NCBI RefSeq assembly: GCF_022227765.1
Contig: NZ_JAJMLZ010000007.1
Span: 124,001-188,000 of the forward strand
Source of the DNA: Ectothiorhodospira shaposhnikovii
Lineage (GTDB): Bacteria; Pseudomonadota; Gammaproteobacteria; Ectothiorhodospirales; Ectothiorhodospiraceae
Direction of reading: 5' to 3'
DNA length: 64,000 nucleotides
Below, piece after piece: positions 1 to 64,000 of this stretch. The translations under genes and the position numbers were made by a program. How positions within the stretch are numbered: the first letter of the stretch is position 1; the number at the start of each line of letters is the position of its first letter. The notes under the pieces were generated by a model. That model did no database searches and was not told the origin of the DNA. It saw nothing but the letters and a program-made list of their open reading frames with translations.

Positions 1-1270
1 ACGCCTGGAGAGCGGTTTTCCCCTGCTGTGGGTGGAAGGGGAACTGTCCAATCTGGCCCGACCCGCCTCCGGTCACTGGTATTTCTCCCTCAAGGATGAA
101 GGGGCCCAGGTGCGCTGCGCCCTGTTCCGCAACCGGGCCCAGGGGGTGCGCTTTCGACCCCGGGACGGCATGCAGGTACTGGCCCGGGCCAGGGTCAGCC
201 TCTATGTGCCCCGGGGTGATTATCAGCTCATCGTCGAACACCTGGAGGAAGCCGGGGACGGCGCCCTGCGACGGGCCTTTGAGGCCCTGCGTCGCCGGCT
301 GGAGGCCGAAGGGCTGTTCGACCCCGCCGGCAAACGTCCCCTGCCCCGGTTTCCCCGCCGCGTGGGGGTGATCACCTCCGCCACCGGCGCGGCGGTCAGG
401 GATATCCTGGCGGTCCTCGGGCGCCGCTTCCCGGCGCTGCCGGTGATGATCTATCCGGTGCCGGTACAAGGCGGCGAGGCGGCCCCGCGCATCGCCGCGG
501 CCCTTGCGACCGCCTCGGACCGCGGCGACTGTGACGTAGTGATCCTGGCCCGGGGCGGCGGTTCCCTGGAGGACCTTTGGGCCTTCAACGAGGAGATCGT
601 GGCCCGCGCCATCCGCGCCTGCGCCATCCCCGTGGTCAGCGGCATCGGCCATGAAACGGATATCACCATTGCCGACCTGGCCGCCGATCACCGTGCCCCC
701 ACCCCGTCGGTGGCCGCCGAGCTGGTCAGTCCCGACGGCCGTGAACTGCTGCAGCGGGTGAATCAACTGGAGCGGCTGCTGTGTGAACGTTTTTCCCGTC
801 GGCGGCAGGCACAGGGCCTGCGGCTTCAGGGCCTGGAACAACGATTGCGGCACCAGCATCCCGAGCGGCGCCTGCAGGCCCGCGCCCAGCGCCTGGATGA
901 ACTGGAATCCAGACTGCGCCAGGCCCTGGCCCGGCGGCTCCGGGAGCAACGCATCGAGTTGGCCCATCTGTGGACCCGCCTGGGGCAGTGTTCTCCCCGG
1001 ACCCGCCTGACCGGCATGGTGCATCGGCAACAGGATCTATCCCTGCGCCTGGAGCGGGCCATGGCCCTGCGCCTGGAACGCCTGCACGCCCGGGTATCCC
1101 TGCAGGCACGGACCCTGGATGCGGTGAGTCCCCTGGCCACCCTGGGCCGGGGTTACAGCATCCTGCTCAGTGCCGAGGGTCAGGCCATTCGCGCCCCGGA
1201 GCAGGTGAAGTCCGGTGAACGACTGGAAGCCCGCCTTGCCCAGGGACGGCTGTGGTGTCGGGTGGAATGA
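1..1270 (+). CDS. xseA: Exodeoxyribonuclease VII large subunit, 5' end cut by window edge
   Basis: The reading frame is open from base 2, so the start codon lies outside the window. About 423 residues are visible against roughly 450 in the family, so only some 25-35 N-terminal residues are missing. The visible N-terminus (LLWVEGELSN, then SGHWYFSLKD) is the OB-fold nucleic-acid-binding domain. The catalytic XseA core follows with the conserved GVITSATGAA, ARGGGSLEDLW and SGIGHETDIT motifs, then a long Arg/Leu/Glu-rich coiled coil and the C-terminal LGRGYSIL motif. With XseB it forms the exonuclease that degrades single-stranded DNA to oligonucleotides. It converges on cbbY with a 4-base gap. 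Confidence 0.97.
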   Translation, partial: RLESGFPLLWVEGELSNLARPASGHWYFSLKDEGAQVRCALFRNRAQGVRFRPRDGMQVLARARVSLYVPRGDYQLIVEHLEEAGDGALRRAFEALRRRLEAEGLFDPAGKRPLPRFPRRVGVITSATGAAVRDILAVLGRRFPALPVMIYPVPVQGGEAAPRIAAALATASDRGDCDVVILARGGGSLEDLWAFNEEIVARAIRACAIPVVSGIGHETDITIADLAADHRAPTPSVAAELVSPDGRELLQRVNQLERLLCERFSRRRQAQGLRLQGLEQRLRHQHPERRLQARAQRLDELESRLRQALARRLREQRIELAHLWTRLGQCSPRTRLTGMVHRQQDLSLRLERAMALRLERLHARVSLQARTLDAVSPLATLGRGYSILLSAEGQAIRAPEQVKSGERLEARLAQGRLWCRVE

Positions 1271-1274
1271 TTGT

Positions 1275-2033
1275 TCAGGGAAGCAGGGCATCCAGATAAC
1301 CGACATCGACGATTCCGCGCTTTGGCCCCTGCCCCCGAACGACCCGCCCGGGCATCTCCGGCTCCCCTAGATGCTCCAGCACCGCGGCGGCCCCGGAAAA
1401 ATCATCCTCCACCGTATATCCGCTCACTGTGATCACCGTGACAATCCCCGCTCCCCGCGAGGCCCGCAGCCCCTGGGCGGAATCCTCGATGGCCACACAG
1501 TCCCGGGCCGACAGACCCAGGCGCTCCAGCACGTGATGATAGATATCGGGCGCGGGCTTCTTCGCCGGCACCACGTCGCCGGCCCCGATCACCCGGAACC
1601 AGTCCAGTGATGCCTCTCCCAGGTTGGCCCGCAGCAGGGACTCCACGTTGGTCAGTGATGTGGTGGTGGCGATCGCCAGCAACAACCCCGCCGAGCGCGC
1701 CTCCTCGATCAGCCGCAAAACCCCCGGCCGCAGGGGGATGCCACCCCGCTCCAGCATGGCCACGAAGTGCCGGGTCTTGCAGGCGTGCAGATCACCGATG
1801 AACCGGTCCAGGTCGGCGGGCGGCGTGAATTCGGGCGCGAATGCATCCAGGTAATGGCGGATCCGCTCCTTGCCGCCGGCCACCTGCAGCAGCCGCCCGT
1901 AGAGCGGCACGGTCCAGTCCCAGTCCAGCCCCATCTCCCGGAAGGCGGCATTGAAGGCGGGACGGTGGCCATCCCGTTCCGTATCCGCCAGGGTACCGTC
2001 CACATCGAATATCAGGGCCTTCAGATCAGACAT
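1275..2033 (-). CDS. cbbY: CbbY-type HAD phosphatase (xylulose-1,5-bisphosphate phosphatase-like)
   Basis: The product is a 252-residue HAD-superfamily hydrolase. Motif I is FDVDGTLADTE, with the nucleophile and acid/base aspartates. The cap carries the CbbY-typical GGKERI stretch, motif II is ATTTSL, Lys follows in AKKPAPDIY, and motif IV is ALEDS-like (AIEDSAQGLRA). Known CbbY enzymes dephosphorylate xylulose-1,5-bisphosphate, a misfire product that inhibits Rubisco, so the gene suggests a Calvin-cycle host; that is inference because no Rubisco gene is in view. The ATG at 2033 is preceded by GGAG at good spacing. A much longer upstream extension of the frame runs antisense through dksA and is not credible. 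It is divergent from dksA. Confidence 0.85.
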   Translation of the reverse strand: MSDLKALIFDVDGTLADTERDGHRPAFNAAFREMGLDWDWTVPLYGRLLQVAGGKERIRHYLDAFAPEFTPPADLDRFIGDLHACKTRHFVAMLERGGIPLRPGVLRLIEEARSAGLLLAIATTTSLTNVESLLRANLGEASLDWFRVIGAGDVVPAKKPAPDIYHHVLERLGLSARDCVAIEDSAQGLRASRGAGIVTVITVSGYTVEDDFSGAAAVLEHLGEPEMPGRVVRGQGPKRGIVDVGYLDALLP

Positions 2034-2096
2034 GCTGTCTCCGGTGGTGATCATCGTGTTCATGGGGTCGGCCGGGCGGGCCGTTCGGCCTTTTGC

Positions 2097-2125
2097 TTGC
2101 GCCCGGGCCGATTCTCTGGTATCTA
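2097..2125 (+). promoter_or_regulatory. Candidate sigma-70 promoter of dksA
   Basis: TTGCGC (2097-2102) and TATCTA (2120-2125) are separated by exactly 17 bases, in the divergent cbbY/dksA gap about 35 bases before the dksA start. The -10 box is imperfect, so this is a prediction only. Confidence 0.4.
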
Positions 2126-2159
2126 GACTCGCCTTTTGACACTCAGGAGTTTGCGAGCG

Positions 2160-2615
2160 ATGGCCTCCAGCAAGAGTACGCCAAACGGTTCCGGCAGTCT
2201 TTCCCAGTCTGGTCAGGGTATCGCCCCCTACCAGCCGGCCGAGGGCGAGGAGTACATGTGCAAGCCCCAGAAGGATCACTTCCGCACCATTTTGCTGGCC
2301 TGGAAGCAGGACCTGATGGAAGAAGTGGACCGCACCGTGGGCCACATGAAGGAAGACGCCGCCAACTTTGCCGACCCGGCGGACCGCGCCACCCAGGAGG
2401 AGGAATTCAGCCTGGAACTGCGCACCCGCGACCGGGAACGCAAGCTGATCCGCAAGATCGACGAGGCCCTCAAGGACATCGAAAGTGGCGACTACGGTTA
2501 CTGCGAGGCCTGCGGCGTGGAAATCGGTATCCGCCGCCTGGAAGCCCGCCCCACCGCCACCCTGTGCATCGACTGCAAGACCCTGCAGGAGATCAAGGAA
2601 AAGCAGATGGCCTGA
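2160..2615 (+). CDS. dksA: RNA polymerase-binding transcription factor DksA
   Basis: The 151-residue product equals the length of E. coli DksA. A long coiled-coil hairpin occupies the middle, with acidic residues near the tip (DPADRATQEEEF). The C-terminus carries the four-cysteine zinc finger C115-x2-C118 and C136-x2-C139 inside the near-invariant YCEACGVEIGIRRLEARPT segment. DksA inserts into the secondary channel of RNA polymerase and, with ppGpp, tunes rRNA and amino-acid promoters. The ATG at 2160 has AGGAG ten bases upstream; an in-frame TTG at 2136 has no such support and would make the protein atypically long. gluQ follows 91 bases later, the order seen in pseudomonads. Confidence 0.97.
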   Translation: MASSKSTPNGSGSLSQSGQGIAPYQPAEGEEYMCKPQKDHFRTILLAWKQDLMEEVDRTVGHMKEDAANFADPADRATQEEEFSLELRTRDRERKLIRKIDEALKDIESGDYGYCEACGVEIGIRRLEARPTATLCIDCKTLQEIKEKQMA

Positions 2616-2706
2616 TGACACAGCCGGTCAAGGCAATACGGCTGACAGCACCTTCCCGTGAGCAGGCGCCGCCCTGCCACGGGAGGGTCTGATTCGCCGG
2701 TCATCC

Positions 2707-3567
2707 ATGACCTACATCGGTCGTTTCGCCCCCTCCCCCACCGGCCCCCTGCACCAGGGTTCCCTGGTCGCCGCTGTCTTCTCCTTTCTGGATGCCCGCG
2801 CCCACCAGGGCACCTGGCGGGTGCGCATCGAAGACCTGGACCCACCCCGGGAACAACCCGGCGCCGCCGATGCCATCCTGCGCACCCTGGAAGCCCATGC
2901 CCTGCACTGGGACGAAGACATCCTCTATCAGAGTTCCCGCCTTGAGGCCTATGCCGAGGCCATGACGGCGCTGCGGCACAAGGGACAGGCCTATGACTGC
3001 GGATGTACCCGCCGTGAGATCGCCGCCTCCGGCCTCGCCGGACTGGAAGGCCCGGTCTATCCCGGCACCTGCCGTCGGGGACTGGCCCCCGGACGGGCTC
3101 CCCGTGCCCTGAGGGTACGTACCCACGATGATCCCATCGGCTTCCACGATCGCTACCACGGCCTTGTCAACCAGCGCCTGAGCCGGGAGATCGGTGACTT
3201 CGTGATCCGCCGCGCCGACGGACTCACGGCCTATCAGCTGGCGGTGGTGGTGGATGATGCCTTTCAGGGCATCACCCATGTGGTCCGGGGCAGCGACCTG
3301 CTGGACTCCACCCCCCGCCAGATCCACCTGCAGCGACTGCTGGCACTGCCCACGCCGGTCTATCTGCACCATCCCCTGGTGCTGAATACCACCGGCGACA
3401 AGCTCTCCAAGCAGACCCACGCCCCGGCGGTGGACGACGCCACCCCCCTGACCAACCTGGCCGCCGTGATGGGCTTTCTCCACCTACCCCTGCCCCGGGA
3501 CTGGCGGGATGCCACCCCTGCCGCGCTGCTGGACCATGCCCTGGCGCACTGGCCCTTCCGGACCTGA
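2707..3567 (+). CDS. gluQ: Glutamyl-Q tRNA(Asp) synthetase
   Basis: The 286-residue protein is a truncated class I glutamyl-tRNA synthetase with a catalytic domain and no anticodon-binding domain, the hallmark of GluQ (YadB). The start FAPSPTGPLHQGSLVAA holds the HIGH-like motif (HQGS from H16). Cysteine-rich CGCTRRE and YPGTCR form the zinc-binding region, and the KMSKS-like loop is KLSKQ (232-236). The enzyme attaches glutamate to queuosine-34 of tRNA-Asp. It lies between dksA and cbrXAB, matching the conserved Pseudomonas arrangement. Confidence 0.95.
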   Translation: MTYIGRFAPSPTGPLHQGSLVAAVFSFLDARAHQGTWRVRIEDLDPPREQPGAADAILRTLEAHALHWDEDILYQSSRLEAYAEAMTALRHKGQAYDCGCTRREIAASGLAGLEGPVYPGTCRRGLAPGRAPRALRVRTHDDPIGFHDRYHGLVNQRLSREIGDFVIRRADGLTAYQLAVVVDDAFQGITHVVRGSDLLDSTPRQIHLQRLLALPTPVYLHHPLVLNTTGDKLSKQTHAPAVDDATPLTNLAAVMGFLHLPLPRDWRDATPAALLDHALAHWPFRT

Positions 3568-3634
3568 TGCTGGCCTGAACCGGCCGGATGCTGCATCCTT
3601 GCGGGTTTGAAGGATCCATCCCAGGACCCAATCC

Positions 3635-3814
3635 ATGTCATCCCAGGACAAGACACTGCTGCTGTTCCTGCTCGGCGTGCTGCTGTTCGCATCGCCGCTG
3701 GTGGCGTGGTGGACCCGTTCGGGCGCCCCCTGGTATCTGCCCTACCTGCTCTGGGGCGGGATCATCGCCCTGGCCTGGGTGGTGCAATGGCGACGGGGTC
3801 GCCATGATCTCTGA
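3635..3814 (+). CDS. Small two-helix membrane protein, CbrX-like
   Basis: This 59-residue ORF encodes two hydrophobic segments: about residues 7-25 (TLLLFLLGVLLFASPLVAW) and 33-51 (WYLPYLLWGGIIALAWVV). They are followed by a basic tail (QWRRGRHDL). It ends 11 bases inside the start of cbrA, an arrangement that predicts translational coupling. A small ORF called cbrX is, from memory, described in the same place in Pseudomonas putida. The size and topology also resemble the tiny DUF3311-type partners found before sodium:solute symporters, which fits because CbrA itself carries a symporter-like domain. No molecular function can be read from the sequence. Confidence 0.7.
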   Translation: MSSQDKTLLLFLLGVLLFASPLVAWWTRSGAPWYLPYLLWGGIIALAWVVQWRRGRHDL

Positions 3815-6767
3815 GATCGGTCTGCTCTACGCCGTCGGGGTCGCCTACCTGGCGCTGCTGTTCTTCATCGCCCACGCGGCGGAAAAGGGCTGGCTGCCGG
3901 GCCGACTGGTGCACCACCCGCTGGTCTATACCCTGTCCCTGGGGGTCTACGCCACGTCCTGGAGCTTCTACGGCAGCGTGGGGTTTGCCAACACCGAAGG
4001 CTATCAGTTCCTCACCATCTATCTCGGGGTCACCCTCGCCTTCCTGCTGGCACCGTTGCTGCTGGCGCCCCTGCTGCGTCTGGTGCGGGAGTATCAGCTC
4101 ACGTCCCTGGCCGACCTGTTTGCCTTCCGCTATCGCAGCCAGTGGACCGGGGTCATCGTCACCCTGTTCATGCTGGCGGGCATCCTTCCCTACATCGCCC
4201 TGCAGATCAAGGCGGTCACCGAATCCGTTTCCGTGCTGACCCGGCAGGACACGCCTCACCTGCTGGCCCTGGGTTTTTGCGCCACCCTGATGCTGTTCGC
4301 GATCCTGTTCGGCGCCCGCCACATCACCCCCCGGGAAAAGCACGAGGGCCTGGTGGTGGCCATCGCCTTCGAGTCCGCCGTCAAGCTGCTGGCCCTGCTG
4401 GCGGTGGGCGGCTTTGCCCTGTTCGGGGTCTTCGGCGGCTTCGGTGGACTGGATGCGTGGCTGACCGCCCACCCGGAGGCCCTGGAGGCCCTCTATGAAC
4501 CGGTGCGCGAAGGCCCTTGGATGACCCTCATGGTGCTGGCCTTCGCCGCCGCCTTCCTGCTGCCGCGGCAGTTCCACATGACCTTCGTGGAGAACATCAA
4601 CCCCCGCTCCCTGCAGACGGCCACCTGGGCCTTCCCCCTGTTCCTGCTGCTGCTCAATCTGCCCATTCCCCTGATCCTCTGGGCCGGTCAGGCCACCGGC
4701 CTGCAGACCGCGCCGGACTATTACGTGCTGGGGCTGCCGGTGGCGGCGGACCAGGGCTGGCTGGCCCTGTTCACCTTCATCGGCGGGATTTCCGCCGCCA
4801 GCGCCATGATGATCGTCACCACCCTGGCCCTGGCCGCCATGTGCCTGAATCACCTGATCCTGCCGGCCCATTACCGCCAGCAGTCCCTGCCCCGGAACAA
4901 TCTCTACGGCTGGCTGTTGTGGGGCCGGCGGGTGCTGATCCTCCTCATCATCGGCATGGGTTACGGCTTTTACTGGCTGCTGGAATTCAACCAGGGCCTG
5001 GCCCAGATCGGCCTCATCTCCTTCGTCGCCGTGGCCCAGTTCCTGCCCGGCATCCTGGGCCTGCTGTTCTGGCCGCGGGCCAACCGGGTGGGCTTCATCG
5101 CCGGCCTGATGGGCGGCATCCTGGTGTGGCTGCTGGCCCTGATCGTCCCGCTGATTCACGACTCCGGCCTACCCATGGTGGATTTCAACCTGATGCGCTG
5201 GATGGGGGCCGAGGAGGAAAACCGCTGGGCTTTTGCCACCTTCTGGTCACTGACCCTCAACAGCCTGCTGTTCGTTGCCGGCTCCCTGCTCACCCGGCCC
5301 ACCCGGGAGGAACTGGAGGCCTCCCAGAGCTGCCGTCGGGAACAACTCACCCCGAGCCGGTTGCTGGGGGACGGCGAGATTCGCAACGTGGAACAGCTGC
5401 GCACCAACCTGTCCCAGGTGATCGGTCCGCAGACCGCCGCCCTGGAGATCCAGCGCGCCCTGGGCGACCTGAAGCTGGACCCCCGGGAACAACGCCCCAA
5501 CGAACTGCGCAAGCTGCGGGCACGGCTGGAACGCAACCTGTCCGGCCTGATGGGGCCTCTACTGGCGCGCATGATTGTGGACAATCGCCTGGAAGTCCCG
5601 CCCCAGACCCAGGTAGCCCTGGCGGACAGCCTGCGCTTCGTGGAGGAGCAACTGGAACACTCCACCGTGCGTCTCAAGGGACTGGCGGCGGAGCTGGATA
5701 CCCTGCGTCGCTATCACCGCCAGGTACTCCACGAACTGCCGCTGGGAGTCTGTTCCATTTCCTCGGGGGGCGACATCCTGATCTGGAACAACACCATGGC
5801 CGCCATCTCCGGCATTTCCTCCTCCTATGCGGTGGGACAGACCCTGGACGGACTCAAGGACCCCTGGGACGGGGTGCTGCGCACCTTCATCAACGGCGAT
5901 GACCGGCACCTGTACAAGCTGCAGCTCACCGTGGACGGCCGCCAGCGCCGGCTGAACCTGCACAAGGCCGCCATCGAGTCCGCCGGGCTGGGCAGTTCCG
6001 TGGCCCATGGCCTGGGGGGGATGGTGGTGCTGGTGGAGGATCTGACGGAACTGCACAATCTGGAAAGCGAGGTGGCCCACAACGACCGCCTGGCCTCCAT
6101 CGGCCGTCTCGCCGCCGGGGTGGCCCATGAGATCGGCAACCCGCTGACCGGCATTGCCTCCCTGGCCCAGAACCTGCGGTACGAAAAGGACCCCGCGGAG
6201 GTGGACCTGACTTCCCGTCAGATCCTGGAACAGACCCGACGCATCAACGACATCGTTCAGTCCCTGATCACCTTCAGCCATAGCGGTGAGGTGCCCCGCA
6301 TGCGGCCCGCGCCGGTGAACATGCGGGCCTGCGTGGACGAAGCGATTCATCTGGTACAGTTGAGCGACAGCGGTCGGGACATGCGCTGTTTCAACGAAGT
6401 GCCCGACACCCTCATCGCCCGGGGCAACGCCCAGCGCCTGTTGCAGGTCTTCGTCAACCTGATCAACAACGCCCTGCAGGCCGGCCGTCCCGGCGACCGC
6501 ATCGTCATTCGCGGCGAGTACGTCCTGGGCAGCGTGGAGATCCAGGTGGAGGACGAGGGCAGCGGCATTCCGGAATCCGTGCTCGACCGGATCTTTGAAC
6601 CCTTCTTCACCACCAAGCCCCCGGGCGAAGGGACCGGTCTGGGGCTGTCGGTGGTATACAGCATCATTCAGGACCACGGCGGCATGGTCTACGCGGACAA
6701 CCTGCCCGAGGGCGGAACCCGCTTCCATATCCGGCTGCCGGCCGTCGAAGAGGAGACCCTGGCTTGA
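3804..6767 (+). CDS. cbrA: Transporter-type sensor histidine kinase CbrA
   Basis: The 987-residue protein matches the usual CbrA length. Residues 1-500 are a multi-helix sodium:solute symporter (SSSF) domain. A linker with STAC-like helices follows to about 640, then a PAS domain ([13 protein letters not shown]). A HisKA domain has the phospho-acceptor H775 in [12 protein letters not shown], and a HATPase_c domain has the N box [20 protein letters not shown] and [12 protein letters not shown]. Such kinases couple substrate transport or sensing to a cytoplasmic response regulator. The start overlaps the small CbrX-like gene by 11 bases and the stop overlaps cbrB in TTGA, so all three are probably co-translated. 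The gene order dksA-gluQ-cbrA-cbrB supports the assignment; histidine is the known CbrA substrate in pseudomonads, but the ligand here is unknown. Confidence 0.9.
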
Positions 6768-8086
6768 ACCGAATCCTGATCCTGGAAGACGAAGCGGTGA
6801 TTCGCCGTGCCCTGCGGCGTCTCCTGGAACACGAAGGCTATCGCATCGAAGAGGCGGCCTGCATCGCCGACGCCCGCCGGCTGTGCGAGGCCTCCCGCTT
6901 CGACCTGCTGATCTGCGATCTGCGCCTGCCCGACGGCGAAGGCATCGAGATGCTCGGCCACTGCGGCGACACCCCGGTACTCATCATGACCAGCTATGCC
7001 AGCGTCCGCTCCGCCGTCGATGCCATGAAACAGGGGGCCACGGACTATATTGCCAAGCCCTTCGACCATGACGAGATGCTGTTGTGCGTGGCCCGCATCC
7101 TCAAGCAGCGGCAGCTGGAGCGGGAAAATGCCCAGCTCCAGTCCCAGCTCGGCCAGGTCTATCCGGTGGAGGGCATGGTGGGCGAGTCGCCCGCCATGCA
7201 GCAGGTATGCAGGACCCTGGACAAAGTGGCGCCCACCGATGCCACGGTCCTGATCCGGGGCGAATCCGGCACCGGCAAGGAACTGGTGGCACGGGCCATT
7301 CACAAGAAGAGCCGCCGCGCCCAAGCCCCCCTGGTCTCGGTCAACTGCGCCGCCATTCCCGAAGGACTGCTGGAATCGGAGCTATTCGGTCATGAAAAGG
7401 GGGCCTTCACCGGTGCCGCCCAAAGCCGCCAGGGATTGGCGGAAGCCGCCGACGGCGGCACTTTGTTCCTGGACGAGATCGGTGAACTCACCCCGGCTGC
7501 ACAGTCCCGGCTGCTGCGGGTGCTGCAGGACGGCGAGATTCGAAGGGTCGGTGCCAACAGCAGTCGCAAGGTGGACATCCGCCTGCTGGCGGCCACCCAC
7601 CGGGATCTGGAGCTGATGGTGCGGGAAGGGGACTTTCGCGAGGACCTCTACTACCGGCTCAAGGTCATGGAAATCGGCCTGCCGCCCCTGCGTGAACGGC
7701 TGGAAGACCTGCCCCGGCTGGCGGATTTTCTGCTGGAAAAGGCCTGTCGGCGTCTCAAGCAGGCACCGGCACGACTGGCACCGTCGGCCCTGGCGGCCAT
7801 GCAGGCCCATCGCTGGCCCGGCAACGTGCGGGAGTTGGAAAACGCCCTGGAACGGGCGGTGATCCTGGCCGACGGCGACTGCATCGCCGCCGAACACCTG
7901 GGCCTGACCCCCGGACCGAGCCAGGAAGCGACCCCGGACACCAGCCTGGAGGACTACTTCCGCCGCTTCGTGCTGGAAAATCAGGCCCGGATGACCGAAA
8001 CGGAACTGGCCCGGCGGCTGGGCATCAGCCGCAAGGCCCTCTGGGAACGGCGCAACCGCATGGGCATCCCCCGCCCCAAAGCCTGA
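6764..8086 (+). CDS. cbrB: NtrC-family sigma-54 response regulator CbrB
   Basis: The 440-residue protein begins with a receiver domain (acidic pocket E8/D9, phospho-acceptor D52 in ICDLRLPDGEG, Lys in IAKPFD). It continues with a sigma-54-interacting AAA+ domain: Walker A GESGTGKE, the sigma-54 contact loop GAFTGA, and Walker B GGTLFLDEIGE. It ends in a Fis-type helix-turn-helix (TELARRLGISRKALWERR). The start is TTG, overlapping the cbrA stop. CbrB activates sigma-54 promoters for use of poorer carbon sources. A strong enhancer-like palindrome lies only 4 bases beyond its stop, followed by a sigma-54 promoter, so the downstream uptake cluster is its likely direct target. Confidence 0.9.
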   Translation: MNRILILEDEAVIRRALRRLLEHEGYRIEEAACIADARRLCEASRFDLLICDLRLPDGEGIEMLGHCGDTPVLIMTSYASVRSAVDAMKQGATDYIAKPFDHDEMLLCVARILKQRQLERENAQLQSQLGQVYPVEGMVGESPAMQQVCRTLDKVAPTDATVLIRGESGTGKELVARAIHKKSRRAQAPLVSVNCAAIPEGLLESELFGHEKGAFTGAAQSRQGLAEAADGGTLFLDEIGELTPAAQSRLLRVLQDGEIRRVGANSSRKVDIRLLAATHRDLELMVREGDFREDLYYRLKVMEIGLPPLRERLEDLPRLADFLLEKACRRLKQAPARLAPSALAAMQAHRWPGNVRELENALERAVILADGDCIAAEHLGLTPGPSQEATPDTSLEDYFRRFVLENQARMTETELARRLGISRKALWERRNRMGIPRPKA

Positions 8087-8089
8087 GCC

Positions 8090-8133
8090 TGCCTGTTACC
8101 TTGGGTAACATCCGTTACCCAAGGTAACAGGCA
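8090..8133. promoter_or_regulatory. Double-dyad enhancer-like site, probable CbrB upstream activating sequence
   Basis: A perfect inverted repeat has 20-bp arms around a 4-base centre. It contains two complete dyads, GTTACC-TTG-GGTAAC (8095-8109) and GTTACC-CAA-GGTAAC (8114-8128), centred 19 bp apart. No T-run follows, which argues against a terminator. CbrB is known to bind palindromic upstream sequences of the GTTAC/GTAAC type in Pseudomonas. The site is 50 bp upstream of a sigma-54 promoter and directly after cbrB. Confidence 0.75.
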
Positions 8134-8182
8134 TCCCGCACACACCCGTCACAAGTCCTTGTTTCCACAAGGAACAAAAACC

Positions 8183-8198
8183 TGGCACGCCTTCTGCA
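8183..8198 (+). promoter_or_regulatory. Sigma-54 (RpoN) promoter of the DUF294/symporter cluster
   Basis: TGGCACGCCTTCTGCA matches the sigma-54 consensus TGGCACG-N4-TTGCA at every defined position except one T. The GG and GC dinucleotides are correctly spaced. Transcription should start near 8208-8210, just before the DUF294 gene at 8227. Confidence 0.8.
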
Positions 8199-8226
8199 AT
8201 GGTAGCCGTCAAGACCACGGCCATCC

Positions 8227-10164
8227 ATGGATACCATGCAGACAGATCCAGGCAACAGCGCAGACCGGCAACGGGGCGTCCTCATCCCCGTGATGGAATT
8301 CCTGGGGCGCCACGAGCCCTTTGCCCGGATGGACCCGGTCCATCTGGAATTCCTTGCCAAACGCCTGCGTCTGGTCTTCTACACCCGTGACGAGCAGATC
8401 CTGAACCCCAAGTCCGGGCCCGCCGACCGATTCTTCATCGTCAAGCAAGGTCGGGTACTGGGAGAGTCCCTGGACCCCAACGGCAATCCCGTCAGCACTG
8501 CCTGGGTGCTGGCACCGGGGGAATGCTTTCCCATCGGTGCCCTGCTGGCCCGCCGGCCGGTGAAAACCCGCTACCGGGCCGCCGAGGACACCTTCTGCTT
8601 CGAGATGGACCGGGACGATTTCAATCATCTGCTCAAGATGTGCCCCGAGTTCCACGATTTCTGTACCCGCCGCCTGGCCAGCCTGCTGGACACGGTGCAG
8701 CGTCACGTGCAGTTCAGCACCGCCTCGGGGCTGGGCGGCGACACCTCCCTCAACACCACCGTCGGCGAACGCCTCCAGCGCGAACCCGTCACCTTCCGGC
8801 CGGACGCCCCCATTCGCCGGGCCCTGCAGGCCATGCAGGATGAACGCATCGGCAGCGTCATCATCACCGATGACGAGCAAAGGCCCCTGGGCGTCTTCAC
8901 CCTACACGACCTGCTCAAGCGGGTGGCCTTGCCCGAGATCGGCCTGGATCAGCCCATCAGCGCGGTGATGACCCCCGATCCGGTCACCCTGCCCTCCAGC
9001 GCCTTCGCCTTCGAGGCCGCCATGCTGATGGCCAGCCACGGCTTCCATCATCTGTGCATCGTCGACCGGGGCCGGCTGCGGGGCGTGATCTCCGAGGGCG
9101 ACCTGTTCTCCCTGCAGCGGGTCAGCCTGGCCAACCTGAGCCGCTCCATGAGCCAGGCCGAGGACGTCAATGCCCTGGCCCGCCTGGGCACCGACGTGCA
9201 CTTGCTGATCGGCCAGATGATTGCCCAGGGCGTTCGGGTGGACCAGATCACCCAGATCATCGCCATGCTCAATGATCAGCTCACCCGCCGCATCATCACT
9301 CTCTGCCTGCATGAAACCGGCGGCGACATCCCCGAGTTCGACTGGCTCTCCTTCGGCAGCGAGGGCCGTCAGGAACAGACCCTCAAGACCGACCAGGACA
9401 ACGGCATGCTGTTCTTGCCCCAGGACGGCATGACTGCGGACCAGATCCGTGCCCGGCTGCTGCCTCTGGCGGAACGGATCAACGAGGCCCTGCGGATCTG
9501 CGGCTTCCCCCTGTGCCGAGGGCGGGTCATGGCCAGCAGCCCGGAGTGCTGCCTGAGCCTGGAAGAATGGCGTACCCGTTTTTCCCGCTGGATCGACCAG
9601 GGCACGCCCGAGCACCTACTCAAGGCCAACATCTATTTCGATTTCCGGGTGCTCTACGGCGGCGAGCAGCCGGGTGCCGGGCTGAGGGCCTGGTTCCTGG
9701 AAAAAACTTCAAAGAATAGCCGTTTTCGCCGCCAGATGGCGGAAAACGCCCTGCGCCTGCGCCCCCCGCTGGGGCTGTTCGGTGACTTCAAGGTCAGTTC
9801 CGGCGGCGGGCGCCACCCGCGCAGCCTGGATCTCAAGGTCAACGGCACCACCCCCTTCGTGGACGTGGCCCGCATCTTCGCCCTGGCACTGGAGATGCCC
9901 GACAGCAACACCACACGCCGTTTCGAGGCCTGTGCCGAGGCCGGGGTGATGAAGCGGGAAGATGTGGCGGCCTGGCTCAACGCCTACCACTACATCCTGC
10001 TGCTGCGCATGCGTAATCACCATGAGCAGGCCCAGGCCGGCCAGCCCCTGAGCAATTTCATCAACCCCGAGCGTCTGGACGAACTGGAACAGCGGATTCT
10101 CAAGGAGGCATTCCGGCAAATCCGCAAACTGCAGTCACGCCTGGCGCTGGAATATCAGCTGTAA
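8227..10164 (+). CDS. cNMP-binding/CBS/DUF294 nucleotidyltransferase-like signalling protein
   Basis: The 645-residue protein has a cyclic-nucleotide-binding-like domain (about 20-150), then two CBS domains (about 180-300: ALQAMQDERIGSVIITDD, and AVMTPDPV to GVISEGDLF). A DUF294 putative nucleotidyltransferase domain (GSEGRQEQT at 377-385, TDQDN at 388-392, aspartates D389 and D391) and a DUF294 C-terminal helical domain follow. Proteins of this architecture recur beside acetate uptake and acs genes and resemble GlnD-type nucleotidyltransferases, so it may modify a partner in response to adenine nucleotides; that is inference. Translation could begin at 8227 or at the in-frame ATG 8236; neither has a strong ribosome-binding site. 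It is the first gene after the sigma-54 promoter. Confidence 0.85.
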   Translation: MDTMQTDPGNSADRQRGVLIPVMEFLGRHEPFARMDPVHLEFLAKRLRLVFYTRDEQILNPKSGPADRFFIVKQGRVLGESLDPNGNPVSTAWVLAPGECFPIGALLARRPVKTRYRAAEDTFCFEMDRDDFNHLLKMCPEFHDFCTRRLASLLDTVQRHVQFSTASGLGGDTSLNTTVGERLQREPVTFRPDAPIRRALQAMQDERIGSVIITDDEQRPLGVFTLHDLLKRVALPEIGLDQPISAVMTPDPVTLPSSAFAFEAAMLMASHGFHHLCIVDRGRLRGVISEGDLFSLQRVSLANLSRSMSQAEDVNALARLGTDVHLLIGQMIAQGVRVDQITQIIAMLNDQLTRRIITLCLHETGGDIPEFDWLSFGSEGRQEQTLKTDQDNGMLFLPQDGMTADQIRARLLPLAERINEALRICGFPLCRGRVMASSPECCLSLEEWRTRFSRWIDQGTPEHLLKANIYFDFRVLYGGEQPGAGLRAWFLEKTSKNSRFRRQMAENALRLRPPLGLFGDFKVSSGGGRHPRSLDLKVNGTTPFVDVARIFALALEMPDSNTTRRFEACAEAGVMKREDVAAWLNAYHYILLLRMRNHHEQAQAGQPLSNFINPERLDELEQRILKEAFRQIRKLQSRLALEYQL

Positions 10165-10322
10165 GGACATCAGGGCAGAACCCGGGCCCAAGGGAATGCA
10201 GAGCCCATCACCCACAACAGGACAAGGAACCCAACCCCTTGATTCACGCATTCAAGATGGAGGCAAGACCACATGCAGTCCGACCCTAACCCGGCATACC
10301 GAATGTATCGGAGGAGTCCATT

Positions 10323-10685
10323 ATGAGTGAAAAAATGAGAGATCTTCTCAAAAAGATCCTGGCGGAAGAAAGCGGCATCAGCGCCAAGACCCGGGAGCAG
10401 ATTCAACAGACCCTGGCTTCCGCCGGTAGCCTGGAAGAGCAGAGAAGCGCCTACTGGAAGGCCAATCTGAGCATCCTCGGCTGGTGTCTGGGGGTGTGGT
10501 TCATCGCCGGCTACCTGCTGCCCATCTTCATGGTGGACGCGCTCAACACCATGTCCATCGGCGGTTACCCGCTGGGCTTCTGGATGGCGCAGCAAGGCTC
10601 CATCTACACCTTCCTGGTGCTGATCTTCTTCTATGCCTGGTGGATGAACCGCCTGGACAAGAAGTTTGACGTCCACGAAGAATGA
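10323..10685 (+). CDS. DUF4212 small subunit of sodium:solute symporter
   Basis: The 120-residue protein has a charged N-terminal segment (residues 1-38) followed by YWKANLSILGWCLGVWFIAGYL and YTFLVLIFFYAWW, two predicted transmembrane helices. These match the DUF4212 family, the small partner encoded immediately before VC_2705-type sodium:solute symporters. GGAGG precedes the ATG. The 158 bases upstream carry no convincing promoter or terminator, so it is probably transcribed with the DUF294 gene. The symporter follows after 21 bases. Confidence 0.9.
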   Translation: MSEKMRDLLKKILAEESGISAKTREQIQQTLASAGSLEEQRSAYWKANLSILGWCLGVWFIAGYLLPIFMVDALNTMSIGGYPLGFWMAQQGSIYTFLVLIFFYAWWMNRLDKKFDVHEE

Positions 10686-10706
10686 TAACGACTGGGGGAT
10701 AATCCT

Positions 10707-12473
10707 ATGGATCTTAAATTAATGATCTACCTGGTGGTCGGTGCCACCTTTGCGCTGTACATAGGCATCGCCATCTGGGCCCGGGCAGGCAGCACCGGGG
10801 AATTCTACGTGGCCGGCAAGGGCGTCAACCCGATCGCCAACGGCATGGCCACGGCGGCCGACTGGATGTCCGCGGCCTCGTTCATCTCCATGGCGGGTCT
10901 GATCGCCTTTTTGGGCTACAGCGGCTCGGTCTACCTGATGGGCTGGACCGGCGGCTACGTGCTGATGGCCCTGCTGCTGGCGCCATACCTGCGCAAGTTC
11001 GGCAAGTTCACGGTGCCTCAGTTCGTGGGGGATCGCTTCTACTCCAACGGCGCGCGCATCGTGGCGGTGATCTGCCTGCTCATCATCTCCATCACCTACG
11101 TGATCGGGCAGATGCGCGGCGTGGGTATCGCCTTCTCGCGCTTCCTGGAAGTGGACATCCTCTGGGGCCTGATCGCCGGCATGAGCATCGTGTTCGTGTA
11201 CGCCGTGCTCGGCGGCATGAAGGGGATCACCTACACCCAGATCGCTCAGTACGTGGTACTGATCTTTGCCTATACCGTGCCCGCGGTGTTCATCTCCATC
11301 CAGCTCACGGGTCACTTCCTGCCCCAGACCGGCCTGGGCGCCACCCTCTCCGGTGACGACAGCCGTTACCTGCTCGACGCCCTGGACGGCATGATGGTGG
11401 ATCTGGGCTTTGCCGAGTACACCACCAACGCCAGCTTCAGTACCCTCAACATGTTCCTGCTGACCATGGCGCTGATGATCGGTACCGCCGGCCTGCCCCA
11501 CGTCATCATCCGTTTCTTCACCGTCCCCCGCGTGCGTGACGCCCGCAAGTCCGCCGGCTGGGCCCTGATCTTCATCGCCCTGCTCTACACCACCGCTCCG
11601 GCCGTGGGTGCCATGGCCATGTACAACCTGGTGAACACCCTCTACCCCGGCGGTGTGGGCAACGTCAGCGAAGCCATGGTCTACGACGAGCGTCCGGACT
11701 GGATGCGTACCTGGGAAAACACCGGCCTGCTGGTATTCGAAGACAAGAACGAAGACGGCCGCATCCAGTACTACAACCAGAACAACCCGCCGGCCTTCGT
11801 GGCCGAGAACGACCTGCAGGGCAATGAACTGGTGCGTCTGGACCGCGACATCATGGTGCTTGCCAACCCGGAAATCGCCAGCCTGCCCAACTGGGTGATC
11901 GCGCTGGTGGCAGCCGGTGGTATCGCGGCGGCTCTGTCCACCGCGGCGGGTCTGTTGCTGGCCATCTCCTCGGCCATCTCCCATGACCTGCTCAAGGGGG
12001 TGTTCATGCCCAAGATCTCGGAGAAGAACGAGCTCATGGCAGGACGCATCTCCATGGCGGCGGCCATCCTCCTGGCCGGTTATCTGGGGCTTAATCCACC
12101 AGGCTTTGCGGCCGAGGTGGTGGCACTGGCATTCGGCCTGGCGGCATCCTCCCTGTTCCCCGTGCTGATGCTGGGTATCTTCTACAAGCGGATGAACAAG
12201 GAAGGCGCCATCGCCGGCATGCTCACCGGTCTGTTCACCACCCTGATCTACATCTTCCTGTACAAGGGCTGGTTCTTCATTCCGGGCACGGCCATGCTGC
12301 CTGACAATGCCAGCGGCTGGATCATGGGCATCTCGCCCCAGGGCTTCGGTACCATCGGTGCCATTCTGAACGTCACCGTGGCACTGATCGTCTGCAAGCT
12401 GACGGCTCCGCCGCCGAAGGAAATCCAGGCCCTGGTGGAAAGCGTGCGCGTGCCGCGCGCCGACACCGCCTGA
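10707..12473 (+). CDS. Sodium:solute symporter, VC_2705-like, probable acetate/short-chain acid uptake
   Basis: The 588-residue protein is an SSS-family permease with about 13 hydrophobic helices. Family motifs include GKGVNPIANGMATAADWMSAASF near the N-terminus and the helix MIGTAGLPHVIIRFFTV. It is longer than ActP-type permeases because of an insertion at about 325-390. That insertion contains an EF-hand-like loop, DKNEDGRIQYYN (346-357). The adjacent DUF4212 partner and nearby acs gene suggest uptake of acetate or a related monocarboxylate; the substrate is inferred, not read from residues. A GC-rich hairpin follows the stop. Confidence 0.88.
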   Translation: MDLKLMIYLVVGATFALYIGIAIWARAGSTGEFYVAGKGVNPIANGMATAADWMSAASFISMAGLIAFLGYSGSVYLMGWTGGYVLMALLLAPYLRKFGKFTVPQFVGDRFYSNGARIVAVICLLIISITYVIGQMRGVGIAFSRFLEVDILWGLIAGMSIVFVYAVLGGMKGITYTQIAQYVVLIFAYTVPAVFISIQLTGHFLPQTGLGATLSGDDSRYLLDALDGMMVDLGFAEYTTNASFSTLNMFLLTMALMIGTAGLPHVIIRFFTVPRVRDARKSAGWALIFIALLYTTAPAVGAMAMYNLVNTLYPGGVGNVSEAMVYDERPDWMRTWENTGLLVFEDKNEDGRIQYYNQNNPPAFVAENDLQGNELVRLDRDIMVLANPEIASLPNWVIALVAAGGIAAALSTAAGLLLAISSAISHDLLKGVFMPKISEKNELMAGRISMAAAILLAGYLGLNPPGFAAEVVALAFGLAASSLFPVLMLGIFYKRMNKEGAIAGMLTGLFTTLIYIFLYKGWFFIPGTAMLPDNASGWIMGISPQGFGTIGAILNVTVALIVCKLTAPPPKEIQALVESVRVPRADTA

Positions 12474-12488
12474 TCTTCCACCCAACCG

Positions 12489-12511
12489 GGGGACCCGCAC
12501 CGCGGGTCCCC
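12489..12511 (+). terminator. GC-rich hairpin after the symporter
   Basis: GGGGACCCGC and GCGGGTCCCC form a perfect 10-bp stem around the loop ACC, 15 bases after the symporter stop. No T-tract follows, so it may be a weak terminator or an mRNA 3'-end stabiliser. Confidence 0.5.
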
Positions 12512-12670
12512 TCCCCATGCACCGGATCAAGATGTCTGTGCCGGCGCCATCCCGAAAGGCGTGACGCCCACACAGACTGCTTGTTCAGAACCTGGCCGAG
12601 GCAATGGCCAGAATGACGTCGGATGGGCATGATATGGGGTTTCCCCGCATCAGCCCGGAAGACAAGACGG

Positions 12671-13711
12671 ATGGATGTAAAGACGCTGATCAGCCAGGTG
12701 AAGGAGGCTGAGGCACGACACGACCTTGAGCAACTGGGGCGCCGACTCCCGGCACTGCAGATCCGGCTGATCCGCGACAGCGCGGACGCCAACGCACTGG
12801 GGCATGCCATCTCGGACCTGGCGGACGCCTTCACGGGGCGTTTCATCCAGCTGGCGGAGGCCTCCCTGGGTCCTCCCCCCATGCCCTATGCCTGGGTAGC
12901 CTGCGGATCACAGGGGCGGCGGGAGCAAACCGTGCATACGGATCAGGACAACGCCCTGATCCTGGCAAGGGCCGCGGATCGGGAGGCGTCAGGGTATTTC
13001 GGCGAACTGGCCGAACAGGTCGCGACGGGACTGGATGCCTGCGGGTTCGTTCTCTGTTCGGGAGAAGTGATGGCCCGCAACCCGGAATGGCGTCAACCGC
13101 TGGAACACTGGGAGCGCAACTTCAGGGGATGGATCGAACAACCGGAACGAAAATCCGTGATGCTGGCGCAGAACTTCCTCGATCTTCGCTGTATTCACGG
13201 AAAAATCGATCTTCTGGAGCAATTGCGCCGTCGTATCCTGACCATGATCCGGCACAACGCGGGATTCATGGCGGCGCTGGCCATGGAAGCCCTGCATGAC
13301 CGACCACCGCAGTGGTTGCCCGGCGGCCGGCTGTCACGACTGATGCGGCAATCGCCGGTGCTGAACATCAAGCGGGCCGGCATCATGCCCATCGTCGGCC
13401 TGGCTCGTCTGCTGGCCCTGGCGGACGGTGTGATGGTGCTGGGAACACGCGAACGTATCCGTGCGGCGGTCGCCAGCGGTCGACTGAGTGAGTCCGGCGG
13501 ACGGGATCTGACAGCCGCCTGGGATTGCATCACCTTGATGCGCGCCCGACACCAGGTGCATTGCCTGGAACAGGGCGGGAAGGCGGACAACCGGCTTGAT
13601 GTCGGCAACCTGTCGCAGCCGGAGCGGCGACAGTTGCGGGAGGCATTCAAGGTGGTGCGACTCATCCAGAACACGACGGGGCGGCGCGTTGCCGGTTTTT
13701 TGCTCCAATAA
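12671..13711 (+). CDS. Minimal DUF294 nucleotidyltransferase-like protein
   Basis: The 346-residue protein is a shortened relative of the gene at 8227. It keeps the DUF294 domain (GSQGRREQTVHTDQDN at 79-94, aspartates D91 and D93) and the C-terminal helical DUF294 domain, but has no cNMP-binding or CBS region. The ATG at 12671 is preferred because it begins a helical segment typical of the family; an in-frame start at 12623 would add 16 unremarkable residues. It sits between the symporter and acs, and its stop is 215 bases before acs. A role as a partner or counter-enzyme of the longer DUF294 protein is plausible but unproven. Confidence 0.75.
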   Translation: MDVKTLISQVKEAEARHDLEQLGRRLPALQIRLIRDSADANALGHAISDLADAFTGRFIQLAEASLGPPPMPYAWVACGSQGRREQTVHTDQDNALILARAADREASGYFGELAEQVATGLDACGFVLCSGEVMARNPEWRQPLEHWERNFRGWIEQPERKSVMLAQNFLDLRCIHGKIDLLEQLRRRILTMIRHNAGFMAALAMEALHDRPPQWLPGGRLSRLMRQSPVLNIKRAGIMPIVGLARLLALADGVMVLGTRERIRAAVASGRLSESGGRDLTAAWDCITLMRARHQVHCLEQGGKADNRLDVGNLSQPERRQLREAFKVVRLIQNTTGRRVAGFLLQ

Positions 13712-13926
13712 GGTGCGGATTCGCACAGGAATGTGGCAGCAATAATAAGCCCGGGTTATTCTGGAATAAGTCCGGTCATTGCCGGCCATGACAGGAACCA
13801 GGCATCCAGGGCCAACGCACGGCGACAGGACACAGACAGCACAGTCCGTAGAGACCCGGGAACAGGATTTCTGCCGACCCCGATGGTGGTTGGCTACGTT
13901 TCAAATGTCTTTTTGAGGAGGAACCC

Positions 13927-15870
<1,944 letters not shown>

Positions 15871-15900
15871 GCCAGGTCGGGCACAACAAGGATGGTTGCG

Positions 15901-15933
15901 ACGGGGGCACGGCATGCCGTGCCCCCGTTCAAT
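15901..15933. terminator. Bidirectional terminator between acs and nudF
   Basis: Bases 15901-15928 are a perfect 28-bp palindrome (ACGGGGGCACGGCA and its complement), followed by TTCAATTT on the + strand. It sits between the convergent acs and nudF stops. Confidence 0.7.
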
Positions 15934-16527
15934 TTACCCGCCCCAACGCTCCCTGAGGCCATCCCGATTCAAGCGCAGCCACTGCAGGGCGATGATGGTC
16001 ATGGCCGTATCCACCTGCATCCGGTCCAGGCGGTCAAATGCCTCCTCCGCGGGCAGCACATGCACCCGGATCTCTTCTCCCTCGTCGGCCAGGCCATGGA
16101 CGCCTCCGGCCTCTCCCAGATCCGCGCGCGCCACGAACAGGGAAATCCGTTCCGAGGAACTGCCGGGCGTGGAATAGTAGTCATGGATGTGCACCAGTTC
16201 ATCCAGCCGGCAGTCCGCCTCTTCCAGCGCCTCCCGGCGTGCCACGGATTCCGCCCGCTCTCCCGCGTCCATGAGGCCGGCGATGATCTCCATCAGCCAG
16301 GGACCGTGGGGCGACTCGATGGCGCCCACCCGGAACTGCTCCACCAGCAGCACGACATCGCGTACCGGATCATAGGGCAGCACGCCGGCCGCATGACCAC
16401 GGTCCAGGAGCTCCCGCTCGATGACCATGGGCTCTCCGCCTTCAAACCGGCCATGGGACAGACGCAACCGGCGCAGGTGGAAGAAACCCCGATACAGGTC
16501 TTCGAGCTTGAGTATTTCCCATTTCAT
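15934..16527 (-). CDS. nudF: ADP-ribose pyrophosphatase (NudF-type Nudix hydrolase)
   Basis: The 197-residue protein aligns along its length with E. coli NudF, including LYRGFF, RGHAAGVLPYDPVRDVVLLVEQ, SERISLFV and HGLADEGEEIRVHV. The Nudix box runs from GLMDAGE to RREALEEADC and keeps the catalytic glutamates, but has Asp where the consensus has Gly. It would hydrolyse ADP-ribose to AMP and ribose-5-phosphate. The start at 16527 is chosen because AGGTGA lies 7 bases upstream; an in-frame ATG at 16572 would add 15 residues. Confidence 0.92.
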   Translation of the reverse strand: MKWEILKLEDLYRGFFHLRRLRLSHGRFEGGEPMVIERELLDRGHAAGVLPYDPVRDVVLLVEQFRVGAIESPHGPWLMEIIAGLMDAGERAESVARREALEEADCRLDELVHIHDYYSTPGSSSERISLFVARADLGEAGGVHGLADEGEEIRVHVLPAEEAFDRLDRMQVDTAMTIIALQWLRLNRDGLRERWGG

Positions 16528-16629
16528 GCAATGATCACCTATGAACGGCAAGGATATCGGCACGCCCATCACACCATGACGCCGTGCTACCCCTCGGGCA
16601 AGCCCCAGACATCGAGTATACTGAGAGCC

Positions 16630-16935
16630 ATGAAAGACCTGCTCAAACTACTGGAATCCCTGATCGGCCGCGAGGCCACGGTGGACGGCATCCACTGCGA
16701 GGTGATAGAGATCCTGGAAGCGGGCCCCCGGGTGGTGGTGGGCCAGATGGATGGCGAACATGTGATCCAGCCGGACCAGCATGGGGAACCCCACCGGCGG
16801 GTACTGCAGACCTTCACCCTGCCGGTACTCAATGACGAGGCCACCGACATTCACCCCGTGATCATGACCATGGCGGGCGAACCCCTGTCGAGCCGGATCC
16901 GCGAGGCCCTGCTGGAACAGCATCGGCTACCCTGA
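16630..16935 (+). CDS. Small conserved-looking hypothetical protein
   Basis: The ORF encodes 101 residues beginning MKDLLKLLESLIGREATVDG. It is mostly soluble, with a beta-rich central part (CEVIEILEAGPRVVVGQMDG, then VLQTFTLPVLN) and a C-terminal helix. No family was recognised. Codon use looks like that of its neighbours. A good -10 box, TATACT, lies at 16617-16622, only 7 bases before the ATG, so the transcript may be nearly leaderless. It is divergent from nudF and convergent with arfB. Confidence 0.6.
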   Translation: MKDLLKLLESLIGREATVDGIHCEVIEILEAGPRVVVGQMDGEHVIQPDQHGEPHRRVLQTFTLPVLNDEATDIHPVIMTMAGEPLSSRIREALLEQHRLP

Positions 16936-16946
16936 TCCATCAACCG

Positions 16947-17360
16947 CTACGGCTCCACCCTGCCCCGCAGGGCCTTGACCCTACCCCGCTGAATCTTGCT
17001 CTCCAGACGCCGTTTTCGGGAAGCCAGGGTGGGACGGGTGGCCTTGCGCGCCTTGACCGGCTTCATGGCCTCCAGGATCAGATCCTTCAGGCGGGCGAGC
17101 GCGTCCTCCCGGTTCTGTTCCAGGGTGCGAAAGCGTTGCGCCTTGATGATCACCACGCCCTCCTTGCTGATCCGCTGATCGGCCCGTTGCAGCAGTCGTT
17201 CCTTGTACACCCTCGGCAGGCTGGACCTGGGAATGTCAAAGCGAAGGTGTACCGCGGAAGACACCTTGTTCACGTTCTGCCCACCCGCCCCCTGGGCCCG
17301 GATCTGGGTCAGTTCGATTTCCCAGTCAGCCAGTGTCACGCTATTGGAAATGATCAGCAC
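16947..17360 (-). CDS. arfB: Alternative ribosome-rescue factor / peptidyl-tRNA hydrolase ArfB
   Basis: The preferred product is 137 residues from a GTG at 17360, close to the 140 residues of E. coli ArfB (YaeJ). It has the catalytic GGQ motif in IRAQGAGGQNVNK and the HLRFDIPRSSLP segment. The basic C-terminal tail (about 105-137, rich in Lys/Arg) is the part that enters the empty mRNA channel of stalled ribosomes. It is too small for a decoding release factor. An upstream ATG at 17453 would add 31 residues unrelated to the family; GGGAAGG precedes the chosen GTG. Confidence 0.9.
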   Translation of the reverse strand: MLIISNSVTLADWEIELTQIRAQGAGGQNVNKVSSAVHLRFDIPRSSLPRVYKERLLQRADQRISKEGVVIIKAQRFRTLEQNREDALARLKDLILEAMKPVKARKATRPTLASRKRRLESKIQRGRVKALRGRVEP

Positions 17361-17392
17361 GATGCCTTCCCGGGTCTTTTCCGATCGAGCCC

Positions 17393-17419
17393 TCAAGTCT
17401 GCGGCAAATCCGCCGATAG
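17393..17419 (+). promoter_or_regulatory. Candidate sigma-28 (FliA) promoter
   Basis: TCAAGTCT (17393-17400), an 11-base spacer and GCCGATAG (17412-17419) closely match the flagellar sigma-28 consensus TAAAGTTT-N11-GCCGATAA. The YjfB-like gene starts 60 bases downstream. Confidence 0.6.
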
Positions 17420-17479
17420 ACTGATTGAGGGGCCTTGCAGGCGCCTCGGACACTCACGCAAAACCCAAAGGTTTTCATT

Positions 17480-17677
17480 ATGGACGTCAACGCAATCGCC
17501 GCCCTGGCTACCCAGATGTCCCAGCAACAACTCGCGCAGGATGTCGGTACGGCGGTACTCAAGAAGGCCATCGACACCCAGGCCCAGGGTGCCCTGGCCC
17601 TGGTGGAGGCCCTGCCGGATGTGAGCAGTGCCGCACTCCCCCCCAACGTGGGCACCATCATCAATACCACGGCCTAA
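17480..17677 (+). CDS. YjfB-like putative motility protein
   Basis: This 65-residue protein starts MDVNAIAALATQMSQQQ and continues with QDVGTAVLKKAIDTQAQGALALVEALP. The pattern fits the YjfB family of small proteins associated with motility regulons (in Bacillus, sigma-D dependent). It is predicted to be soluble and largely helical. The sigma-28-like promoter upstream supports co-expression with flagellar genes. Function is not known. An earlier in-frame ATG at 17435 lies too close to the predicted promoter to be attractive. Confidence 0.75.
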   Translation: MDVNAIAALATQMSQQQLAQDVGTAVLKKAIDTQAQGALALVEALPDVSSAALPPNVGTIINTTA

Positions 17678-17690
17678 GCCGCATGTCAGG

Positions 17691-17723
17691 CCCCGCGGAG
17701 ATCCGTCATGGGTCCCCGCGGGG
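17691..17723 (+). terminator. Hairpin after the YjfB-like gene
   Basis: CCCCGCGG (17691-17698) pairs with CCGCGGGG (17716-17723), 13 bases beyond the stop, between convergent genes. There is no T-tract. Confidence 0.4.
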
Positions 17724-17744
17724 TTAGCCACACACGCTTTCCCC

Positions 17745-18014
17745 CTATACCGAGAACATCGCCTCCAGGTCATGCCTGGAGTAGGCCTTGAAGGCCAGCA
17801 GGGTATTGGTCTTCTCCAGTCCCTCGATGGTCAGCAGATGGTGGGTCACCAGTTCGGCCAGATCATCGTTGCGCGGGACGCGGACGATGGCGATGAGGTC
17901 GTAATTGCCGCTCACCGAGAACACCTCGGATATCTCCTTCATGTCCGCCAGACGATCCGCGATCGCGTTGATCCGGCTGCGTTCCACATTCATGAGGATG
18001 ATGGCTGTGACCAT
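17745..18014 (-). CDS. Stand-alone Lrp/AsnC ligand-binding (RAM) domain protein
   Basis: The 89-residue protein is a single regulation-of-amino-acid-metabolism domain: AIILMNVERSRINAIADRLADM, then EISEVFSVSGNYDLIAIVRV, and a C-terminal strand KTNTLLAFKAYSR. The usual N-terminal helix-turn-helix of Lrp/AsnC regulators is absent, and no HTH frame lies upstream. Stand-alone RAM proteins oligomerise and bind small effectors; some act through partners. The effector cannot be read from the sequence. Confidence 0.85.
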   Translation of the reverse strand: MVTAIILMNVERSRINAIADRLADMKEISEVFSVSGNYDLIAIVRVPRNDDLAELVTHHLLTIEGLEKTNTLLAFKAYSRHDLEAMFSV

Positions 18015-18105
18015 GCTGACTGGCTCCTGCTGGGTTGTTTGGTGATCCGGGGCAGGCTAACCCGAACCGCCCGGCAGGTCCATGCCCCGTGAAGCGCGAA
18101 ACTCA

Positions 18106-18129
18106 CGCCATAGCCTGAAAGGCTTGGCG
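18106..18129 (-). terminator. Weak hairpin after prfC
   Basis: On the minus strand, CGCC-A-AGCCT-TTC-AGGCT-AT-GGCG can fold as an interrupted hairpin just after the prfC stop. No T-run follows. Confidence 0.3.
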
Positions 18130-18137
18130 GGAGTAGT

Positions 18138-19733
18138 TCATTGACTGATCCCATGCTCCCGGGTGGCGCTGAAGGTGATCTCCGGCCACTTCTCCATGGC
18201 CATCTGCAGATTCACCCGGGTGGGCGCGATGTACACCAGATCACCGCCATGGTCGATGGCCAGGTTGGCGGCGGCCTTGTCCTTGAACTGCTCCAGCTTG
18301 CGCTCATCCTCGCAGGTGACCCAGCGGGCGGTCTGCACCGAAACCGTCTCGAAGGCGGCGTCCACGTTGTATTCGGATTTCAGGCGATGGGCCACCACGT
18401 CGAACTGCAGCACACCCACCGCACCGAGGATCAGGTCATTGTTGGTCAGCGGCCGGAACAACTGGGTTGCCCCCTCCTCGCAGAGCTGCTGCAGCCCTTT
18501 CTGCAGCTGCTTCATCTTCAGGGGGTCGCGCAACTGGGCGCGCCGGAACAATTCCGGGGCGAAGTTGGGAATCCCGGTGAAGGCCAGGGCCTCGCCCTGG
18601 GTGAAGGTATCACCGATACGGATGGTGCCGTGGTTGTGCAGGCCGATGATGTCCCCGGGATAGGCTTCTTCCAGGTGTTCCCGGTCCGAGGCCAGGAAGG
18701 TCAGGGCATCGGAGATGCGTACATCCCGCTTGATGCGCACATGGTTGAGCTTCATGCCCTTGGTGAAGGTGCCCGAGCAGATGCGCAAAAAGGCAATCCG
18801 GTCCCGGTGCTGGGGGTCCATGTTCGCCTGGATCTTGAACACGAAACCGGAAAAGGTTTCCTCGTCCGGGGACACCTTTCGGGTCTCGGTGGGGCGAGGC
18901 TGGGGCGCGGGGGCGTGCTCGACAAAATCATCCAGCAACTCCTGGATGCCGAAGTTGTTGATGGCCGAACCGAAGAATACCGGCGTCTGCCGTCCGGCCA
19001 GGTACTCGTCCTTGTCGAACTCGTGGGACGCCCCCATGACCAGTTCCAGCTCCTCGCGCAGTTCCGCCGCCTGGCTGCCCAGCACCTCGTCCAGACGGGG
19101 ATTGTCCAGACCCTGGATGATCTCGCCCTGCTGGATCTTGCCGCCGTGGGTGGGCGAGAACAGGTGCACCGCATCCCGCTTGAGATGGTAGACACCCTTG
19201 AAGCGCTTGCCCATGCCGATGGGCCAGGTCACCGGGGCACACTGGATCTTGAGCACATCCTCCACTTCATCCAGCAGTTCGATGGGCTCGCGGCCTTCCC
19301 GGTCCAGCTTGTTGATGAAGGTCATGATGGGGGTATCACGCAGGCGACACACCTCCATCAGCTTGATGGTGCGTTCCTCCACCCCCTTGGCCACGTCGAT
19401 GACCATCAGGGCCGAGTCCACCGCGGTGAGGGTGCGATAGGTGTCCTCGGAGAAGTCCTGGTGACCGGGGGTATCCAGCAGGTTGACGATGCGGTCCTTG
19501 TAGGGGAACTGCATCACCGAGGACGTCACGGAAATGCCGCGCTGCTTTTCCAGCTCCATCCAGTCCGAGGTGGCGTGCCGGGCCGCCTTGCGGCCCTTGA
19601 CGGTCCCCGCCAACTGGATGGCACCCCCGAACAGCAGCAGCTTTTCGGTCACCGTGGTCTTGCCGGCATCCGGGTGCGAAATGATGGCAAAGGTACGGCG
19701 GCGGGCGGTTTCAGTCGCGTATCTGGAGGGCAT
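18138..19733 (-). CDS. prfC: Peptide chain release factor 3
   Basis: The 531-residue translational GTPase has G1 SHPDAGKTT, the switch region [12 protein letters not shown]3 DTPGHQDF and G4 [10 protein letters not shown]. The RF3-specific C-terminal domains follow, including NVDAAFE and ARWV. RF3 recycles RF1/RF2 from the ribosome after termination. The ATG at 19733 is chosen over a GTG at 19742, although neither has a clear Shine-Dalgarno. A good promoter lies 30-60 bases upstream. Confidence 0.97.
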
Positions 19734-19763
19734 GGGCGGCACGGCCTGTGGGTAAAACCGTGC

Positions 19764-19792
19764 ATTTTACGACAGATGGGAGGATGGCCCAA
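19764..19792 (-). promoter_or_regulatory. Candidate sigma-70 promoter of prfC
   Basis: Read on the minus strand, TTGGGC and TAAAAT are separated by 17 bases, about 30 bases before the prfC start. Confidence 0.55.
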
Positions 19793-19810
19793 GGATTGTG
19801 GGCCCCGGCA

Positions 19811-20359
19811 TCACCGCCCGGGAGACCCGCTTCGCTCCCGGATGGCCTGACGCTCCTCCGGACTCATCTGCAACCAGCGCTCCCGCAAACGCTCCCGCTC
19901 ATCCGGCGGCAGGCGCTGGAAGTGCTCCAGACGCTCCCGGTGCAATCGACGTTCATGCTCGGGCATGGCCTCCATCCGACGACGTTGATCATGCAACTGC
20001 CGACGCTCCTCGGGCGAAAGCGACTCAAGGCGCCGCAGATCGCCACTGAAACGGGCCCGCTGCTCGGGCGTCATATCCTGCCAGCGATCGGCCACGCGCA
20101 GCAAATGCAGGCGCCGGTGCGGGGGCAGATCATCCCAGCGCTCCGCCAACGGCGCCAGTATGGCGCGTTCGGCACGGGTCAGTTCCGCCCAGTCCGGAGC
20201 GGGTTTGTCCATCGGCATCATCATCCGTTCGCCTCGCCCACGGTCACCGGGGCCCCGATCAGGGAAAGGACCCTGGCCAGGTTCGGGCGGCACACCGAAG
20301 GCCACTCCCGGCAGACATAACAAAAACATAACCAGCAATCCAGGCAGATACCGACTCAT
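19811..20359 (-). CDS. Secreted DUF3106-like protein of 18-residue repeats
   Basis: The 182-residue product starts with a signal peptide (MSRYLPGLLVMFLLCLPGVA, cleavage probably after FG). From about residue 60 it consists of consecutive 18-residue units with the pattern (L/M)(T/S/P)PxxRxxL....R(W/L/M/F)xx. The units begin LTRAER, LPPHRR, MTPEQR, LSPEER, MPEHER, LPPDER (15 residues) and MSPEER. This is the DUF3106 pattern and predicts an all-helical periplasmic protein. It is the last gene of the ECF-sigma operon and overlaps the preceding gene by ATGA. GGAGG lies 8 bases before the chosen ATG. Function is unknown; envelope protection is a guess. Confidence 0.75.
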   Translation of the reverse strand: MSRYLPGLLVMFLLCLPGVAFGVPPEPGQGPFPDRGPGDRGRGERMMMPMDKPAPDWAELTRAERAILAPLAERWDDLPPHRRLHLLRVADRWQDMTPEQRARFSGDLRRLESLSPEERRQLHDQRRRMEAMPEHERRLHRERLEHFQRLPPDERERLRERWLQMSPEERQAIRERSGSPGR

Positions 20360-20742
20360 CCCGATTCCTCCATCACCCATTGCAGAAATGCCGGATCATT
20401 CATCAGGAAGGAGTCATCCATGTCCAGCACCCACTCGATGTCATCCATTTCAGCCAGGACCACCGGCAAGGGTGGATGCCCCATGGTGTCCAGATTGAGC
20501 ACAAGCACCACCGCCAGCATCACCGAGGCCGCAGCGGCAAGGCCGCCCAGAGGCATCCATCCGTGCCTTTTACTGGCATCCGCCACCGACCTGGGCCCGG
20601 CCCCGGCATCCGCCCTTGCAAAGGCTTCACGGCGGGCCCGCTGCAGACGCATTTCCTCCTGCAAGGACAGGCCAGCCTGCCGATCAAGGGTCTGCCGGAC
20701 CCGGCAGAGCCAGGGCTCCATCTCGCGATCTTCGGGACTCAT
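20356..20742 (-). CDS. Putative anti-sigma factor, single-pass membrane protein
   Basis: The 128-residue protein has a basic, helical cytoplasmic N-terminus (LSLQEEMRLQRARREAFARA). One transmembrane helix lies at about 64-83 (LGGLAAAASVMLAVVLVLNL). The short acidic tail (about 95-128) is rich in Asp/Glu and Trp. It resembles DUF3619-type proteins that follow ECF sigma genes in other proteobacteria. It overlaps the sigma gene and the DUF3106 gene by four bases on each side (ATGA), so all three are translationally coupled. The anti-sigma role is inferred from topology and position. Confidence 0.65.
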   Translation of the reverse strand: MSPEDREMEPWLCRVRQTLDRQAGLSLQEEMRLQRARREAFARADAGAGPRSVADASKRHGWMPLGGLAAAASVMLAVVLVLNLDTMGHPPLPVVLAEMDDIEWVLDMDDSFLMNDPAFLQWVMEESG

Positions 20743-21344
20743 CGGTAGGCCTCCAGGTGCTGTCGAAGGGTTTGCAGGGCGCGGTGCAGATGGGTCTTCA
20801 CACTGCCCTCGCTGACGCCCAGTGCCGCCGCCGTGGCGGCGGTATCCAGCCCCTCCCAGTGACGCAACAAAAAGGCCTGCTGCTGTCGAAGGGGCAGTTG
20901 TCTCAGAGCCGACTCCAGATCCACGGCAAAACGGCCATCCTCCAGGGACTGGTCCGGGCCGGGGGTGAAGGTGTCCGGCAGCGTCAGCATGGGATCTTCC
21001 TGGGCGTCATCCCCCAGCCCCAGCACAGCCATCACCCGCTGCCGCACCCGGCGACGCCGGTAAACATCCCGGATGCGGGTCTGCAGGATGCGCCAGAAAA
21101 GGGGTTCCCATGCCTCCGCCGACCGGTCGCCGTAACGGGAAATCAGCGCGGTCATGGCATCCTGAACCACATCCAGCGCCGCCTCCCGATCCCCCAGGGC
21201 CAGGGCTGCCATCCGTACCCCGCGACCCTGAACCTGTTCCAGGAACCGTTCCAGGGTCGCGGGTGATGCCGCCTCGGCGGGCGTGTCGCCATGCACGTCG
21301 GCATCATCCACATACACCTCCGTTCGCAGGGCAAGACCTTGCAT
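20739..21344 (-). CDS. ECF-type RNA polymerase sigma factor
   Basis: The product is about 201 residues. Region 2 runs LGDREAALDVVQDAMTALISRY to EPLFWRILQTRIRDVYRRRR. Region 4 is DLESALRQLPLRQQQAFLLRHWEGLDTAATAAALGVSEGSVKTHLHRALQTLR, a clear sigma-70 region 4 helix-turn-helix. Regions 1 and 3 are absent, as in ECF factors. The ATG at 21344 is used, but a GTG at 21347 or internal GTGs are possible because no strong Shine-Dalgarno is present. It is followed by a probable anti-sigma gene with a four-base overlap. Confidence 0.88.
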   Translation of the reverse strand: MQGLALRTEVYVDDADVHGDTPAEAASPATLERFLEQVQGRGVRMAALALGDREAALDVVQDAMTALISRYGDRSAEAWEPLFWRILQTRIRDVYRRRRVRQRVMAVLGLGDDAQEDPMLTLPDTFTPGPDQSLEDGRFAVDLESALRQLPLRQQQAFLLRHWEGLDTAATAAALGVSEGSVKTHLHRALQTLRQHLEAYR

Positions 21345-21387
21345 CACTGTGACTCCGGCTCGGCATCATGGATCCTTGTCATCGTTT

Positions 21388-22053
21388 TCAGCCTCGCTGC
21401 TGTTCAAACCAGGCGCGACGCTCATCGGGTGTCATGTCCCGCAGTCTTTCCCGAAGTTCGAGGCGTTCCTGCGGGTCCAGGCTGCGCATCTGTTCACGCA
21501 TGCTTCGCATATTCTCCCGCATGGACTGACGTTCTTCAGGACTCATGGCCTCCCATGCCTGACGCCGTTCCCGAATCTGTTCCTGCATCGCGGCCCGTTT
21601 TTCCTCATCCATGCCCCTTGGACCGAATCGCTCGGCACGCTCTGCCCTGAAGGCCTCCCGTTCTTCAGCCGACATGGCCTCCCATGCCGCGCGCTGTTCT
21701 TCGCGCCATGCAAGGAATGCCTGGCGATCTTCCGGTGACATGCGGGGATGCTTTGCCTCGCCCCACATCGGATCACCCCGGCGATCCTGTCTCCAGGAAC
21801 GCTCCATGGGCCTGTCTTCCGCCACCGGACACTGTGCACGACGCTCGCCACGGGTGGTCCGCATGGCCTCGCGGCAGGCCGCCCAGGCGTCATCGGTCAG
21901 ATCCCGGCACACCTGCCGGGGTGTATCACGATCCATCGCACCAAGACCACCGGGAGCGGCCATGGCGCCCATGGACAGGGAAAGTGCAACCGCGCCCACC
22001 AGTATGGCAGCGCCCGTGACACGGCGGGAAAAAGGCAGTTGGAATGATTTCAT
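21388..22053 (-). CDS. Secreted protein of about 22-residue Arg/Glu-rich helical repeats
   Basis: The 221-residue product has a signal peptide (basic start MKSFQLPFSRR, hydrophobic ILVGAVALSLSMGAMA, cleavage near AMA-APG). Residues 43-75 contain three cysteines. From about residue 105 it is built of units starting MSPEDR, MSAEER, MDEEKR and MSPEER (21-22 residues each), then LDPQER and MTPDER (15 residues each). It resembles the DUF3106-like protein at the far end of the same operon but has a different repeat length. AGGAGA precedes the ATG by 8 bases. It lies 43 bases upstream of the sigma gene on the same strand and may be the operon's first gene. Function is unknown. Confidence 0.7.
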   Translation of the reverse strand: MKSFQLPFSRRVTGAAILVGAVALSLSMGAMAAPGGLGAMDRDTPRQVCRDLTDDAWAACREAMRTTRGERRAQCPVAEDRPMERSWRQDRRGDPMWGEAKHPRMSPEDRQAFLAWREEQRAAWEAMSAEEREAFRAERAERFGPRGMDEEKRAAMQEQIRERRQAWEAMSPEERQSMRENMRSMREQMRSLDPQERLELRERLRDMTPDERRAWFEQQRG

Positions 22054-22118
22054 GATGGATCTCCTGGTTGAGCCGGCCTCATCATCCGGCCTTCAACCCG
22101 CAATACGCATGAGCATGA

Positions 22119-22139
22119 CATCGGTTGACTGGACCGATG
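22119..22139. promoter_or_regulatory. Inverted repeat in the divergent promoter region
   Basis: CATCGGT and ACCGATG are perfect 7-bp arms separated by 7 bases, between the divergent sigma operon and the hybrid kinase gene. It could be an operator; no regulator was identified. A -10-like TAGAAT lies near 22188 on the + strand without a clear -35 box. Confidence 0.35.
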
Positions 22140-22231
22140 CGCATGCCGGGACAATTCCATCGTCACGGCACGGCCTGTGTTGATAGAATCCAATCTCGTT
22201 TCCCGCTGGTTTCACCCCTGAAGAAGGCGCC

Positions 22232-25200
22232 ATGCCTGAAGACAACTCCCCTCAATCAGATGCAGATGCACGCACGCACGCGACCAGGGCCATCAGGGAA
22301 GGAGACGTCGATCAGTTACGCAGGCTCATGGAGGCAGGCCATCTTGATCTGACCGAACTGCTGGAAACCCTGCGGATCTATCAGAGCGAGCTGGAACTGC
22401 AGAACCGGGAACTCAGGGATTACCAGGCCCTGAACCAGCGTCTGCTGGACAATTACGCCGCGTTCCTGGGCGGACTGCCCATCGCCGCCCTGGTGGTGGA
22501 TCGGTATGGCCTCATCCTCCAGGCGAACCGTGAAGCCGAAGCACGGTTCGGTTTCAGGCTACAGTCAAGCCGACACATGCTGCTGCGACGCCTGGTCCAC
22601 CCCCAGGATGAGCCAAAACTCAACCTCGCCCTGCTGCAGGCGGAGGCCAAGGGGCAGGCCAGCCTGTATCAGATCACGCTGCTGTCGGGAGGCGAGCGAA
22701 CCGAATCGTTCCCCGCGGAACTGCACATCGCCCGCCTGCCGGGACGGGAGGAACGTCCTTGCGAATTTTCCTGTGCCGTGGTGGACCTCACCGAGCAGAT
22801 GCGCCATGAGGAGGCGCTACGCATCGCCCATGTCCAACTGCGTGAACAGGAAACCTGCTACCGCATTGCCGCCGACCATTCCCCGGACTGGGATTACTGG
22901 TACCACCCGGAAGGCCGGTATGTCTATGTCTCCCCTGGATGTCAGGATATCAGCGGATTTCCACCCCAGGCCTTCAAGGATGACCCGCAGCTGATGGAAC
23001 GCCTGCTCATCCCCGAGCATGTCGAACGCTGGCAACGGCACCTGCAGGAAGTCCATGAAGGTTGCGAAAGCCCCCATGTATCCATGGAGTTCAGCATCCG
23101 CCGTGCCGATGGAGAACTGCGACATATCGAGCATCAGTGTCAGGGCATCGTGGACAAGGACGGCACCTATCTGGGCCGGCGCGGGGTCAACCGCGACATC
23201 ACCGCCCGCAAGAAGGCCGAGGCCCAGGTCACCCAGCTGACTCGGCTCTACAGCACCCGCGCAGCCGTCAATCAAGCCATCACCCGACTGGAAGACGAAA
23301 TCCGTCTGCTCAAGACCACCGCCCGCATCGCCGTGGAACAGGGCGGCTTCAGTGCCTGCGTCTTCACCGCTCGCGCACGACCGGGGCAAACACCCAGGAT
23401 CTGGGCCTCCCACGGCCTGACGGCGACGCAGCTGGCGGACATTCCCCTGGAAACCCTATGGGAGTCGATCCGAAAGCAGCCCTGGCATTTCATCAACGAA
23501 CAGCCCCTGATCTGCAGCGATTGTAAGGAACATGCTCCCCATGTTCCCGACCGCTGGCGGTCGTGGGCGATTGAGCGGCGGATTCACAGCTGCGGGCACT
23601 TTCCCGTCTTTGTCGGTGACGAGTTGCTCGCCGTGGCCAGTTTCCTCGCCGGTGAACCCGAACATTTCACCCCCCAGATCACCGACCTGCTCAAGGGCGT
23701 GGTGGAAGATCTGTCCCATGCCCTGCGGCAAATGGCCCGGGAGCGGCAACGCAAGGCCAAGGAGGCGGAATTCCAGAAGCAGGAGAGCGAGGCCCGGGCC
23801 TTTGCCCAGGGTATCATCGACTCACTCAGCGCCAATATCTGCGTACTGGACATGTCGGGAACCATCGTCGCGGTCAATCGTTCCTGGCGTGAATACGGGC
23901 GCAAGGGGCAGGCACCGGAAGACCGGATCTCCCAGGGCATCAACTATCTTGACGTGTGTGACCGGGCCGCCGCCCGGGGCATTGCGGATGCGGCCCGTAT
24001 CGCGGCGGGCATCCGCGGCGTCATCGCCGGGGATCTTGAGGTCTACGAAGATGAGTATCGCATTGATCCGCAGACTCACAGGATTCGGGTGACGCCCCTG
24101 AAAGCCGTCGCGGAGCAACAACGACATCACCTGGTGATCAGCCATTTGGACATCACCGACATCAAGCGCAACGAGACCGCCCTGGTGGAAGCCAAGGAGG
24201 AAGCCGAACGGGCCAGTCGGGCCAAGTCCGAATTCCTGTCCAGCATGAGTCACGAGCTGCGCACGCCCATGAATGCGGTGCTGGGATTTGCCCAACTCCT
24301 GGAAATCGATCCCGGACTCAATCCCGAGCAGCAGGAACACGTGCAGGAAATACTTCGGGGCGGACGGCACCTACTGCAACTGATCAACCAGGTACTGGAT
24401 CTGGCCACCGTGGAGGCCGGCCGGGTCGAACTGTCACTGGAAAATGTCCCCCTGCGGGAACTGGTGGACGAATGCATCATGCTGGTACGTCCCCTGGCCC
24501 AGGAACACCAGATCCGCATCCAGAGTCGCTGCCCATCCCGTTGCGTTGCCTTCGCCGACCGGATGCGTTTCAAGCAGATCCTGATCAACCTGCTCTCCAA
24601 CGGCATCAAGTACAACCGTCATGCCGGACTACTGGAAATTTGCGGCGAGGAGCACCCACGGGACGGCACCATCACCGTCAGTGTCACGGATACCGGTCGC
24701 GGCATCCCGCCGGATCGCCTGGCGGAATTGTTCGAACCCTTCAACCGGCTGGACGCGGATGTGCTGGAAACCGAAGGGACGGGCATCGGACTGGCCATTT
24801 CCCGACGCCTGGCCGAAGTGATGGGGGGCGATATCGAGGTGGACAGCCTGCCGGACAAGGGCAGTACTTTTCGGGTGCGCCTGCCACGGGGAGAATGGAA
24901 CGATGACAGCGATGGGTCATCACCGGACACCCGGCCGCACCCGGTCCCGGATCGAGAGCATGCACCGCGCACCATTCTGCATATCGACGACAATCCGGCC
25001 AATATCAGGCTGGTCGCACAGATCCTGCGTCGTCATGGCCATCTGCGGCTGCTCAACTCGCCCAACCCCAGATTCGGCCTGGAACTGGCCGGTGCTCACC
25101 AGCCGGACCTGATCCTGCTGGACATCAACATGCCTGACCTGGACGGCTATCAAGTCCTCAAAAGACTGCGGGCCGCCCCGGCCACGGCCGACATCCCGGT

Positions 25201-25372
25201 CATCGCACTGACCGCCTTCGCCACCCGCAGGGACATGGAACGGGGGCATTCGGAAGGCTTCGATGCCTATCTCACCAAACCGCTGGACGTACCCCGATTC
25301 CTGCAGATCCTGGAAAAGCTGCTGGCTCAGTCACCGGACGAGGCCTCCGGACCCGCGGCGCCCCGACACTGA
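22232..25372 (+). CDS. Hybrid sensor histidine kinase (PAS-PAS-GAF-PAS-HisKA-HATPase-REC)
   Basis: The 1046-residue protein lacks clear transmembrane helices. After an N-terminal coiled coil come a PAS domain (about 85-195), a second PAS/PAC (about 210-330, ending GRRGVNRDITARKKAE), a GAF-like domain (about 350-505) and a third PAS (about 530-645). The transmitter has H674 in SHELRTPMNAVLGFAQLL, and a HATPase_c with INLLSNGIKYN and GTGIGLAISRRL. A C-terminal receiver domain has phospho-acceptor D964 in LILLDINMPDLDGY. It is a cytoplasmic sensor of unknown signal. Its 3' end overlaps the convergent CheB/CheR kinase gene by 46 bases, which suggests a shared pathway but does not prove it. Confidence 0.92.
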   Translation: MPEDNSPQSDADARTHATRAIREGDVDQLRRLMEAGHLDLTELLETLRIYQSELELQNRELRDYQALNQRLLDNYAAFLGGLPIAALVVDRYGLILQANREAEARFGFRLQSSRHMLLRRLVHPQDEPKLNLALLQAEAKGQASLYQITLLSGGERTESFPAELHIARLPGREERPCEFSCAVVDLTEQMRHEEALRIAHVQLREQETCYRIAADHSPDWDYWYHPEGRYVYVSPGCQDISGFPPQAFKDDPQLMERLLIPEHVERWQRHLQEVHEGCESPHVSMEFSIRRADGELRHIEHQCQGIVDKDGTYLGRRGVNRDITARKKAEAQVTQLTRLYSTRAAVNQAITRLEDEIRLLKTTARIAVEQGGFSACVFTARARPGQTPRIWASHGLTATQLADIPLETLWESIRKQPWHFINEQPLICSDCKEHAPHVPDRWRSWAIERRIHSCGHFPVFVGDELLAVASFLAGEPEHFTPQITDLLKGVVEDLSHALRQMARERQRKAKEAEFQKQESEARAFAQGIIDSLSANICVLDMSGTIVAVNRSWREYGRKGQAPEDRISQGINYLDVCDRAAARGIADAARIAAGIRGVIAGDLEVYEDEYRIDPQTHRIRVTPLKAVAEQQRHHLVISHLDITDIKRNETALVEAKEEAERASRAKSEFLSSMSHELRTPMNAVLGFAQLLEIDPGLNPEQQEHVQEILRGGRHLLQLINQVLDLATVEAGRVELSLENVPLRELVDECIMLVRPLAQEHQIRIQSRCPSRCVAFADRMRFKQILINLLSNGIKYNRHAGLLEICGEEHPRDGTITVSVTDTGRGIPPDRLAELFEPFNRLDADVLETEGTGIGLAISRRLAEVMGGDIEVDSLPDKGSTFRVRLPRGEWNDDSDGSSPDTRPHPVPDREHAPRTILHIDDNPANIRLVAQILRRHGHLRLLNSPNPRFGLELAGAHQPDLILLDINMPDLDGYQVLKRLRAAPATADIPVIALTAFATRRDMERGHSEGFDAYLTKPLDVPRFLQILEKLLAQSPDEASGPAAPRH

Positions 25373-28300
25373 CCGAAGGCCGACAGCACCTCATCCAGGT
25401 CCTCCAACCGAAAAGGCTTTTCGATGTAGGTGCAAAACCCCCGCTCCAGGGCCTCGGTGACCCGCAGTTCCCCGGCATCGGCACTGACGGCCACCACGGG
25501 AATGCCCGCCGTGGCCCTGTCCGCCCGCAATTGTCGCAATACCTCAAAGCCATGGATGTCGGGTAGCCCCAGATCCAGCAGGATCAAGCCCGGCAGTTCG
25601 GCGCGCGCCAGCGCCAGACCGGACTGCCCATCCCCGGCCTCCAGCAGCCGCACCCCGGGGCGGTGGGCCAACATGCGCCGAACCAGGCGCATATTGGCCC
25701 GATTGTCCTCCACGTAGAGTACCTTGAGTGCCCGCATACAGCCGGCGGCAACCGGTTTTTCCCGCAGACCTGTCTGCCTCTCATCCGTCGCGGCTTCGGA
25801 AGCGGCTTCCTCCGACTCGGAACCGGTGGTCACCCACTGCAGATCCAGGGTGAAGACGCTGCCTTGGTCCGGCACGCTCTCCACACGGATGTCCCCCCCC
25901 ATCATCTGCATCAGCCGCTGGGACAGGGACAGCCCGATACCGATACCGTCCTCGGAGCAGATCTCACGGCTCATGCGCACGAACGGCCGGAACAGGTTGG
26001 CAATCTGTTCCGGGGTCATGCCGAGGCCATCGTCCTCGACCCTGATCCATACACGATCCCCGTGCCGGGTGGTAGACACCTTCACCGTGCCGTTCGGGTG
26101 GTTGTACTTGATGGCATTGGACAGCAGATTGATCAGTACTTGACGCAACCGGGTCGGGTCGGCGCGCACCAGCAACGCCTCACCCGGAACGACCGTCACC
26201 GTGATTTCCTTGGCCTGCGCGGCCTGCCGCAGGGTTGCCACGCACTCCTGAACGATGGCATCCACGCTGACGGAATCCGCCTGCACATGCAGGCGCCCAC
26301 TTTCCAGCATGGAGAGGTCAAGAATGTCGTTGATCAGGGCCAGCAGATGCCAGCCCGCCCGGAGGATCTCGCGGATCGGCTCGCTCAGGGCGGGCTCTTC
26401 GGCATACTCATGTTCCAGGATCTGGCTGAACCCCAGAATGGCATTGAGCGGGGTTCGCAACTCATGACTCATGTGGGACAAGAATTCATTCTTGGCCCGG
26501 TTGGCCCGCTCCGCCTCGTCCCGCGCCCTGGCAAGACGGTATTCATCCCGCTTGCGCTGGGTGATATCCAGTGCCTGCATGCAGGCCGCATAGGCCAGTC
26601 CCTTTTCATCCCGCAGGGCAAAATGCTGCGCCAGCAGGATCACCTCCCCCGTCTCCAGATGCAGATGGTGCTCCCGTTCCAGCACATCATCCCGGCACAT
26701 GGCCTCATGATCCGCTTGCCGGAACAATCGGGCCACCGCCTCGGGCAGGCATTGTTCGTCCACGTGTCCGACCACCTGCTCCAGCGCCACGTCCAGACCG
26801 GCCAGAAAGCAATGGTTGACCATCTGATAGGAACCGGCTCGATCCTTGACGTAGGCCCACAGGGGGGATTTGTCCATGATCTGCCGTAACCGGGACTCGC
26901 TCTCCCGCAGGGCCCGATGGGCGCTGAGCATGTCGGCGTTATCCCAAAAGGTCACCACGGCACCGCTGTGCCGGCCGCTCCTGTCCGTGAAGGGCTGAAC
27001 CCGTACCAGATGCTCCGAAGGCAGACTGATCTGGGCCTGTGCCGGTGCCCCGGTTTCCATGACCTGCTGTACCAGGGTCACCAGTTCCGGCAGGCGCCGA
27101 AGGCGTTCCACCGCCGTGAAGGGGCGGGTCAGATCCGCCTCCGTCACGCCAAAGAGTTCCGTGGCCCTGGGATTCACCAGGGCAAGGCAGAGATTGCGAT
27201 CCACCACCAGCAGAGCGTAGGGCAGGCTGTCCTTGACGTTGCGCAGGGTGGTGTTCAGGGCAGCCAGTTCCTCGGTCTTACCCTGCAATTCCTGGTTAAC
27301 CGTGAACAGCTCCTCATTGGTGGCCTGCAACTCTTCGTTGGAGGTTTCCAGCTCCTCGTTGGCCGACTGCAATTCCTCGTTGGTGGACTGCAGCTCCTCA
27401 TTGGCCGACTGCAGCTCCTCGTTGGTGGTTTCCAGTTCCTCCACCACGGTCTGCAGATGTTCGCGGGTGGCCGTGAGTTCGTGTTCCAGGGCATTCACCG
27501 CATCGGCTTCCGGTGGGCCGACCGGCATCATCTCCTCGGATCCTGTCTGCCCATCCCTGCCGATGCGCTCGAACATCACCAGGTAGAGGTCTTCATCATC
27601 GTCGGCCAACAGGGGGCGCACCACCAGCCGCAAGGGCTCGGACTCGTTGTCCCCCGGCAAACGCATCCGATGCCCGGGAGCCACGACACCGGTACGCTTG
27701 GCCCGGGACACCAGGGCACGCAGATCCAGCGCCAGGGGCCGGGGCAACAGTTCCTGGGCGTTGAGACTGGTCTGGCCGGCGCCATGACTCAGAAAGTCGC
27801 CCGCGTTGCCGAAGACCCGCCGGATATCGAGCTGCACATCCACCAACAGGCCCGGCGGCACATAGGCTTCCAGCAGTGCGTCCAGAATGCGCTGGATCTC
27901 GCGGCCGGAGCCGGCTCCGCGGCCACGGCCCGACGGGACGGCGCCGTCGCCGATGCCGCTGCCGCTGCGCCCGGTGGCGATATAACGGGACGTTCCGGGT
28001 TCACGCTGATACAGACGCGCCGGCTTGGATACCGGACTGAACAGATGTGAACGACCGCCAGGGGTCTCGGAACGCCCCAGGAACAGCAGACCGCCCACTT
28101 TCAGGGCATAGTGAAAACTTTCGAAGACCCGATCCTGCATGGGGGTCTTGAGATAGATGAGCAGATTACGGCAACTGATCAGGTCCAGGTGCAGAAAGGG
28201 CGGATCCTTCATCAGGTCGTGACGGGCGAACACGATGGAGTCCCGCAGCACCTGACTGACGCGAAACTGTTCCCGACTGCGGGTGAAATAGCGCTGCAGC

Positions 28301-29511
28301 CAGACCGGCTCCAGCACCTCCAGGGCACCGGCGGAGTAAAGCCCCCGGCGGGCCTGGGCCAGGGCATCCAGATCCACGTCGGTGGCATAGATCTGCAGCT
28401 TGAGATCACGGCCGCTGTTGCGCAGGGCCTCGTGCATCAGGATGCCGATGGAATAGGCCTCCTCGCCGGTGGCGCAACCCGGGATCCAGACCCGCAGGGC
28501 CTCTCCGGCGTTTTTTTTCTTCATCAGTGCATCGATGGCCCGCTGCAAGCCCTTGAATGCCGATTCATCCCGGAAAAAGCTGGTGACCAGGATATGCAAC
28601 TCCCGCACCAGTGCCTCGGGTTCATCCGGATGATCATGCAGGTACTCAAGATACTGGAACAGGGAGTTGGCCCCGGTACTGGCCAGGCGACGCTGCAGAC
28701 GACGCAGCATGGTGGCTTCCTTGTACTGGCCGATATCCACGCCGGTACGACTCCTGACCAGTCGCAGGATACGCTCCAGTTCGCCGGGATCCCCCAGATC
28801 CTCGGGACGGGGAGCGTGTCCCGCGGGAAGCTGGTATGCCGTCCGTGACAGGGCATCGGCGATCTCTTCCGGTGTCAGGACGGCATCCGCCATTCCGGTG
28901 GCTACCGCCGCCTGGGGCATCCCGGGATATTTGGCGGTCTGTTCGTCCTGCACGAATACCCTGCCGCCGGCCTGCTTGATGGCGGTGACGCCATCGGCCC
29001 CATCGGAACCGGTGCCGGATAGGATGACCCCCACGGCATGATCGCCCAGTTCGATGGCCAGGGAGCGGAACAGCAGATCCACGGAAGGCTTCGGGATGCC
29101 GCGGGTACTGGTTTCACGCAACCGCAATCGACCATCCTGAAACAATACATTGGAAGCCGCCGGGGTGATGTACAGAGTATCGGGACGAGGCGCCGTGCCA
29201 TCAGACAGGGACAGCACCTTCAGGCGGGTCTCCCGGCCCAGTATCTCCGTCAGCATGCTCTGATAATCCGGCGACAGATGCTGGGCCACCACGTAGGACA
29301 GCCCGGAATGCTCGGGCAAGGTCCGCACCAGACGGCTGAGCGCCTCGATCCCACCGGCCGAGGCACCGATTCCCACCAGGGTCAGCACGGACGGGGCATC
29401 ATCGCCCTTCCCTCCGGAGGGATCGGACGTCGTTTCCACAGCCGGCCCGGTCACACCCGCGGGGGCGGGCTCGGGCGGCGCCGACATCACTGGATGATCA
29501 TCACTTTCCAT
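25327..29511 (-). CDS. CheB-CheR-PAS-histidine kinase-receiver fusion protein
   Basis: The product is about 1394 residues. A CheB methylesterase domain comes first, with the Ser-His-Asp triad in [16 protein letters not shown] and [10 protein letters not shown]. A CheR methyltransferase domain follows ([23 protein letters not shown]). A coiled coil made of repeated NEELQS/NEELET units comes next, then two PAS regions. The transmitter has [22 protein letters not shown] and [12 protein letters not shown], and a terminal receiver domain has [15 protein letters not shown]. Fusions of this kind occur in many proteobacteria as non-chemotaxis sensory hubs. ATG 29511 is preferred because a possible promoter precedes it and the residues before it look unlike protein; a GTG at 29592 is possible. 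Confidence 0.9.
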   Translation of the reverse strand: [1394 protein letters not shown]

Positions 29512-29601
29512 GGAAGATGGAGAAACCCTTTCAACAGTGAACGCTGATGCTATAGGGTTGAGCCCGGGTTTCCAAGCCGCCTGCACGGGCACCGGATGGT
29601 G

Positions 29602-30069
29602 TCAAAGCTGCAGGGCCAGGACAAGGGCATCCTCCCGTCCCCGGTCAGCGGGATAGTAGCGCTTGCGAATGCCCACTTCATTGAATCCCAGGGAACGATA
29701 CAGACCGACTGCCGGTGCATTGGACGGACGCACCTCCAAAAAGACCGTTTCCGCGTGGCGATCACGGGCGATGTCCAGCAACGTCCCGAGCAGATAGCGC
29801 CCGAACCCCTGCCCCTGGCGTTCCGGACGAACGGTGAGATTGAGCACATGACACTCACCCACCGCCAGGGACATGACGCCGTAACCGATCAGTTCACCGG
29901 TGGAGCGGCTGGTCAGGACCCAGCAGGAATAGCCCACCCGCAGGCAATCCCGAAAGATCCCCTCCGACCAGTAATAGGTGTACGCCCTGGGTTCTATCTC
30001 CATGATGGCCTGAAGGTCACCGGCACGCATGGGGCGAAGCTGCAATGGGATCGCGGTCACGGCATTCAC
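29602..30069 (-). CDS. rimI: Ribosomal protein S18 alanine N-acetyltransferase
   Basis: The 155-residue GNAT-fold enzyme has the acetyl-CoA loop RPERQGQGFGRYLL and the RimI-typical LEVRPSNAPAVGLYRSLGF. The N-terminal substrate side is EPRAYTYYWSEGIF. RimI acetylates the N-terminus of S18 (rpsR is at 46148). It starts with GTG overlapping the upstream glycosylase stop in GTGA, so the two are translationally coupled. Confidence 0.93.
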   Translation of the reverse strand: MNAVTAIPLQLRPMRAGDLQAIMEIEPRAYTYYWSEGIFRDCLRVGYSCWVLTSRSTGELIGYGVMSLAVGECHVLNLTVRPERQGQGFGRYLLGTLLDIARDRHAETVFLEVRPSNAPAVGLYRSLGFNEVGIRKRYYPADRGREDALVLALQL

Positions 30070-30800
30070 GGAGATGATGATCGGTGCGGGGTACCGATCT
30101 GGTCAGCGGCACGGGTCATCAAGCGCCGCGCCAGGCACAAATCATCCCAGGCCTTGCGCTTGTCCAGGGGTTTTCTCAGCAGATAGGCGGGATGGTAGGT
30201 GACCACCACGGGAATGCCCTGGTAATTCAGCGGCTGCCCGCGCAGGGCGCCCAGGGCCGCGTCCGTCGCCAGCAGGTTCTGCGCCGCGATCCGCCCCAGG
30301 GCAACGATGACCCGGGGTCGGATCAGGGCAACCTGACCATCCAGGAAGGCCCGACAGGCATCGGCCTCTTCCGGCTTCGGGTCACGGTTGCCGGGCGGAC
30401 GACACTTGAGGATGTTGGCAATGTAGACGCCCTCCCCCCGGGCCAGACCCAGGGCGGCCAGCATGCTGTCCAGCAACTTGCCGGCCCGGCCCACGAAGGG
30501 CTCGCCGCGACGGTCTTCCTCCGCCCCCGGGGCCTCGCCGATGAACAACCAGGGGGCCTGTCGATCACCAACCCCGAACACGGTCCGGGTGCGGCTTGAC
30601 GCCAGTTCGGCGCAGCGGGTGCAGGTCTCAACCTGCCGTGACAGGGTTTCCCAGTCAGGCACCCTGTCGCCGGGGGCATCGGCCTGCCGGGGAACGGGTA
30701 CCGCTTTCGCGGCCAAGGGTGCTTCCACACAGGGAGTACGGGGCACCCATTGCTGGATGCCCATGACCTCAAGATAACGACGCCGAAGCCCCTCTTCCAT
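30066..30800 (-). CDS. Uracil-DNA glycosylase, family 4-like iron-sulfur type
   Basis: The 244-residue protein has the motif [22 protein letters not shown] in the active site and HPAYLLR near the C-terminus. Four cysteines (CTRC near residue 60, then [10 protein letters not shown] and ACRAF) are spaced as in 4Fe-4S family 4 uracil-DNA glycosylases. It would excise uracil from DNA at the start of base-excision repair. A non-conserved N-terminal extension of about 50 residues precedes the domain. It lies 6 bases after leuA and overlaps rimI, so the three genes form one unit. Confidence 0.9.
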
Positions 30801-30806
30801 GTCGGA

Positions 30807-32357
30807 TCAGACGTCACCGCGCTGGGGGTGAGCGCGACGATCCGGCATCACCAGACGGTTCAGGGCATTGAGATAGGCCTTGGCCGAGGCAATCACGATA
30901 TCCGTGTCCGCACCCTGGCCGTTGACGATGCGCCCCGCCTTTTCCAGCCGGACCGTCACCTCGCCCTGGGCATCGGTACCGCTGGTGATGTTGTTCACCG
31001 AGTAGAGCAGCAACTGGGTGCCGCTGGGCACGATGGTCTCGATGGCCTTGAAGGCCGCATCCACCGGACCGCTGCCCTCGGCCTGGCCGCTGCGCTCGGC
31101 GCCGTCCACGCTGAGGGTGACATTGGCCAGCGGCGTCTCCCCCGTCTCGGAACAGACCCGCATGGACACCAGCTTGAGCTGTTCGCTGTCCATGGCCATG
31201 GTCGCCTCCGACACCAGGGCCTGAAGGTCCTCGTCGAAGATCTCGTGTTTCTTGTCCGCCAATTCCTTGAAGCGGGAAAAGGCCTCGTTCAGTTCCTCCT
31301 CGGCGGTGAACTCGATGCCCAGGTCCTTGAGGCGGGTGCGGAAGGCATTGCGACCGGAGTGCTTGCCCAGCACGATGCGGTTTTCCGACCAACCCACGTC
31401 CTGGGCCCGCATGATCTCGTAGGTATCCCGATGCTTGAGCACCCCGTCCTGATGGATGCCGGATTCATGGGCAAAGGCATTGGCACCCACGATCGCCTTG
31501 TTGGGCTGCACCGGAAAGCCGGTGATGCTGGACACCAGGCGGGAACAGGGCACGATCTGGGTGGTGTCCAGGGTGGTGTCGCAGGGGAAGACATCCTGAC
31601 GGGTACGCACCGCCATGACGATCTCTTCCAGAGCCGCGTTGCCGGCCCGCTCCCCCAGACCGTTGATGGTGCACTCCACCTGACGGGCACCGTTGAGCAC
31701 GGCGGCCAGGGAATTGGCCACGGCCACGCCCAGGTCGTTGTGGCAATGGACCGAGAATACGGCCTTGTCCGAGTTGGGTACCCGTTCGATCAGGTTCCTC
31801 ATCAGCTCGCCGAACTGCTGGGGGATGTTGTAACCCACGGTGTCGGGGATGTTGATGGTCCTGGCACCAGCGTCGATCACCGCCTCGATCACCCGACAGA
31901 GAAAGTCCAGCTCGGAACGGCCCGCGTCCTCGGGGGAGAATTCCACGTTATCGGTCCACTGCCGGGCCCGCTTGACGGCGGCCACCGCCTGGGTGAGCAC
32001 CTCGTCGGGGGACATCTTCAGCTTGTACTGCATGTGGATGGGCGAGGTGGCAAGGAAGGTGTGGATGCGGGCGGAATTGGCCTCCTTGAGGGCCTCGCCG
32101 GCGCGATCGATGTCCACGTCCTTGGCCCGGGCCAGACCGCAGACGGTGCTGTCCTGCACCGCGCGGGCCACCGCCCGCACGGATTCGAAGTCACCGGTGC
32201 TGGCGGCGGGGAAGCCGGCCTCGATGATGTCCACGCGCATCTTTTCCAGCGCCTTGGCGATGCGGACCTTTTCTTCCCGGGTCATGGATGCGCCGGGGCT
32301 CTGCTCGCCGTCGCGCAAGGTGGTGTCGAAGATGAAGAGTTTGTCTTTGCCTGCCAT
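30807..32357 (-). CDS. leuA: 2-isopropylmalate synthase
   Basis: The 516-residue enzyme has the catalytic TIM barrel ([16 protein letters not shown], the metal-binding HCHNDLG, and [13 protein letters not shown]) followed by [15 protein letters not shown]. The C-terminal regulatory domain is complete (about 400-516), so leucine feedback is expected. It condenses acetyl-CoA with 2-ketoisovalerate in the first committed step of leucine synthesis. Its 5' region carries a leucine-rich leader peptide, alternative RNA hairpins and a promoter candidate, indicating attenuation. Confidence 0.98.
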
Positions 32358-32416
32358 GTTCTGTGACCTCTGCGCGCCGGAGGGGTCCGGGCGCTTGCTC
32401 TCTGGGGGAAATTCTA

Positions 32417-32450
32417 CATGACCCGCACCCGGCCTGGGGCGGATGTCATG
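32417..32450 (-). terminator. leuA attenuator terminator hairpin
   Basis: On the minus strand, CATGAC-AT-CCGC-CCC pairs with GGG-T-GCGG-GTCATG around the loop AGGCC, giving 13 pairs with small bulges, followed by TAGAATTTCC. It lies 60 bases before leuA and 48 bases after the leader stop. GCCTGG and CCAGGC just upstream and within its 5' arm allow a competing antiterminator pairing. The T-tract is short. Confidence 0.55.
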
Positions 32451-32497
32451 GGATCAGCGAACGCGTTTGGCCTCGCCAGGCGTGAGAGAGTGTGCCG

Positions 32498-32551
32498 CTA
32501 GCGCGGCAGTCGCAGCAGGGATAGCAGACGGGCAATGCGGGACGCACGCAT
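32498..32551 (-). CDS. leuL: leu operon leader peptide
   Basis: This 17-residue ORF encodes MRASRIARLLSLLRLPR, with five leucine codons in seven consecutive positions from residues 9 to 15. An AGGAG lies ten bases before its ATG. It precedes leuA by 140 bases, with an attenuator-like hairpin in between. Leucine-rich leaders of this size control leu operons: ribosome stalling at the leucine codons when leucyl-tRNA is scarce favours read-through. The assignment rests on codon content and position. Confidence 0.75.
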   Translation of the reverse strand: MRASRIARLLSLLRLPR

Positions 32552-32584
32552 CCAGGCGCCGCTCCTGGAGGGCGGCGCCTGGAT
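32550..32584 (-). promoter_or_regulatory. Strong RNA hairpin over the leader start
   Basis: ATCCAGGCGCCGC and its perfect complement form a 13-bp stem with a 9-base loop. The 3' arm ends at the leader ATG, and the loop carries the AGGAG sequence. It could time or limit leader translation. The arm also contains GCCTGG, the same hexamer used by the antiterminator region. Confidence 0.5.
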
Positions 32585-32642
32585 CACACCATGTTGTGCG
32601 CGCGGATCGGTCATGGGGGCATGATTTCTGGACTTGGTCTCG

Positions 32643-32671
32643 ACTCTACCAGAGGCTCCACAAGGATGCAA
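32643..32671 (-). promoter_or_regulatory. Candidate sigma-70 promoter of the leu leader
   Basis: TTGCAT and TAGAGT are separated by 17 bases on the minus strand, about 92 bases before the leader ATG. No other promoter was found in this 435-base gap; the part from 32672 to 32792, ahead of folD, shows nothing clear. Confidence 0.45.
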
Positions 32672-32792
32672 AGCCTACCGCAACCATCAACCATTAGCGA
32701 TGCCCCCCCGGGATTGGACGATCAGGACATTCGGTGGGAAAATACCTCCCGTTCCAGAGACATCCGTTCCCCCCTCAGTCAGGACCTCGCCC

Positions 32793-33668
32793 ATGCCCGC
32801 CCGACTCATCGATGGCCGCGCCATTGCCCAGACCGTTCAACAGGAAGTCCGCCAGGCGGTGGAGGCCCGTCTTGCCGCGGGCAAACGGGCCCCCGGACTG
32901 GCCGTGGTGCTGGTGGGAGACGACCCGGCTTCCCATGTCTATGTCCGCAACAAACGCCGCACCTGCGAAGCCATCGGCATGGAATCCCGCTCCGTCGACC
33001 TGCCGGACAATGTCTCCCTGGGAGACCTGCTGGACGTGATCGATGAGCTCAATGCCGACCCCACCGTGGACGGTATCCTGGTCCAACAACCCTTGCCCGG
33101 ACACATCGACACCGAGCAGGTGGTGGAGCGCATGGACCCGGCCAAGGACGTGGATGGCTTTCATCCCTATAACATGGGCCGACTGGCCCTGCGCCTGCCA
33201 CGCCTGCGTCCCTGTACCCCCTATGGCGTGCTGCGACTGCTGGAAGCCACGGGGGAAACCTACAAGGGCCGTCATGCGGTGATCGTGGGCGCCTCCAACA
33301 TCGTCGGCCGTCCCATGGCCCTGGAACTAATGCTGGCGGGGGCCACGGTCACCGTCTGCCATCGCTTCAGCGTCGACACCCCGGAGCATGTGGGACGCGC
33401 GGACATCGTGGTAGCCGCGGCGGGCAAGCCGGGGCTGGTGCGCGGGGACTGGATCAAGCCGGGGGCCACCGTGATCGACGTGGGCATCAACCGGCTGGAG
33501 GACGGCAGCCTGGCGGGAGACGTGGAATTTGATGCGGCGGCGGAACGGGCCGCCTGGATCACCCCGGTCCCCGGCGGCGTGGGGCCGATGACCGTGGCGA
33601 TGCTGATGAAGAACACCCTGCAGGCCTGTGAGGACGCGGAACGGGTGGCCAGCTGTTTCTTGCCCTGA
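32793..33668 (+). CDS. folD: Bifunctional methylenetetrahydrofolate dehydrogenase/cyclohydrolase
   Basis: The 291-residue protein has [13 protein letters not shown] (catalytic lysine region), [29 protein letters not shown], the nucleotide-binding [16 protein letters not shown] and the C-terminal [11 protein letters not shown] signature. It interconverts 5,10-methylene- and 10-formyl-tetrahydrofolate with NADP. The start [12 protein letters not shown] fits the family; a longer in-frame start at 32634 would add 53 unrelated residues. The Shine-Dalgarno is weak. Confidence 0.97.
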
Positions 33669-33687
33669 ACCTATCCCCTCACCCCAA

Positions 33688-33712
33688 CCCCTCTCCCACA
33701 AGGGGAGAGGGG
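33688..33712. terminator. Bidirectional terminator between folD and cysS
   Basis: CCCCTCTCCC and GGGAGAGGGG form a perfect 10-bp stem around ACAAG between convergent genes, followed by CTTTGCTGTTCT. The surrounding sequence resembles a repeated CCCTCTCCC-type intergenic hairpin; a second copy is at 54278. Confidence 0.7.
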
Positions 33713-33725
33713 CTTTGCTGTTCTC

Positions 33726-35108
33726 TCAGCCGCGGCGCCAGGTGGTGCCGCCCGGGCCATCCTCCAGTACCACGCCCTGTTCCTTGAGGACATCCCGAAT
33801 CCGGTCCGCCTCGGCAAAATCCTTGCGCCGACGGGCCTCCAGACGGGCCTCGATCTGGGCCTGGATCTCGGCCTCGTCCGGTCCCTCGCCAGCCCCTCCC
33901 TGCAGATAGGCATCCGGGTCCGACCCCAGAATCCCCAGCACCCCGCCCATTTCCCGAAGCAATCCGGCCAGACGCCCCGCCGCTTCCGGCTGACTGTCCC
34001 GCAGACGGTTCACCTCATGGGCGATGTCGAACAGCACCGACAACGCCACCGGCGTGTTGAAGTCATCCTGCATGGCGGCATCGAACCGGCTCCGGAACGG
34101 CGCCCCCTCCCCTTCCGGCGGCAGCGGCGCCACCCCCCGCAAGGCGGTGTACAGACGGTTCAGGGCGGCACGGGCATTGTTGAGGGGCTCGTCACTGTAG
34201 TTGAGCGGGCTACGATAGTGACTGCCCAGGATGAAATACCGCACCTCCTCGGGCCGGTAATGCGCCAGCACTTGGCGCACGGTGAAGAAATTGCCCAGGG
34301 ATTTGGACATCTTCTCCTCGTTCACCCGCACGAAACCGTTGTGCATCCAGTAATTCACATAGTGTTCGCAGGAGGCCGCCTCGCTCTGGGCGATCTCGTT
34401 CTCATGGTGGGGGAACTGCAGATCCTGCCCGCCCCCATGGATGTCGAAATGATGTCCCAGATAATGGGTGGACATGGCCGAGCATTCGATATGCCAGCCG
34501 GGCCGCCCCGGTCCCCAGGGCGAGTCCCAGGCCGGCTCGCCGGGCTTGGCCGCCTTCCAGAGCACGAAATCCAGCGGATCCCGCTTGGACTCGTCCGGCG
34601 CCACCCGCTCGCCCGCCCGCAGATCCTCGATCCGCTTGCCCGACAGCTTGCCGTACCCATCGAACAGGGAGACGCTGTAATACACGTCCCCGTTATCCCC
34701 CGCATAGGCAAAGCCCCGCCTGAGCAGGGTGCCGATCATGTGCAGGATGTCGTGGATGTGGGCCGTGGCCCGGGGCTCGAAGCTGGGACGCGCCACCCCC
34801 AAGGCATCGGCGTCCTCGTGCATGGCCTGGATGAAACGGTCGGTCAGGGCCTCGATGGATTCACCGTTTTCCGCCGCTCGGCGGATGATCTTGTCATCGA
34901 TGTCCGTGATGTTGCGCACATAGGTCACCTCATAGCCCAGCGCCTTGAGGTAGCGGTAGACCACATCGAACACCACCAGCACCCGGGCATGGCCCAGGTG
35001 ACAGTAGTCATACACCGTCATGCCGCAGACATACATGCGCACCTTGCCGGGTTCCATGGACTGGAACGGGTCCTTGCGACGGGTGAGGGTGTTGTAGATA
35101 TGGAGCAT
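33726..35108 (-). CDS. cysS: Cysteinyl-tRNA synthetase
   Basis: The 460-residue class I synthetase has [18 protein letters not shown] (zinc cysteine and HIGH-like HLGH), the zinc-binding WHIECSAMS and [15 protein letters not shown], and EKMSKSLGN for the KMSKS loop. The C-terminal helical anticodon-binding domain is complete. The length matches E. coli CysS (461). It is divergent from ppiA. Confidence 0.98.
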
Positions 35109-35182
35109 CGAGGATTCTGTCTCTGGTTCGTCAGGGGATTGATCTTACCAAGCCGATGGATACGGGGCCATCACCCCGGGCT

Positions 35183-35211
35183 TTGCCCGTCCGCGTGGTA
35201 GCGGCTATCAT
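35183..35211 (+). promoter_or_regulatory. Candidate sigma-70 promoter of ppiA-lpxH
   Basis: TTGCCC and TATCAT are separated by 17 bases, about 40 bases before ppiA in the divergent gap with cysS. Confidence 0.5.
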
Positions 35212-35250
35212 CGCAGATCGTCAACCGGTATCACCGATGGACATCCACCA

Positions 35251-35832
35251 ATGAAATCAATGATTCGACAGCTTGCCCTTAGCCTCACCCTGCTGTCTGC
35301 AACCATGGGAACTCAAGTCATGGCCGAAAACACTGCCCCCAGGGTCACCATCGAGACCACCAAGGGCACCATCGTCCTTGAACTCTACGCCGACAAGGCC
35401 CCCGAGACCGTCGCCAACTTCCTGGCCTATGCCAATGACGGCTTCTATGACGGCACCATCTTCCACCGGGTGATCCCCGGCTTCATGGTCCAGGGTGGCG
35501 GCTTCACCCAGGACATGCAGCAAAAGCCCACCAAGGACCCGATCCGCAACGAGGCCAACAACGGCCTGAGCAACGAAGTGGGCACCGTGGCCATGGCCCG
35601 TACCCCCAATCCCCATTCTGCCACAGCCCAGTTCTTCATCAATGTCCAGCACAACCGTTTCCTGGACTTCACCGCCGAGACGCCCCAGGGCTGGGGCTAT
35701 GCCGTATTCGGCAAGGTGGTGGAAGGCATGGACGTGGTGGAAAGCATCGTTGCCGTGCCCACCGGCAACCATGGCATGCATCAGGATGTCCCCCGGGAAC
35801 CCGTCATCATGACCCGCGTCAGCGCCGAGTGA
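35251..35832 (+). CDS. ppiA: Periplasmic cyclophilin-type peptidyl-prolyl isomerase
   Basis: The 193-residue protein has a signal peptide ([20 protein letters not shown], probable cleavage after VMA before ENT). A bacterial cyclophilin domain follows with [16 protein letters not shown], the active-site arginine in this stretch, and ATAQFFINV. The export signal places it with PpiA rather than cytoplasmic PpiB. lpxH begins 10 bases after its stop. Confidence 0.9.
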
Positions 35833-35842
35833 CCCCACGGCT

Positions 35843-36562
35843 GTGAGCGAGACGTTATTCATCTCGGATCTGCATCTGGACAAGGATCGTCCACACAGCC
35901 TGCGGCTCTTCGAAGGTTTTCTGCAAACCCGCGTACCCGGTGCGGACGCCCTTTACATCCTGGGCGACCTGTTCGAGTACTGGGTGGGCGACGATGACCC
36001 GGCGGAACATCTGAGACAGGCCTTCGACCTGCTCAAGTCACTGAGCGACCGGGGCATGCCCCTGTACTTCGTTCACGGCAACCGGGATTTCCTGGTGGGC
36101 GAGGCCTTTGCCCGGCGCTGCGGCTGCCGGCTGCTGGACACGGAGACGGTGGTAGACCTCTATGGTACCCCCACCCTGATCATGCACGGCGACAGCCTGT
36201 GCACCGACGACGTGGACTATATGGCCTTTCGCGCCATGGTTCGGGATCCGAAGTGGCAGGCCGCGTTCCTGGCCCGTCCCCTGCCCCAGCGCCATGCCGA
36301 GGCGGAAGAAGCCAGGGCCCGTAGCCGCTCATCCACCCGCGGCAAGTCCGCGGAGATCACCGACGTGAACAGCCGTGCCGTGGAAGATGCCCTGCGCCGC
36401 CATGGTGTCCACACCCTGATCCACGGCCACACCCACCGCCCCGCCATCCATGATCTCGATTTGGACGGCCACCCTGCCCGCCGCATTGTGCTGCACGACT
36501 GGTACGACACAGGGGGACTGCTGGTGTGCCGCCCGGACGGGATGTCGCTGGGTACCCTTTGA
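35843..36562 (+). CDS. lpxH: UDP-2,3-diacylglucosamine pyrophosphatase
   Basis: The 239-residue calcineurin-like phosphoesterase has metal-binding motifs FISDLHLD, LGDLFEYWVGDDD, HGNRDFL, MHGDSLC and HGHTHRPA. It cleaves UDP-2,3-diacylglucosamine to lipid X in lipid A synthesis at the inner membrane. The start is GTG at 35843. It is coupled to ppiA, as in several gammaproteobacteria, and converges on the HDOD-GAF gene. Confidence 0.95.
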   Translation: MSETLFISDLHLDKDRPHSLRLFEGFLQTRVPGADALYILGDLFEYWVGDDDPAEHLRQAFDLLKSLSDRGMPLYFVHGNRDFLVGEAFARRCGCRLLDTETVVDLYGTPTLIMHGDSLCTDDVDYMAFRAMVRDPKWQAAFLARPLPQRHAEAEEARARSRSSTRGKSAEITDVNSRAVEDALRRHGVHTLIHGHTHRPAIHDLDLDGHPARRIVLHDWYDTGGLLVCRPDGMSLGTL

Positions 36563-36574
36563 GGATTGCGACCG

Positions 36575-38035
36575 CTATCGCCCCTGCAGACGGTACAGGG
36601 CAAGACCGATATTGGCCTGCTGCACGAAATGCCGAAAGGCACGGAAATCCTCCTCGGTCAGCGGCTGGCCCGTATAGGCGCGATCACAGTAGATCAGCCC
36701 GATGGGTTTGTCCTCGGAATACATCGACATGAGAAAACAGGGATGCCTGCCCACCACCGCCACATCATGGGCGGTACGCAATCGGCCGTCATGATCCGAG
36801 GAGATCCAGTCACCCTCGCGGCTGTCGAGGGCCTGCTGAAACAGATTGGGTGGTGACTGAATCAGAGGGAAGGCAATGGTCTGCAACGGGCTGTCCCTGC
36901 GCCAGCCCAACGCCACTTTCTCCCGCAACGTCGCGCGGTCGGGGGAGAGCACCGCAAACATGGTTCGATCCATCCCGATGCCGCGCTGTATACCCTCCAG
37001 AACCATCTCCAACAGAAAACTGATATCCAGCGTGCCGCCACTGAGAATCCCCGAAATCTCCTGCAGGATCTGAAACTGCAGTTCCTTGCGGTCCGGCACC
37101 GCCGCGATGGCCGTGGACGCTTCCTCCGCAAACCGGCGCGCCTTGCGCTGGATCAGCTCCGCGGCCTCCACGGCCCCGAACTGACGGGCAATATGGGCGG
37201 CCGCATCGGTATGGGTCCGCAGACTTTGTTTGACCTCATCCCGTGTCTGTCCGGTGATCGCGGTGATTCGTTCCAGACAGGCATCATAGGACTTCGGATC
37301 GGCTTTCTCCTTCAGGACACCGACCACCTCGCAGCCCAGATTGACGATACGCATCCGGGGATCCATGACCTGCGGATGCTTGCGAATGGCCTCTTCGATC
37401 AAGCCCTTCAGATTCCAGCTCCTGCACAGGGACACATCCAGTTCCGATAGCTTGAAACCCAGCACCTGACGCTCCGCCACATCCTGGGGAATATGGCCGT
37501 CGGCCAACAACGCTTCCAGACGTTCTCCCTGCTCCCGGCAGAAACACCAGAAGGCGATACGCCCGATATTCTGCAACAGGGCCGCGATGAACACCTCCTC
37601 GGGATAATCATCGCCCGCGGCGACGGCGATCGCCTTGGCATGTACGGCGGCATGAATGGCCTGGGCGATCTCCTCATGGGCCCGGCGTTTGTTACGGGGG
37701 GAGAGGATGGCCTCAAAAAACGAACAGGCCAGCACCAGTTCGCGGATCACGTCGATGCCCAGGATGACGATGGCGCGACTGACCGTCACGATCTTCTTGC
37801 GATAAGGGTTGTAATAGAGACTGTTGCTCAGTTTGAGCAGCTTGGCGGTCAGGTTGGGGTCCTGAAGAATGGCGGTCGCCAGATCCATGGCGCCCTTTCT
37901 CTCATCCCCGATGATATCGTGGATGGTCTGAACGGTACTGGAGAAGATCGGCATCTCCTGTTCCCGCAGCATGTGTGTCCAGTCTTCCAGCGTGGAGGGA
38001 TCCGCAGCGGTCGGAACGGTGGGAGTCTTGTTCAT
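36575..38035 (-). CDS. HDOD-GAF signalling protein
   Basis: The 486-residue protein has an N-terminal HDOD domain (about 20-240: MPIFSSTVQTIHDIIGD, AILQDPNLTAKLLKLSNS, SRAIVILGIDVIRELVLACSF, FIAALLQNIGRIAF). A helical linker and a C-terminal GAF domain follow (about 310-480: FQILQEISGILSGGTLDISFLLEMVLEGI to GLIYCDRA). HDOD proteins lack the catalytic HD pairs and act as protein-interaction modules in stress and second-messenger signalling. The ligand of the GAF domain is unknown. The ATG at 38035 is the first with family-like sequence. Confidence 0.85.
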   Translation of the reverse strand: MNKTPTVPTAADPSTLEDWTHMLREQEMPIFSSTVQTIHDIIGDERKGAMDLATAILQDPNLTAKLLKLSNSLYYNPYRKKIVTVSRAIVILGIDVIRELVLACSFFEAILSPRNKRRAHEEIAQAIHAAVHAKAIAVAAGDDYPEEVFIAALLQNIGRIAFWCFCREQGERLEALLADGHIPQDVAERQVLGFKLSELDVSLCRSWNLKGLIEEAIRKHPQVMDPRMRIVNLGCEVVGVLKEKADPKSYDACLERITAITGQTRDEVKQSLRTHTDAAAHIARQFGAVEAAELIQRKARRFAEEASTAIAAVPDRKELQFQILQEISGILSGGTLDISFLLEMVLEGIQRGIGMDRTMFAVLSPDRATLREKVALGWRRDSPLQTIAFPLIQSPPNLFQQALDSREGDWISSDHDGRLRTAHDVAVVGRHPCFLMSMYSEDKPIGLIYCDRAYTGQPLTEEDFRAFRHFVQQANIGLALYRLQGR

Positions 38036-38115
38036 GCCTGTCAGGTCTGGGGACGGGAACGGGAAGCGCCAAGGCACGGCAGATGCGGCCGCTGCATGAC
38101 ATCGTCAATAATCCG

Positions 38116-39345
38116 TCAAGATTGCCTGATACCGATCACCAGGTCCATCACATTGGTGCCCGTCGGCCCCGTGGTCACCAGATCACCGCAGGCCTTGAGC
38201 AGCACATGGGCATCGGCACCGGCCAGGGCCTGTTCCACGTCCAGCCCCAGCGCACCGGCGCGGGCCGCCGTGCCGGCATCCACCAGGGCACCGGCCGCCC
38301 GGGTATTGCCGTCGGAACCATCGGTGCCGGCGGCCAGCAGGGCCATGCCGGGATGCCCCGCCAGCACCCGGGCCGCCGCCAGCGCCAGGTGCTGGTTGCG
38401 TCCGCCCAACCCCGGATCGGCCGGCAGGGTGACCGTGGTTTCGCCGCCCCAGATATGGATACCCGGCGGGCCGGCCAGCAGTTCCCGGGCCAGGCGCTCG
38501 CCGCAGGGCGCAGCCTCTCCGCGGAGGAATTCCCCATGCAGTGTCACATTCATGCCGCAGCGTTCGGCCGCGGCCGCGGCAGCCCGACAGGCATCCCGCA
38601 ACGTGGCGACCACATGGACCGGGACGGCCACTCCCGATGTATCGGTGCAATCCGGCACCCGGGCCGCCATCGCGGTCACCCACTCACGGATGCCCGGCGG
38701 CAGCTCGGGCAGAGGGCGGGCCACCGAAGGCGGCACCAGCAGACCGGAGCCGATCACCGCCGGATCATCCCCGGGCACATCCGAAATCAGATAGGCCTCG
38801 GCGCGGCGCTGCCCCAAATGGCTTCGCAGGCGCCCGCCCTTGATGCAGGAGATGGCGGCGCGCACCCGGTTCATGGCCAGGATGTCCAGACCGGAGCCCA
38901 GCAACCAACCGTTGACCCGTTGCAGTTCTCCCAGCCCAGCCCCCGGCGGCAGCACCTCCACCAGAGAGGAGGTCCCGCCACTGATGAGAAAGACCATATG
39001 CCCCTGCTCGGGGGTCAACCGGATGAAATCCAGCAGCCGGCCGCCCGCCAGCAGACTATCGGCCCCCGGCAGGGGATGATCGGCCTGCAGGCAGATGAAA
39101 CGCTGATCCCGCGACAGCCGGGGATCGGCATGACCATGCCGTGTGATGACCAGCGCGCGGACCAGACGTTCTCCCAGGATCGTTCGCGCACCTTCCGCCA
39201 TGGCGGCAGCGGCCTTGCCGATGGCCACCAGATGGATGGGGTCCCGTCCCTTCAGACGCCCCAGTGCCCGACGGACCACCGTGCCGCCGTGGACCGCCTC
39301 CAGGGCGGAATGGAAACAGTGCAGCAGGCAGTCTCGATCACGCAT
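38116..39345 (-). CDS. Glycerate 2-kinase (MOFRL family)
   Basis: The 409-residue protein starts with the family fold HLVAIGKAAAAMAEGA and has DHPLPGADSL and LISGGTSSL. The C-terminal MOFRL domain carries GGETTVTL, GGRNQHLALAAA and AGTDGSDGNTRAAGA. These enzymes phosphorylate D-glycerate to 2-phosphoglycerate; the family was formerly annotated as hydroxypyruvate reductase (TtuD). It lies 23 bases after metZ on the same strand and is probably co-transcribed, although the metabolic link is not obvious. Confidence 0.88.
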   Translation of the reverse strand: MRDRDCLLHCFHSALEAVHGGTVVRRALGRLKGRDPIHLVAIGKAAAAMAEGARTILGERLVRALVITRHGHADPRLSRDQRFICLQADHPLPGADSLLAGGRLLDFIRLTPEQGHMVFLISGGTSSLVEVLPPGAGLGELQRVNGWLLGSGLDILAMNRVRAAISCIKGGRLRSHLGQRRAEAYLISDVPGDDPAVIGSGLLVPPSVARPLPELPPGIREWVTAMAARVPDCTDTSGVAVPVHVVATLRDACRAAAAAAERCGMNVTLHGEFLRGEAAPCGERLARELLAGPPGIHIWGGETTVTLPADPGLGGRNQHLALAAARVLAGHPGMALLAAGTDGSDGNTRAAGALVDAGTAARAGALGLDVEQALAGADAHVLLKACGDLVTTGPTGTNVMDLVIGIRQS

Positions 39346-39368
39346 CGGCGAACAGTGGCGGTCTCATC

Positions 39369-40574
39369 TCAGCACAGGCTGTCCAGGCCCCGGGACAGAT
39401 CTGCCTGGATATCCGCCGGGTCTTCCAGGCCCACCGCCATCCGCACCAATCCTTCACGAATGCCCTGCTCCACCCGTTGCTCCGGCGTGATGCGCCCGTG
39501 GGTGGTGGTGGCCGGATGCGTGATCGTGGTCTTGGCATCCCCCAGGTTGGCGGTGATGGACAGCATCCGGGTGCTGTCGATCACCCGCCAGGCCGCCTCC
39601 CTGCCCCCCTTCACCTCGAAGGCGACAATACCGCCGAAAGCGGCCTGCTGGCGGGCGGCCAAGGCATGCTGGGGATGGGAGGCCAGACCGGGATAGTGCA
39701 CCATCTCCACCGCCGGATGCTTCTCCAGCCAGTGGGCCAGGGTCAGGGCGGATGCGCTATGAGCCCGCATGCGCAGGGGCAGGGTTTCCAGCCCCTTGTG
39801 AAAAACCCAGGCGTTGAAGGGACTCATGGTGGGCCCGGCGGTACGCAGGAAACCGAAGATCTCCTTGCCCACCCGTTCGCCATCCCCAACCACGGCGCCG
39901 CCCACGCAGCGTCCCTGGCCATCCAGGTATTTGGTGGCGGAGTGAATCACCAGGTCCGCCCCCAGGCTCAGCGGGCGTTGCAGCACCGGGGTACAGAAAC
40001 AGTTGTCCACCGCCAGCAAGCAGTCGTGGGTATGGGCCAGTTCCGCCAGGGCACGGATGTCTACCAGTTCGGTGAGCGGATTGGAGGGAGTCTCGGCGAA
40101 CAGCATCCGGGTATTGGGGCGCAAGGCTCGCGCCCAGGCCTCCAGATCCGACAGGGGCACATAGCTCACCTCGATGCCGAAGCGGGTGAGGTAATTGCTG
40201 AACAGGTTGGTGGTGGAACCGAACACGGACCGGGACGAGATGATGTGGTCCCCCGCCCGGAGCAGGGACAGGCAGGTGGACAGGATCGCCGACATGCCGG
40301 AGGCCGTGGCCACGCAGGCCTCTCCGCCTTCCAGCGCGGCCAGCCGGTCCTGGAAGGCGCGCACCGTGGGATTGGTGAACCGTGCATAGATGTTGCCGGG
40401 CGTTTCGCCGGCAAACCGGGCCGCCGCCTCGGCGGCACTGGCAAAGACGAAGCTGGAGGTGGCGAAGATGGGATCGGAATGTTCCTGTTCCGCCGTGCGG
40501 GTCTGACCGGCGCGAATGGCCAGGGTATCGAAACCGGGATCACGGGAACCGGAGGTATCCAGAGGATGGGACAT
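39369..40574 (-). CDS. metZ: O-succinylhomoserine sulfhydrylase
   Basis: The 401-residue PLP enzyme of the Cys/Met family has the lysine K215 in HSATKYLDG, the phosphate-binding ATASGMSAI and the C-terminal RMLSITANLGDAKTTITHPATTTH. The latter fits MetZ better than cystathionine gamma-lyase. It makes homocysteine directly from O-succinylhomoserine and sulfide. The start at 40574 has AGGAG 6 bases upstream. A SAM-II riboswitch and intrinsic terminator sit between it and the upstream gene, so SAM should shut it off. Confidence 0.93.
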   Translation of the reverse strand: MSHPLDTSGSRDPGFDTLAIRAGQTRTAEQEHSDPIFATSSFVFASAAEAAARFAGETPGNIYARFTNPTVRAFQDRLAALEGGEACVATASGMSAILSTCLSLLRAGDHIISSRSVFGSTTNLFSNYLTRFGIEVSYVPLSDLEAWARALRPNTRMLFAETPSNPLTELVDIRALAELAHTHDCLLAVDNCFCTPVLQRPLSLGADLVIHSATKYLDGQGRCVGGAVVGDGERVGKEIFGFLRTAGPTMSPFNAWVFHKGLETLPLRMRAHSASALTLAHWLEKHPAVEMVHYPGLASHPQHALAARQQAAFGGIVAFEVKGGREAAWRVIDSTRMLSITANLGDAKTTITHPATTTHGRITPEQRVEQGIREGLVRMAVGLEDPADIQADLSRGLDSLC

Positions 40575-40605
40575 GGGCACTCCTGTAACACCCGCCCCGT
40601 CGGGC

Positions 40606-40632
40606 AAAGAAAAAGACCCGCCAAAGCAGGTC
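40606..40632 (-). terminator. Riboswitch-controlled intrinsic terminator before metZ
   Basis: On the minus strand, GACCTGC pairs with GCGGGTC around the loop TTTG and is followed by TTTTTCTTT, a good intrinsic terminator. It is about 30 bases before the metZ start. Its 5' arm can alternatively pair with the end of the SAM-II aptamer. Confidence 0.8.
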
Positions 40633-40635
40633 GTC

Positions 40636-40692
40636 ACCCGCTTTAGCCGTATTTCTTGAGCGCCCGCAAGCTGGAATCAAATCGGCGCTGTC
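40636..40692 (-). ncRNA. SAM-II riboswitch aptamer
   Basis: The minus strand shows the SAM-II core: a P1 stem AGCGCC/GGCGCT (40684-40689 with 40659-40664), the first loop beginning CGATTTGA, conserved AGCTTGC, then AAGAAATACGGCTAAAGC. The GCTAAAG end is the pseudoknot-forming tail of this class. Known SAM-II RNAs precede methionine genes, mainly in Alphaproteobacteria, and turn them off when SAM binds. Here the tail continues into AAAGCGGGT, which can pair with ACCTGCTTT (9 pairs, one G-U) as an antiterminator. Confidence 0.85.
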
Positions 40693-40777
40693 CGCTTGCC
40701 CGAAAACATCGGGACTCGGCAGGTGCCGGCCCCGGGGCAAGGGATCATTTCGATTCTGAAAAAACGGTTGCGAAGTG

Positions 40778-42028
40778 TCAATGCCTGGGCTTTCCCGTCA
40801 GGGAGACGGACAGCACCTCATCCGCCCATCGGCCTGCTTCCAGCGTCACTTCACTGATGTCCCGGGCGGACAGTCCGGCAAAACCCGCCGCCTCGATATC
40901 GCCCCGCTCGCAGGCCCCGGCACAGGCCAGCACCTCGGCCATCTCGCCCTCCCCCCGAAGCAGCGCCGCCTTGACCGCATCCCCCAGGGGCAGCGGCGGA
41001 ATGATCTGCTCCAGCGGTCGCTCCATGATCAGGTCCAGGGCGGAGAACAGTCCACAGGTGAAATAATTTTCCACCGGCCCCCTACCGGCGCGCCCGGCCA
41101 GGCGCTCGCACAGGGCGGCCCGCTCCAGAGCCAGTTGTACCAGTCCCGCAGGCCGATCCTCCAGGCCACGGATCACCAGCATGCAGGCCCAGGTGGCCAG
41201 TTTGCGACGTCCCAGAATCAGGATGGCCCGGGCCAGAGAGTCCACTTCCCGGCTCAGGCCGAAGAACGGTGAGTTGATCAGCCGCAGCAGCTTGACCGCC
41301 AGTCCGGCATCCTGGGCAATGAGATGCTGCAGCTGATGGACATCCAGGGTCGGGTCCTGCAGGCCGGCCAGCAGGCGCAGTACCGTCAGCTTGCCTGCCT
41401 CCAGCCCGACCGCCCTGAACAGCCGCGGACGACTGAGAAAATAGCCCTGGAAATAGTGGAACCCCAGATCACGAAGAAATTCGTAGTCTTCCAGCGATTC
41501 CACCTTTTCAGCGACGATACTCACGTCATGGCGGGCCAGTCGCCTGTGAACGGACCTCAGGTCGTCCGGCTTGAGCCGGGCCGTATCCACCTTCACTTGA
41601 TGCACCATGGACAGGAGGCGGTCATGGGGCCCGCCGGGCGCATAATCGTCCAGAGCCAGGATGTAGCCCCTGCCGGCCAGTCTTTTGAGGGTTTCCAGGG
41701 TTGCCTCATCCCCCGGCAGATCAGGGGGAAGATCCACGATCAGACGCCCGGCGGGCACGTTCAGGGATTCCAGTTCCCGCAACAGGCGCGGCGTCATGTT
41801 GATGGCGGCCAAGCGGGAACCGACGAGGGTATCGAGGCCGATCTCGCCAAAGACGCTCAGAATGACATGGGACGTCGCCGCATCACTGCCGGTGGCCGAC
41901 CGCAGGCTGGAGGCGGAGCGGAACAACAACTCGTAGGCATACACGCCCAGTTGACGGTTATAGATGGGCTGCCGGGCGATATAGGTACTGTCGTTGTGTG
42001 AAGCCGCCTGTTCCATCGTCTCTTCCAT
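40778..42028 (-). CDS. EAL-HDOD domain protein
   Basis: The 416-residue protein has an EAL-like N-terminal half (IARQPIYNRQLGVYAYELLFRS, AINMTPRLL, LIVDLPPDL, ALDDYAPGG, VKVDTARL, IVAEKVESLEDYEFLRDLGFHYFQGYFLSRP). A HDOD domain follows (TVLRLLAGLQDPTLDVHQLQHLIAQDAGLAVKLLRLINSPFF). The signature EAL motif is replaced (YELLFRS, IVDLPPD), so phosphodiesterase activity is doubtful. YuxH/CdgJ-type members of this architecture influence motility without degrading c-di-GMP. It starts at 42028 or at the internal ATG 42016. Confidence 0.87.
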   Translation of the reverse strand: MEETMEQAASHNDSTYIARQPIYNRQLGVYAYELLFRSASSLRSATGSDAATSHVILSVFGEIGLDTLVGSRLAAINMTPRLLRELESLNVPAGRLIVDLPPDLPGDEATLETLKRLAGRGYILALDDYAPGGPHDRLLSMVHQVKVDTARLKPDDLRSVHRRLARHDVSIVAEKVESLEDYEFLRDLGFHYFQGYFLSRPRLFRAVGLEAGKLTVLRLLAGLQDPTLDVHQLQHLIAQDAGLAVKLLRLINSPFFGLSREVDSLARAILILGRRKLATWACMLVIRGLEDRPAGLVQLALERAALCERLAGRAGRGPVENYFTCGLFSALDLIMERPLEQIIPPLPLGDAVKAALLRGEGEMAEVLACAGACERGDIEAAGFAGLSARDISEVTLEAGRWADEVLSVSLTGKPRH

Positions 42029-42089
42029 TGACTCCCAAGACTTCCGCTGCTGATCCTCACCGGGCGGATACGACAGATACGGTATCCCC

Positions 42090-43169
42090 CTACCCGGTCA
42101 CCACCTGTACCCGATCATGCACGCGACAGAGCAGATCATAGCTGATGGTCCGTGCCGCCGCCGCCACTTCATCCACCGGCAGCCCCTCGCCCCATAGCGT
42201 GACCACGTCCCCCACCTGGACCGTCTCCAGATCGGTCAGATCCAGGGTGATCATGTCCATGGAAACACGACCGATGAGGGGTACCCGCTGTCCGCGCACC
42301 AGTACCGGCGTGCCGTTGGGGGCGTGACGGGGATAGCCGTCGGCATAACCGATGGCCGCCACCCCCACTCGGGTGGGCCGCTCGCTGCGCCAGGTGGCGC
42401 CGTAACCCACGGCCTCTCCCGGGGCCAGGGCATGAATGGCAATCAGCCGGGTACTCAAGGTCATCACCGGACGCAGACCCAGGCCGGCGGCGGATTGGTC
42501 CGCCAGCGGCGAGCCCCCGTAGAGCATGATGCCGGGACGAACCCAGTCGGCATGGGCATCGGGCAAGGCCAGGATGGCGGCGGAGTTGGCCAGGCTGCGC
42601 TCGCCGGGCAGATGCCGGGTGGCGGCCTCGAATCGGGCCAGCTGGGCGGCGTTTTCCGGGCGCTCCGGCGCGTCGGCACAGGCCAGGTGGGTCATCAGCC
42701 CGGGCACCGCCGTCACATTGGGGTCCGAAGTCAGCGCGGCCACCAGCTCGGCGGCCCGCGACGGGGCGAACCCCAGGCGTCCCATGCCGGTATCCAGTTT
42801 CAGCCAGACCCGTACCGGACGATGCAGGCGGGTGGCCGCCAGCAGGCGCAGCTGACTGTCCTCGTGCACGGTCACGGCCACGTCGAGTTGGGAGGCGGCG
42901 CGCAGATCCCGTTCGTCCTTGAAGCCCTGCAGGGCGAGAATGGGTTGATGGTGACCGGCCTCGCGCAGGGCGGCAGCCTCGTCAAGGCAGGAGACCGCCA
43001 GGGCATCCACCCGGGGGGCCAGAGATTCGGCCACCCTGAGCATGCCGTGGCCATAGGCCTCGGCCTTGATCACGGCCATGACGCGGCTATCGGGAGCCGC
43101 TTCCCGGACCCGGGCCAGATTGGCCGACAGGTGGCCAAGACACAGGCGGGCCGAGGCGGTTCTTCTCAC
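42090..43169 (-). CDS. alr: Alanine racemase
   Basis: The 359-residue PLP enzyme has the cofactor lysine K35 in AVIKAEAYGHG and the conserved KLDTGMGRLGF. GYADGYPR and IGRVSMDMITLDLT belong to the C-terminal domain. It supplies D-alanine for peptidoglycan. Its GTG start overlaps the last base of the dnaB stop codon, a dnaB-alr coupling common in gammaproteobacteria. Confidence 0.96.
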   Translation of the reverse strand: MRRTASARLCLGHLSANLARVREAAPDSRVMAVIKAEAYGHGMLRVAESLAPRVDALAVSCLDEAAALREAGHHQPILALQGFKDERDLRAASQLDVAVTVHEDSQLRLLAATRLHRPVRVWLKLDTGMGRLGFAPSRAAELVAALTSDPNVTAVPGLMTHLACADAPERPENAAQLARFEAATRHLPGERSLANSAAILALPDAHADWVRPGIMLYGGSPLADQSAAGLGLRPVMTLSTRLIAIHALAPGEAVGYGATWRSERPTRVGVAAIGYADGYPRHAPNGTPVLVRGQRVPLIGRVSMDMITLDLTDLETVQVGDVVTLWGEGLPVDEVAAAARTISYDLLCRVHDRVQVVTG

Positions 43170-44596
43170 TAGAAACCCTCATTGGAGTAGATTTCGGGCA
43201 CATAATTTTCGAAGCGGGTGTACTGCCCCAGGAAGGTCAGTCGCACGGTGCCGATGGGGCCATTACGCTGCTTGGCGATGATGATCTCCGCCGTGCCCTT
43301 GTCCGGACTGTCATCGTGGTAGACCTCATCCCGGTAGATGAAGACGATGAGGTCCGCATCCTGTTCGATGGCGCCGGATTCACGCAGATCCGACATCACC
43401 GGGCGTTTGTTGGGACGCTGCTCCAGACCTCGATTGAGCTGGGAAAGGGCGATCACGGGGACCCCCATTTCCTTGGCCAGGGCCTTGAGGCCGCGGGAGA
43501 TCTCGGAAATCTCGTTGGTTCGGTTCTCCGAACTGCCGGGTACCTGCATCAGCTGCAGGTAGTCCACCACAATGAGGCTGAGCTGCTTGTGCTCTCGCAT
43601 CAGCCGGCGGCAGCGGGAACGCAGGTCGGAGGGAGACAGCGCCGGACTGTCGTCGATATACAGCTGTGCCTCGGACAGCATGGACACGGCACTGGAAAAA
43701 CGCGGCCAGTCATCATCTTCCAGACGCCCGGTACGCAGACGCTGCTGATTGATTCTTCCCAGCGAGGAGAGCAGACGCATGGACAGTTGCTCGCCGGGCA
43801 TTTCCATACTGAACACCGCCACCGGCGACTTCTGCTTCAGCGCCGCATATTCGGCGATATTCATCGCGAAGGTGGTTTTGCCCATTGACGGGCGTCCCGC
43901 CACGATCACCAGATCCCCTGCCTGCAGACCGGAGGTCATCTCGTCGAAATCGTCATAGCCCGTGGACAGGCCGGTGATGGGATTGTCCCGCTCGAAAAGC
44001 AGTTCGATGTGCTCCACGGTAGACTTGAGCAGGGTACGCATGCCGCGAAAACCCTGACGATTGCGCGCGCCCTGCTCGGCAATCTCGAATACCCGCCGCT
44101 CCGCCTCGTCCAGCAGTTCCCGGCTCTCCCGCCCCTGGGCATTGAAACCGCTGTCGGCGATCTCCGTGCCCACACTGATGAGCTGACGCAGTACCGAACG
44201 CTCGCGCACGATGTCCGCGTAGGCCCGGATATTGGCGGCACTGGGGGTGTCCTTGGCCAGCAGGCCCAGATAGGCCAGGCCACCGGCCTCCTCCAGCTCG
44301 CCGTGTGCCTCCAGGCGCTCGGAGATGGTCACCACGTCGAAGGGGGCCTGCCGGTTCGCCAGCTCGGCGATGGTACGGAAAATCAGACGATGATCATGAC
44401 GATAGAAATCCACCTCGGCCACATGGTCGGAGACCGTGTCCCAGGCATCGTTTTCCAGCATCAGGCCACCGAGCACGGCCTGCTCGGCTTCGATCGAATG
44501 AGGGGGAATCTTGAGGGCTTCGGTCCCGTTGCGGGACGCGGCGGCGCGGGGCTTTTCGGGCATGGTCAGGACACCACTGGACGTGACGACAGACAT
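43169..44596 (-). CDS. dnaB: Replicative DNA helicase DnaB
   Basis: The 475-residue helicase has the N-terminal domain that starts near IPPHSIEAEQAVLGGLML. The RecA-like domain has Walker A GRPSMGKTT, Walker B LIVVDYLQLM, the DnaB-conserved SQLNRGLEQRPNKRPVMSDLRESGAIEQDAD, and the arginine-finger region near NGPIGTVRLTF. The first 20 residues (MSVVTSSGVLTMPEKPRAAA) are variable, and the true start may be the internal ATG of MPEKP. It lies between rplI and alr. Confidence 0.97.
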   Translation of the reverse strand: MSVVTSSGVLTMPEKPRAAASRNGTEALKIPPHSIEAEQAVLGGLMLENDAWDTVSDHVAEVDFYRHDHRLIFRTIAELANRQAPFDVVTISERLEAHGELEEAGGLAYLGLLAKDTPSAANIRAYADIVRERSVLRQLISVGTEIADSGFNAQGRESRELLDEAERRVFEIAEQGARNRQGFRGMRTLLKSTVEHIELLFERDNPITGLSTGYDDFDEMTSGLQAGDLVIVAGRPSMGKTTFAMNIAEYAALKQKSPVAVFSMEMPGEQLSMRLLSSLGRINQQRLRTGRLEDDDWPRFSSAVSMLSEAQLYIDDSPALSPSDLRSRCRRLMREHKQLSLIVVDYLQLMQVPGSSENRTNEISEISRGLKALAKEMGVPVIALSQLNRGLEQRPNKRPVMSDLRESGAIEQDADLIVFIYRDEVYHDDSPDKGTAEIIIAKQRNGPIGTVRLTFLGQYTRFENYVPEIYSNEGF

Positions 44597-44644
44597 GGGG
44601 AGCTGTCTTGATCACCCCGGACCCGGACCGGTTCCGGCATGGGT

Positions 44645-44669
44645 CCCGCGGGGCATGAAGCCCCGCGGG
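44645..44669 (-). terminator. Perfect hairpin between rplI and dnaB
   Basis: CCCGCGGGGC and GCCCCGCGGG form a perfect 10-bp stem around a 5-base loop, directly after rplI. No T-tract follows; it may attenuate transcription into dnaB or mark an mRNA processing end. Confidence 0.5.
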
Positions 44670-44679
44670 CGGGGCGGCA

Positions 44680-45132
44680 TTACTCTTCCACGCCCACCAC
44701 AACCACCTTCACGGTGGCGTTGACGTCGGTGTGCAGGTGCACGGCCACTTCGAACTCACCGGCATGACGCAACGGGCCTTCGGGCAGGCGCACTTCGCGC
44801 TTTTCCAGCTCCACGCCGGCGGCCTTGGCGGCATCCGCGATGTCGTTGGTGCCGACGGAACCGAACAGCTTGCCTTCGCTGCCGGCACGGGCGTTGATGG
44901 TCAGGGTCATGGCTTCCAGCTTGGCCTGACGGGCCTGAGCAGCGGCCAGGGCCTGAGCGGCGGCCTTTTCCAGTTCCGCGCGGCGGGCCTCGAACTCGGC
45001 GATGTTCGCCTCGGTGGCGAACTTGGCCTTGCCCTTGGGCAGCAGGTAGTTACGGGCGTAACCGGGGCGCACGCGCACCTTGTCGCCCAGGCTTCCCAGG
45101 TTTTCCACCTTTTCGAGAAGAATCACTTCCAT
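44680..45132 (-). CDS. rplI: 50S ribosomal protein L9
   Basis: The 150-residue protein begins [36 protein letters not shown], the L9 signature, followed by the long connecting helix and the C-terminal domain. The length matches E. coli L9 (149). It closes the rpsF-rpsR-DUF2232-rplI cluster. Confidence 0.99.
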
Positions 45133-45195
45133 CGGTCTATACCTCAGTCAAAGATCAAATACGTTATCTGCCGGGAGGCACAGGATGCGCAGGCA

Positions 45196-46104
45196 TCAGG
45201 GGGCGTCATTACCCGCATGCGCGATCCGTCCACGAAGATCCAAGAAGCTGTCCACCATCCCCAACGTGGCCAGGACGACCATCATCTGCGGCAAGGCAAA
45301 GGCCATCACCACATAGGTCATCACCAACCAGAGGCGGCTCAGGTTCAGCTTGCGATTGATCCCGTGAATCACCGCCAGCCCGTGCAGGAAAAAGGCGGCC
45401 AGAAACACCAGGGACAACTCGAACATCAGGGTCATGCCGGCAAACAGCCCCAGCACCAGCAGCACCAGCAGCAGGATGGCCGGAACCCGGCCCATGCTCA
45501 GCTGATGAAACTCCTGGGCAAAACCGCCAGGGTTGTAGAGCACCGACTGCCAGTAGCGGGCCAGCACTAGGGAGAGCGACAGCGCCAGCAGGGAGACGGC
45601 GGCCAGCATGCCCGTCATCACCGCCGCGGCCTGCCTGAAGGCCTCTTCCCGCTCCAAGGTCGTCATGCCGGACTGATCGAACAAGGGACCGACGGTCTGC
45701 TGCAGCACCGAGTGCCACATCTGCGTGATGTCGGGCACGGACAGGTGCAACATCAGCACCACACCACAGCCGATGACAATGCCGGTGACCAGTGTGGCGG
45801 CCCATGACACGGTGCTTCGCAGCACGGTGGCCAGGGCCAGGGCCGGTACCCATTGCACCAGGGCGGTCACCAGACCCACCACCGGCGACAGGCCGGCAAT
45901 CCAACCGATCAGACCCACCACCACCGCGGCCAGAGCCACTACCGCCAAGGCCTGTTGCGGCCCCACGCGCAGGGTCACCAGGGCCACGGCGGCACTGCTG
46001 ACCAGCGCCAGGGGCGGGATCAGCAGGCCGATCACGCCAAAGCCGACGGTTGCGGTCACGGCCCGCAGCCGGCTTTGCATGATGAATGATGCCAGTTGCC
46101 TCAT
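45196..46104 (-). CDS. DUF2232 polytopic membrane protein
   Basis: The product is about 302 residues with eight or so hydrophobic helices, starting MRQLASFIMQSRLRAVTATVGFGVIGLLIPPLALVS-like. It ends with RKLNLSRLWLVMTYVVMAFALPQMMVVLATLGMVD. The DUF2232 family is regularly encoded between rpsR and rplI and resembles the membrane part of ECF vitamin transporters, but no substrate is established. The internal ATG 46104 is preferred over a GTG at 46116, though both are possible. Confidence 0.82.
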   Translation of the reverse strand: MRQLASFIMQSRLRAVTATVGFGVIGLLIPPLALVSSAAVALVTLRVGPQQALAVVALAAVVVGLIGWIAGLSPVVGLVTALVQWVPALALATVLRSTVSWAATLVTGIVIGCGVVLMLHLSVPDITQMWHSVLQQTVGPLFDQSGMTTLEREEAFRQAAAVMTGMLAAVSLLALSLSLVLARYWQSVLYNPGGFAQEFHQLSMGRVPAILLLVLLVLGLFAGMTLMFELSLVFLAAFFLHGLAVIHGINRKLNLSRLWLVMTYVVMAFALPQMMVVLATLGMVDSFLDLRGRIAHAGNDAP

Positions 46105-46147
46105 GGTTTCATGCACCCGCGCCCAGGGGCGCGGATGTCTGACGTCC

Positions 46148-46372
46148 TCAGTGGTTGTCGGAGTACGGCAGCAGGGCCAGGAAGCGGGCGCGCTTGATGG
46201 CGGTGGCCAGCTGGCGCTGATAACGGGCGCTGGTGCCGGTGATGCGGCTGGGCACGATCTTGCCGGTCTCGGTGACGTAGTTCTTCAGGGTGTTCAGATC
46301 CTTGTAGTCGATGAACTCGACCCCTTCGGCACTGAAACGGCAATACTTGCGACGACGGAAGAAACGGGACAT
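46148..46372 (-). CDS. rpsR: 30S ribosomal protein S18
   Basis: The 74-residue basic protein begins [17 protein letters not shown] and contains [23 protein letters not shown] and [21 protein letters not shown], typical of S18. It is the substrate of the RimI acetyltransferase encoded at 29602. It pairs with S6 on the platform of the small subunit. Confidence 0.99.
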
Positions 46373-46407
46373 GGTCTATCCTCGGAATGAATCAGGTGAA
46401 CAGTGGC

Positions 46408-46818
46408 TCAGTTCGACGCGGCGGACGGACGATCATCATCGGCATCGTCGTCATCGCTGTCGTCGGAGAAGGAAGAGGATGAGCTGGAGTCATCGTCGTC
46501 CCGGTTCTTGGCCAGGGGGGAGACTTCGGTAAAGGCACGCTCCATGCGCATCACCAGGTGACGGATCACGGCGTCGTTGAAGCGGAAGGCACTGACCAGT
46601 TCTTCCAGGGCGCTTTCCGGGCACTCCACGTTCATCAGCACGTAGTGGGCCTTGTGCAGCTTCTGGATCGGGTAGGCCAGCTGACGGCGGCCCCAGTCTT
46701 CCAGGCGATGGATCTCGCCCTCGGCCCCTTCGATGATGCCGCGATAGCGCTCCATCATGGCGGGGACCTGTTCACTCTGGTCCGGATGGACCATGAATAC
46801 GATTTCGTAATGACGCAT
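46408..46818 (-). CDS. rpsF: 30S ribosomal protein S6 with acidic-serine tail
   Basis: The 136-residue protein begins [25 protein letters not shown] and carries the S6 core to about residue 106. A low-complexity tail of about 30 Asp and Ser residues follows. E. coli S6 also has an acidic extension that RimK glutamylates, but this one is richer in Asp and Ser than Glu. The ATG at 46818 fits the family; earlier in-frame codons give unrelated sequence. Autoregulation by S6:S18 is suggested by the leader hairpin upstream. Confidence 0.97.
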
Positions 46819-46828
46819 CTTCAGATTT

Positions 46829-46868
46829 CCTTGCGGGTGACAGCCTCCCGACCAGCGGTGAGGCAAGG
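46829..46868 (-). promoter_or_regulatory. Candidate S6:S18 autoregulatory leader
   Basis: The rpsF leader can fold as CCTTG-CCTC-A-CCG-CTGGT-CGG-GAGG, closing with CAAGG after a 3' bulge CTGTCACCCG. A stem with a CCG-containing bulge just before the rpsF ribosome-binding site is the general form of the known S6:S18 leader motif. The match is by eye only. Confidence 0.45.
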
Positions 46869-46904
46869 TGGATCTCCGGGAACACCCCGGAAAAGAGCGG
46901 AATC

Positions 46905-47678
46905 TTAGCCGTTCGGGGCGGTGGAAGCAATCCGACGCTGCCGCACCGCCTCGTACAGGCACACCCCCGACGCCACCGACACGTTCAGGCTCTCCACCTG
47001 CCCCAGCATGGGCAACCGGACCAGGGCGTCACACCGCTCCATGGTCAGCCGCCGCATGCCCTTGCCTTCCGCCCCCAGCACCAGGGCGGTGGGCCCGGTG
47101 AGGTCGGCGTCATAGAGTTCTCCGGAAGCCTCGCCACTGGTTCCCACAATCCAGATGTTGAACTCCTTGAGCAGGTCCAGGGTACGCGCCAGGTTGGTGA
47201 CCTGGATGAAAGGCACGCTTTCGGCGGCGCCCGAAGCCACCTTGCGCACCACCGGGGTCAGGCCGGCGGCCCGATCCCGGGGAGCAATCACGGCCGTGAC
47301 GCCCGCCCCGTCCGCGGTACGCAGACAGGCCCCCAGGTTATGGGGGTCGGTCACCCCGTCCAGCACCAGCAGCAAGGGCGCCGCGTCGCCGCCCTCCAGC
47401 CCCATGAGAAGATCGGGCAGATCCCGCTCTCCCAGAGCGGCCACCGGCTCCACCGTGGCGATGACCCCCTGGTGGCGGGCATCGCCGGCCAGGGCATCCA
47501 GCTCCCGCCGGGCTACCCGCCGGACACTCACCCGGGCCTGGGCGGCCAGGTCCAGCAGCGCCTGCATGCGCCCGTCCACCCGCCCTTCCTGAACGCGAAG
47601 TTCACGCACCCGGGCGGGGCTGCGACGCAGCAGGGCATCCACCGCATGCAACCCAAAGACATTGTCATTGGCAGCCAT
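46905..47678 (-). CDS. rlmB: 23S rRNA (guanosine-2'-O-)-methyltransferase
   Basis: The 257-residue SPOUT enzyme has an N-terminal substrate-binding domain ([16 protein letters not shown]) and a knotted catalytic domain with [36 protein letters not shown] and [16 protein letters not shown]. It methylates G2251 of 23S rRNA. It lies 3 bases after rnr, the classical rnr-rlmB pairing. Confidence 0.96.
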
Positions 47679-47681
47679 GCT

Positions 47682-50126
47682 TCACCCCTGACGGCTGCGG
47701 CGACGGCGACGGGAAGACCGGGCCTTCCCGTCGGCCTCGACCTGCGCCCCATTTGGTTCCGACGCGACCTTGGCGGTCTTCCCACTGGAGCGCTTGCCGG
47801 CCTTTTTCGGTTCGGAGGGCGGCACGGCGGCCTCGACCGGGTCGGCGGGCGTCTCCGCTTCCTGTCCGCGACTCTTGCGCCGTCGACTGCGGCCCGACTT
47901 GCGGCCCTCGCCACCGTCTCCCCGGCCACGCTTCTCCCCGGGACCCACCTCCTCCGGCACAAAATCGATCTTGCGCTCATCCAGATCCACCCGGGCCACC
48001 TTGACCCGTACCGGATCCCCCAGACGATACACCCGACCGCTACGCTCGCCGCTCAGGCGATGCCCCGCCGGATCGAAGTGGTAATAGTCGTTGGACAGAC
48101 TGGTGACATGCACCAGACCTTCCACATAGATGTCCTTGAGTTCGATGAACAGACCAAAGGAAGTGACGCTGGTCACCACGCCGTCGAACACCTCGCCCAC
48201 CTTGTCCAGCATGTACTCGCACTTGAGCCAGGCGGTCACGTCCCAGGAGGCCTCGTCCGCCCGCCGCTCCCGCATGGAGCAGCTTTCGCCCAGGGCCACC
48301 ATGTCGATGTGGGCGTAGCAGAAGTCCTTGGGCTTGCCGCCGTCCAGCACATGATGAATGGCCCGGTGTACCAGCAGGTCCGGGTAACGCCGGATGGGCG
48401 AGGTGAAGTGCAGGTATTCCTCGTGGGCCAGACCGAAATGCCCCAGGTTGTCCGGGGCGTAGACCGCCTGGGACAGGGATCGCAGCAGCGCGGTCTGCAC
48501 CAGCCGGGCATCGGGCCGATCCTTCACCTGCTCCAGCAGGGCCGAGAAATCCGCCGGCGTGGGTTCGTCACCCCCGCGCAGGGACAGGCCCAACTCCCCC
48601 AGGAAGCGACGCAGATCCTCCAGCTTGGCGGGCTTGGGTCCTTCATGCACCCGGTACAGGGTGGGCATGCGCTTGCGCTTGAGGAAACCGGCCGTGGCCA
48701 CGTTGGCGGCAATCATGCACTCTTCGATGATCTTGTGGGCGTCATTGCGCTCATAGGCCACGATGCGCTCAATCTTGCGATCCTCGCCGAAGAGGATGCG
48801 GGTCTCGGTGGTCTCGAAGTCCACCGTGCCCCGGGTGTCCCGGGCCTTGCGCAACAGCTTGTAGAGGCCGTAGAGGTTTTCCAGGTGAGGCACCAGGGAT
48901 TCGCGACGGCGGATGGCATCGGCCTTGCGCTCCACCAGGATCTCGGCCACCTCGGTGTAGGTGAGGCGGGCATGGGAACGCATCACCGCCTGATGGAACT
49001 TGGCATCCTTGATGCGGCCACGGGAGTTGATGGTCATCTCGCAGGCCAGGCAGAGGCGATCCACCTCCGGATTCAGGGAACACAGACCATTGGACAGCAC
49101 CTCCGGCAGCATGGGGATGACCCGCTCGGGGAAATAGACGGACGTGCCCCGATGACGGGCCTCCATGTCCAGGGAATCACCCGGCCGCACGTAATAGGCC
49201 ACATCGGCGATGGCCACCCAGAGCTTGTAACCCCGACGGCCGAGGGATTCGCAATAGACGGCATCGTCGAAGTCCCTGGAATCCTCCCCGTCGATGGTCA
49301 CCAGAGGCATGTCGCGCAGATCCAGGCGCCATTCCTTCGCCTCTTCCGGCACCTGATCGGAAAACCCCTTCACCGCTTCCTGCACCGCTTCGGGCCATTC
49401 GAACGGCAGACCATGGGCGCGCACGGCGATGTCGATCTCCATGCCGGGGGCCATGTGCTCTCCCAGCACCTCAATGACCTCGCCGATGGCGCGGGTACGC
49501 TTGGTAGGCTGCTCCTTGATGCGAACCGTGACGATCTGGCCGGGCCGGGCCTCGCCCATGTATTCCGGCGGGACCAGGATGTCCTGGGGCATGCGCTTGT
49601 TGTCGGGGGCCACGAAACCGATCCCGCCTTCCATGGCCAGGCGGCCCACCACCGTCTCGGTATTACGCTCCAGCACCTCGATGATGGCGCCTTCCCGACG
49701 CCCGCGGCGGTCGATGCCGATGACCCGGGCCACCGCCCGGTCGCCATGCATGAGGATGCTCATCTGACGGGGGGACAGGAACAGGTCCTCGCCCGGTTCG
49801 TCGGGGACCAGGAAGCCGAAACCGTCCGGGTGACCGATGACCCGGCCGCGGACCAGGTCGGACTGGTTGACCGGCAGCCAGCCGCCGGCACGGTTGCAGA
49901 CCAGCTGGCCGTCCCTCTCCATGGCCCTCAGGCGACGGCGAAGGGCCTCCAGGTCCACCTCTTCTTCCAGACCCAGGCGGCGGGCCAGGGGATCAAAACC
50001 GATGGGACCATCCGACTGGTCGACCACCTGCAGGATGAGTTCTCGACTGGGAATGGGACGTTCGTACTTGCGGGCTTCGCGATCGAAGTGGGGATCCTGG
50101 GGCAAACTCTTTTTCTTTTTTGTCAT
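47682..50126 (-). CDS. rnr: Ribonuclease R
   Basis: The product is about 814 residues: an N-terminal winged-helix region, two cold-shock domains, and the RNB catalytic domain with the metal-binding DGEDSRDFDDAVY and the conserved YERNDAHKIIEECMIAANV and HFTSPIRRYPDLLVHR. An S1 domain follows (GEVFDGVVTSVTSFGLFIELKD), then a Lys/Arg-rich tail of about 90 residues. It degrades structured RNA 3' to 5'. The ATG of MTKKKKSLPQD is chosen; a TTG at 50168 would add 14 residues but sits directly against its GGAGG-like sequence. Confidence 0.97.
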   Translation of the reverse strand: MTKKKKSLPQDPHFDREARKYERPIPSRELILQVVDQSDGPIGFDPLARRLGLEEEVDLEALRRRLRAMERDGQLVCNRAGGWLPVNQSDLVRGRVIGHPDGFGFLVPDEPGEDLFLSPRQMSILMHGDRAVARVIGIDRRGRREGAIIEVLERNTETVVGRLAMEGGIGFVAPDNKRMPQDILVPPEYMGEARPGQIVTVRIKEQPTKRTRAIGEVIEVLGEHMAPGMEIDIAVRAHGLPFEWPEAVQEAVKGFSDQVPEEAKEWRLDLRDMPLVTIDGEDSRDFDDAVYCESLGRRGYKLWVAIADVAYYVRPGDSLDMEARHRGTSVYFPERVIPMLPEVLSNGLCSLNPEVDRLCLACEMTINSRGRIKDAKFHQAVMRSHARLTYTEVAEILVERKADAIRRRESLVPHLENLYGLYKLLRKARDTRGTVDFETTETRILFGEDRKIERIVAYERNDAHKIIEECMIAANVATAGFLKRKRMPTLYRVHEGPKPAKLEDLRRFLGELGLSLRGGDEPTPADFSALLEQVKDRPDARLVQTALLRSLSQAVYAPDNLGHFGLAHEEYLHFTSPIRRYPDLLVHRAIHHVLDGGKPKDFCYAHIDMVALGESCSMRERRADEASWDVTAWLKCEYMLDKVGEVFDGVVTSVTSFGLFIELKDIYVEGLVHVTSLSNDYYHFDPAGHRLSGERSGRVYRLGDPVRVKVARVDLDERKIDFVPEEVGPGEKRGRGDGGEGRKSGRSRRRKSRGQEAETPADPVEAAVPPSEPKKAGKRSSGKTAKVASEPNGAQVEADGKARSSRRRRRSRQG

Positions 50127-50161
50127 GTACTGGCCGATCAAAATTTTTTCTGGCGGAGGTG

Positions 50162-50190
50162 TTGACAACCCCTCCGGCGGGTACTATTAT
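50162..50190 (+). promoter_or_regulatory. Strong sigma-70 promoter of tRNA-Leu
   Basis: A consensus TTGACA (50162-50167), exactly 17 bases, and TATTAT (50185-50190) are followed by the GC-rich discriminator GGCGCC. The discriminator is typical of stable-RNA promoters under ppGpp/DksA control. It overlaps the region just upstream of rnr, transcribed the other way. Confidence 0.85.
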
Positions 50191-50237
50191 GGCGCCTTCA
50201 GTTGAGACGCAAGAGCAACACGCTTCTCACTGGGATT

Positions 50238-50324
50238 GCCGAGGTGGCGGAATTGGTAGACGCGCTAGTTTCAGGTATTAGTGGGGGAGACCCCGTGGAG
50301 GTTCAAGTCCTCTCCTCGGCACCA
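50238..50324 (+). tRNA. tRNA-Leu(CAG)
   Basis: The 87-base class II tRNA has acceptor arms GCCGAGG/CCTCGGC with an encoded ACCA end and a D-arm GGCGGAATTGGTAGACGC. The anticodon stem-loop is CTAGT-TTCAGGT-ATTAG, with anticodon CAG at 50272-50274. It also has a long variable arm (GTGGGGGAGACCCCGT region) and a T-loop GTTCAAGTC. It closely resembles E. coli tRNA-Leu(CAG) and reads CUG codons. Confidence 0.97.
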
Positions 50325-50338
50325 ACTTGATTTCGATG

Positions 50339-50366
50339 AACGGCCCGCTCAATGCGGGCCGTTTTC
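50339..50366 (+). terminator. Intrinsic terminator of tRNA-Leu
   Basis: AACGGCCCGC and GCGGGCCGTT form a perfect 10-bp stem around TCAAT, ending in TTTTCGTTT, 15 bases after the tRNA. Confidence 0.9.
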
Positions 50367-50442
50367 GTTTCAAGCGCCGGATTGTACCTCCTTTACTCCG
50401 GGAATCCCAGCCCGGACTTGCTGATCCGCCCAGCCAGCCGGA

Positions 50443-50637
50443 TCAACCCGCCAGAAGAAAGTACAGGATGGCGAGGGCGCCGAGCAGAGCGATGACGGAC
50501 ATGACGACCATGAGTCGCCACATCAGCACGTCCATCGGACCCGGCAGTCGACAGACCGGACCGGAACGCCCTCCCCCGGCCCGCCGCCGAGCCGGGATTT
50601 TTGGCGCGCCACGCCTGCCCATGAACGGCAACCGCAT
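50443..50637 (-). CDS. Possible small membrane protein
   Basis: A 64-residue ORF follows the SDR gene by 12 bases on the same strand. Its first half is Arg/Gly/Pro-rich and unconvincing. Its end, MDVLMWRLMVVMSVIALLGA then LAILYFLLAG, is a clear single transmembrane segment, and an internal ATG at 50535 could start a 30-residue peptide alone. No good ribosome-binding site was found for either start. The rest of the 325-base gap after the tRNA holds only the tRNA terminator. Confidence 0.35.
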   Translation of the reverse strand: MRLPFMGRRGAPKIPARRRAGGGRSGPVCRLPGPMDVLMWRLMVVMSVIALLGALAILYFLLAG

Positions 50638-50649
50638 GGCGGGACCGGC

Positions 50650-51423
50650 TCAATCCAGCGCCAGCGCCGACTCCGGCAGGGTCTGGCCGCCGTCCACCAC
50701 CAGGGTCTGACCGGTGATATAGCGCGCCTCCTCCGAGGCCAGGAACAGCATGGCCCAGGCCACGTCTTCCGGCTCTCCCAGATACCCCATGGGGATGGAG
50801 GCCTCCATCCGGCGCAGGTATTCCGGCCCCACATCCTTGAGACCCTCGGTGCGGATGTTGCCGGGCAGCACCGCATTGATGGTGACGTTGTCACGGGCAT
50901 ATTCCAGGGCTGCCGAGCGCATGAAGCCCAGCATCCCCGCCTTGCTGGCACCGTAGTGCGCCCAGCCGGGGAAGCCCGTCATCGGCCCGGTGATGGAGGA
51001 CGTGAGCAGGATGCGGCCGCTCTGCTGGCGCCGCATGGCCCAGGCGACGGATTTAACGCAGAAAAACACCCCCTTGAGGTTCACGGACATGACCCGGTCC
51101 CATTCGGCCTCGCTCATGTTCTCGATGGTGGCCGAGGGGAAGATCCCCGCATTGGCCACCAGAATATCCACGCTACCAAAATGGGACATGGCCTCGCCGA
51201 TCATGGCCTCCGCATCGGCACGCTTGCTCACGTCCGCCTGACAGGCCACGGCCTGACCACCGTCTTCCTCGATCAGGGCCACCGTGGCCCGGGCGGCGGC
51301 CAGATCCAGGTCCGAAACCAGTACGCGCGCCCCCTCGGCGGCGAAGACCCGCGCAATGGTGCGACCGATCCCCTTCCCTGCTCCGGTGACCACCGTACTG
51401 CGATCCTGAACCCTGTCGACCAT
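50650..51423 (-). CDS. Short-chain dehydrogenase/reductase (FabG-like)
   Basis: The 257-residue Rossmann-fold enzyme has the cofactor motif TGAGKGIG, NAG at about residue 84, the catalytic Ser (LLTSSITG) and YGASK. The C-terminus is GQTLVVDGGQTLPES. Acidic residues after beta-2 (SDLDLA) suggest NAD(H) preference. The substrate cannot be inferred; 3-oxoacyl or sugar/alcohol substrates are possible. The ATG at 51423 has a GAGG eight bases upstream. It follows the P-type ATPase after a terminator-like hairpin. Confidence 0.85.
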   Translation of the reverse strand: MVDRVQDRSTVVTGAGKGIGRTIARVFAAEGARVLVSDLDLAAARATVALIEEDGGQAVACQADVSKRADAEAMIGEAMSHFGSVDILVANAGIFPSATIENMSEAEWDRVMSVNLKGVFFCVKSVAWAMRRQQSGRILLTSSITGPMTGFPGWAHYGASKAGMLGFMRSAALEYARDNVTINAVLPGNIRTEGLKDVGPEYLRRMEASIPMGYLGEPEDVAWAMLFLASEEARYITGQTLVVDGGQTLPESALALD

Positions 51424-51457
51424 GGATGTACCTCTTGATGGATTGACTCGTGGAAGT

Positions 51458-51483
51458 CCCCTGCCTCCCTTCGGGGGCAGGGG
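51458..51483 (-). terminator. Hairpin between the P-type ATPase and SDR genes
   Basis: CCCCTGCC-T-CCC pairs with GGG-GGCAGGGG around TTC, giving 11 pairs with one bulge. There is no T-tract; a partial terminator is plausible. Confidence 0.45.
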
Positions 51484-51489
51484 CATTCA

Positions 51490-54228
51490 TCATGAACCGG
51501 CGGCCCTGGTTCGGCGGCCGGACTCATTGGTGATTCGATTCCGTACCGCCTTCTCCAGTTCCAGGATGAAGAACAACACCACGCCCACGGCGAGGATGAT
51601 GCCCCATTCCTTGAGGCCCACCGGCTCGCTGTCGAAGAAGAACTGCATGAAGGGCGCATAGGTGAATACCAGTTGCAGGGCCACCACGATCAGGATGGCG
51701 ATGAGCACGGCCCGGGTCCCGATCAACCCCTTGAAGCTCAGGGATGTGACCTGCAGGGAACGCACGCTCAGGAGATAGAAAATCTCCATCACCACCAGGG
51801 TGTTGACCGCATGGGTACGGGCCATTTCCACACTATAGCCCTGCTGCACCGACCACAGGTAGATGCCGAAGATCCCGATCAGGAACAGGAACGACACGAA
51901 CAGGATACGCCAGATCAGGAACAGGGACAGGATGGCCTCCCCCGGCGCCCGAGGCGGCCGTTTCATGACATTCTTCTCCGCCGGCTCGAAGGCCAGAGCC
52001 ATCGCCAGCCCCACGGAACTGACCATGTTCACCCACAGCACCTGCAGGGGAGTGATGGGCAGGGCCATGCCCAGCATGATGGCGGTGATGATGGAGCCGG
52101 ATTCACCGCCGTTGATGGGCAGCAGGAAGGTGATGGCCTTCTTCAGGTTGTCATAGACCCGGCGCCCTTCCCGCACCGCGTGGGCGATGGAGGCGAAGTT
52201 ATCATCCGCCAGCACCATCTCCGATGCCTCCTTGGCGGTCTCGGTGCCGTTGCGTCCCATGGCCACGCCCACGTCCGCCTGCTTGAGGGCCGGGGCATCG
52301 TTGACACCGTCGCCGGTCATGGCCACCACATAGCCATGCCATTGCAGGGCGCGCACCAGACGCAGTTTGTGTTCCGGGGTGGTGCGGGCAAACACGTCCA
52401 CCTCCGGCACGGTACGGCGCAGGGTCTCGTCGTCCATGGCATCCAGATCCCGGCCGGTCAGTACCTTCTCCCCATTGGCCAGGCCCAGTTGTCCGGCAAT
52501 GGCCCGTGCCGTGCCGGCATGGTCGCCGGTAATCATCTTCACCCGGATGCCTGCCTGCTGACAGTCGGCCACCGCCTGGATGGCCTCCTCCCGCGGTGGG
52601 TCGATGAGTCCGAACAGGCCGATCAGTTCCAGGCCGTCCTCCACGTCGGAGAATTTCAGTTCCCGATGCCCCGGTTCCGCCGGCATGCAGGCCACGGCCA
52701 GCACCCGCTCGCCCCGGGCCGCCAGGGCATCCACCCGCTCCAGCCAGGCATCCCGATCCAGTGCCGCCGGGCCATCGGTGGTACGCACCCGGCAACACAT
52801 CTCCAGTAACTGCTCGGGCGCGCCCTTCACGTAGATCATGCCCTGCCCTTCATGGTCATGGTTCAGGGTGGCCATGAAACGGTGTTCGGACTCGAAGGGA
52901 ATGATGTCGGTACGGGGGCGGTCCTTGTGTTCGAAGACCGGGTCCATGGCGGCCTTGATGCCGGCGGTGAGCAGGGCCCCTTCCATGGGATCTCCCTCCA
53001 CCTGCCACTGCCCATCCTTCTGGCGCAGACGGGAGTCGTTGCACAGCACCATGGCCCGCAGGGCCTCCAGCAACAGATCCTCTCCAGCCGGATCCACCTC
53101 CTTGCCATCCACGGTGAAGCCACCGTGAGGATCGTAGCCCACCCCGGTGATCTCGTAGTCCCGCCCGGCCAGGGCAATGGAGCGCACCGTCATCTCGTTG
53201 CGGGTCAGGGTGCCGGTCTTGTCCGAGCAGATGATGGACACCGAACCCAGGGTTTCCACCGCCGGCAGGCGACGGATGATGGCGTTGCGGGAGGCCATGA
53301 ACTGGACACCGATGGCCAGGGTCACGGTGAGGATGGCGGGCAGCCCCTCGGGGATGGCCGCCACCGCCAGGGCCACGGAGGCCATGAACATCTCCACCAC
53401 GGTGTAGTCCCGTACCAGCATGCCGAAGGCGAACACCAGACCCGCCAGACCGATGATGGCCACCGTCAGCCAGCGGGCAAAGACGTTCATTGCCCGCAGC
53501 AGCGGTGTGGTGAGGGATTCCACGTCGGACAGCAGGGTGCTGATGCGGCCGATCTGAGTGCGGGCGCCGGTTTCCACCACCACGCCGGTGGCCTGCCCCG
53601 CCGTGACCAGGGTGCCGGAGAAGGCCATGGACGCCTGGTCTCCCAGATCGGCCCCGGCGGAGACCGCCTCGACGGACTTGTCCACGGGGACGGATTCGCC
53701 GGTGAGCATGGCCTCCTGGACCTGTAGGCCCTTGACCTTGATCAGTCGCAGGTCGGCAGGCACCTTGTCGCCGGGCTCCAGCAGCACCAGGTCACCGGGC
53801 ACCAGCGCCTCGGCCTCGACGGTCATGCGCTCGCCGCCCCGGATGACCGCGGCATGGGGCGAGAGCATGTCCCGGATCGCCTGCAGGGCCTTTTCCGCCT
53901 TGCCTTCCTGAACGAAGCCGATGATGGAATTGAGCAGCACCACCGCCAGGATGACGCCGGTATCCACCCAGTGCCCCAGCAGGGCGGTAATGACCGCGGC
54001 GCCCAGCAGGACGTAGATGAGCAGGTTGTTGAACTGGGCCAGGAAACGGCCCAGGGGGCCACGGGTCCTGGGGGGCGGGAGACGGTTGGGACCGTATTCG
54101 GCGCGGCGGCGCTCGATCTCGTCCGTGGTCAGGCCTTCACGGTCGGAGGTCTCCAATTGCCTGACGGCATCCCCGGCCTCCAGGTGATGCCAGCGGGGGG
54201 TGACTCCGGTCTCTTTTTCCTCGGACAT
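51490..54228 (-). CDS. P2-type cation-transporting ATPase
   Basis: The 912-residue pump begins with the cation-ATPase N-terminal domain (EAGDAVRQLETSDREGLTTDEI). It has the actuator TGES (MLTGESVPVDKS), the phosphorylation motif CSDKTGTLTRNEMTV, nucleotide-binding KGAPEQLL, and the hinge MTGDGVNDAPALKQADVGVAMG. Ten transmembrane helices are expected; M4 has AAIPEGLPA as in Ca2+ pumps. M6 reads WVNMVSSVGLAMALAFEP, with Ser-Ser where Ca2+ pumps have Thr-Asp, so the ion could be something other than Ca2+. AAGGA precedes the ATG, and a 14-bp palindrome lies just upstream. Confidence 0.9.
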   Translation of the reverse strand: MSEEKETGVTPRWHHLEAGDAVRQLETSDREGLTTDEIERRRAEYGPNRLPPPRTRGPLGRFLAQFNNLLIYVLLGAAVITALLGHWVDTGVILAVVLLNSIIGFVQEGKAEKALQAIRDMLSPHAAVIRGGERMTVEAEALVPGDLVLLEPGDKVPADLRLIKVKGLQVQEAMLTGESVPVDKSVEAVSAGADLGDQASMAFSGTLVTAGQATGVVVETGARTQIGRISTLLSDVESLTTPLLRAMNVFARWLTVAIIGLAGLVFAFGMLVRDYTVVEMFMASVALAVAAIPEGLPAILTVTLAIGVQFMASRNAIIRRLPAVETLGSVSIICSDKTGTLTRNEMTVRSIALAGRDYEITGVGYDPHGGFTVDGKEVDPAGEDLLLEALRAMVLCNDSRLRQKDGQWQVEGDPMEGALLTAGIKAAMDPVFEHKDRPRTDIIPFESEHRFMATLNHDHEGQGMIYVKGAPEQLLEMCCRVRTTDGPAALDRDAWLERVDALAARGERVLAVACMPAEPGHRELKFSDVEDGLELIGLFGLIDPPREEAIQAVADCQQAGIRVKMITGDHAGTARAIAGQLGLANGEKVLTGRDLDAMDDETLRRTVPEVDVFARTTPEHKLRLVRALQWHGYVVAMTGDGVNDAPALKQADVGVAMGRNGTETAKEASEMVLADDNFASIAHAVREGRRVYDNLKKAITFLLPINGGESGSIITAIMLGMALPITPLQVLWVNMVSSVGLAMALAFEPAEKNVMKRPPRAPGEAILSLFLIWRILFVSFLFLIGIFGIYLWSVQQGYSVEMARTHAVNTLVVMEIFYLLSVRSLQVTSLSFKGLIGTRAVLIAILIVVALQLVFTYAPFMQFFFDSEPVGLKEWGIILAVGVVLFFILELEKAVRNRITNESGRRTRAAGS

Positions 54229-54250
54229 GGGGCATCCTTCTTGTGAGTGG

Positions 54251-54264
54251 ACTCACGCGTGAGT
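54251..54264. promoter_or_regulatory. Perfect 14-bp palindrome upstream of the P-type ATPase
   Basis: ACTCACGCGTGAGT is a perfect dyad 23 bases before the ATPase start. A third half-site, GTGAGT, lies at 54243-54248, giving a run of three alternating half-sites. It is a candidate operator. Confidence 0.45.
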
Positions 54265-54277
54265 GTACCCGGCGCCC

Positions 54278-54301
54278 CCTCTCCCCCCGTCGGGGGAGAG
54301 G
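54278..54301. terminator. CCCTCTCCC-type hairpin after purA
   Basis: CCTCTCCCCC and GGGGGAGAGG form a perfect 10-bp stem around CGTC, between purA and the P-type ATPase. It resembles the hairpin at 33688. Confidence 0.5.
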
Positions 54302-54349
54302 AAGGGAATCGGGGAGACCGAACGGCGGACCGCCGGCACTCCCCTGCCC

Positions 54350-56829
<2,480 letters not shown>

Positions 56830-56897
56830 GTGAACGGGTCGCTTGGATTGGTGCCGCATTATAACCCGAGCCGGCCGGCATCACGAAAAATGCGGTG

Positions 56898-57086
56898 TCA
56901 TGCCCGTATCCACCAGAGGGCCAGGGCCCCGGTCAACAGGCTGAACAGGCCGATCCCCCGCAACACGTTGTCGGGCAGTTCGGCCACCTGCAGCAGGCCG
57001 CGGCGAAAACCGGCGGGATTGAGAAACGGCAACAGGCCTTCGATGATCATGAGCAGGGCCAGTGCCGCCAGCAGATCGGACCACAT
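56898..57086 (-). CDS. DUF2065 small membrane protein
   Basis: The 62-residue protein has two hydrophobic helices: about 5-24 (LLAALALLMIIEGLLPFLNP) and about 42-60 (LRGIGLFSLLTGALALWWI). It matches the YjeT/DUF2065 family encoded between hflC and purA in E. coli. Function is unknown. A tandem 19-bp repeat lies 45-82 bases upstream. Confidence 0.88.
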   Translation of the reverse strand: MWSDLLAALALLMIIEGLLPFLNPAGFRRGLLQVAELPDNVLRGIGLFSLLTGALALWWIRA

Positions 57087-57130
57087 GATGAGGGAGTGAC
57101 CTCGCGATGATCAGCCCCGCCAGGGGCAGG

Positions 57131-57168
57131 TAAGAATGTGATGCACATTTAAGAATGTGATGCACATT
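57131..57168. repeat. Perfect tandem 19-bp repeat with internal dyad
   Basis: TAAGAATGTGATGCACATT occurs twice in direct tandem with no spacer. Each copy contains the dyad AATGTG-ATG-CACATT, and the junction forms CACATT-TAAG-AATGTG. It lies between the hflC terminator and DUF2065, so it is an operator candidate for DUF2065-hisZ-purA. Confidence 0.85.
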
Positions 57169-57180
57169 GCCGCCGGACGA

Positions 57181-57205
57181 CAAACGGCGGCCACGGGGGC
57201 CGCCG
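57181..57205 (-). terminator. Terminator of hflKC
   Basis: On the minus strand, CGGCGGCC and GGCCGCCG form an 8-bp stem around CCCGT, followed by TTTGT, just after the hflC stop. Confidence 0.7.
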
Positions 57206-57231
57206 CTGTCATGGACTTCAAACCACCGGGA

Positions 57232-58110
57232 TCAGTTCTCCCGGACCCCGCGCATACCCATGGGATCCTGGAAATAGCGGAAGAACTGCGAATCCGGCTC
57301 CAGGACGTAGAAGTTGTCCTTGCCCACCATGGTATTGCGATAGGCCAGCAGACTGCGGTAGAAGGTGAAGAATTCCGTATCCTGCTCATAGGCCGCGGCA
57401 TAGACCGCCGCCGAAGACGCATCACCCTCACCCCGGATCTGCTCGGCCTCACGATAGGCGTTGGCGATGATCACGGTGCGCTGACGGTCCGCGTCGGCAC
57501 GGATGCGCTCCGACTGCTCCTGACCGCGGGCACGGAAGTCCTGGGCAATACGCTCACGCTCGGCGCGCATCCGGCTGAACACCGATTCACTCACCTCGTC
57601 GGGCAGGTCCATGCGGCGGATGCGCACGTCCACCAGGGTCACGCCCAGCTCGCCGGCAGTGTCCAGGGCCTGCTGGCGCACGGCGCCCATGATGGTGATG
57701 CGATCACCGGACACCACTTGATCCAGGGTGTACTTGGCAAACTCGTTACGCATGCCGTCGCGCAGGATCTGCGCCATGCGATCCTGGGCGTTGCGCTCGT
57801 CACCCCGGGTGGCCCGGAAGAACTGACCCACGTCGTCGATACGCCACTTGGCATAGAAGTCGACGATGACGTTCTTGGCCTCGCTGGTGAGGAAGCGGTC
57901 CGGCGGGATGTCCAGGGTCATGATCCGGGCATCGAACTTGCGCACGTTGTTGACGATGGGGAACTTGAAATGCAGCCCCGGATCCAGGTCCGTGCGCTTG
58001 ATCTCACCCAGACTGAACACGATGACGCGTTCTCTCTCATCCACCGTGAAGGTGGACAGCCACACGACCAAGGCCGCAACGGCTATGGCAATCGCTGCGA
58101 TCCTAAACAT
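57232..58110 (-). CDS. hflC: HflC, SPFH-family regulator of FtsH
   Basis: The 292-residue protein has one N-terminal membrane helix (IAAIAIAVAALVVWLSTF) and an SPFH/band 7 domain (ERVIVFSLGEI to DPGLHFKFPIV). A long coiled coil with the HflC-typical RMRAERERIAQDFRARGQEQSERIRADADRQRTVI follows. With HflK it caps FtsH in the membrane and limits its proteolysis. The ATG shares one base with the hflK stop codon. Confidence 0.97.
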   Translation of the reverse strand: MFRIAAIAIAVAALVVWLSTFTVDERERVIVFSLGEIKRTDLDPGLHFKFPIVNNVRKFDARIMTLDIPPDRFLTSEAKNVIVDFYAKWRIDDVGQFFRATRGDERNAQDRMAQILRDGMRNEFAKYTLDQVVSGDRITIMGAVRQQALDTAGELGVTLVDVRIRRMDLPDEVSESVFSRMRAERERIAQDFRARGQEQSERIRADADRQRTVIIANAYREAEQIRGEGDASSAAVYAAAYEQDTEFFTFYRSLLAYRNTMVGKDNFYVLEPDSQFFRYFQDPMGMRGVREN

Positions 58111-59282
58111 CAACGCACCTCCCGGGAACGGGGATCAGGCCGCTGCTGATTCAGGGGCTGCAACGGCATGGGACGAGTGGAAAGGGTGGACGGCGCGGCG
58201 GTGGAGGCGCGGGCATCCCGCAGGGCCTGACCGTCACCACCCATGATCTTGTCCAGCGGCAGGAACAGCAGGTTGTTGCCGCCCTTCACGTCCACGAACA
58301 CCTTGCTGGCGGAGCCCAGCACCACCTCGGTCGTCTCGATGAACAGGCGCTCGCGGGTCACTTCCGGCGCCTGCTGGTATTCGGCCAGCAGCTGGGTGAA
58401 GCGGGCGGCGTCACCTTCCGCCTGGGCCAGGACCTGATCCCGGTAGGCCATGGCCTCTTCCATCAGACGGGCCGCCTCACCGCGTGCCCGGGGGAGCACG
58501 GTATTGGCGTAGGCCTCGGCCTCGTTACGGAAGCGCACCTCGTCCTCGCGGGCACGGATGGCATCGGCAAAGGCCTCCTGCACCGGCTCCGGCGGCTGGG
58601 CCTGCTGCATGCTCACGGCGGTCACGGCGATGCCGGCGCCGTAGGCATCCAGGGCTTCCTGGATCACCACGCGAGCGGAGGTGGCCACCTCGCCACGTCC
58701 GGCACCCAGGATGAACTCCAGGGTGTTCTTGCCGATCCGCTCGCGAATGGCGGATTCCATCACCTGTCGGGCAGTGGCATCGGGGTTGCGGACGTTGAAC
58801 AGGAAACGCTCCGGATCCATCACGCGGTACTGCACGGCGATGTCCACGTCGATGATGTTTTCATCACCCGTGAGCATCAGGGCCCGGTGCTGGATGGAAC
58901 GGATGTTGTCGATGTCGACGATCTCCACCCGCTCGATGGGATAGGGCAGATGCCAGTTGGGGCCGGGGGTGGCCACGGACTGGAAGGCCCCAAAGCGCAG
59001 CACCACGCCCCGCTCACCCTCGCTGACGATGAAGAAGCCGGAAGCCAGCCAGATCACCAGGGCCAGGATGGCGGCCAGACTGATGCCGGCCGAGGCATGC
59101 TTACCCATGCCGCCGCCGTTGCCGCCCTCGCCACCACCACCGCCGCCGAAGACGGCGCCCAGCTTGTTGGACAGTTTCTTCAGGACCTCATCCAGGTCCG
59201 GCGGACCCTGGTTGCCGCCACGGTTGCCACCGCCGCCACCCCAGGGGTCTTTGCTGTTGTTTCCTGGTTCGTTCCAGGGCAT
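58110..59282 (-). CDS. hflK: HflK, SPFH-family regulator of FtsH
   Basis: The 390-residue protein has a Gly-rich cytoplasmic N-terminus (PWGGGGGNRGGNQGPPDL, and a second Gly-rich run near 50-65). A transmembrane helix (ISLAAILALVIWLASGFFIV) and an SPFH domain follow (GERGVVLRFGAFQSVATPGPNWHLP), then a coiled coil (ANTVLPRARGEAARLMEEA). It is the partner of HflC. The Gly-rich segment is a known HflK feature. Confidence 0.97.
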   Translation of the reverse strand: MPWNEPGNNSKDPWGGGGGNRGGNQGPPDLDEVLKKLSNKLGAVFGGGGGGEGGNGGGMGKHASAGISLAAILALVIWLASGFFIVSEGERGVVLRFGAFQSVATPGPNWHLPYPIERVEIVDIDNIRSIQHRALMLTGDENIIDVDIAVQYRVMDPERFLFNVRNPDATARQVMESAIRERIGKNTLEFILGAGRGEVATSARVVIQEALDAYGAGIAVTAVSMQQAQPPEPVQEAFADAIRAREDEVRFRNEAEAYANTVLPRARGEAARLMEEAMAYRDQVLAQAEGDAARFTQLLAEYQQAPEVTRERLFIETTEVVLGSASKVFVDVKGGNNLLFLPLDKIMGGDGQALRDARASTAAPSTLSTRPMPLQPLNQQRPDPRSREVR

Positions 59283-59363
59283 GAGCTGACTCCGTTGAAA
59301 ACGCGATCAAACGTCTGATGATAACAGGAAAAACGTGCAGATCAGGCGTACAAACCGCCCATT

Positions 59364-60647
59364 TTAGTCATCCATCAGTTTCGGTGTGAACCCACCCCCC
59401 CGAAAAAGTTCCTCCAGGCGCCGTCGGGGCAGGCGGACCTTGAGACGCAGCTCGCCGGTTTCGCTCACCTCCTCGGCTTCCACCGCCTCCAGGGCATAGA
59501 GCCCCGCCCGTTCACGACCGGCCTGGGGCGGCAACGCCAACCAGCCCTGGACGATGGATTCGGCGAAGTAGTCCCCCAGCCACTGCAACAGGTCATCCAC
59601 CCCCGCCCCGGTCCGGGCGGAGACCCAGGCCCGGGTGGGCGTGCCCACGGTACCCGGTTCGATCCGCGGCTCGGCGCCGGAAATGAGATCGATCTTGTTG
59701 AAGACCAGCACTTGGGGCACGTCCCGGGCGCCGATCTCCTCCAACACCTCGTCCACCTGCCGCAGATAGATGTCCCGCTCGGCGGCATGGGCATCCACCA
59801 CGTGCAGCAGCAGCGCCGCTTCCCGGGTCTCGGTGAGGGTCGCGCGAAAAGCCGCCACCAGGTCATGGGGCAGATGACGCACAAAGCCCACCGTATCCGC
59901 CAGAATGACGCGCTGCTGGGAAGGCAGATCCACCCGACGCAGGGTCGGATCCAGGGTGGCGAAAAGCTGGTCGGCGGCATAGACCCCGGCCTGGGTGAGC
60001 CGATTGAACAGGGTGGACTTGCCGGCATTGGTGTAACCCACCAGGGAAACGGTGGGGATCTCCGCCCGCCGTCGCGACTGCCGCCCCTGCTCCCGCTGCT
60101 GCTCCACCTTCTCCAGTCGTTTCTGAATCTGCTTGATGCGCACGCCCAGGAGCCGCCGGTCGGTTTCCAGCTGCGTCTCGCCCGGGCCACGCAGGCCGAT
60201 GCCGCCCTTTTGCCGTTCCAGGTGGGTCCAGCCCCGCACCAGCCGGGTGGACATGTGGCGCAACTGGGCCAGCTCCACCTGCAGCTTGCCCTCGTGGGAG
60301 CGGGCACGCTGGGCAAAGATGTCCAGGATCAGGCCGGACCGGTCCAGCACCCGGCACTGGAACAGCCGTTCCAGGTTGCGCTCCTGGCTCGGCGAGAGGG
60401 CGTGATCGAAGATCACCAGTTCGGCTCCATGGGCCGCCACCAGATCGCGGACTTCCTCCGCCTTGCCGCTGCCGATGAAATAACGGGGGTCGGGCGCCTT
60501 GCGGGCACCGGTCACCAGGGCCAGCGGATCGGCACCGGCGGATCGGGCCAGCTCCATGAATTCGGTGCAGTCGTCATCACCGTCCTGCGCGGGAAGGTCC
60601 ACATGGACCAGGATGGCGCGCTCGCCACTGCGGGGTCTTTCGAACAA
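59364..60647 (-). CDS. hflX: GTPase HflX, ribosome-splitting factor
   Basis: The 427-residue protein has the HflX N-terminal domain (RYFIGSGKAEEVRDLV, FDHALSPSQERNLERLF), the GGIGLRGPGETQLETDRR loop and a G domain with G1 GYTNAGKST, G3 DTVGF and G4 NKIDL. A C-terminal domain ends at residue 427. It splits stalled or idle ribosomes under stress. The start appears to be TTG (TTG TTC GAA), which fits the family start MFxR; an upstream GAGG is rather distant. Confidence 0.95.
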   Translation of the reverse strand: MFERPRSGERAILVHVDLPAQDGDDDCTEFMELARSAGADPLALVTGARKAPDPRYFIGSGKAEEVRDLVAAHGAELVIFDHALSPSQERNLERLFQCRVLDRSGLILDIFAQRARSHEGKLQVELAQLRHMSTRLVRGWTHLERQKGGIGLRGPGETQLETDRRLLGVRIKQIQKRLEKVEQQREQGRQSRRRAEIPTVSLVGYTNAGKSTLFNRLTQAGVYAADQLFATLDPTLRRVDLPSQQRVILADTVGFVRHLPHDLVAAFRATLTETREAALLLHVVDAHAAERDIYLRQVDEVLEEIGARDVPQVLVFNKIDLISGAEPRIEPGTVGTPTRAWVSARTGAGVDDLLQWLGDYFAESIVQGWLALPPQAGRERAGLYALEAVEAEEVSETGELRLKVRLPRRRLEELFRGGGFTPKLMDD

Positions 60648-60681
60648 GTGGTGTCACAACCTCGATGTGAATGGGTCGGGC

Positions 60682-60705
60682 GCCTTTCCCCATCAGGGGA
60701 AAGGC
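60682..60705 (-). terminator. Hairpin between hfq and hflX
   Basis: GCCTTTCCCC and GGGGAAAGGC form a perfect 10-bp stem around ATCA, 12 bases after the hfq stop. No T-tract; it could reduce read-through into hflX. Confidence 0.5.
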
Positions 60706-60717
60706 CTGTCGGAGGCG

Positions 60718-60966
60718 TCAGTGATGGCCGTCCTGATCGCCCTCATCACCCGTGGAGAGCTTGACCGGCCGGGACGGCACGATGGTGGAGATGGCGTGCT
60801 TGTAGACCATCTGGCTCACGCTGTTCTTGAGCAATACCACGAACTGATCGAAGGAATCGATCTGTCCTTGCAGCTTGATGCCGTTCACCAGGTAGATGGA
60901 GACCGGAATGCGTTCCTTGCGAAGGGTATTGAGAAAGGGTTCTTGTAGCGTCTGCCCTTTTGACAT
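60718..60966 (-). CDS. hfq: RNA chaperone Hfq
   Basis: The 82-residue Sm-like protein has the Sm1 region [30 protein letters not shown] and the Sm2 motif [12 protein letters not shown], followed by a short tail ending in GDQDGHH. It forms the hexamer that pairs small RNAs with mRNAs. GGGAG precedes the ATG at 60966. The short tail is shorter than the E. coli one. Its neighbours miaA and hflX match the enterobacterial order. Confidence 0.98.
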
Positions 60967-61122
60967 GGTCTGCTCCCGGGTTATGGTCATCATTATTGTG
61001 TTCGGCAGGCGGGGATGGACGATCCCGGCCCCAGGCCTGATGGTTTCAGTCTAGCATACCGCCTGAGTCAAAAATCCCACGCCGATTCCGTTCCCGAACA
61101 GACGTGGACGGGCGCGCGGCAG

Positions 61123-62070
61123 TCATTGCGATCCAAGGTGGACCCGCACCCGCGCCAGCACGCCCGTGGGGTCAAGGCGCTCAGGATCCAACACCTCCAC
61201 CTCAGGATAGCCACGCAACCAGGTCATCTGTCGCTTGGCCAGCTGTCGGGTGGCGGTGATCGCCTGGGCCACCATGACGTCATGGTCGATCCGACCCTCC
61301 AGATACTCCCATGCCTGACGATATCCCACCGCCCGCATGGCGGGCAGGTCCAGACTCAGGTCATCCCGCGCCCGCAGGGCACTGACTTCATCCAGCAGAC
61401 CCTGTCCGAGCATTTGACGGAAGCGATGGGCAATCCGTTCCCTCAACCGGGTACGATCCGGCGGCATCAGGGCCAGGCGCAACACCCGCCAGGGCAGTTG
61501 CGAACGACGGGGACCCCCATGGAACGAGGACAGGGGTGACCCGGTGATGCGGTAGACCTCCAGGGCCCGCTGCAGCCGCTGGGGGTCGTTGGGATGGATG
61601 CGTGAGGCCGATACCGGATCCACCCGGGTCAGTTCCCGATGCACCGCCTCCCAGCCCTGCTCGGCCGCCAGGGCGTCGATTCCGGCCCGGATGACGGGAT
61701 CCGCTTCCGGCAGGGTATCCAGACCAAAATCCAGGGCCCTGAAATAGAGCATGGTCCCACCCACCAGCAGGGGCACCCGCCCCCGCGCCGTGATGTCGCC
61801 CATCAGGGCCAGGGCGTCCTCCCGGAACCGGGCGGCGGAATAGGCCTGGGCCGGGTCCAGGATATCCACCAGATGATGGGGGACCCGGGCCAGCACATCG
61901 GCCCCGGGCTTGGCGGTGCCCACGTCCATACCTCGATAGATCAGCGCGGAGTCCACGCTGATGATCTCCAGGGGCAGGGACTCGCACAGGCGGATGGCCA
62001 GATCAGTCTTGCCGGTGGCCGTCGGCCCCATCAGGAAGACCGCCGGCGGGAGTGTCGGGGCAGAGGTCAT
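61123..62070 (-). CDS. miaA: tRNA dimethylallyltransferase
   Basis: The 315-residue enzyme has the P-loop [12 protein letters not shown], the conserved [48 protein letters not shown] and the C-terminal [14 protein letters not shown]. It adds the isopentenyl group to A37 of tRNAs that read UNN codons. It begins one base after the mutL stop. Confidence 0.97.
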
Positions 62071-62071
62071 G

Positions 62072-63931
62072 TCAGCGGCCCCGCAGGAACAGACGGTCCA
62101 GCTGTTCCATGGACAGGCTGACCCAGGTGGGCCGGCCGTGGTTGCACTGGCCGCTGCGCTCGGTGGCTTCCATGTCCCGCAACAGGGCGTTCATTTCAGG
62201 AATGCTCAGGCGCCGGTTGGCCCGCACCGAGCCGTGGCAGGCCATGGTGGCCAGCAGGGCGTTGACCTGCGCCTCCACCCGACGGGACAGGCCATGGGCC
62301 TTGAGATCGGCGATCACGTCCCGCACCAGGGTGGCCGTATCACCCCCGGACAACAGGCTGGGCACCGCCCGCAGCCGCAACTGCTCGGGCCCGGCCCGGT
62401 CCACCTCGAAACCCAGGCGCCGGAAGTCCTCCTGATGAGTCTCGGCGGTGTCCGCCTCGGCCCGGCTCACGGCCAGGGTCTCGGGCACCAGCAGGGGCTG
62501 GGACTTGAGTCCCTCCGACCAGTAGGCCCGCTTGAGACGCTCATAGGTCACCCGTTCATGCCCCGCGTGCATGTCTACCAGCACCAGTCCGTCCACGGTC
62601 TGGGACAGGATATAGACGCCCTGCAACTGAGCCAGGGCATGGCCCAAGGGGTGGTCCACCGGTTCGGCGGCCGAGTCGGCGGACCGATCCGGCTCCGGGT
62701 GCAGGCGGGCATAGGCGGCCATGGACTCGGCCACCGGCAGGTGCAGGCTGCCCTGGCGCACAGGCCCTGGCCCATACCCTCCCCCGCTTCCCCGACCCGA
62801 CGGGGAATGCGCCGGAGCGGATGACGGCGACACGGCGGGCACAGGGACGACAGGCCCCGTCGTCGGCATCGTGGCCGCCAGGGTGGGCTCCTCGCCGGCG
62901 GCAGGTTCACCGGCAGCGGGCTTCACCCCGGGACGCAATTCGGCCAGGGCCCGGTGCAGACTGCTGAAGAGGAAATCATGCACCATCCGCGATTCGCGAA
63001 AGCGTACTTCATGCTTGGCCGGATGGGCGTTCACATCCACCAGCACCGGGTCCAGGGTCAGGTAGAGCACGAAGGCCGCATGGCGGCCGTGATAGAGCAC
63101 GTCCTGGTAGGCCTGACGCACCGCATGGCTCACCACCTTGTCCCGGACCATGCGACCGTTGACATAGAAATACTGCAGATCCGCCTGACTGCGGGAAAAG
63201 GTGGGCAACCCCATCCAACCCTCCAGCCTGAGACCGGCGGCGGCCTGTTCGATGAAGACCGACTGCCCGATGAAAGCCTGGCCACAGACCTGAGCCACCC
63301 GATGATCCCGCTCGGCCTGGGACGAGGCCGCCGGCAGCCGCAGGGTGGATTTGCCGTTATGACTCAGGTCCAGGGTCACATCGAAGCGGGACAACCCGAT
63401 CCTTCGCACCACTTCTTCCAGATGGCCGTACTCGGTGCGTTCCGTGCGCAGGAACTTGCGCCGTGCCGGGACATTGAAGAACAGGTCCTTGACGTCGATG
63501 GTGGTACCCACCGGATGAGGGGCCGGCTCGGGATCGTCGAAGCAGTCGCCGCCATCGCCCCGCAGGCGCCAGCCGCTGCCCTCCCCGGCCACCGCCGAGG
63601 TCAGGGTCAGGCGGGAGACCGAGGCAATGCTGGGCAGGGCTTCGCCGCGAAACCCCAGGCTGGCCACCCGTTCCAGATCCTCCAGACTGGTGATCTTGCT
63701 GGTGGCATGGCGGGACAGGGCCAGGGCCAGTTCGTGGCGCGGAATCCCGCATCCATCGTCCCGGATGCGGATACGCCGCACCCCGCCCTGCTCCACCTCG
63801 ATGTGGATGCGATTGGCACCGGCGTCCAGGCTGTTCTCCAGCAACTCCTTGACCACGGAGGACGGGCGTTCCACCACCTCGCCGGCGGCAATCTGGTTGA
63901 TCAGCTGGGGGGGGAGTTCCTGAATGGGCAC
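62072..63931 (-). CDS. mutL: DNA mismatch repair protein MutL
   Basis: The 619-residue protein has the GHKL ATPase signatures ([54 protein letters not shown]), a variable Pro/Ala-rich linker (about 350-430) and a C-terminal dimerisation domain ([30 protein letters not shown]). The metal-binding DQHA(X)2E(X)4E endonuclease motif is not present, as expected in Mut H-dependent lineages. The start is GTG at 63931. Confidence 0.97.
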
Positions 63932-63936
63932 GCGCG

Positions 63937-64000
63937 TCAGCTATCCCGCATGGGAATTTCCAGCACCTGGCCCACCCGGATGACATCGGAGCTGAGATTG
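63937..64000 (-). CDS. C-terminal end of LysM-containing cell-wall amidase, cut by window edge
   Basis: The last 20 complete codons read [20 protein letters not shown] before the stop, the end of a LysM repeat ([12 protein letters not shown]). The position directly upstream of mutL, 5 bases from its GTG, is that of N-acetylmuramoyl-L-alanine amidase AmiB/AmiC. The catalytic part is outside the window. Confidence 0.75.

Follow-up and report, generated by a model that had tools for sequence, protein, structure and literature searches.

We propose that positions 8090-8198 are very likely a CbrB-dependent sigma-54 promoter, switching on the genes dufA-DUF4212-SSS-DUF294-acs, by which acetate or a similar carboxylate would be taken up and activated. 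Positions are those of the window, this being the whole 64,000-nucleotide stretch of Ectothiorhodospira shaposhnikovii DNA that was analysed. In the proposed mechanism CbrB, on a signal presumably passed on by CbrA, would bind, probably as dimers, to two operators of NtrC geometry (TGTTAC-N5-GTAACA) lying 19 bp apart, and would contact the sigma-54 polymerase waiting at 8183-8197; transcription would thus depend on rpoN. The five genes would be transcribed together, and the cell, when short of carbon, would use their products to import and activate acetate or a similar short carboxylate. The features are collected in Table 1.

Table 1. Features of the cbrAB-acs region, in window coordinates.
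Feature	Position	Strand	Basis or remark
cbrA, transporter-like sensor kinase	3804-6767	+	HisKA and HATPase_c above cut-off; orthologues in 37/37 own-family genomes
cbrB, REC - sigma-54 AAA+ - HTH response regulator	6764-8086	+	domains, HTH, tree
Perfect inverted repeat with 20-bp arms, holding both predicted operators	8090-8133	+	arms 8090-8109 and 8114-8133, 100% complementary; 4-nt loop
Predicted operator dyad 1, TGTTAC-N5-GTAACA	8094-8110	+	pattern search, conservation, promoter alignment
Predicted operator dyad 2, CGTTAC-N5-GTAACA	8113-8129	+	19 bp from dyad 1; centre 75 bp from -12
Predicted sigma-54 -24/-12 promoter, TGGCACGCCTTCTGC	8183-8197	+	one mismatch; conservation, spacing; RpoN in genome
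TTGTTTCCacaAGGAACA element (TTGTTTC...GGAACA), partly conserved, just upstream of -24	8159-8176	+	promoter alignment
dufA, cNMP-binding - CBS pair - DUF294 nucleotidyltransferase-like protein	8227-10164	+	domain search
DUF4212 small symporter subunit	10323-10685	+	TIGR03647
VC_2705-family sodium/solute symporter	10707-12473	+	TIGR03648
Second DUF294 protein	12623-13711	+	domain search
acs, acetate--CoA ligase	13927-15870	+	TIGR02188, 1046 bits (cut-off 725)

The repeat and the -24/-12 element both lie in the intergenic gap between the cbrB stop at 8086 and the dufA start at 8227. The initial annotation described a perfect repeat with 20-bp arms, made of two GTTACC-N3-GGTAAC dyads, and a sigma-54 promoter downstream of it with one mismatch; both descriptions are correct, the dyads (8095-8109 and 8114-8128) having no mismatches. 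This is the longest perfect inverted repeat in the window with a loop of up to 12 nt, three mononucleotide shuffles reaching 10-11. There are two other matches to GTTACC-N3-GGTAAC in the window, each needing 2 mismatches, with 0.41 matches expected in all. Elsewhere in the 3.34-Mb genome there is no exact copy of the 15-mer dyad and a single site that differs at 1 position (3 sites in all, as many as for the reversed control pattern), while GTTACN{3,7}GTAAC occurs 3 times, two of these being the present pair, against 16 for the reversed control. The dyad motif is not over-represented genome-wide, and the unusual feature is the adjacent perfect pair. A search of the same genome for other CbrB targets with a strict consensus, both half-sites being exact and close, found none but an N4 dyad at window 45049-45062. 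The sigma-54 pattern alone is within chance (29 sites with up to 2 mismatches, 34 expected), and the -24/-12 element draws its weight from conservation and spacing, not from the single match. The element just upstream of it, whose GTAACA is intact at the corresponding position in G007 and G009, is perhaps a degenerate third CbrB dyad, or may be a DNA-bending site.

NtrC enhancers have the form TGCACY-N5-GRTGCA, a geometry that the 6-N5-6 dyads of the window match. The paired sites and the downstream sigma-54 promoter are also shared with NtrC enhancers, but the half-site and the regulator are different. In 44 of 45 dyad-bearing promoters there is a sigma-54 match (up to 3 mismatches) downstream of the last dyad, G274 having none. 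The distance from the dyad centre to the -12 is 72-76 bp in 35 of them, 82-86 in 7, 94 in one and 106 in one, these distances clustering one helical turn apart. Thirteen lineage values, one per lineage and hand-picked after the distances were seen, have a phase coherence of 0.76 at 10.5 bp, a value reached by 0.00015 of random draws from 70-110.

The regulator encoded in front of the repeat is identified as a CbrB orthologue by the tree, by gene order and by its HTH. In the tree 31 CbrB rows group at 100/100 against 11 other activators, and the window protein, with its REC-AAA-HTH architecture, lies within this clade. The gene order dksA-gluQ-cbrA-cbrB is present in the window, and dksA and gluQ also lie upstream of cbrA in 8 of the 9 named loci, the ninth ending short upstream. 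The DNA-binding helix and domain of CbrB are conserved. CbrA is 49% identical to that of P. fildesensis, and by alignment consists of an SLC5-like domain and then PAS-HK, its N-terminus aligning with Pseudomonas CbrA; by Pfam the PAS domain is below cut-off and SSF is not reported. Aligned to the published histidine pocket (PMC13022988), the CbrA ligand pocket keeps some of the positions given there and has others changed.

CbrAB is called unique to Pseudomonadaceae in a review (PMC8871633), and a vent isolate, which is not a Thioalkalivibrio, has been published with CbrA/CbrB among its two-component systems. In a class sample of 369 gammaproteobacterial genomes cbrA was matched in 39, and dufA in 44. 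Photosynthetic reaction-centre genes are found in the present genome, and likewise in 10/10 genomes of the genus and in a single further genome among the 24 of its family that were searched, so that the organism is a phototroph outside Pseudomonadaceae. Its CbrB also falls outside the Pseudomonas branch of the tree, which bears out the earlier suggestion of a CbrAB-like system in a non-pseudomonad.

For the sigma-54 promoters of crcZ, crcY and PP2810 in P. putida, the upstream subsites used by CbrB are reported to be TGTTAC and GTAACA; the protein is described as a monomer, and its subsites as non-palindromic and spaced 20-25 bp apart (PMC6296734). The half-site of the window is the same as this published subsite and likewise stands upstream of a sigma-54 promoter, which marks it as a predicted CbrB operator. 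The compact form of the dyads, set against a monomer on spaced subsites, counts against a reading based on CbrB; in the P. fildesensis crcZ promoter, the half-sites are 19-26 bp apart. It is worth adding that upstream of dufA in the sister genus g3 (L155-L169) the base following GTTAC is often G, not C, and that the CbrB recognition region of g3 (C-termini of L131, L136 and L141) reads KTLWERRQRExLPR, against KALWERRxRMGIPR. A co-change of operator base and recognition region is possible.

Within the family, cbrA is found in 37/37 genomes, and in all 37 a GTTAC-N5-GTAAC dyad lies no more than 330 bp upstream of the point where dufA homology begins, though these counts include close relatives and are inflated by kinship. 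The search for such dyads upstream of sigma-54 promoters in related genomes, which the initial annotation had put forward, thus gave the expected answer at dufA. In 15 of the genomes dufA is directly behind cbrB, in 3 it is at 1.1-1.7 kb, and in 19 it is farther away or on another contig; in G024 the two are about 1.07 Mb apart on one contig. Since the dyad is kept where dufA is away from cbrB, the site goes with the operon, and not with the 3' end of cbrB. Within 300 bp behind cbrB, half-sites occur in 14/14 loci where dufA comes next (two with a single half-site; G003, at a contig end, was added separately), in 7/9 named CbrB loci from elsewhere, and in 1/23 remaining loci, many of which have dufA elsewhere with the dyad upstream of it. 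The nine named loci were split after inspection, the seven with half-sites being CrcZ-type and L004 and L006 being put among the others, and one of these other stretches behind cbrB is only 128 nt long (L128). RpoN is present in all 25 own-family genomes searched, the present one included. The -24/-12 element in the family promoters has up to 2 mismatches in 34/37 and 3 in the remaining 3, which supports its reading as a sigma-54 promoter, and an alignment of 14 promoters shows the half-sites, a TGNTT element and the -24/-12 as the only parts that are invariant or nearly so.

Outside the family the dyad follows the presence of CbrB. Of the 44 genomes with a dufA match, 23 were examined (4 own-family, 19 outside), and 21 weaker or partial matches were left out; the 19 are the closest dufA matches, with 20 promoters, and include G055. 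A dyad is present at dufA in 8/10 of the outside genomes with CbrB and in 0/9 of those without (Fisher p = 7e-4, relatedness ignored). CbrB is present in G115 and G370, where the cbrA search gave no match. The difference is seen even within families: in f127, G162 and G370 have CbrB and the dyad and G275 has neither, and in f83, G345 has both and G118 neither. There are two exceptions. In G237 the dyad is directly behind cbrB, ahead of acs-DUF4212-SSS, and not at dufA. In G197, which has CbrB, there is no dyad at dufA, and a CrcZ-type locus lies behind cbrB; upstream of dufA is the 17-mer CTAGACTTACGTCCAAT, which appears letter for letter among the CrbR-motif examples given for P. fluorescens in PMC5715377, and the same gene here carries the predicted motif of the other regulator. 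Across 71 unrelated activator loci (1.04 Mb) no GTTAC-N5-GTAAC-type dyad was found.

Four genomes were looked at without being counted. Three have the symporter and no CbrA (G045, G046, G051), and no dyad cluster lies directly upstream of their symporter pair; G050 has CbrA, and one dyad directly upstream of its symporter pair. A GTTAC-N5-GTAAC dyad in G050 (L171:5433-5484) precedes a second DUF4212-SSS-DUF294 cluster, on a contig other than that of cbrB. In 21/39 CbrA genomes an acs-like gene (51-100% identity) is found downstream of cbrB at a distance of up to about 10 kb, a count in which the lowest-identity matches may be other ligases and several contigs end short. In eight genomes from four families acs is directly behind cbrB with no dyad, which counts against the proposal. 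In G395, G190 and G359 (L213, L214, L226) the dyads behind cbrB precede genes other than dufA, and CbrB may have further direct targets there.

Domain searches agree with the earlier listing of the genes as cNMP/CBS/DUF294, DUF4212, SSF, DUF294 and an AMP-binding acs. The earlier choice of acetate as substrate is probably right. The acs product passes the acetate--CoA ligase equivalog cut-off, but the symporter falls well below that of ActP (TIGR02711, 145.5 bits against 1099), its family being TIGR03648; the substrate is probably acetate or a similar short carboxylate. In two genomes the symporter match contains one in-frame TGA stop (G025:C8:130108-131877 and G020:C41:23366-25135). No report of CbrB control of acs was found among the titles and passages of the open literature surveyed, and a word search of the available text of PMC6296734 returns no acs, ActP or acetyl-CoA.

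In P. fluorescens, the genes reported to be under CrbR are acs, actP and its DUF485 partner, and Pflu5625, whose cAMP-binding, CBS and nucleotidyltransferase domains are those of dufA (PMC5715377). Because both sets comprise acs, an acetate symporter accompanied by a small partner, and a dufA-like protein, the block resembles a CrbR regulon placed under CbrB; CrbS/CrbR (MxtR/ErdR) differs in having a LuxR-type regulator, an RpoD promoter and the ACTU motif (PMC5715377). Could CrbS/CrbR be the working acetate switch for the block in this genus, with the CbrB site a minor input? The matching P. fluorescens genes are under CrbR (PMC5715377), and a CrbS-like kinase is found in 10/10 genomes of the genus, with a fragment in G003, the label being by resemblance to a transporter-kinase beside acs in G050, not to an authenticated CrbS. 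The copy in the present genome (G000:C35:156369-159065; L178:6346-9087) lies beside hemB and does not adjoin the block, Pfam finds no REC domain in it, though CrbS is described as a hybrid kinase, and there is no response regulator among its tested neighbours; its name is therefore uncertain. A loose CrbR pattern built from the published examples (TANNACYNNNGTC) has 2 matches in the window, both more than 19 kb from the block, and the CbrB dyad is invariant in the promoter alignment. We regard such control by CrbS/CrbR as unlikely. The kinase nevertheless means that the initial annotation went too far in placing CbrAB in this genome in place of CrbR/ErdR. In the sister genus g3 such a replacement is plausible, the single kinase match in each of 20/20 genomes being CbrA itself and none CrbS-like. 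In G051, which lacks CbrA, a CrbS-type kinase lies between acs and the symporter pair.

Three further explanations of the palindrome were weighed. Genomes of the group carry several related activators, and another NtrC-family sigma-54 activator might bind the dyads in place of CbrB; this is decidedly improbable, given that the half-site is CbrB's own, and that of the nine CbrB-less genomes which keep dufA eight still have related activators and none has the dyad. The repeat could also act mainly as RNA, ending or stabilising the cbrAB message, and it can indeed fold into a strong hairpin (-37.5 kcal/mol, z -8.2) starting 3 nt past the cbrB stop codon. However, no terminator-like site is reported in 8000-16200, and 22 own-family genomes have dyads upstream of a dufA that is not directly after cbrB, with half-sites at 0/21 of the examined cbrB 3' ends of such genomes. 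Moreover, in G006, G007 and G009 the long palindrome is interrupted, whereas the promoter-proximal half-sites are retained. The dyads accompany the operon rather than the 3' end of cbrB, and this reading was rejected as very improbable. It is barely credible that this long intergenic palindrome belongs to a family of extragenic repeats or arose by chance: it is the sole exact copy in 3.34 Mb, for which reason the repeat element was rejected, and it is conserved in 37/37 family genomes. Direct control by CbrB, as the initial annotation proposed, is supported by the match to the P. putida subsite, the conserved HTH, and an operator that follows the operon and CbrB across genomes; against it stand the compact dyads, the CrbS-like kinase, G197 and the hairpin.

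The window has much in common with the CbrAB-CrcZ circuit of Pseudomonas and Azotobacter (PMC6296734, PMC8871633), namely orthologous cbrA-cbrB behind dksA-gluQ, the half-site TGTTAC/GTAACA, and a sigma-54 promoter directly behind cbrB. The target is different, being a protein operon with acs and not the sRNA CrcZ, which in Pseudomonas is what CbrB activates from this position, as is the arrangement, with compact N5 dyads here and subsites 20-25 bp apart there (PMC6296734, PMC8871633). No Rfam CrcZ was found at 6-16 kb of the window and no AAnAAnAA motif in the 350 nt behind cbrB. We accordingly class the system as a CbrB orthologue, and not as a CbrAB-CrcZ catabolite repression circuit. Nine loci were selected because they combine CbrB half-sites with a sigma-54 promoter: two Pseudomonas-group records, Halomonas maura, Litchfieldella, two Gilvimarinus, a Cellvibrionaceae genome, G197 and G398. 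With 9-28 AAnAAnAA motifs over the following 350 nt, more than in any of 500 mononucleotide shuffles, they look like CrcZ-type loci; the Rfam CrcZ model matches two of the seven submitted. CrcZ-like A-rich transcripts are predicted behind cbrB in L005, L008, L009, L012, L016 and L224, outside Pseudomonadaceae (Litchfieldella, Gilvimarinus, Halomonas, Cellvibrionaceae, G398), and Rfam CrcZ missed all five that were tested.

In the CbrB tree, which has 14 open forks of 39, eight of the nine CrcZ-type loci (those included) fall in one 11-row branch (100/100), three of whose rows, L004, L006 and L151, have no CrcZ-type locus in the stretch examined. This branch is nested in branches with acs-linked lineages (99/94 and 96/88), which suggests that the CrcZ output is the later one. 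Tentatively, and with the odds somewhat against so broad a scheme, CbrAB may have been at its root a gammaproteobacterial switch for acetate or carboxylate scavenging, acting through NtrC-type dyads on acs operons. The CrcZ sRNA circuit, regarded as the hallmark of CbrAB in Pseudomonas, would then have arisen later, by rewiring within a single sub-branch (Pseudomonadaceae, Halomonas relatives, Cellvibrionaceae), where the compact dyads would have separated into half-sites with wider spacing.

If the proposal is true, CbrB, described as unique to Pseudomonadaceae (PMC8871633), has a wider and testable role, that of directly controlling acetate scavenging in gammaproteobacteria, phototrophs among them. 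For binding and structural studies of CbrB, the window would provide an operator that is cleanly palindromic. The comparison would also amount to a natural experiment, with two unrelated types of regulator, the NtrC-like CbrB and the LuxR-like CrbR, in charge of similar acetate operons and each paired with a transporter-like kinase.
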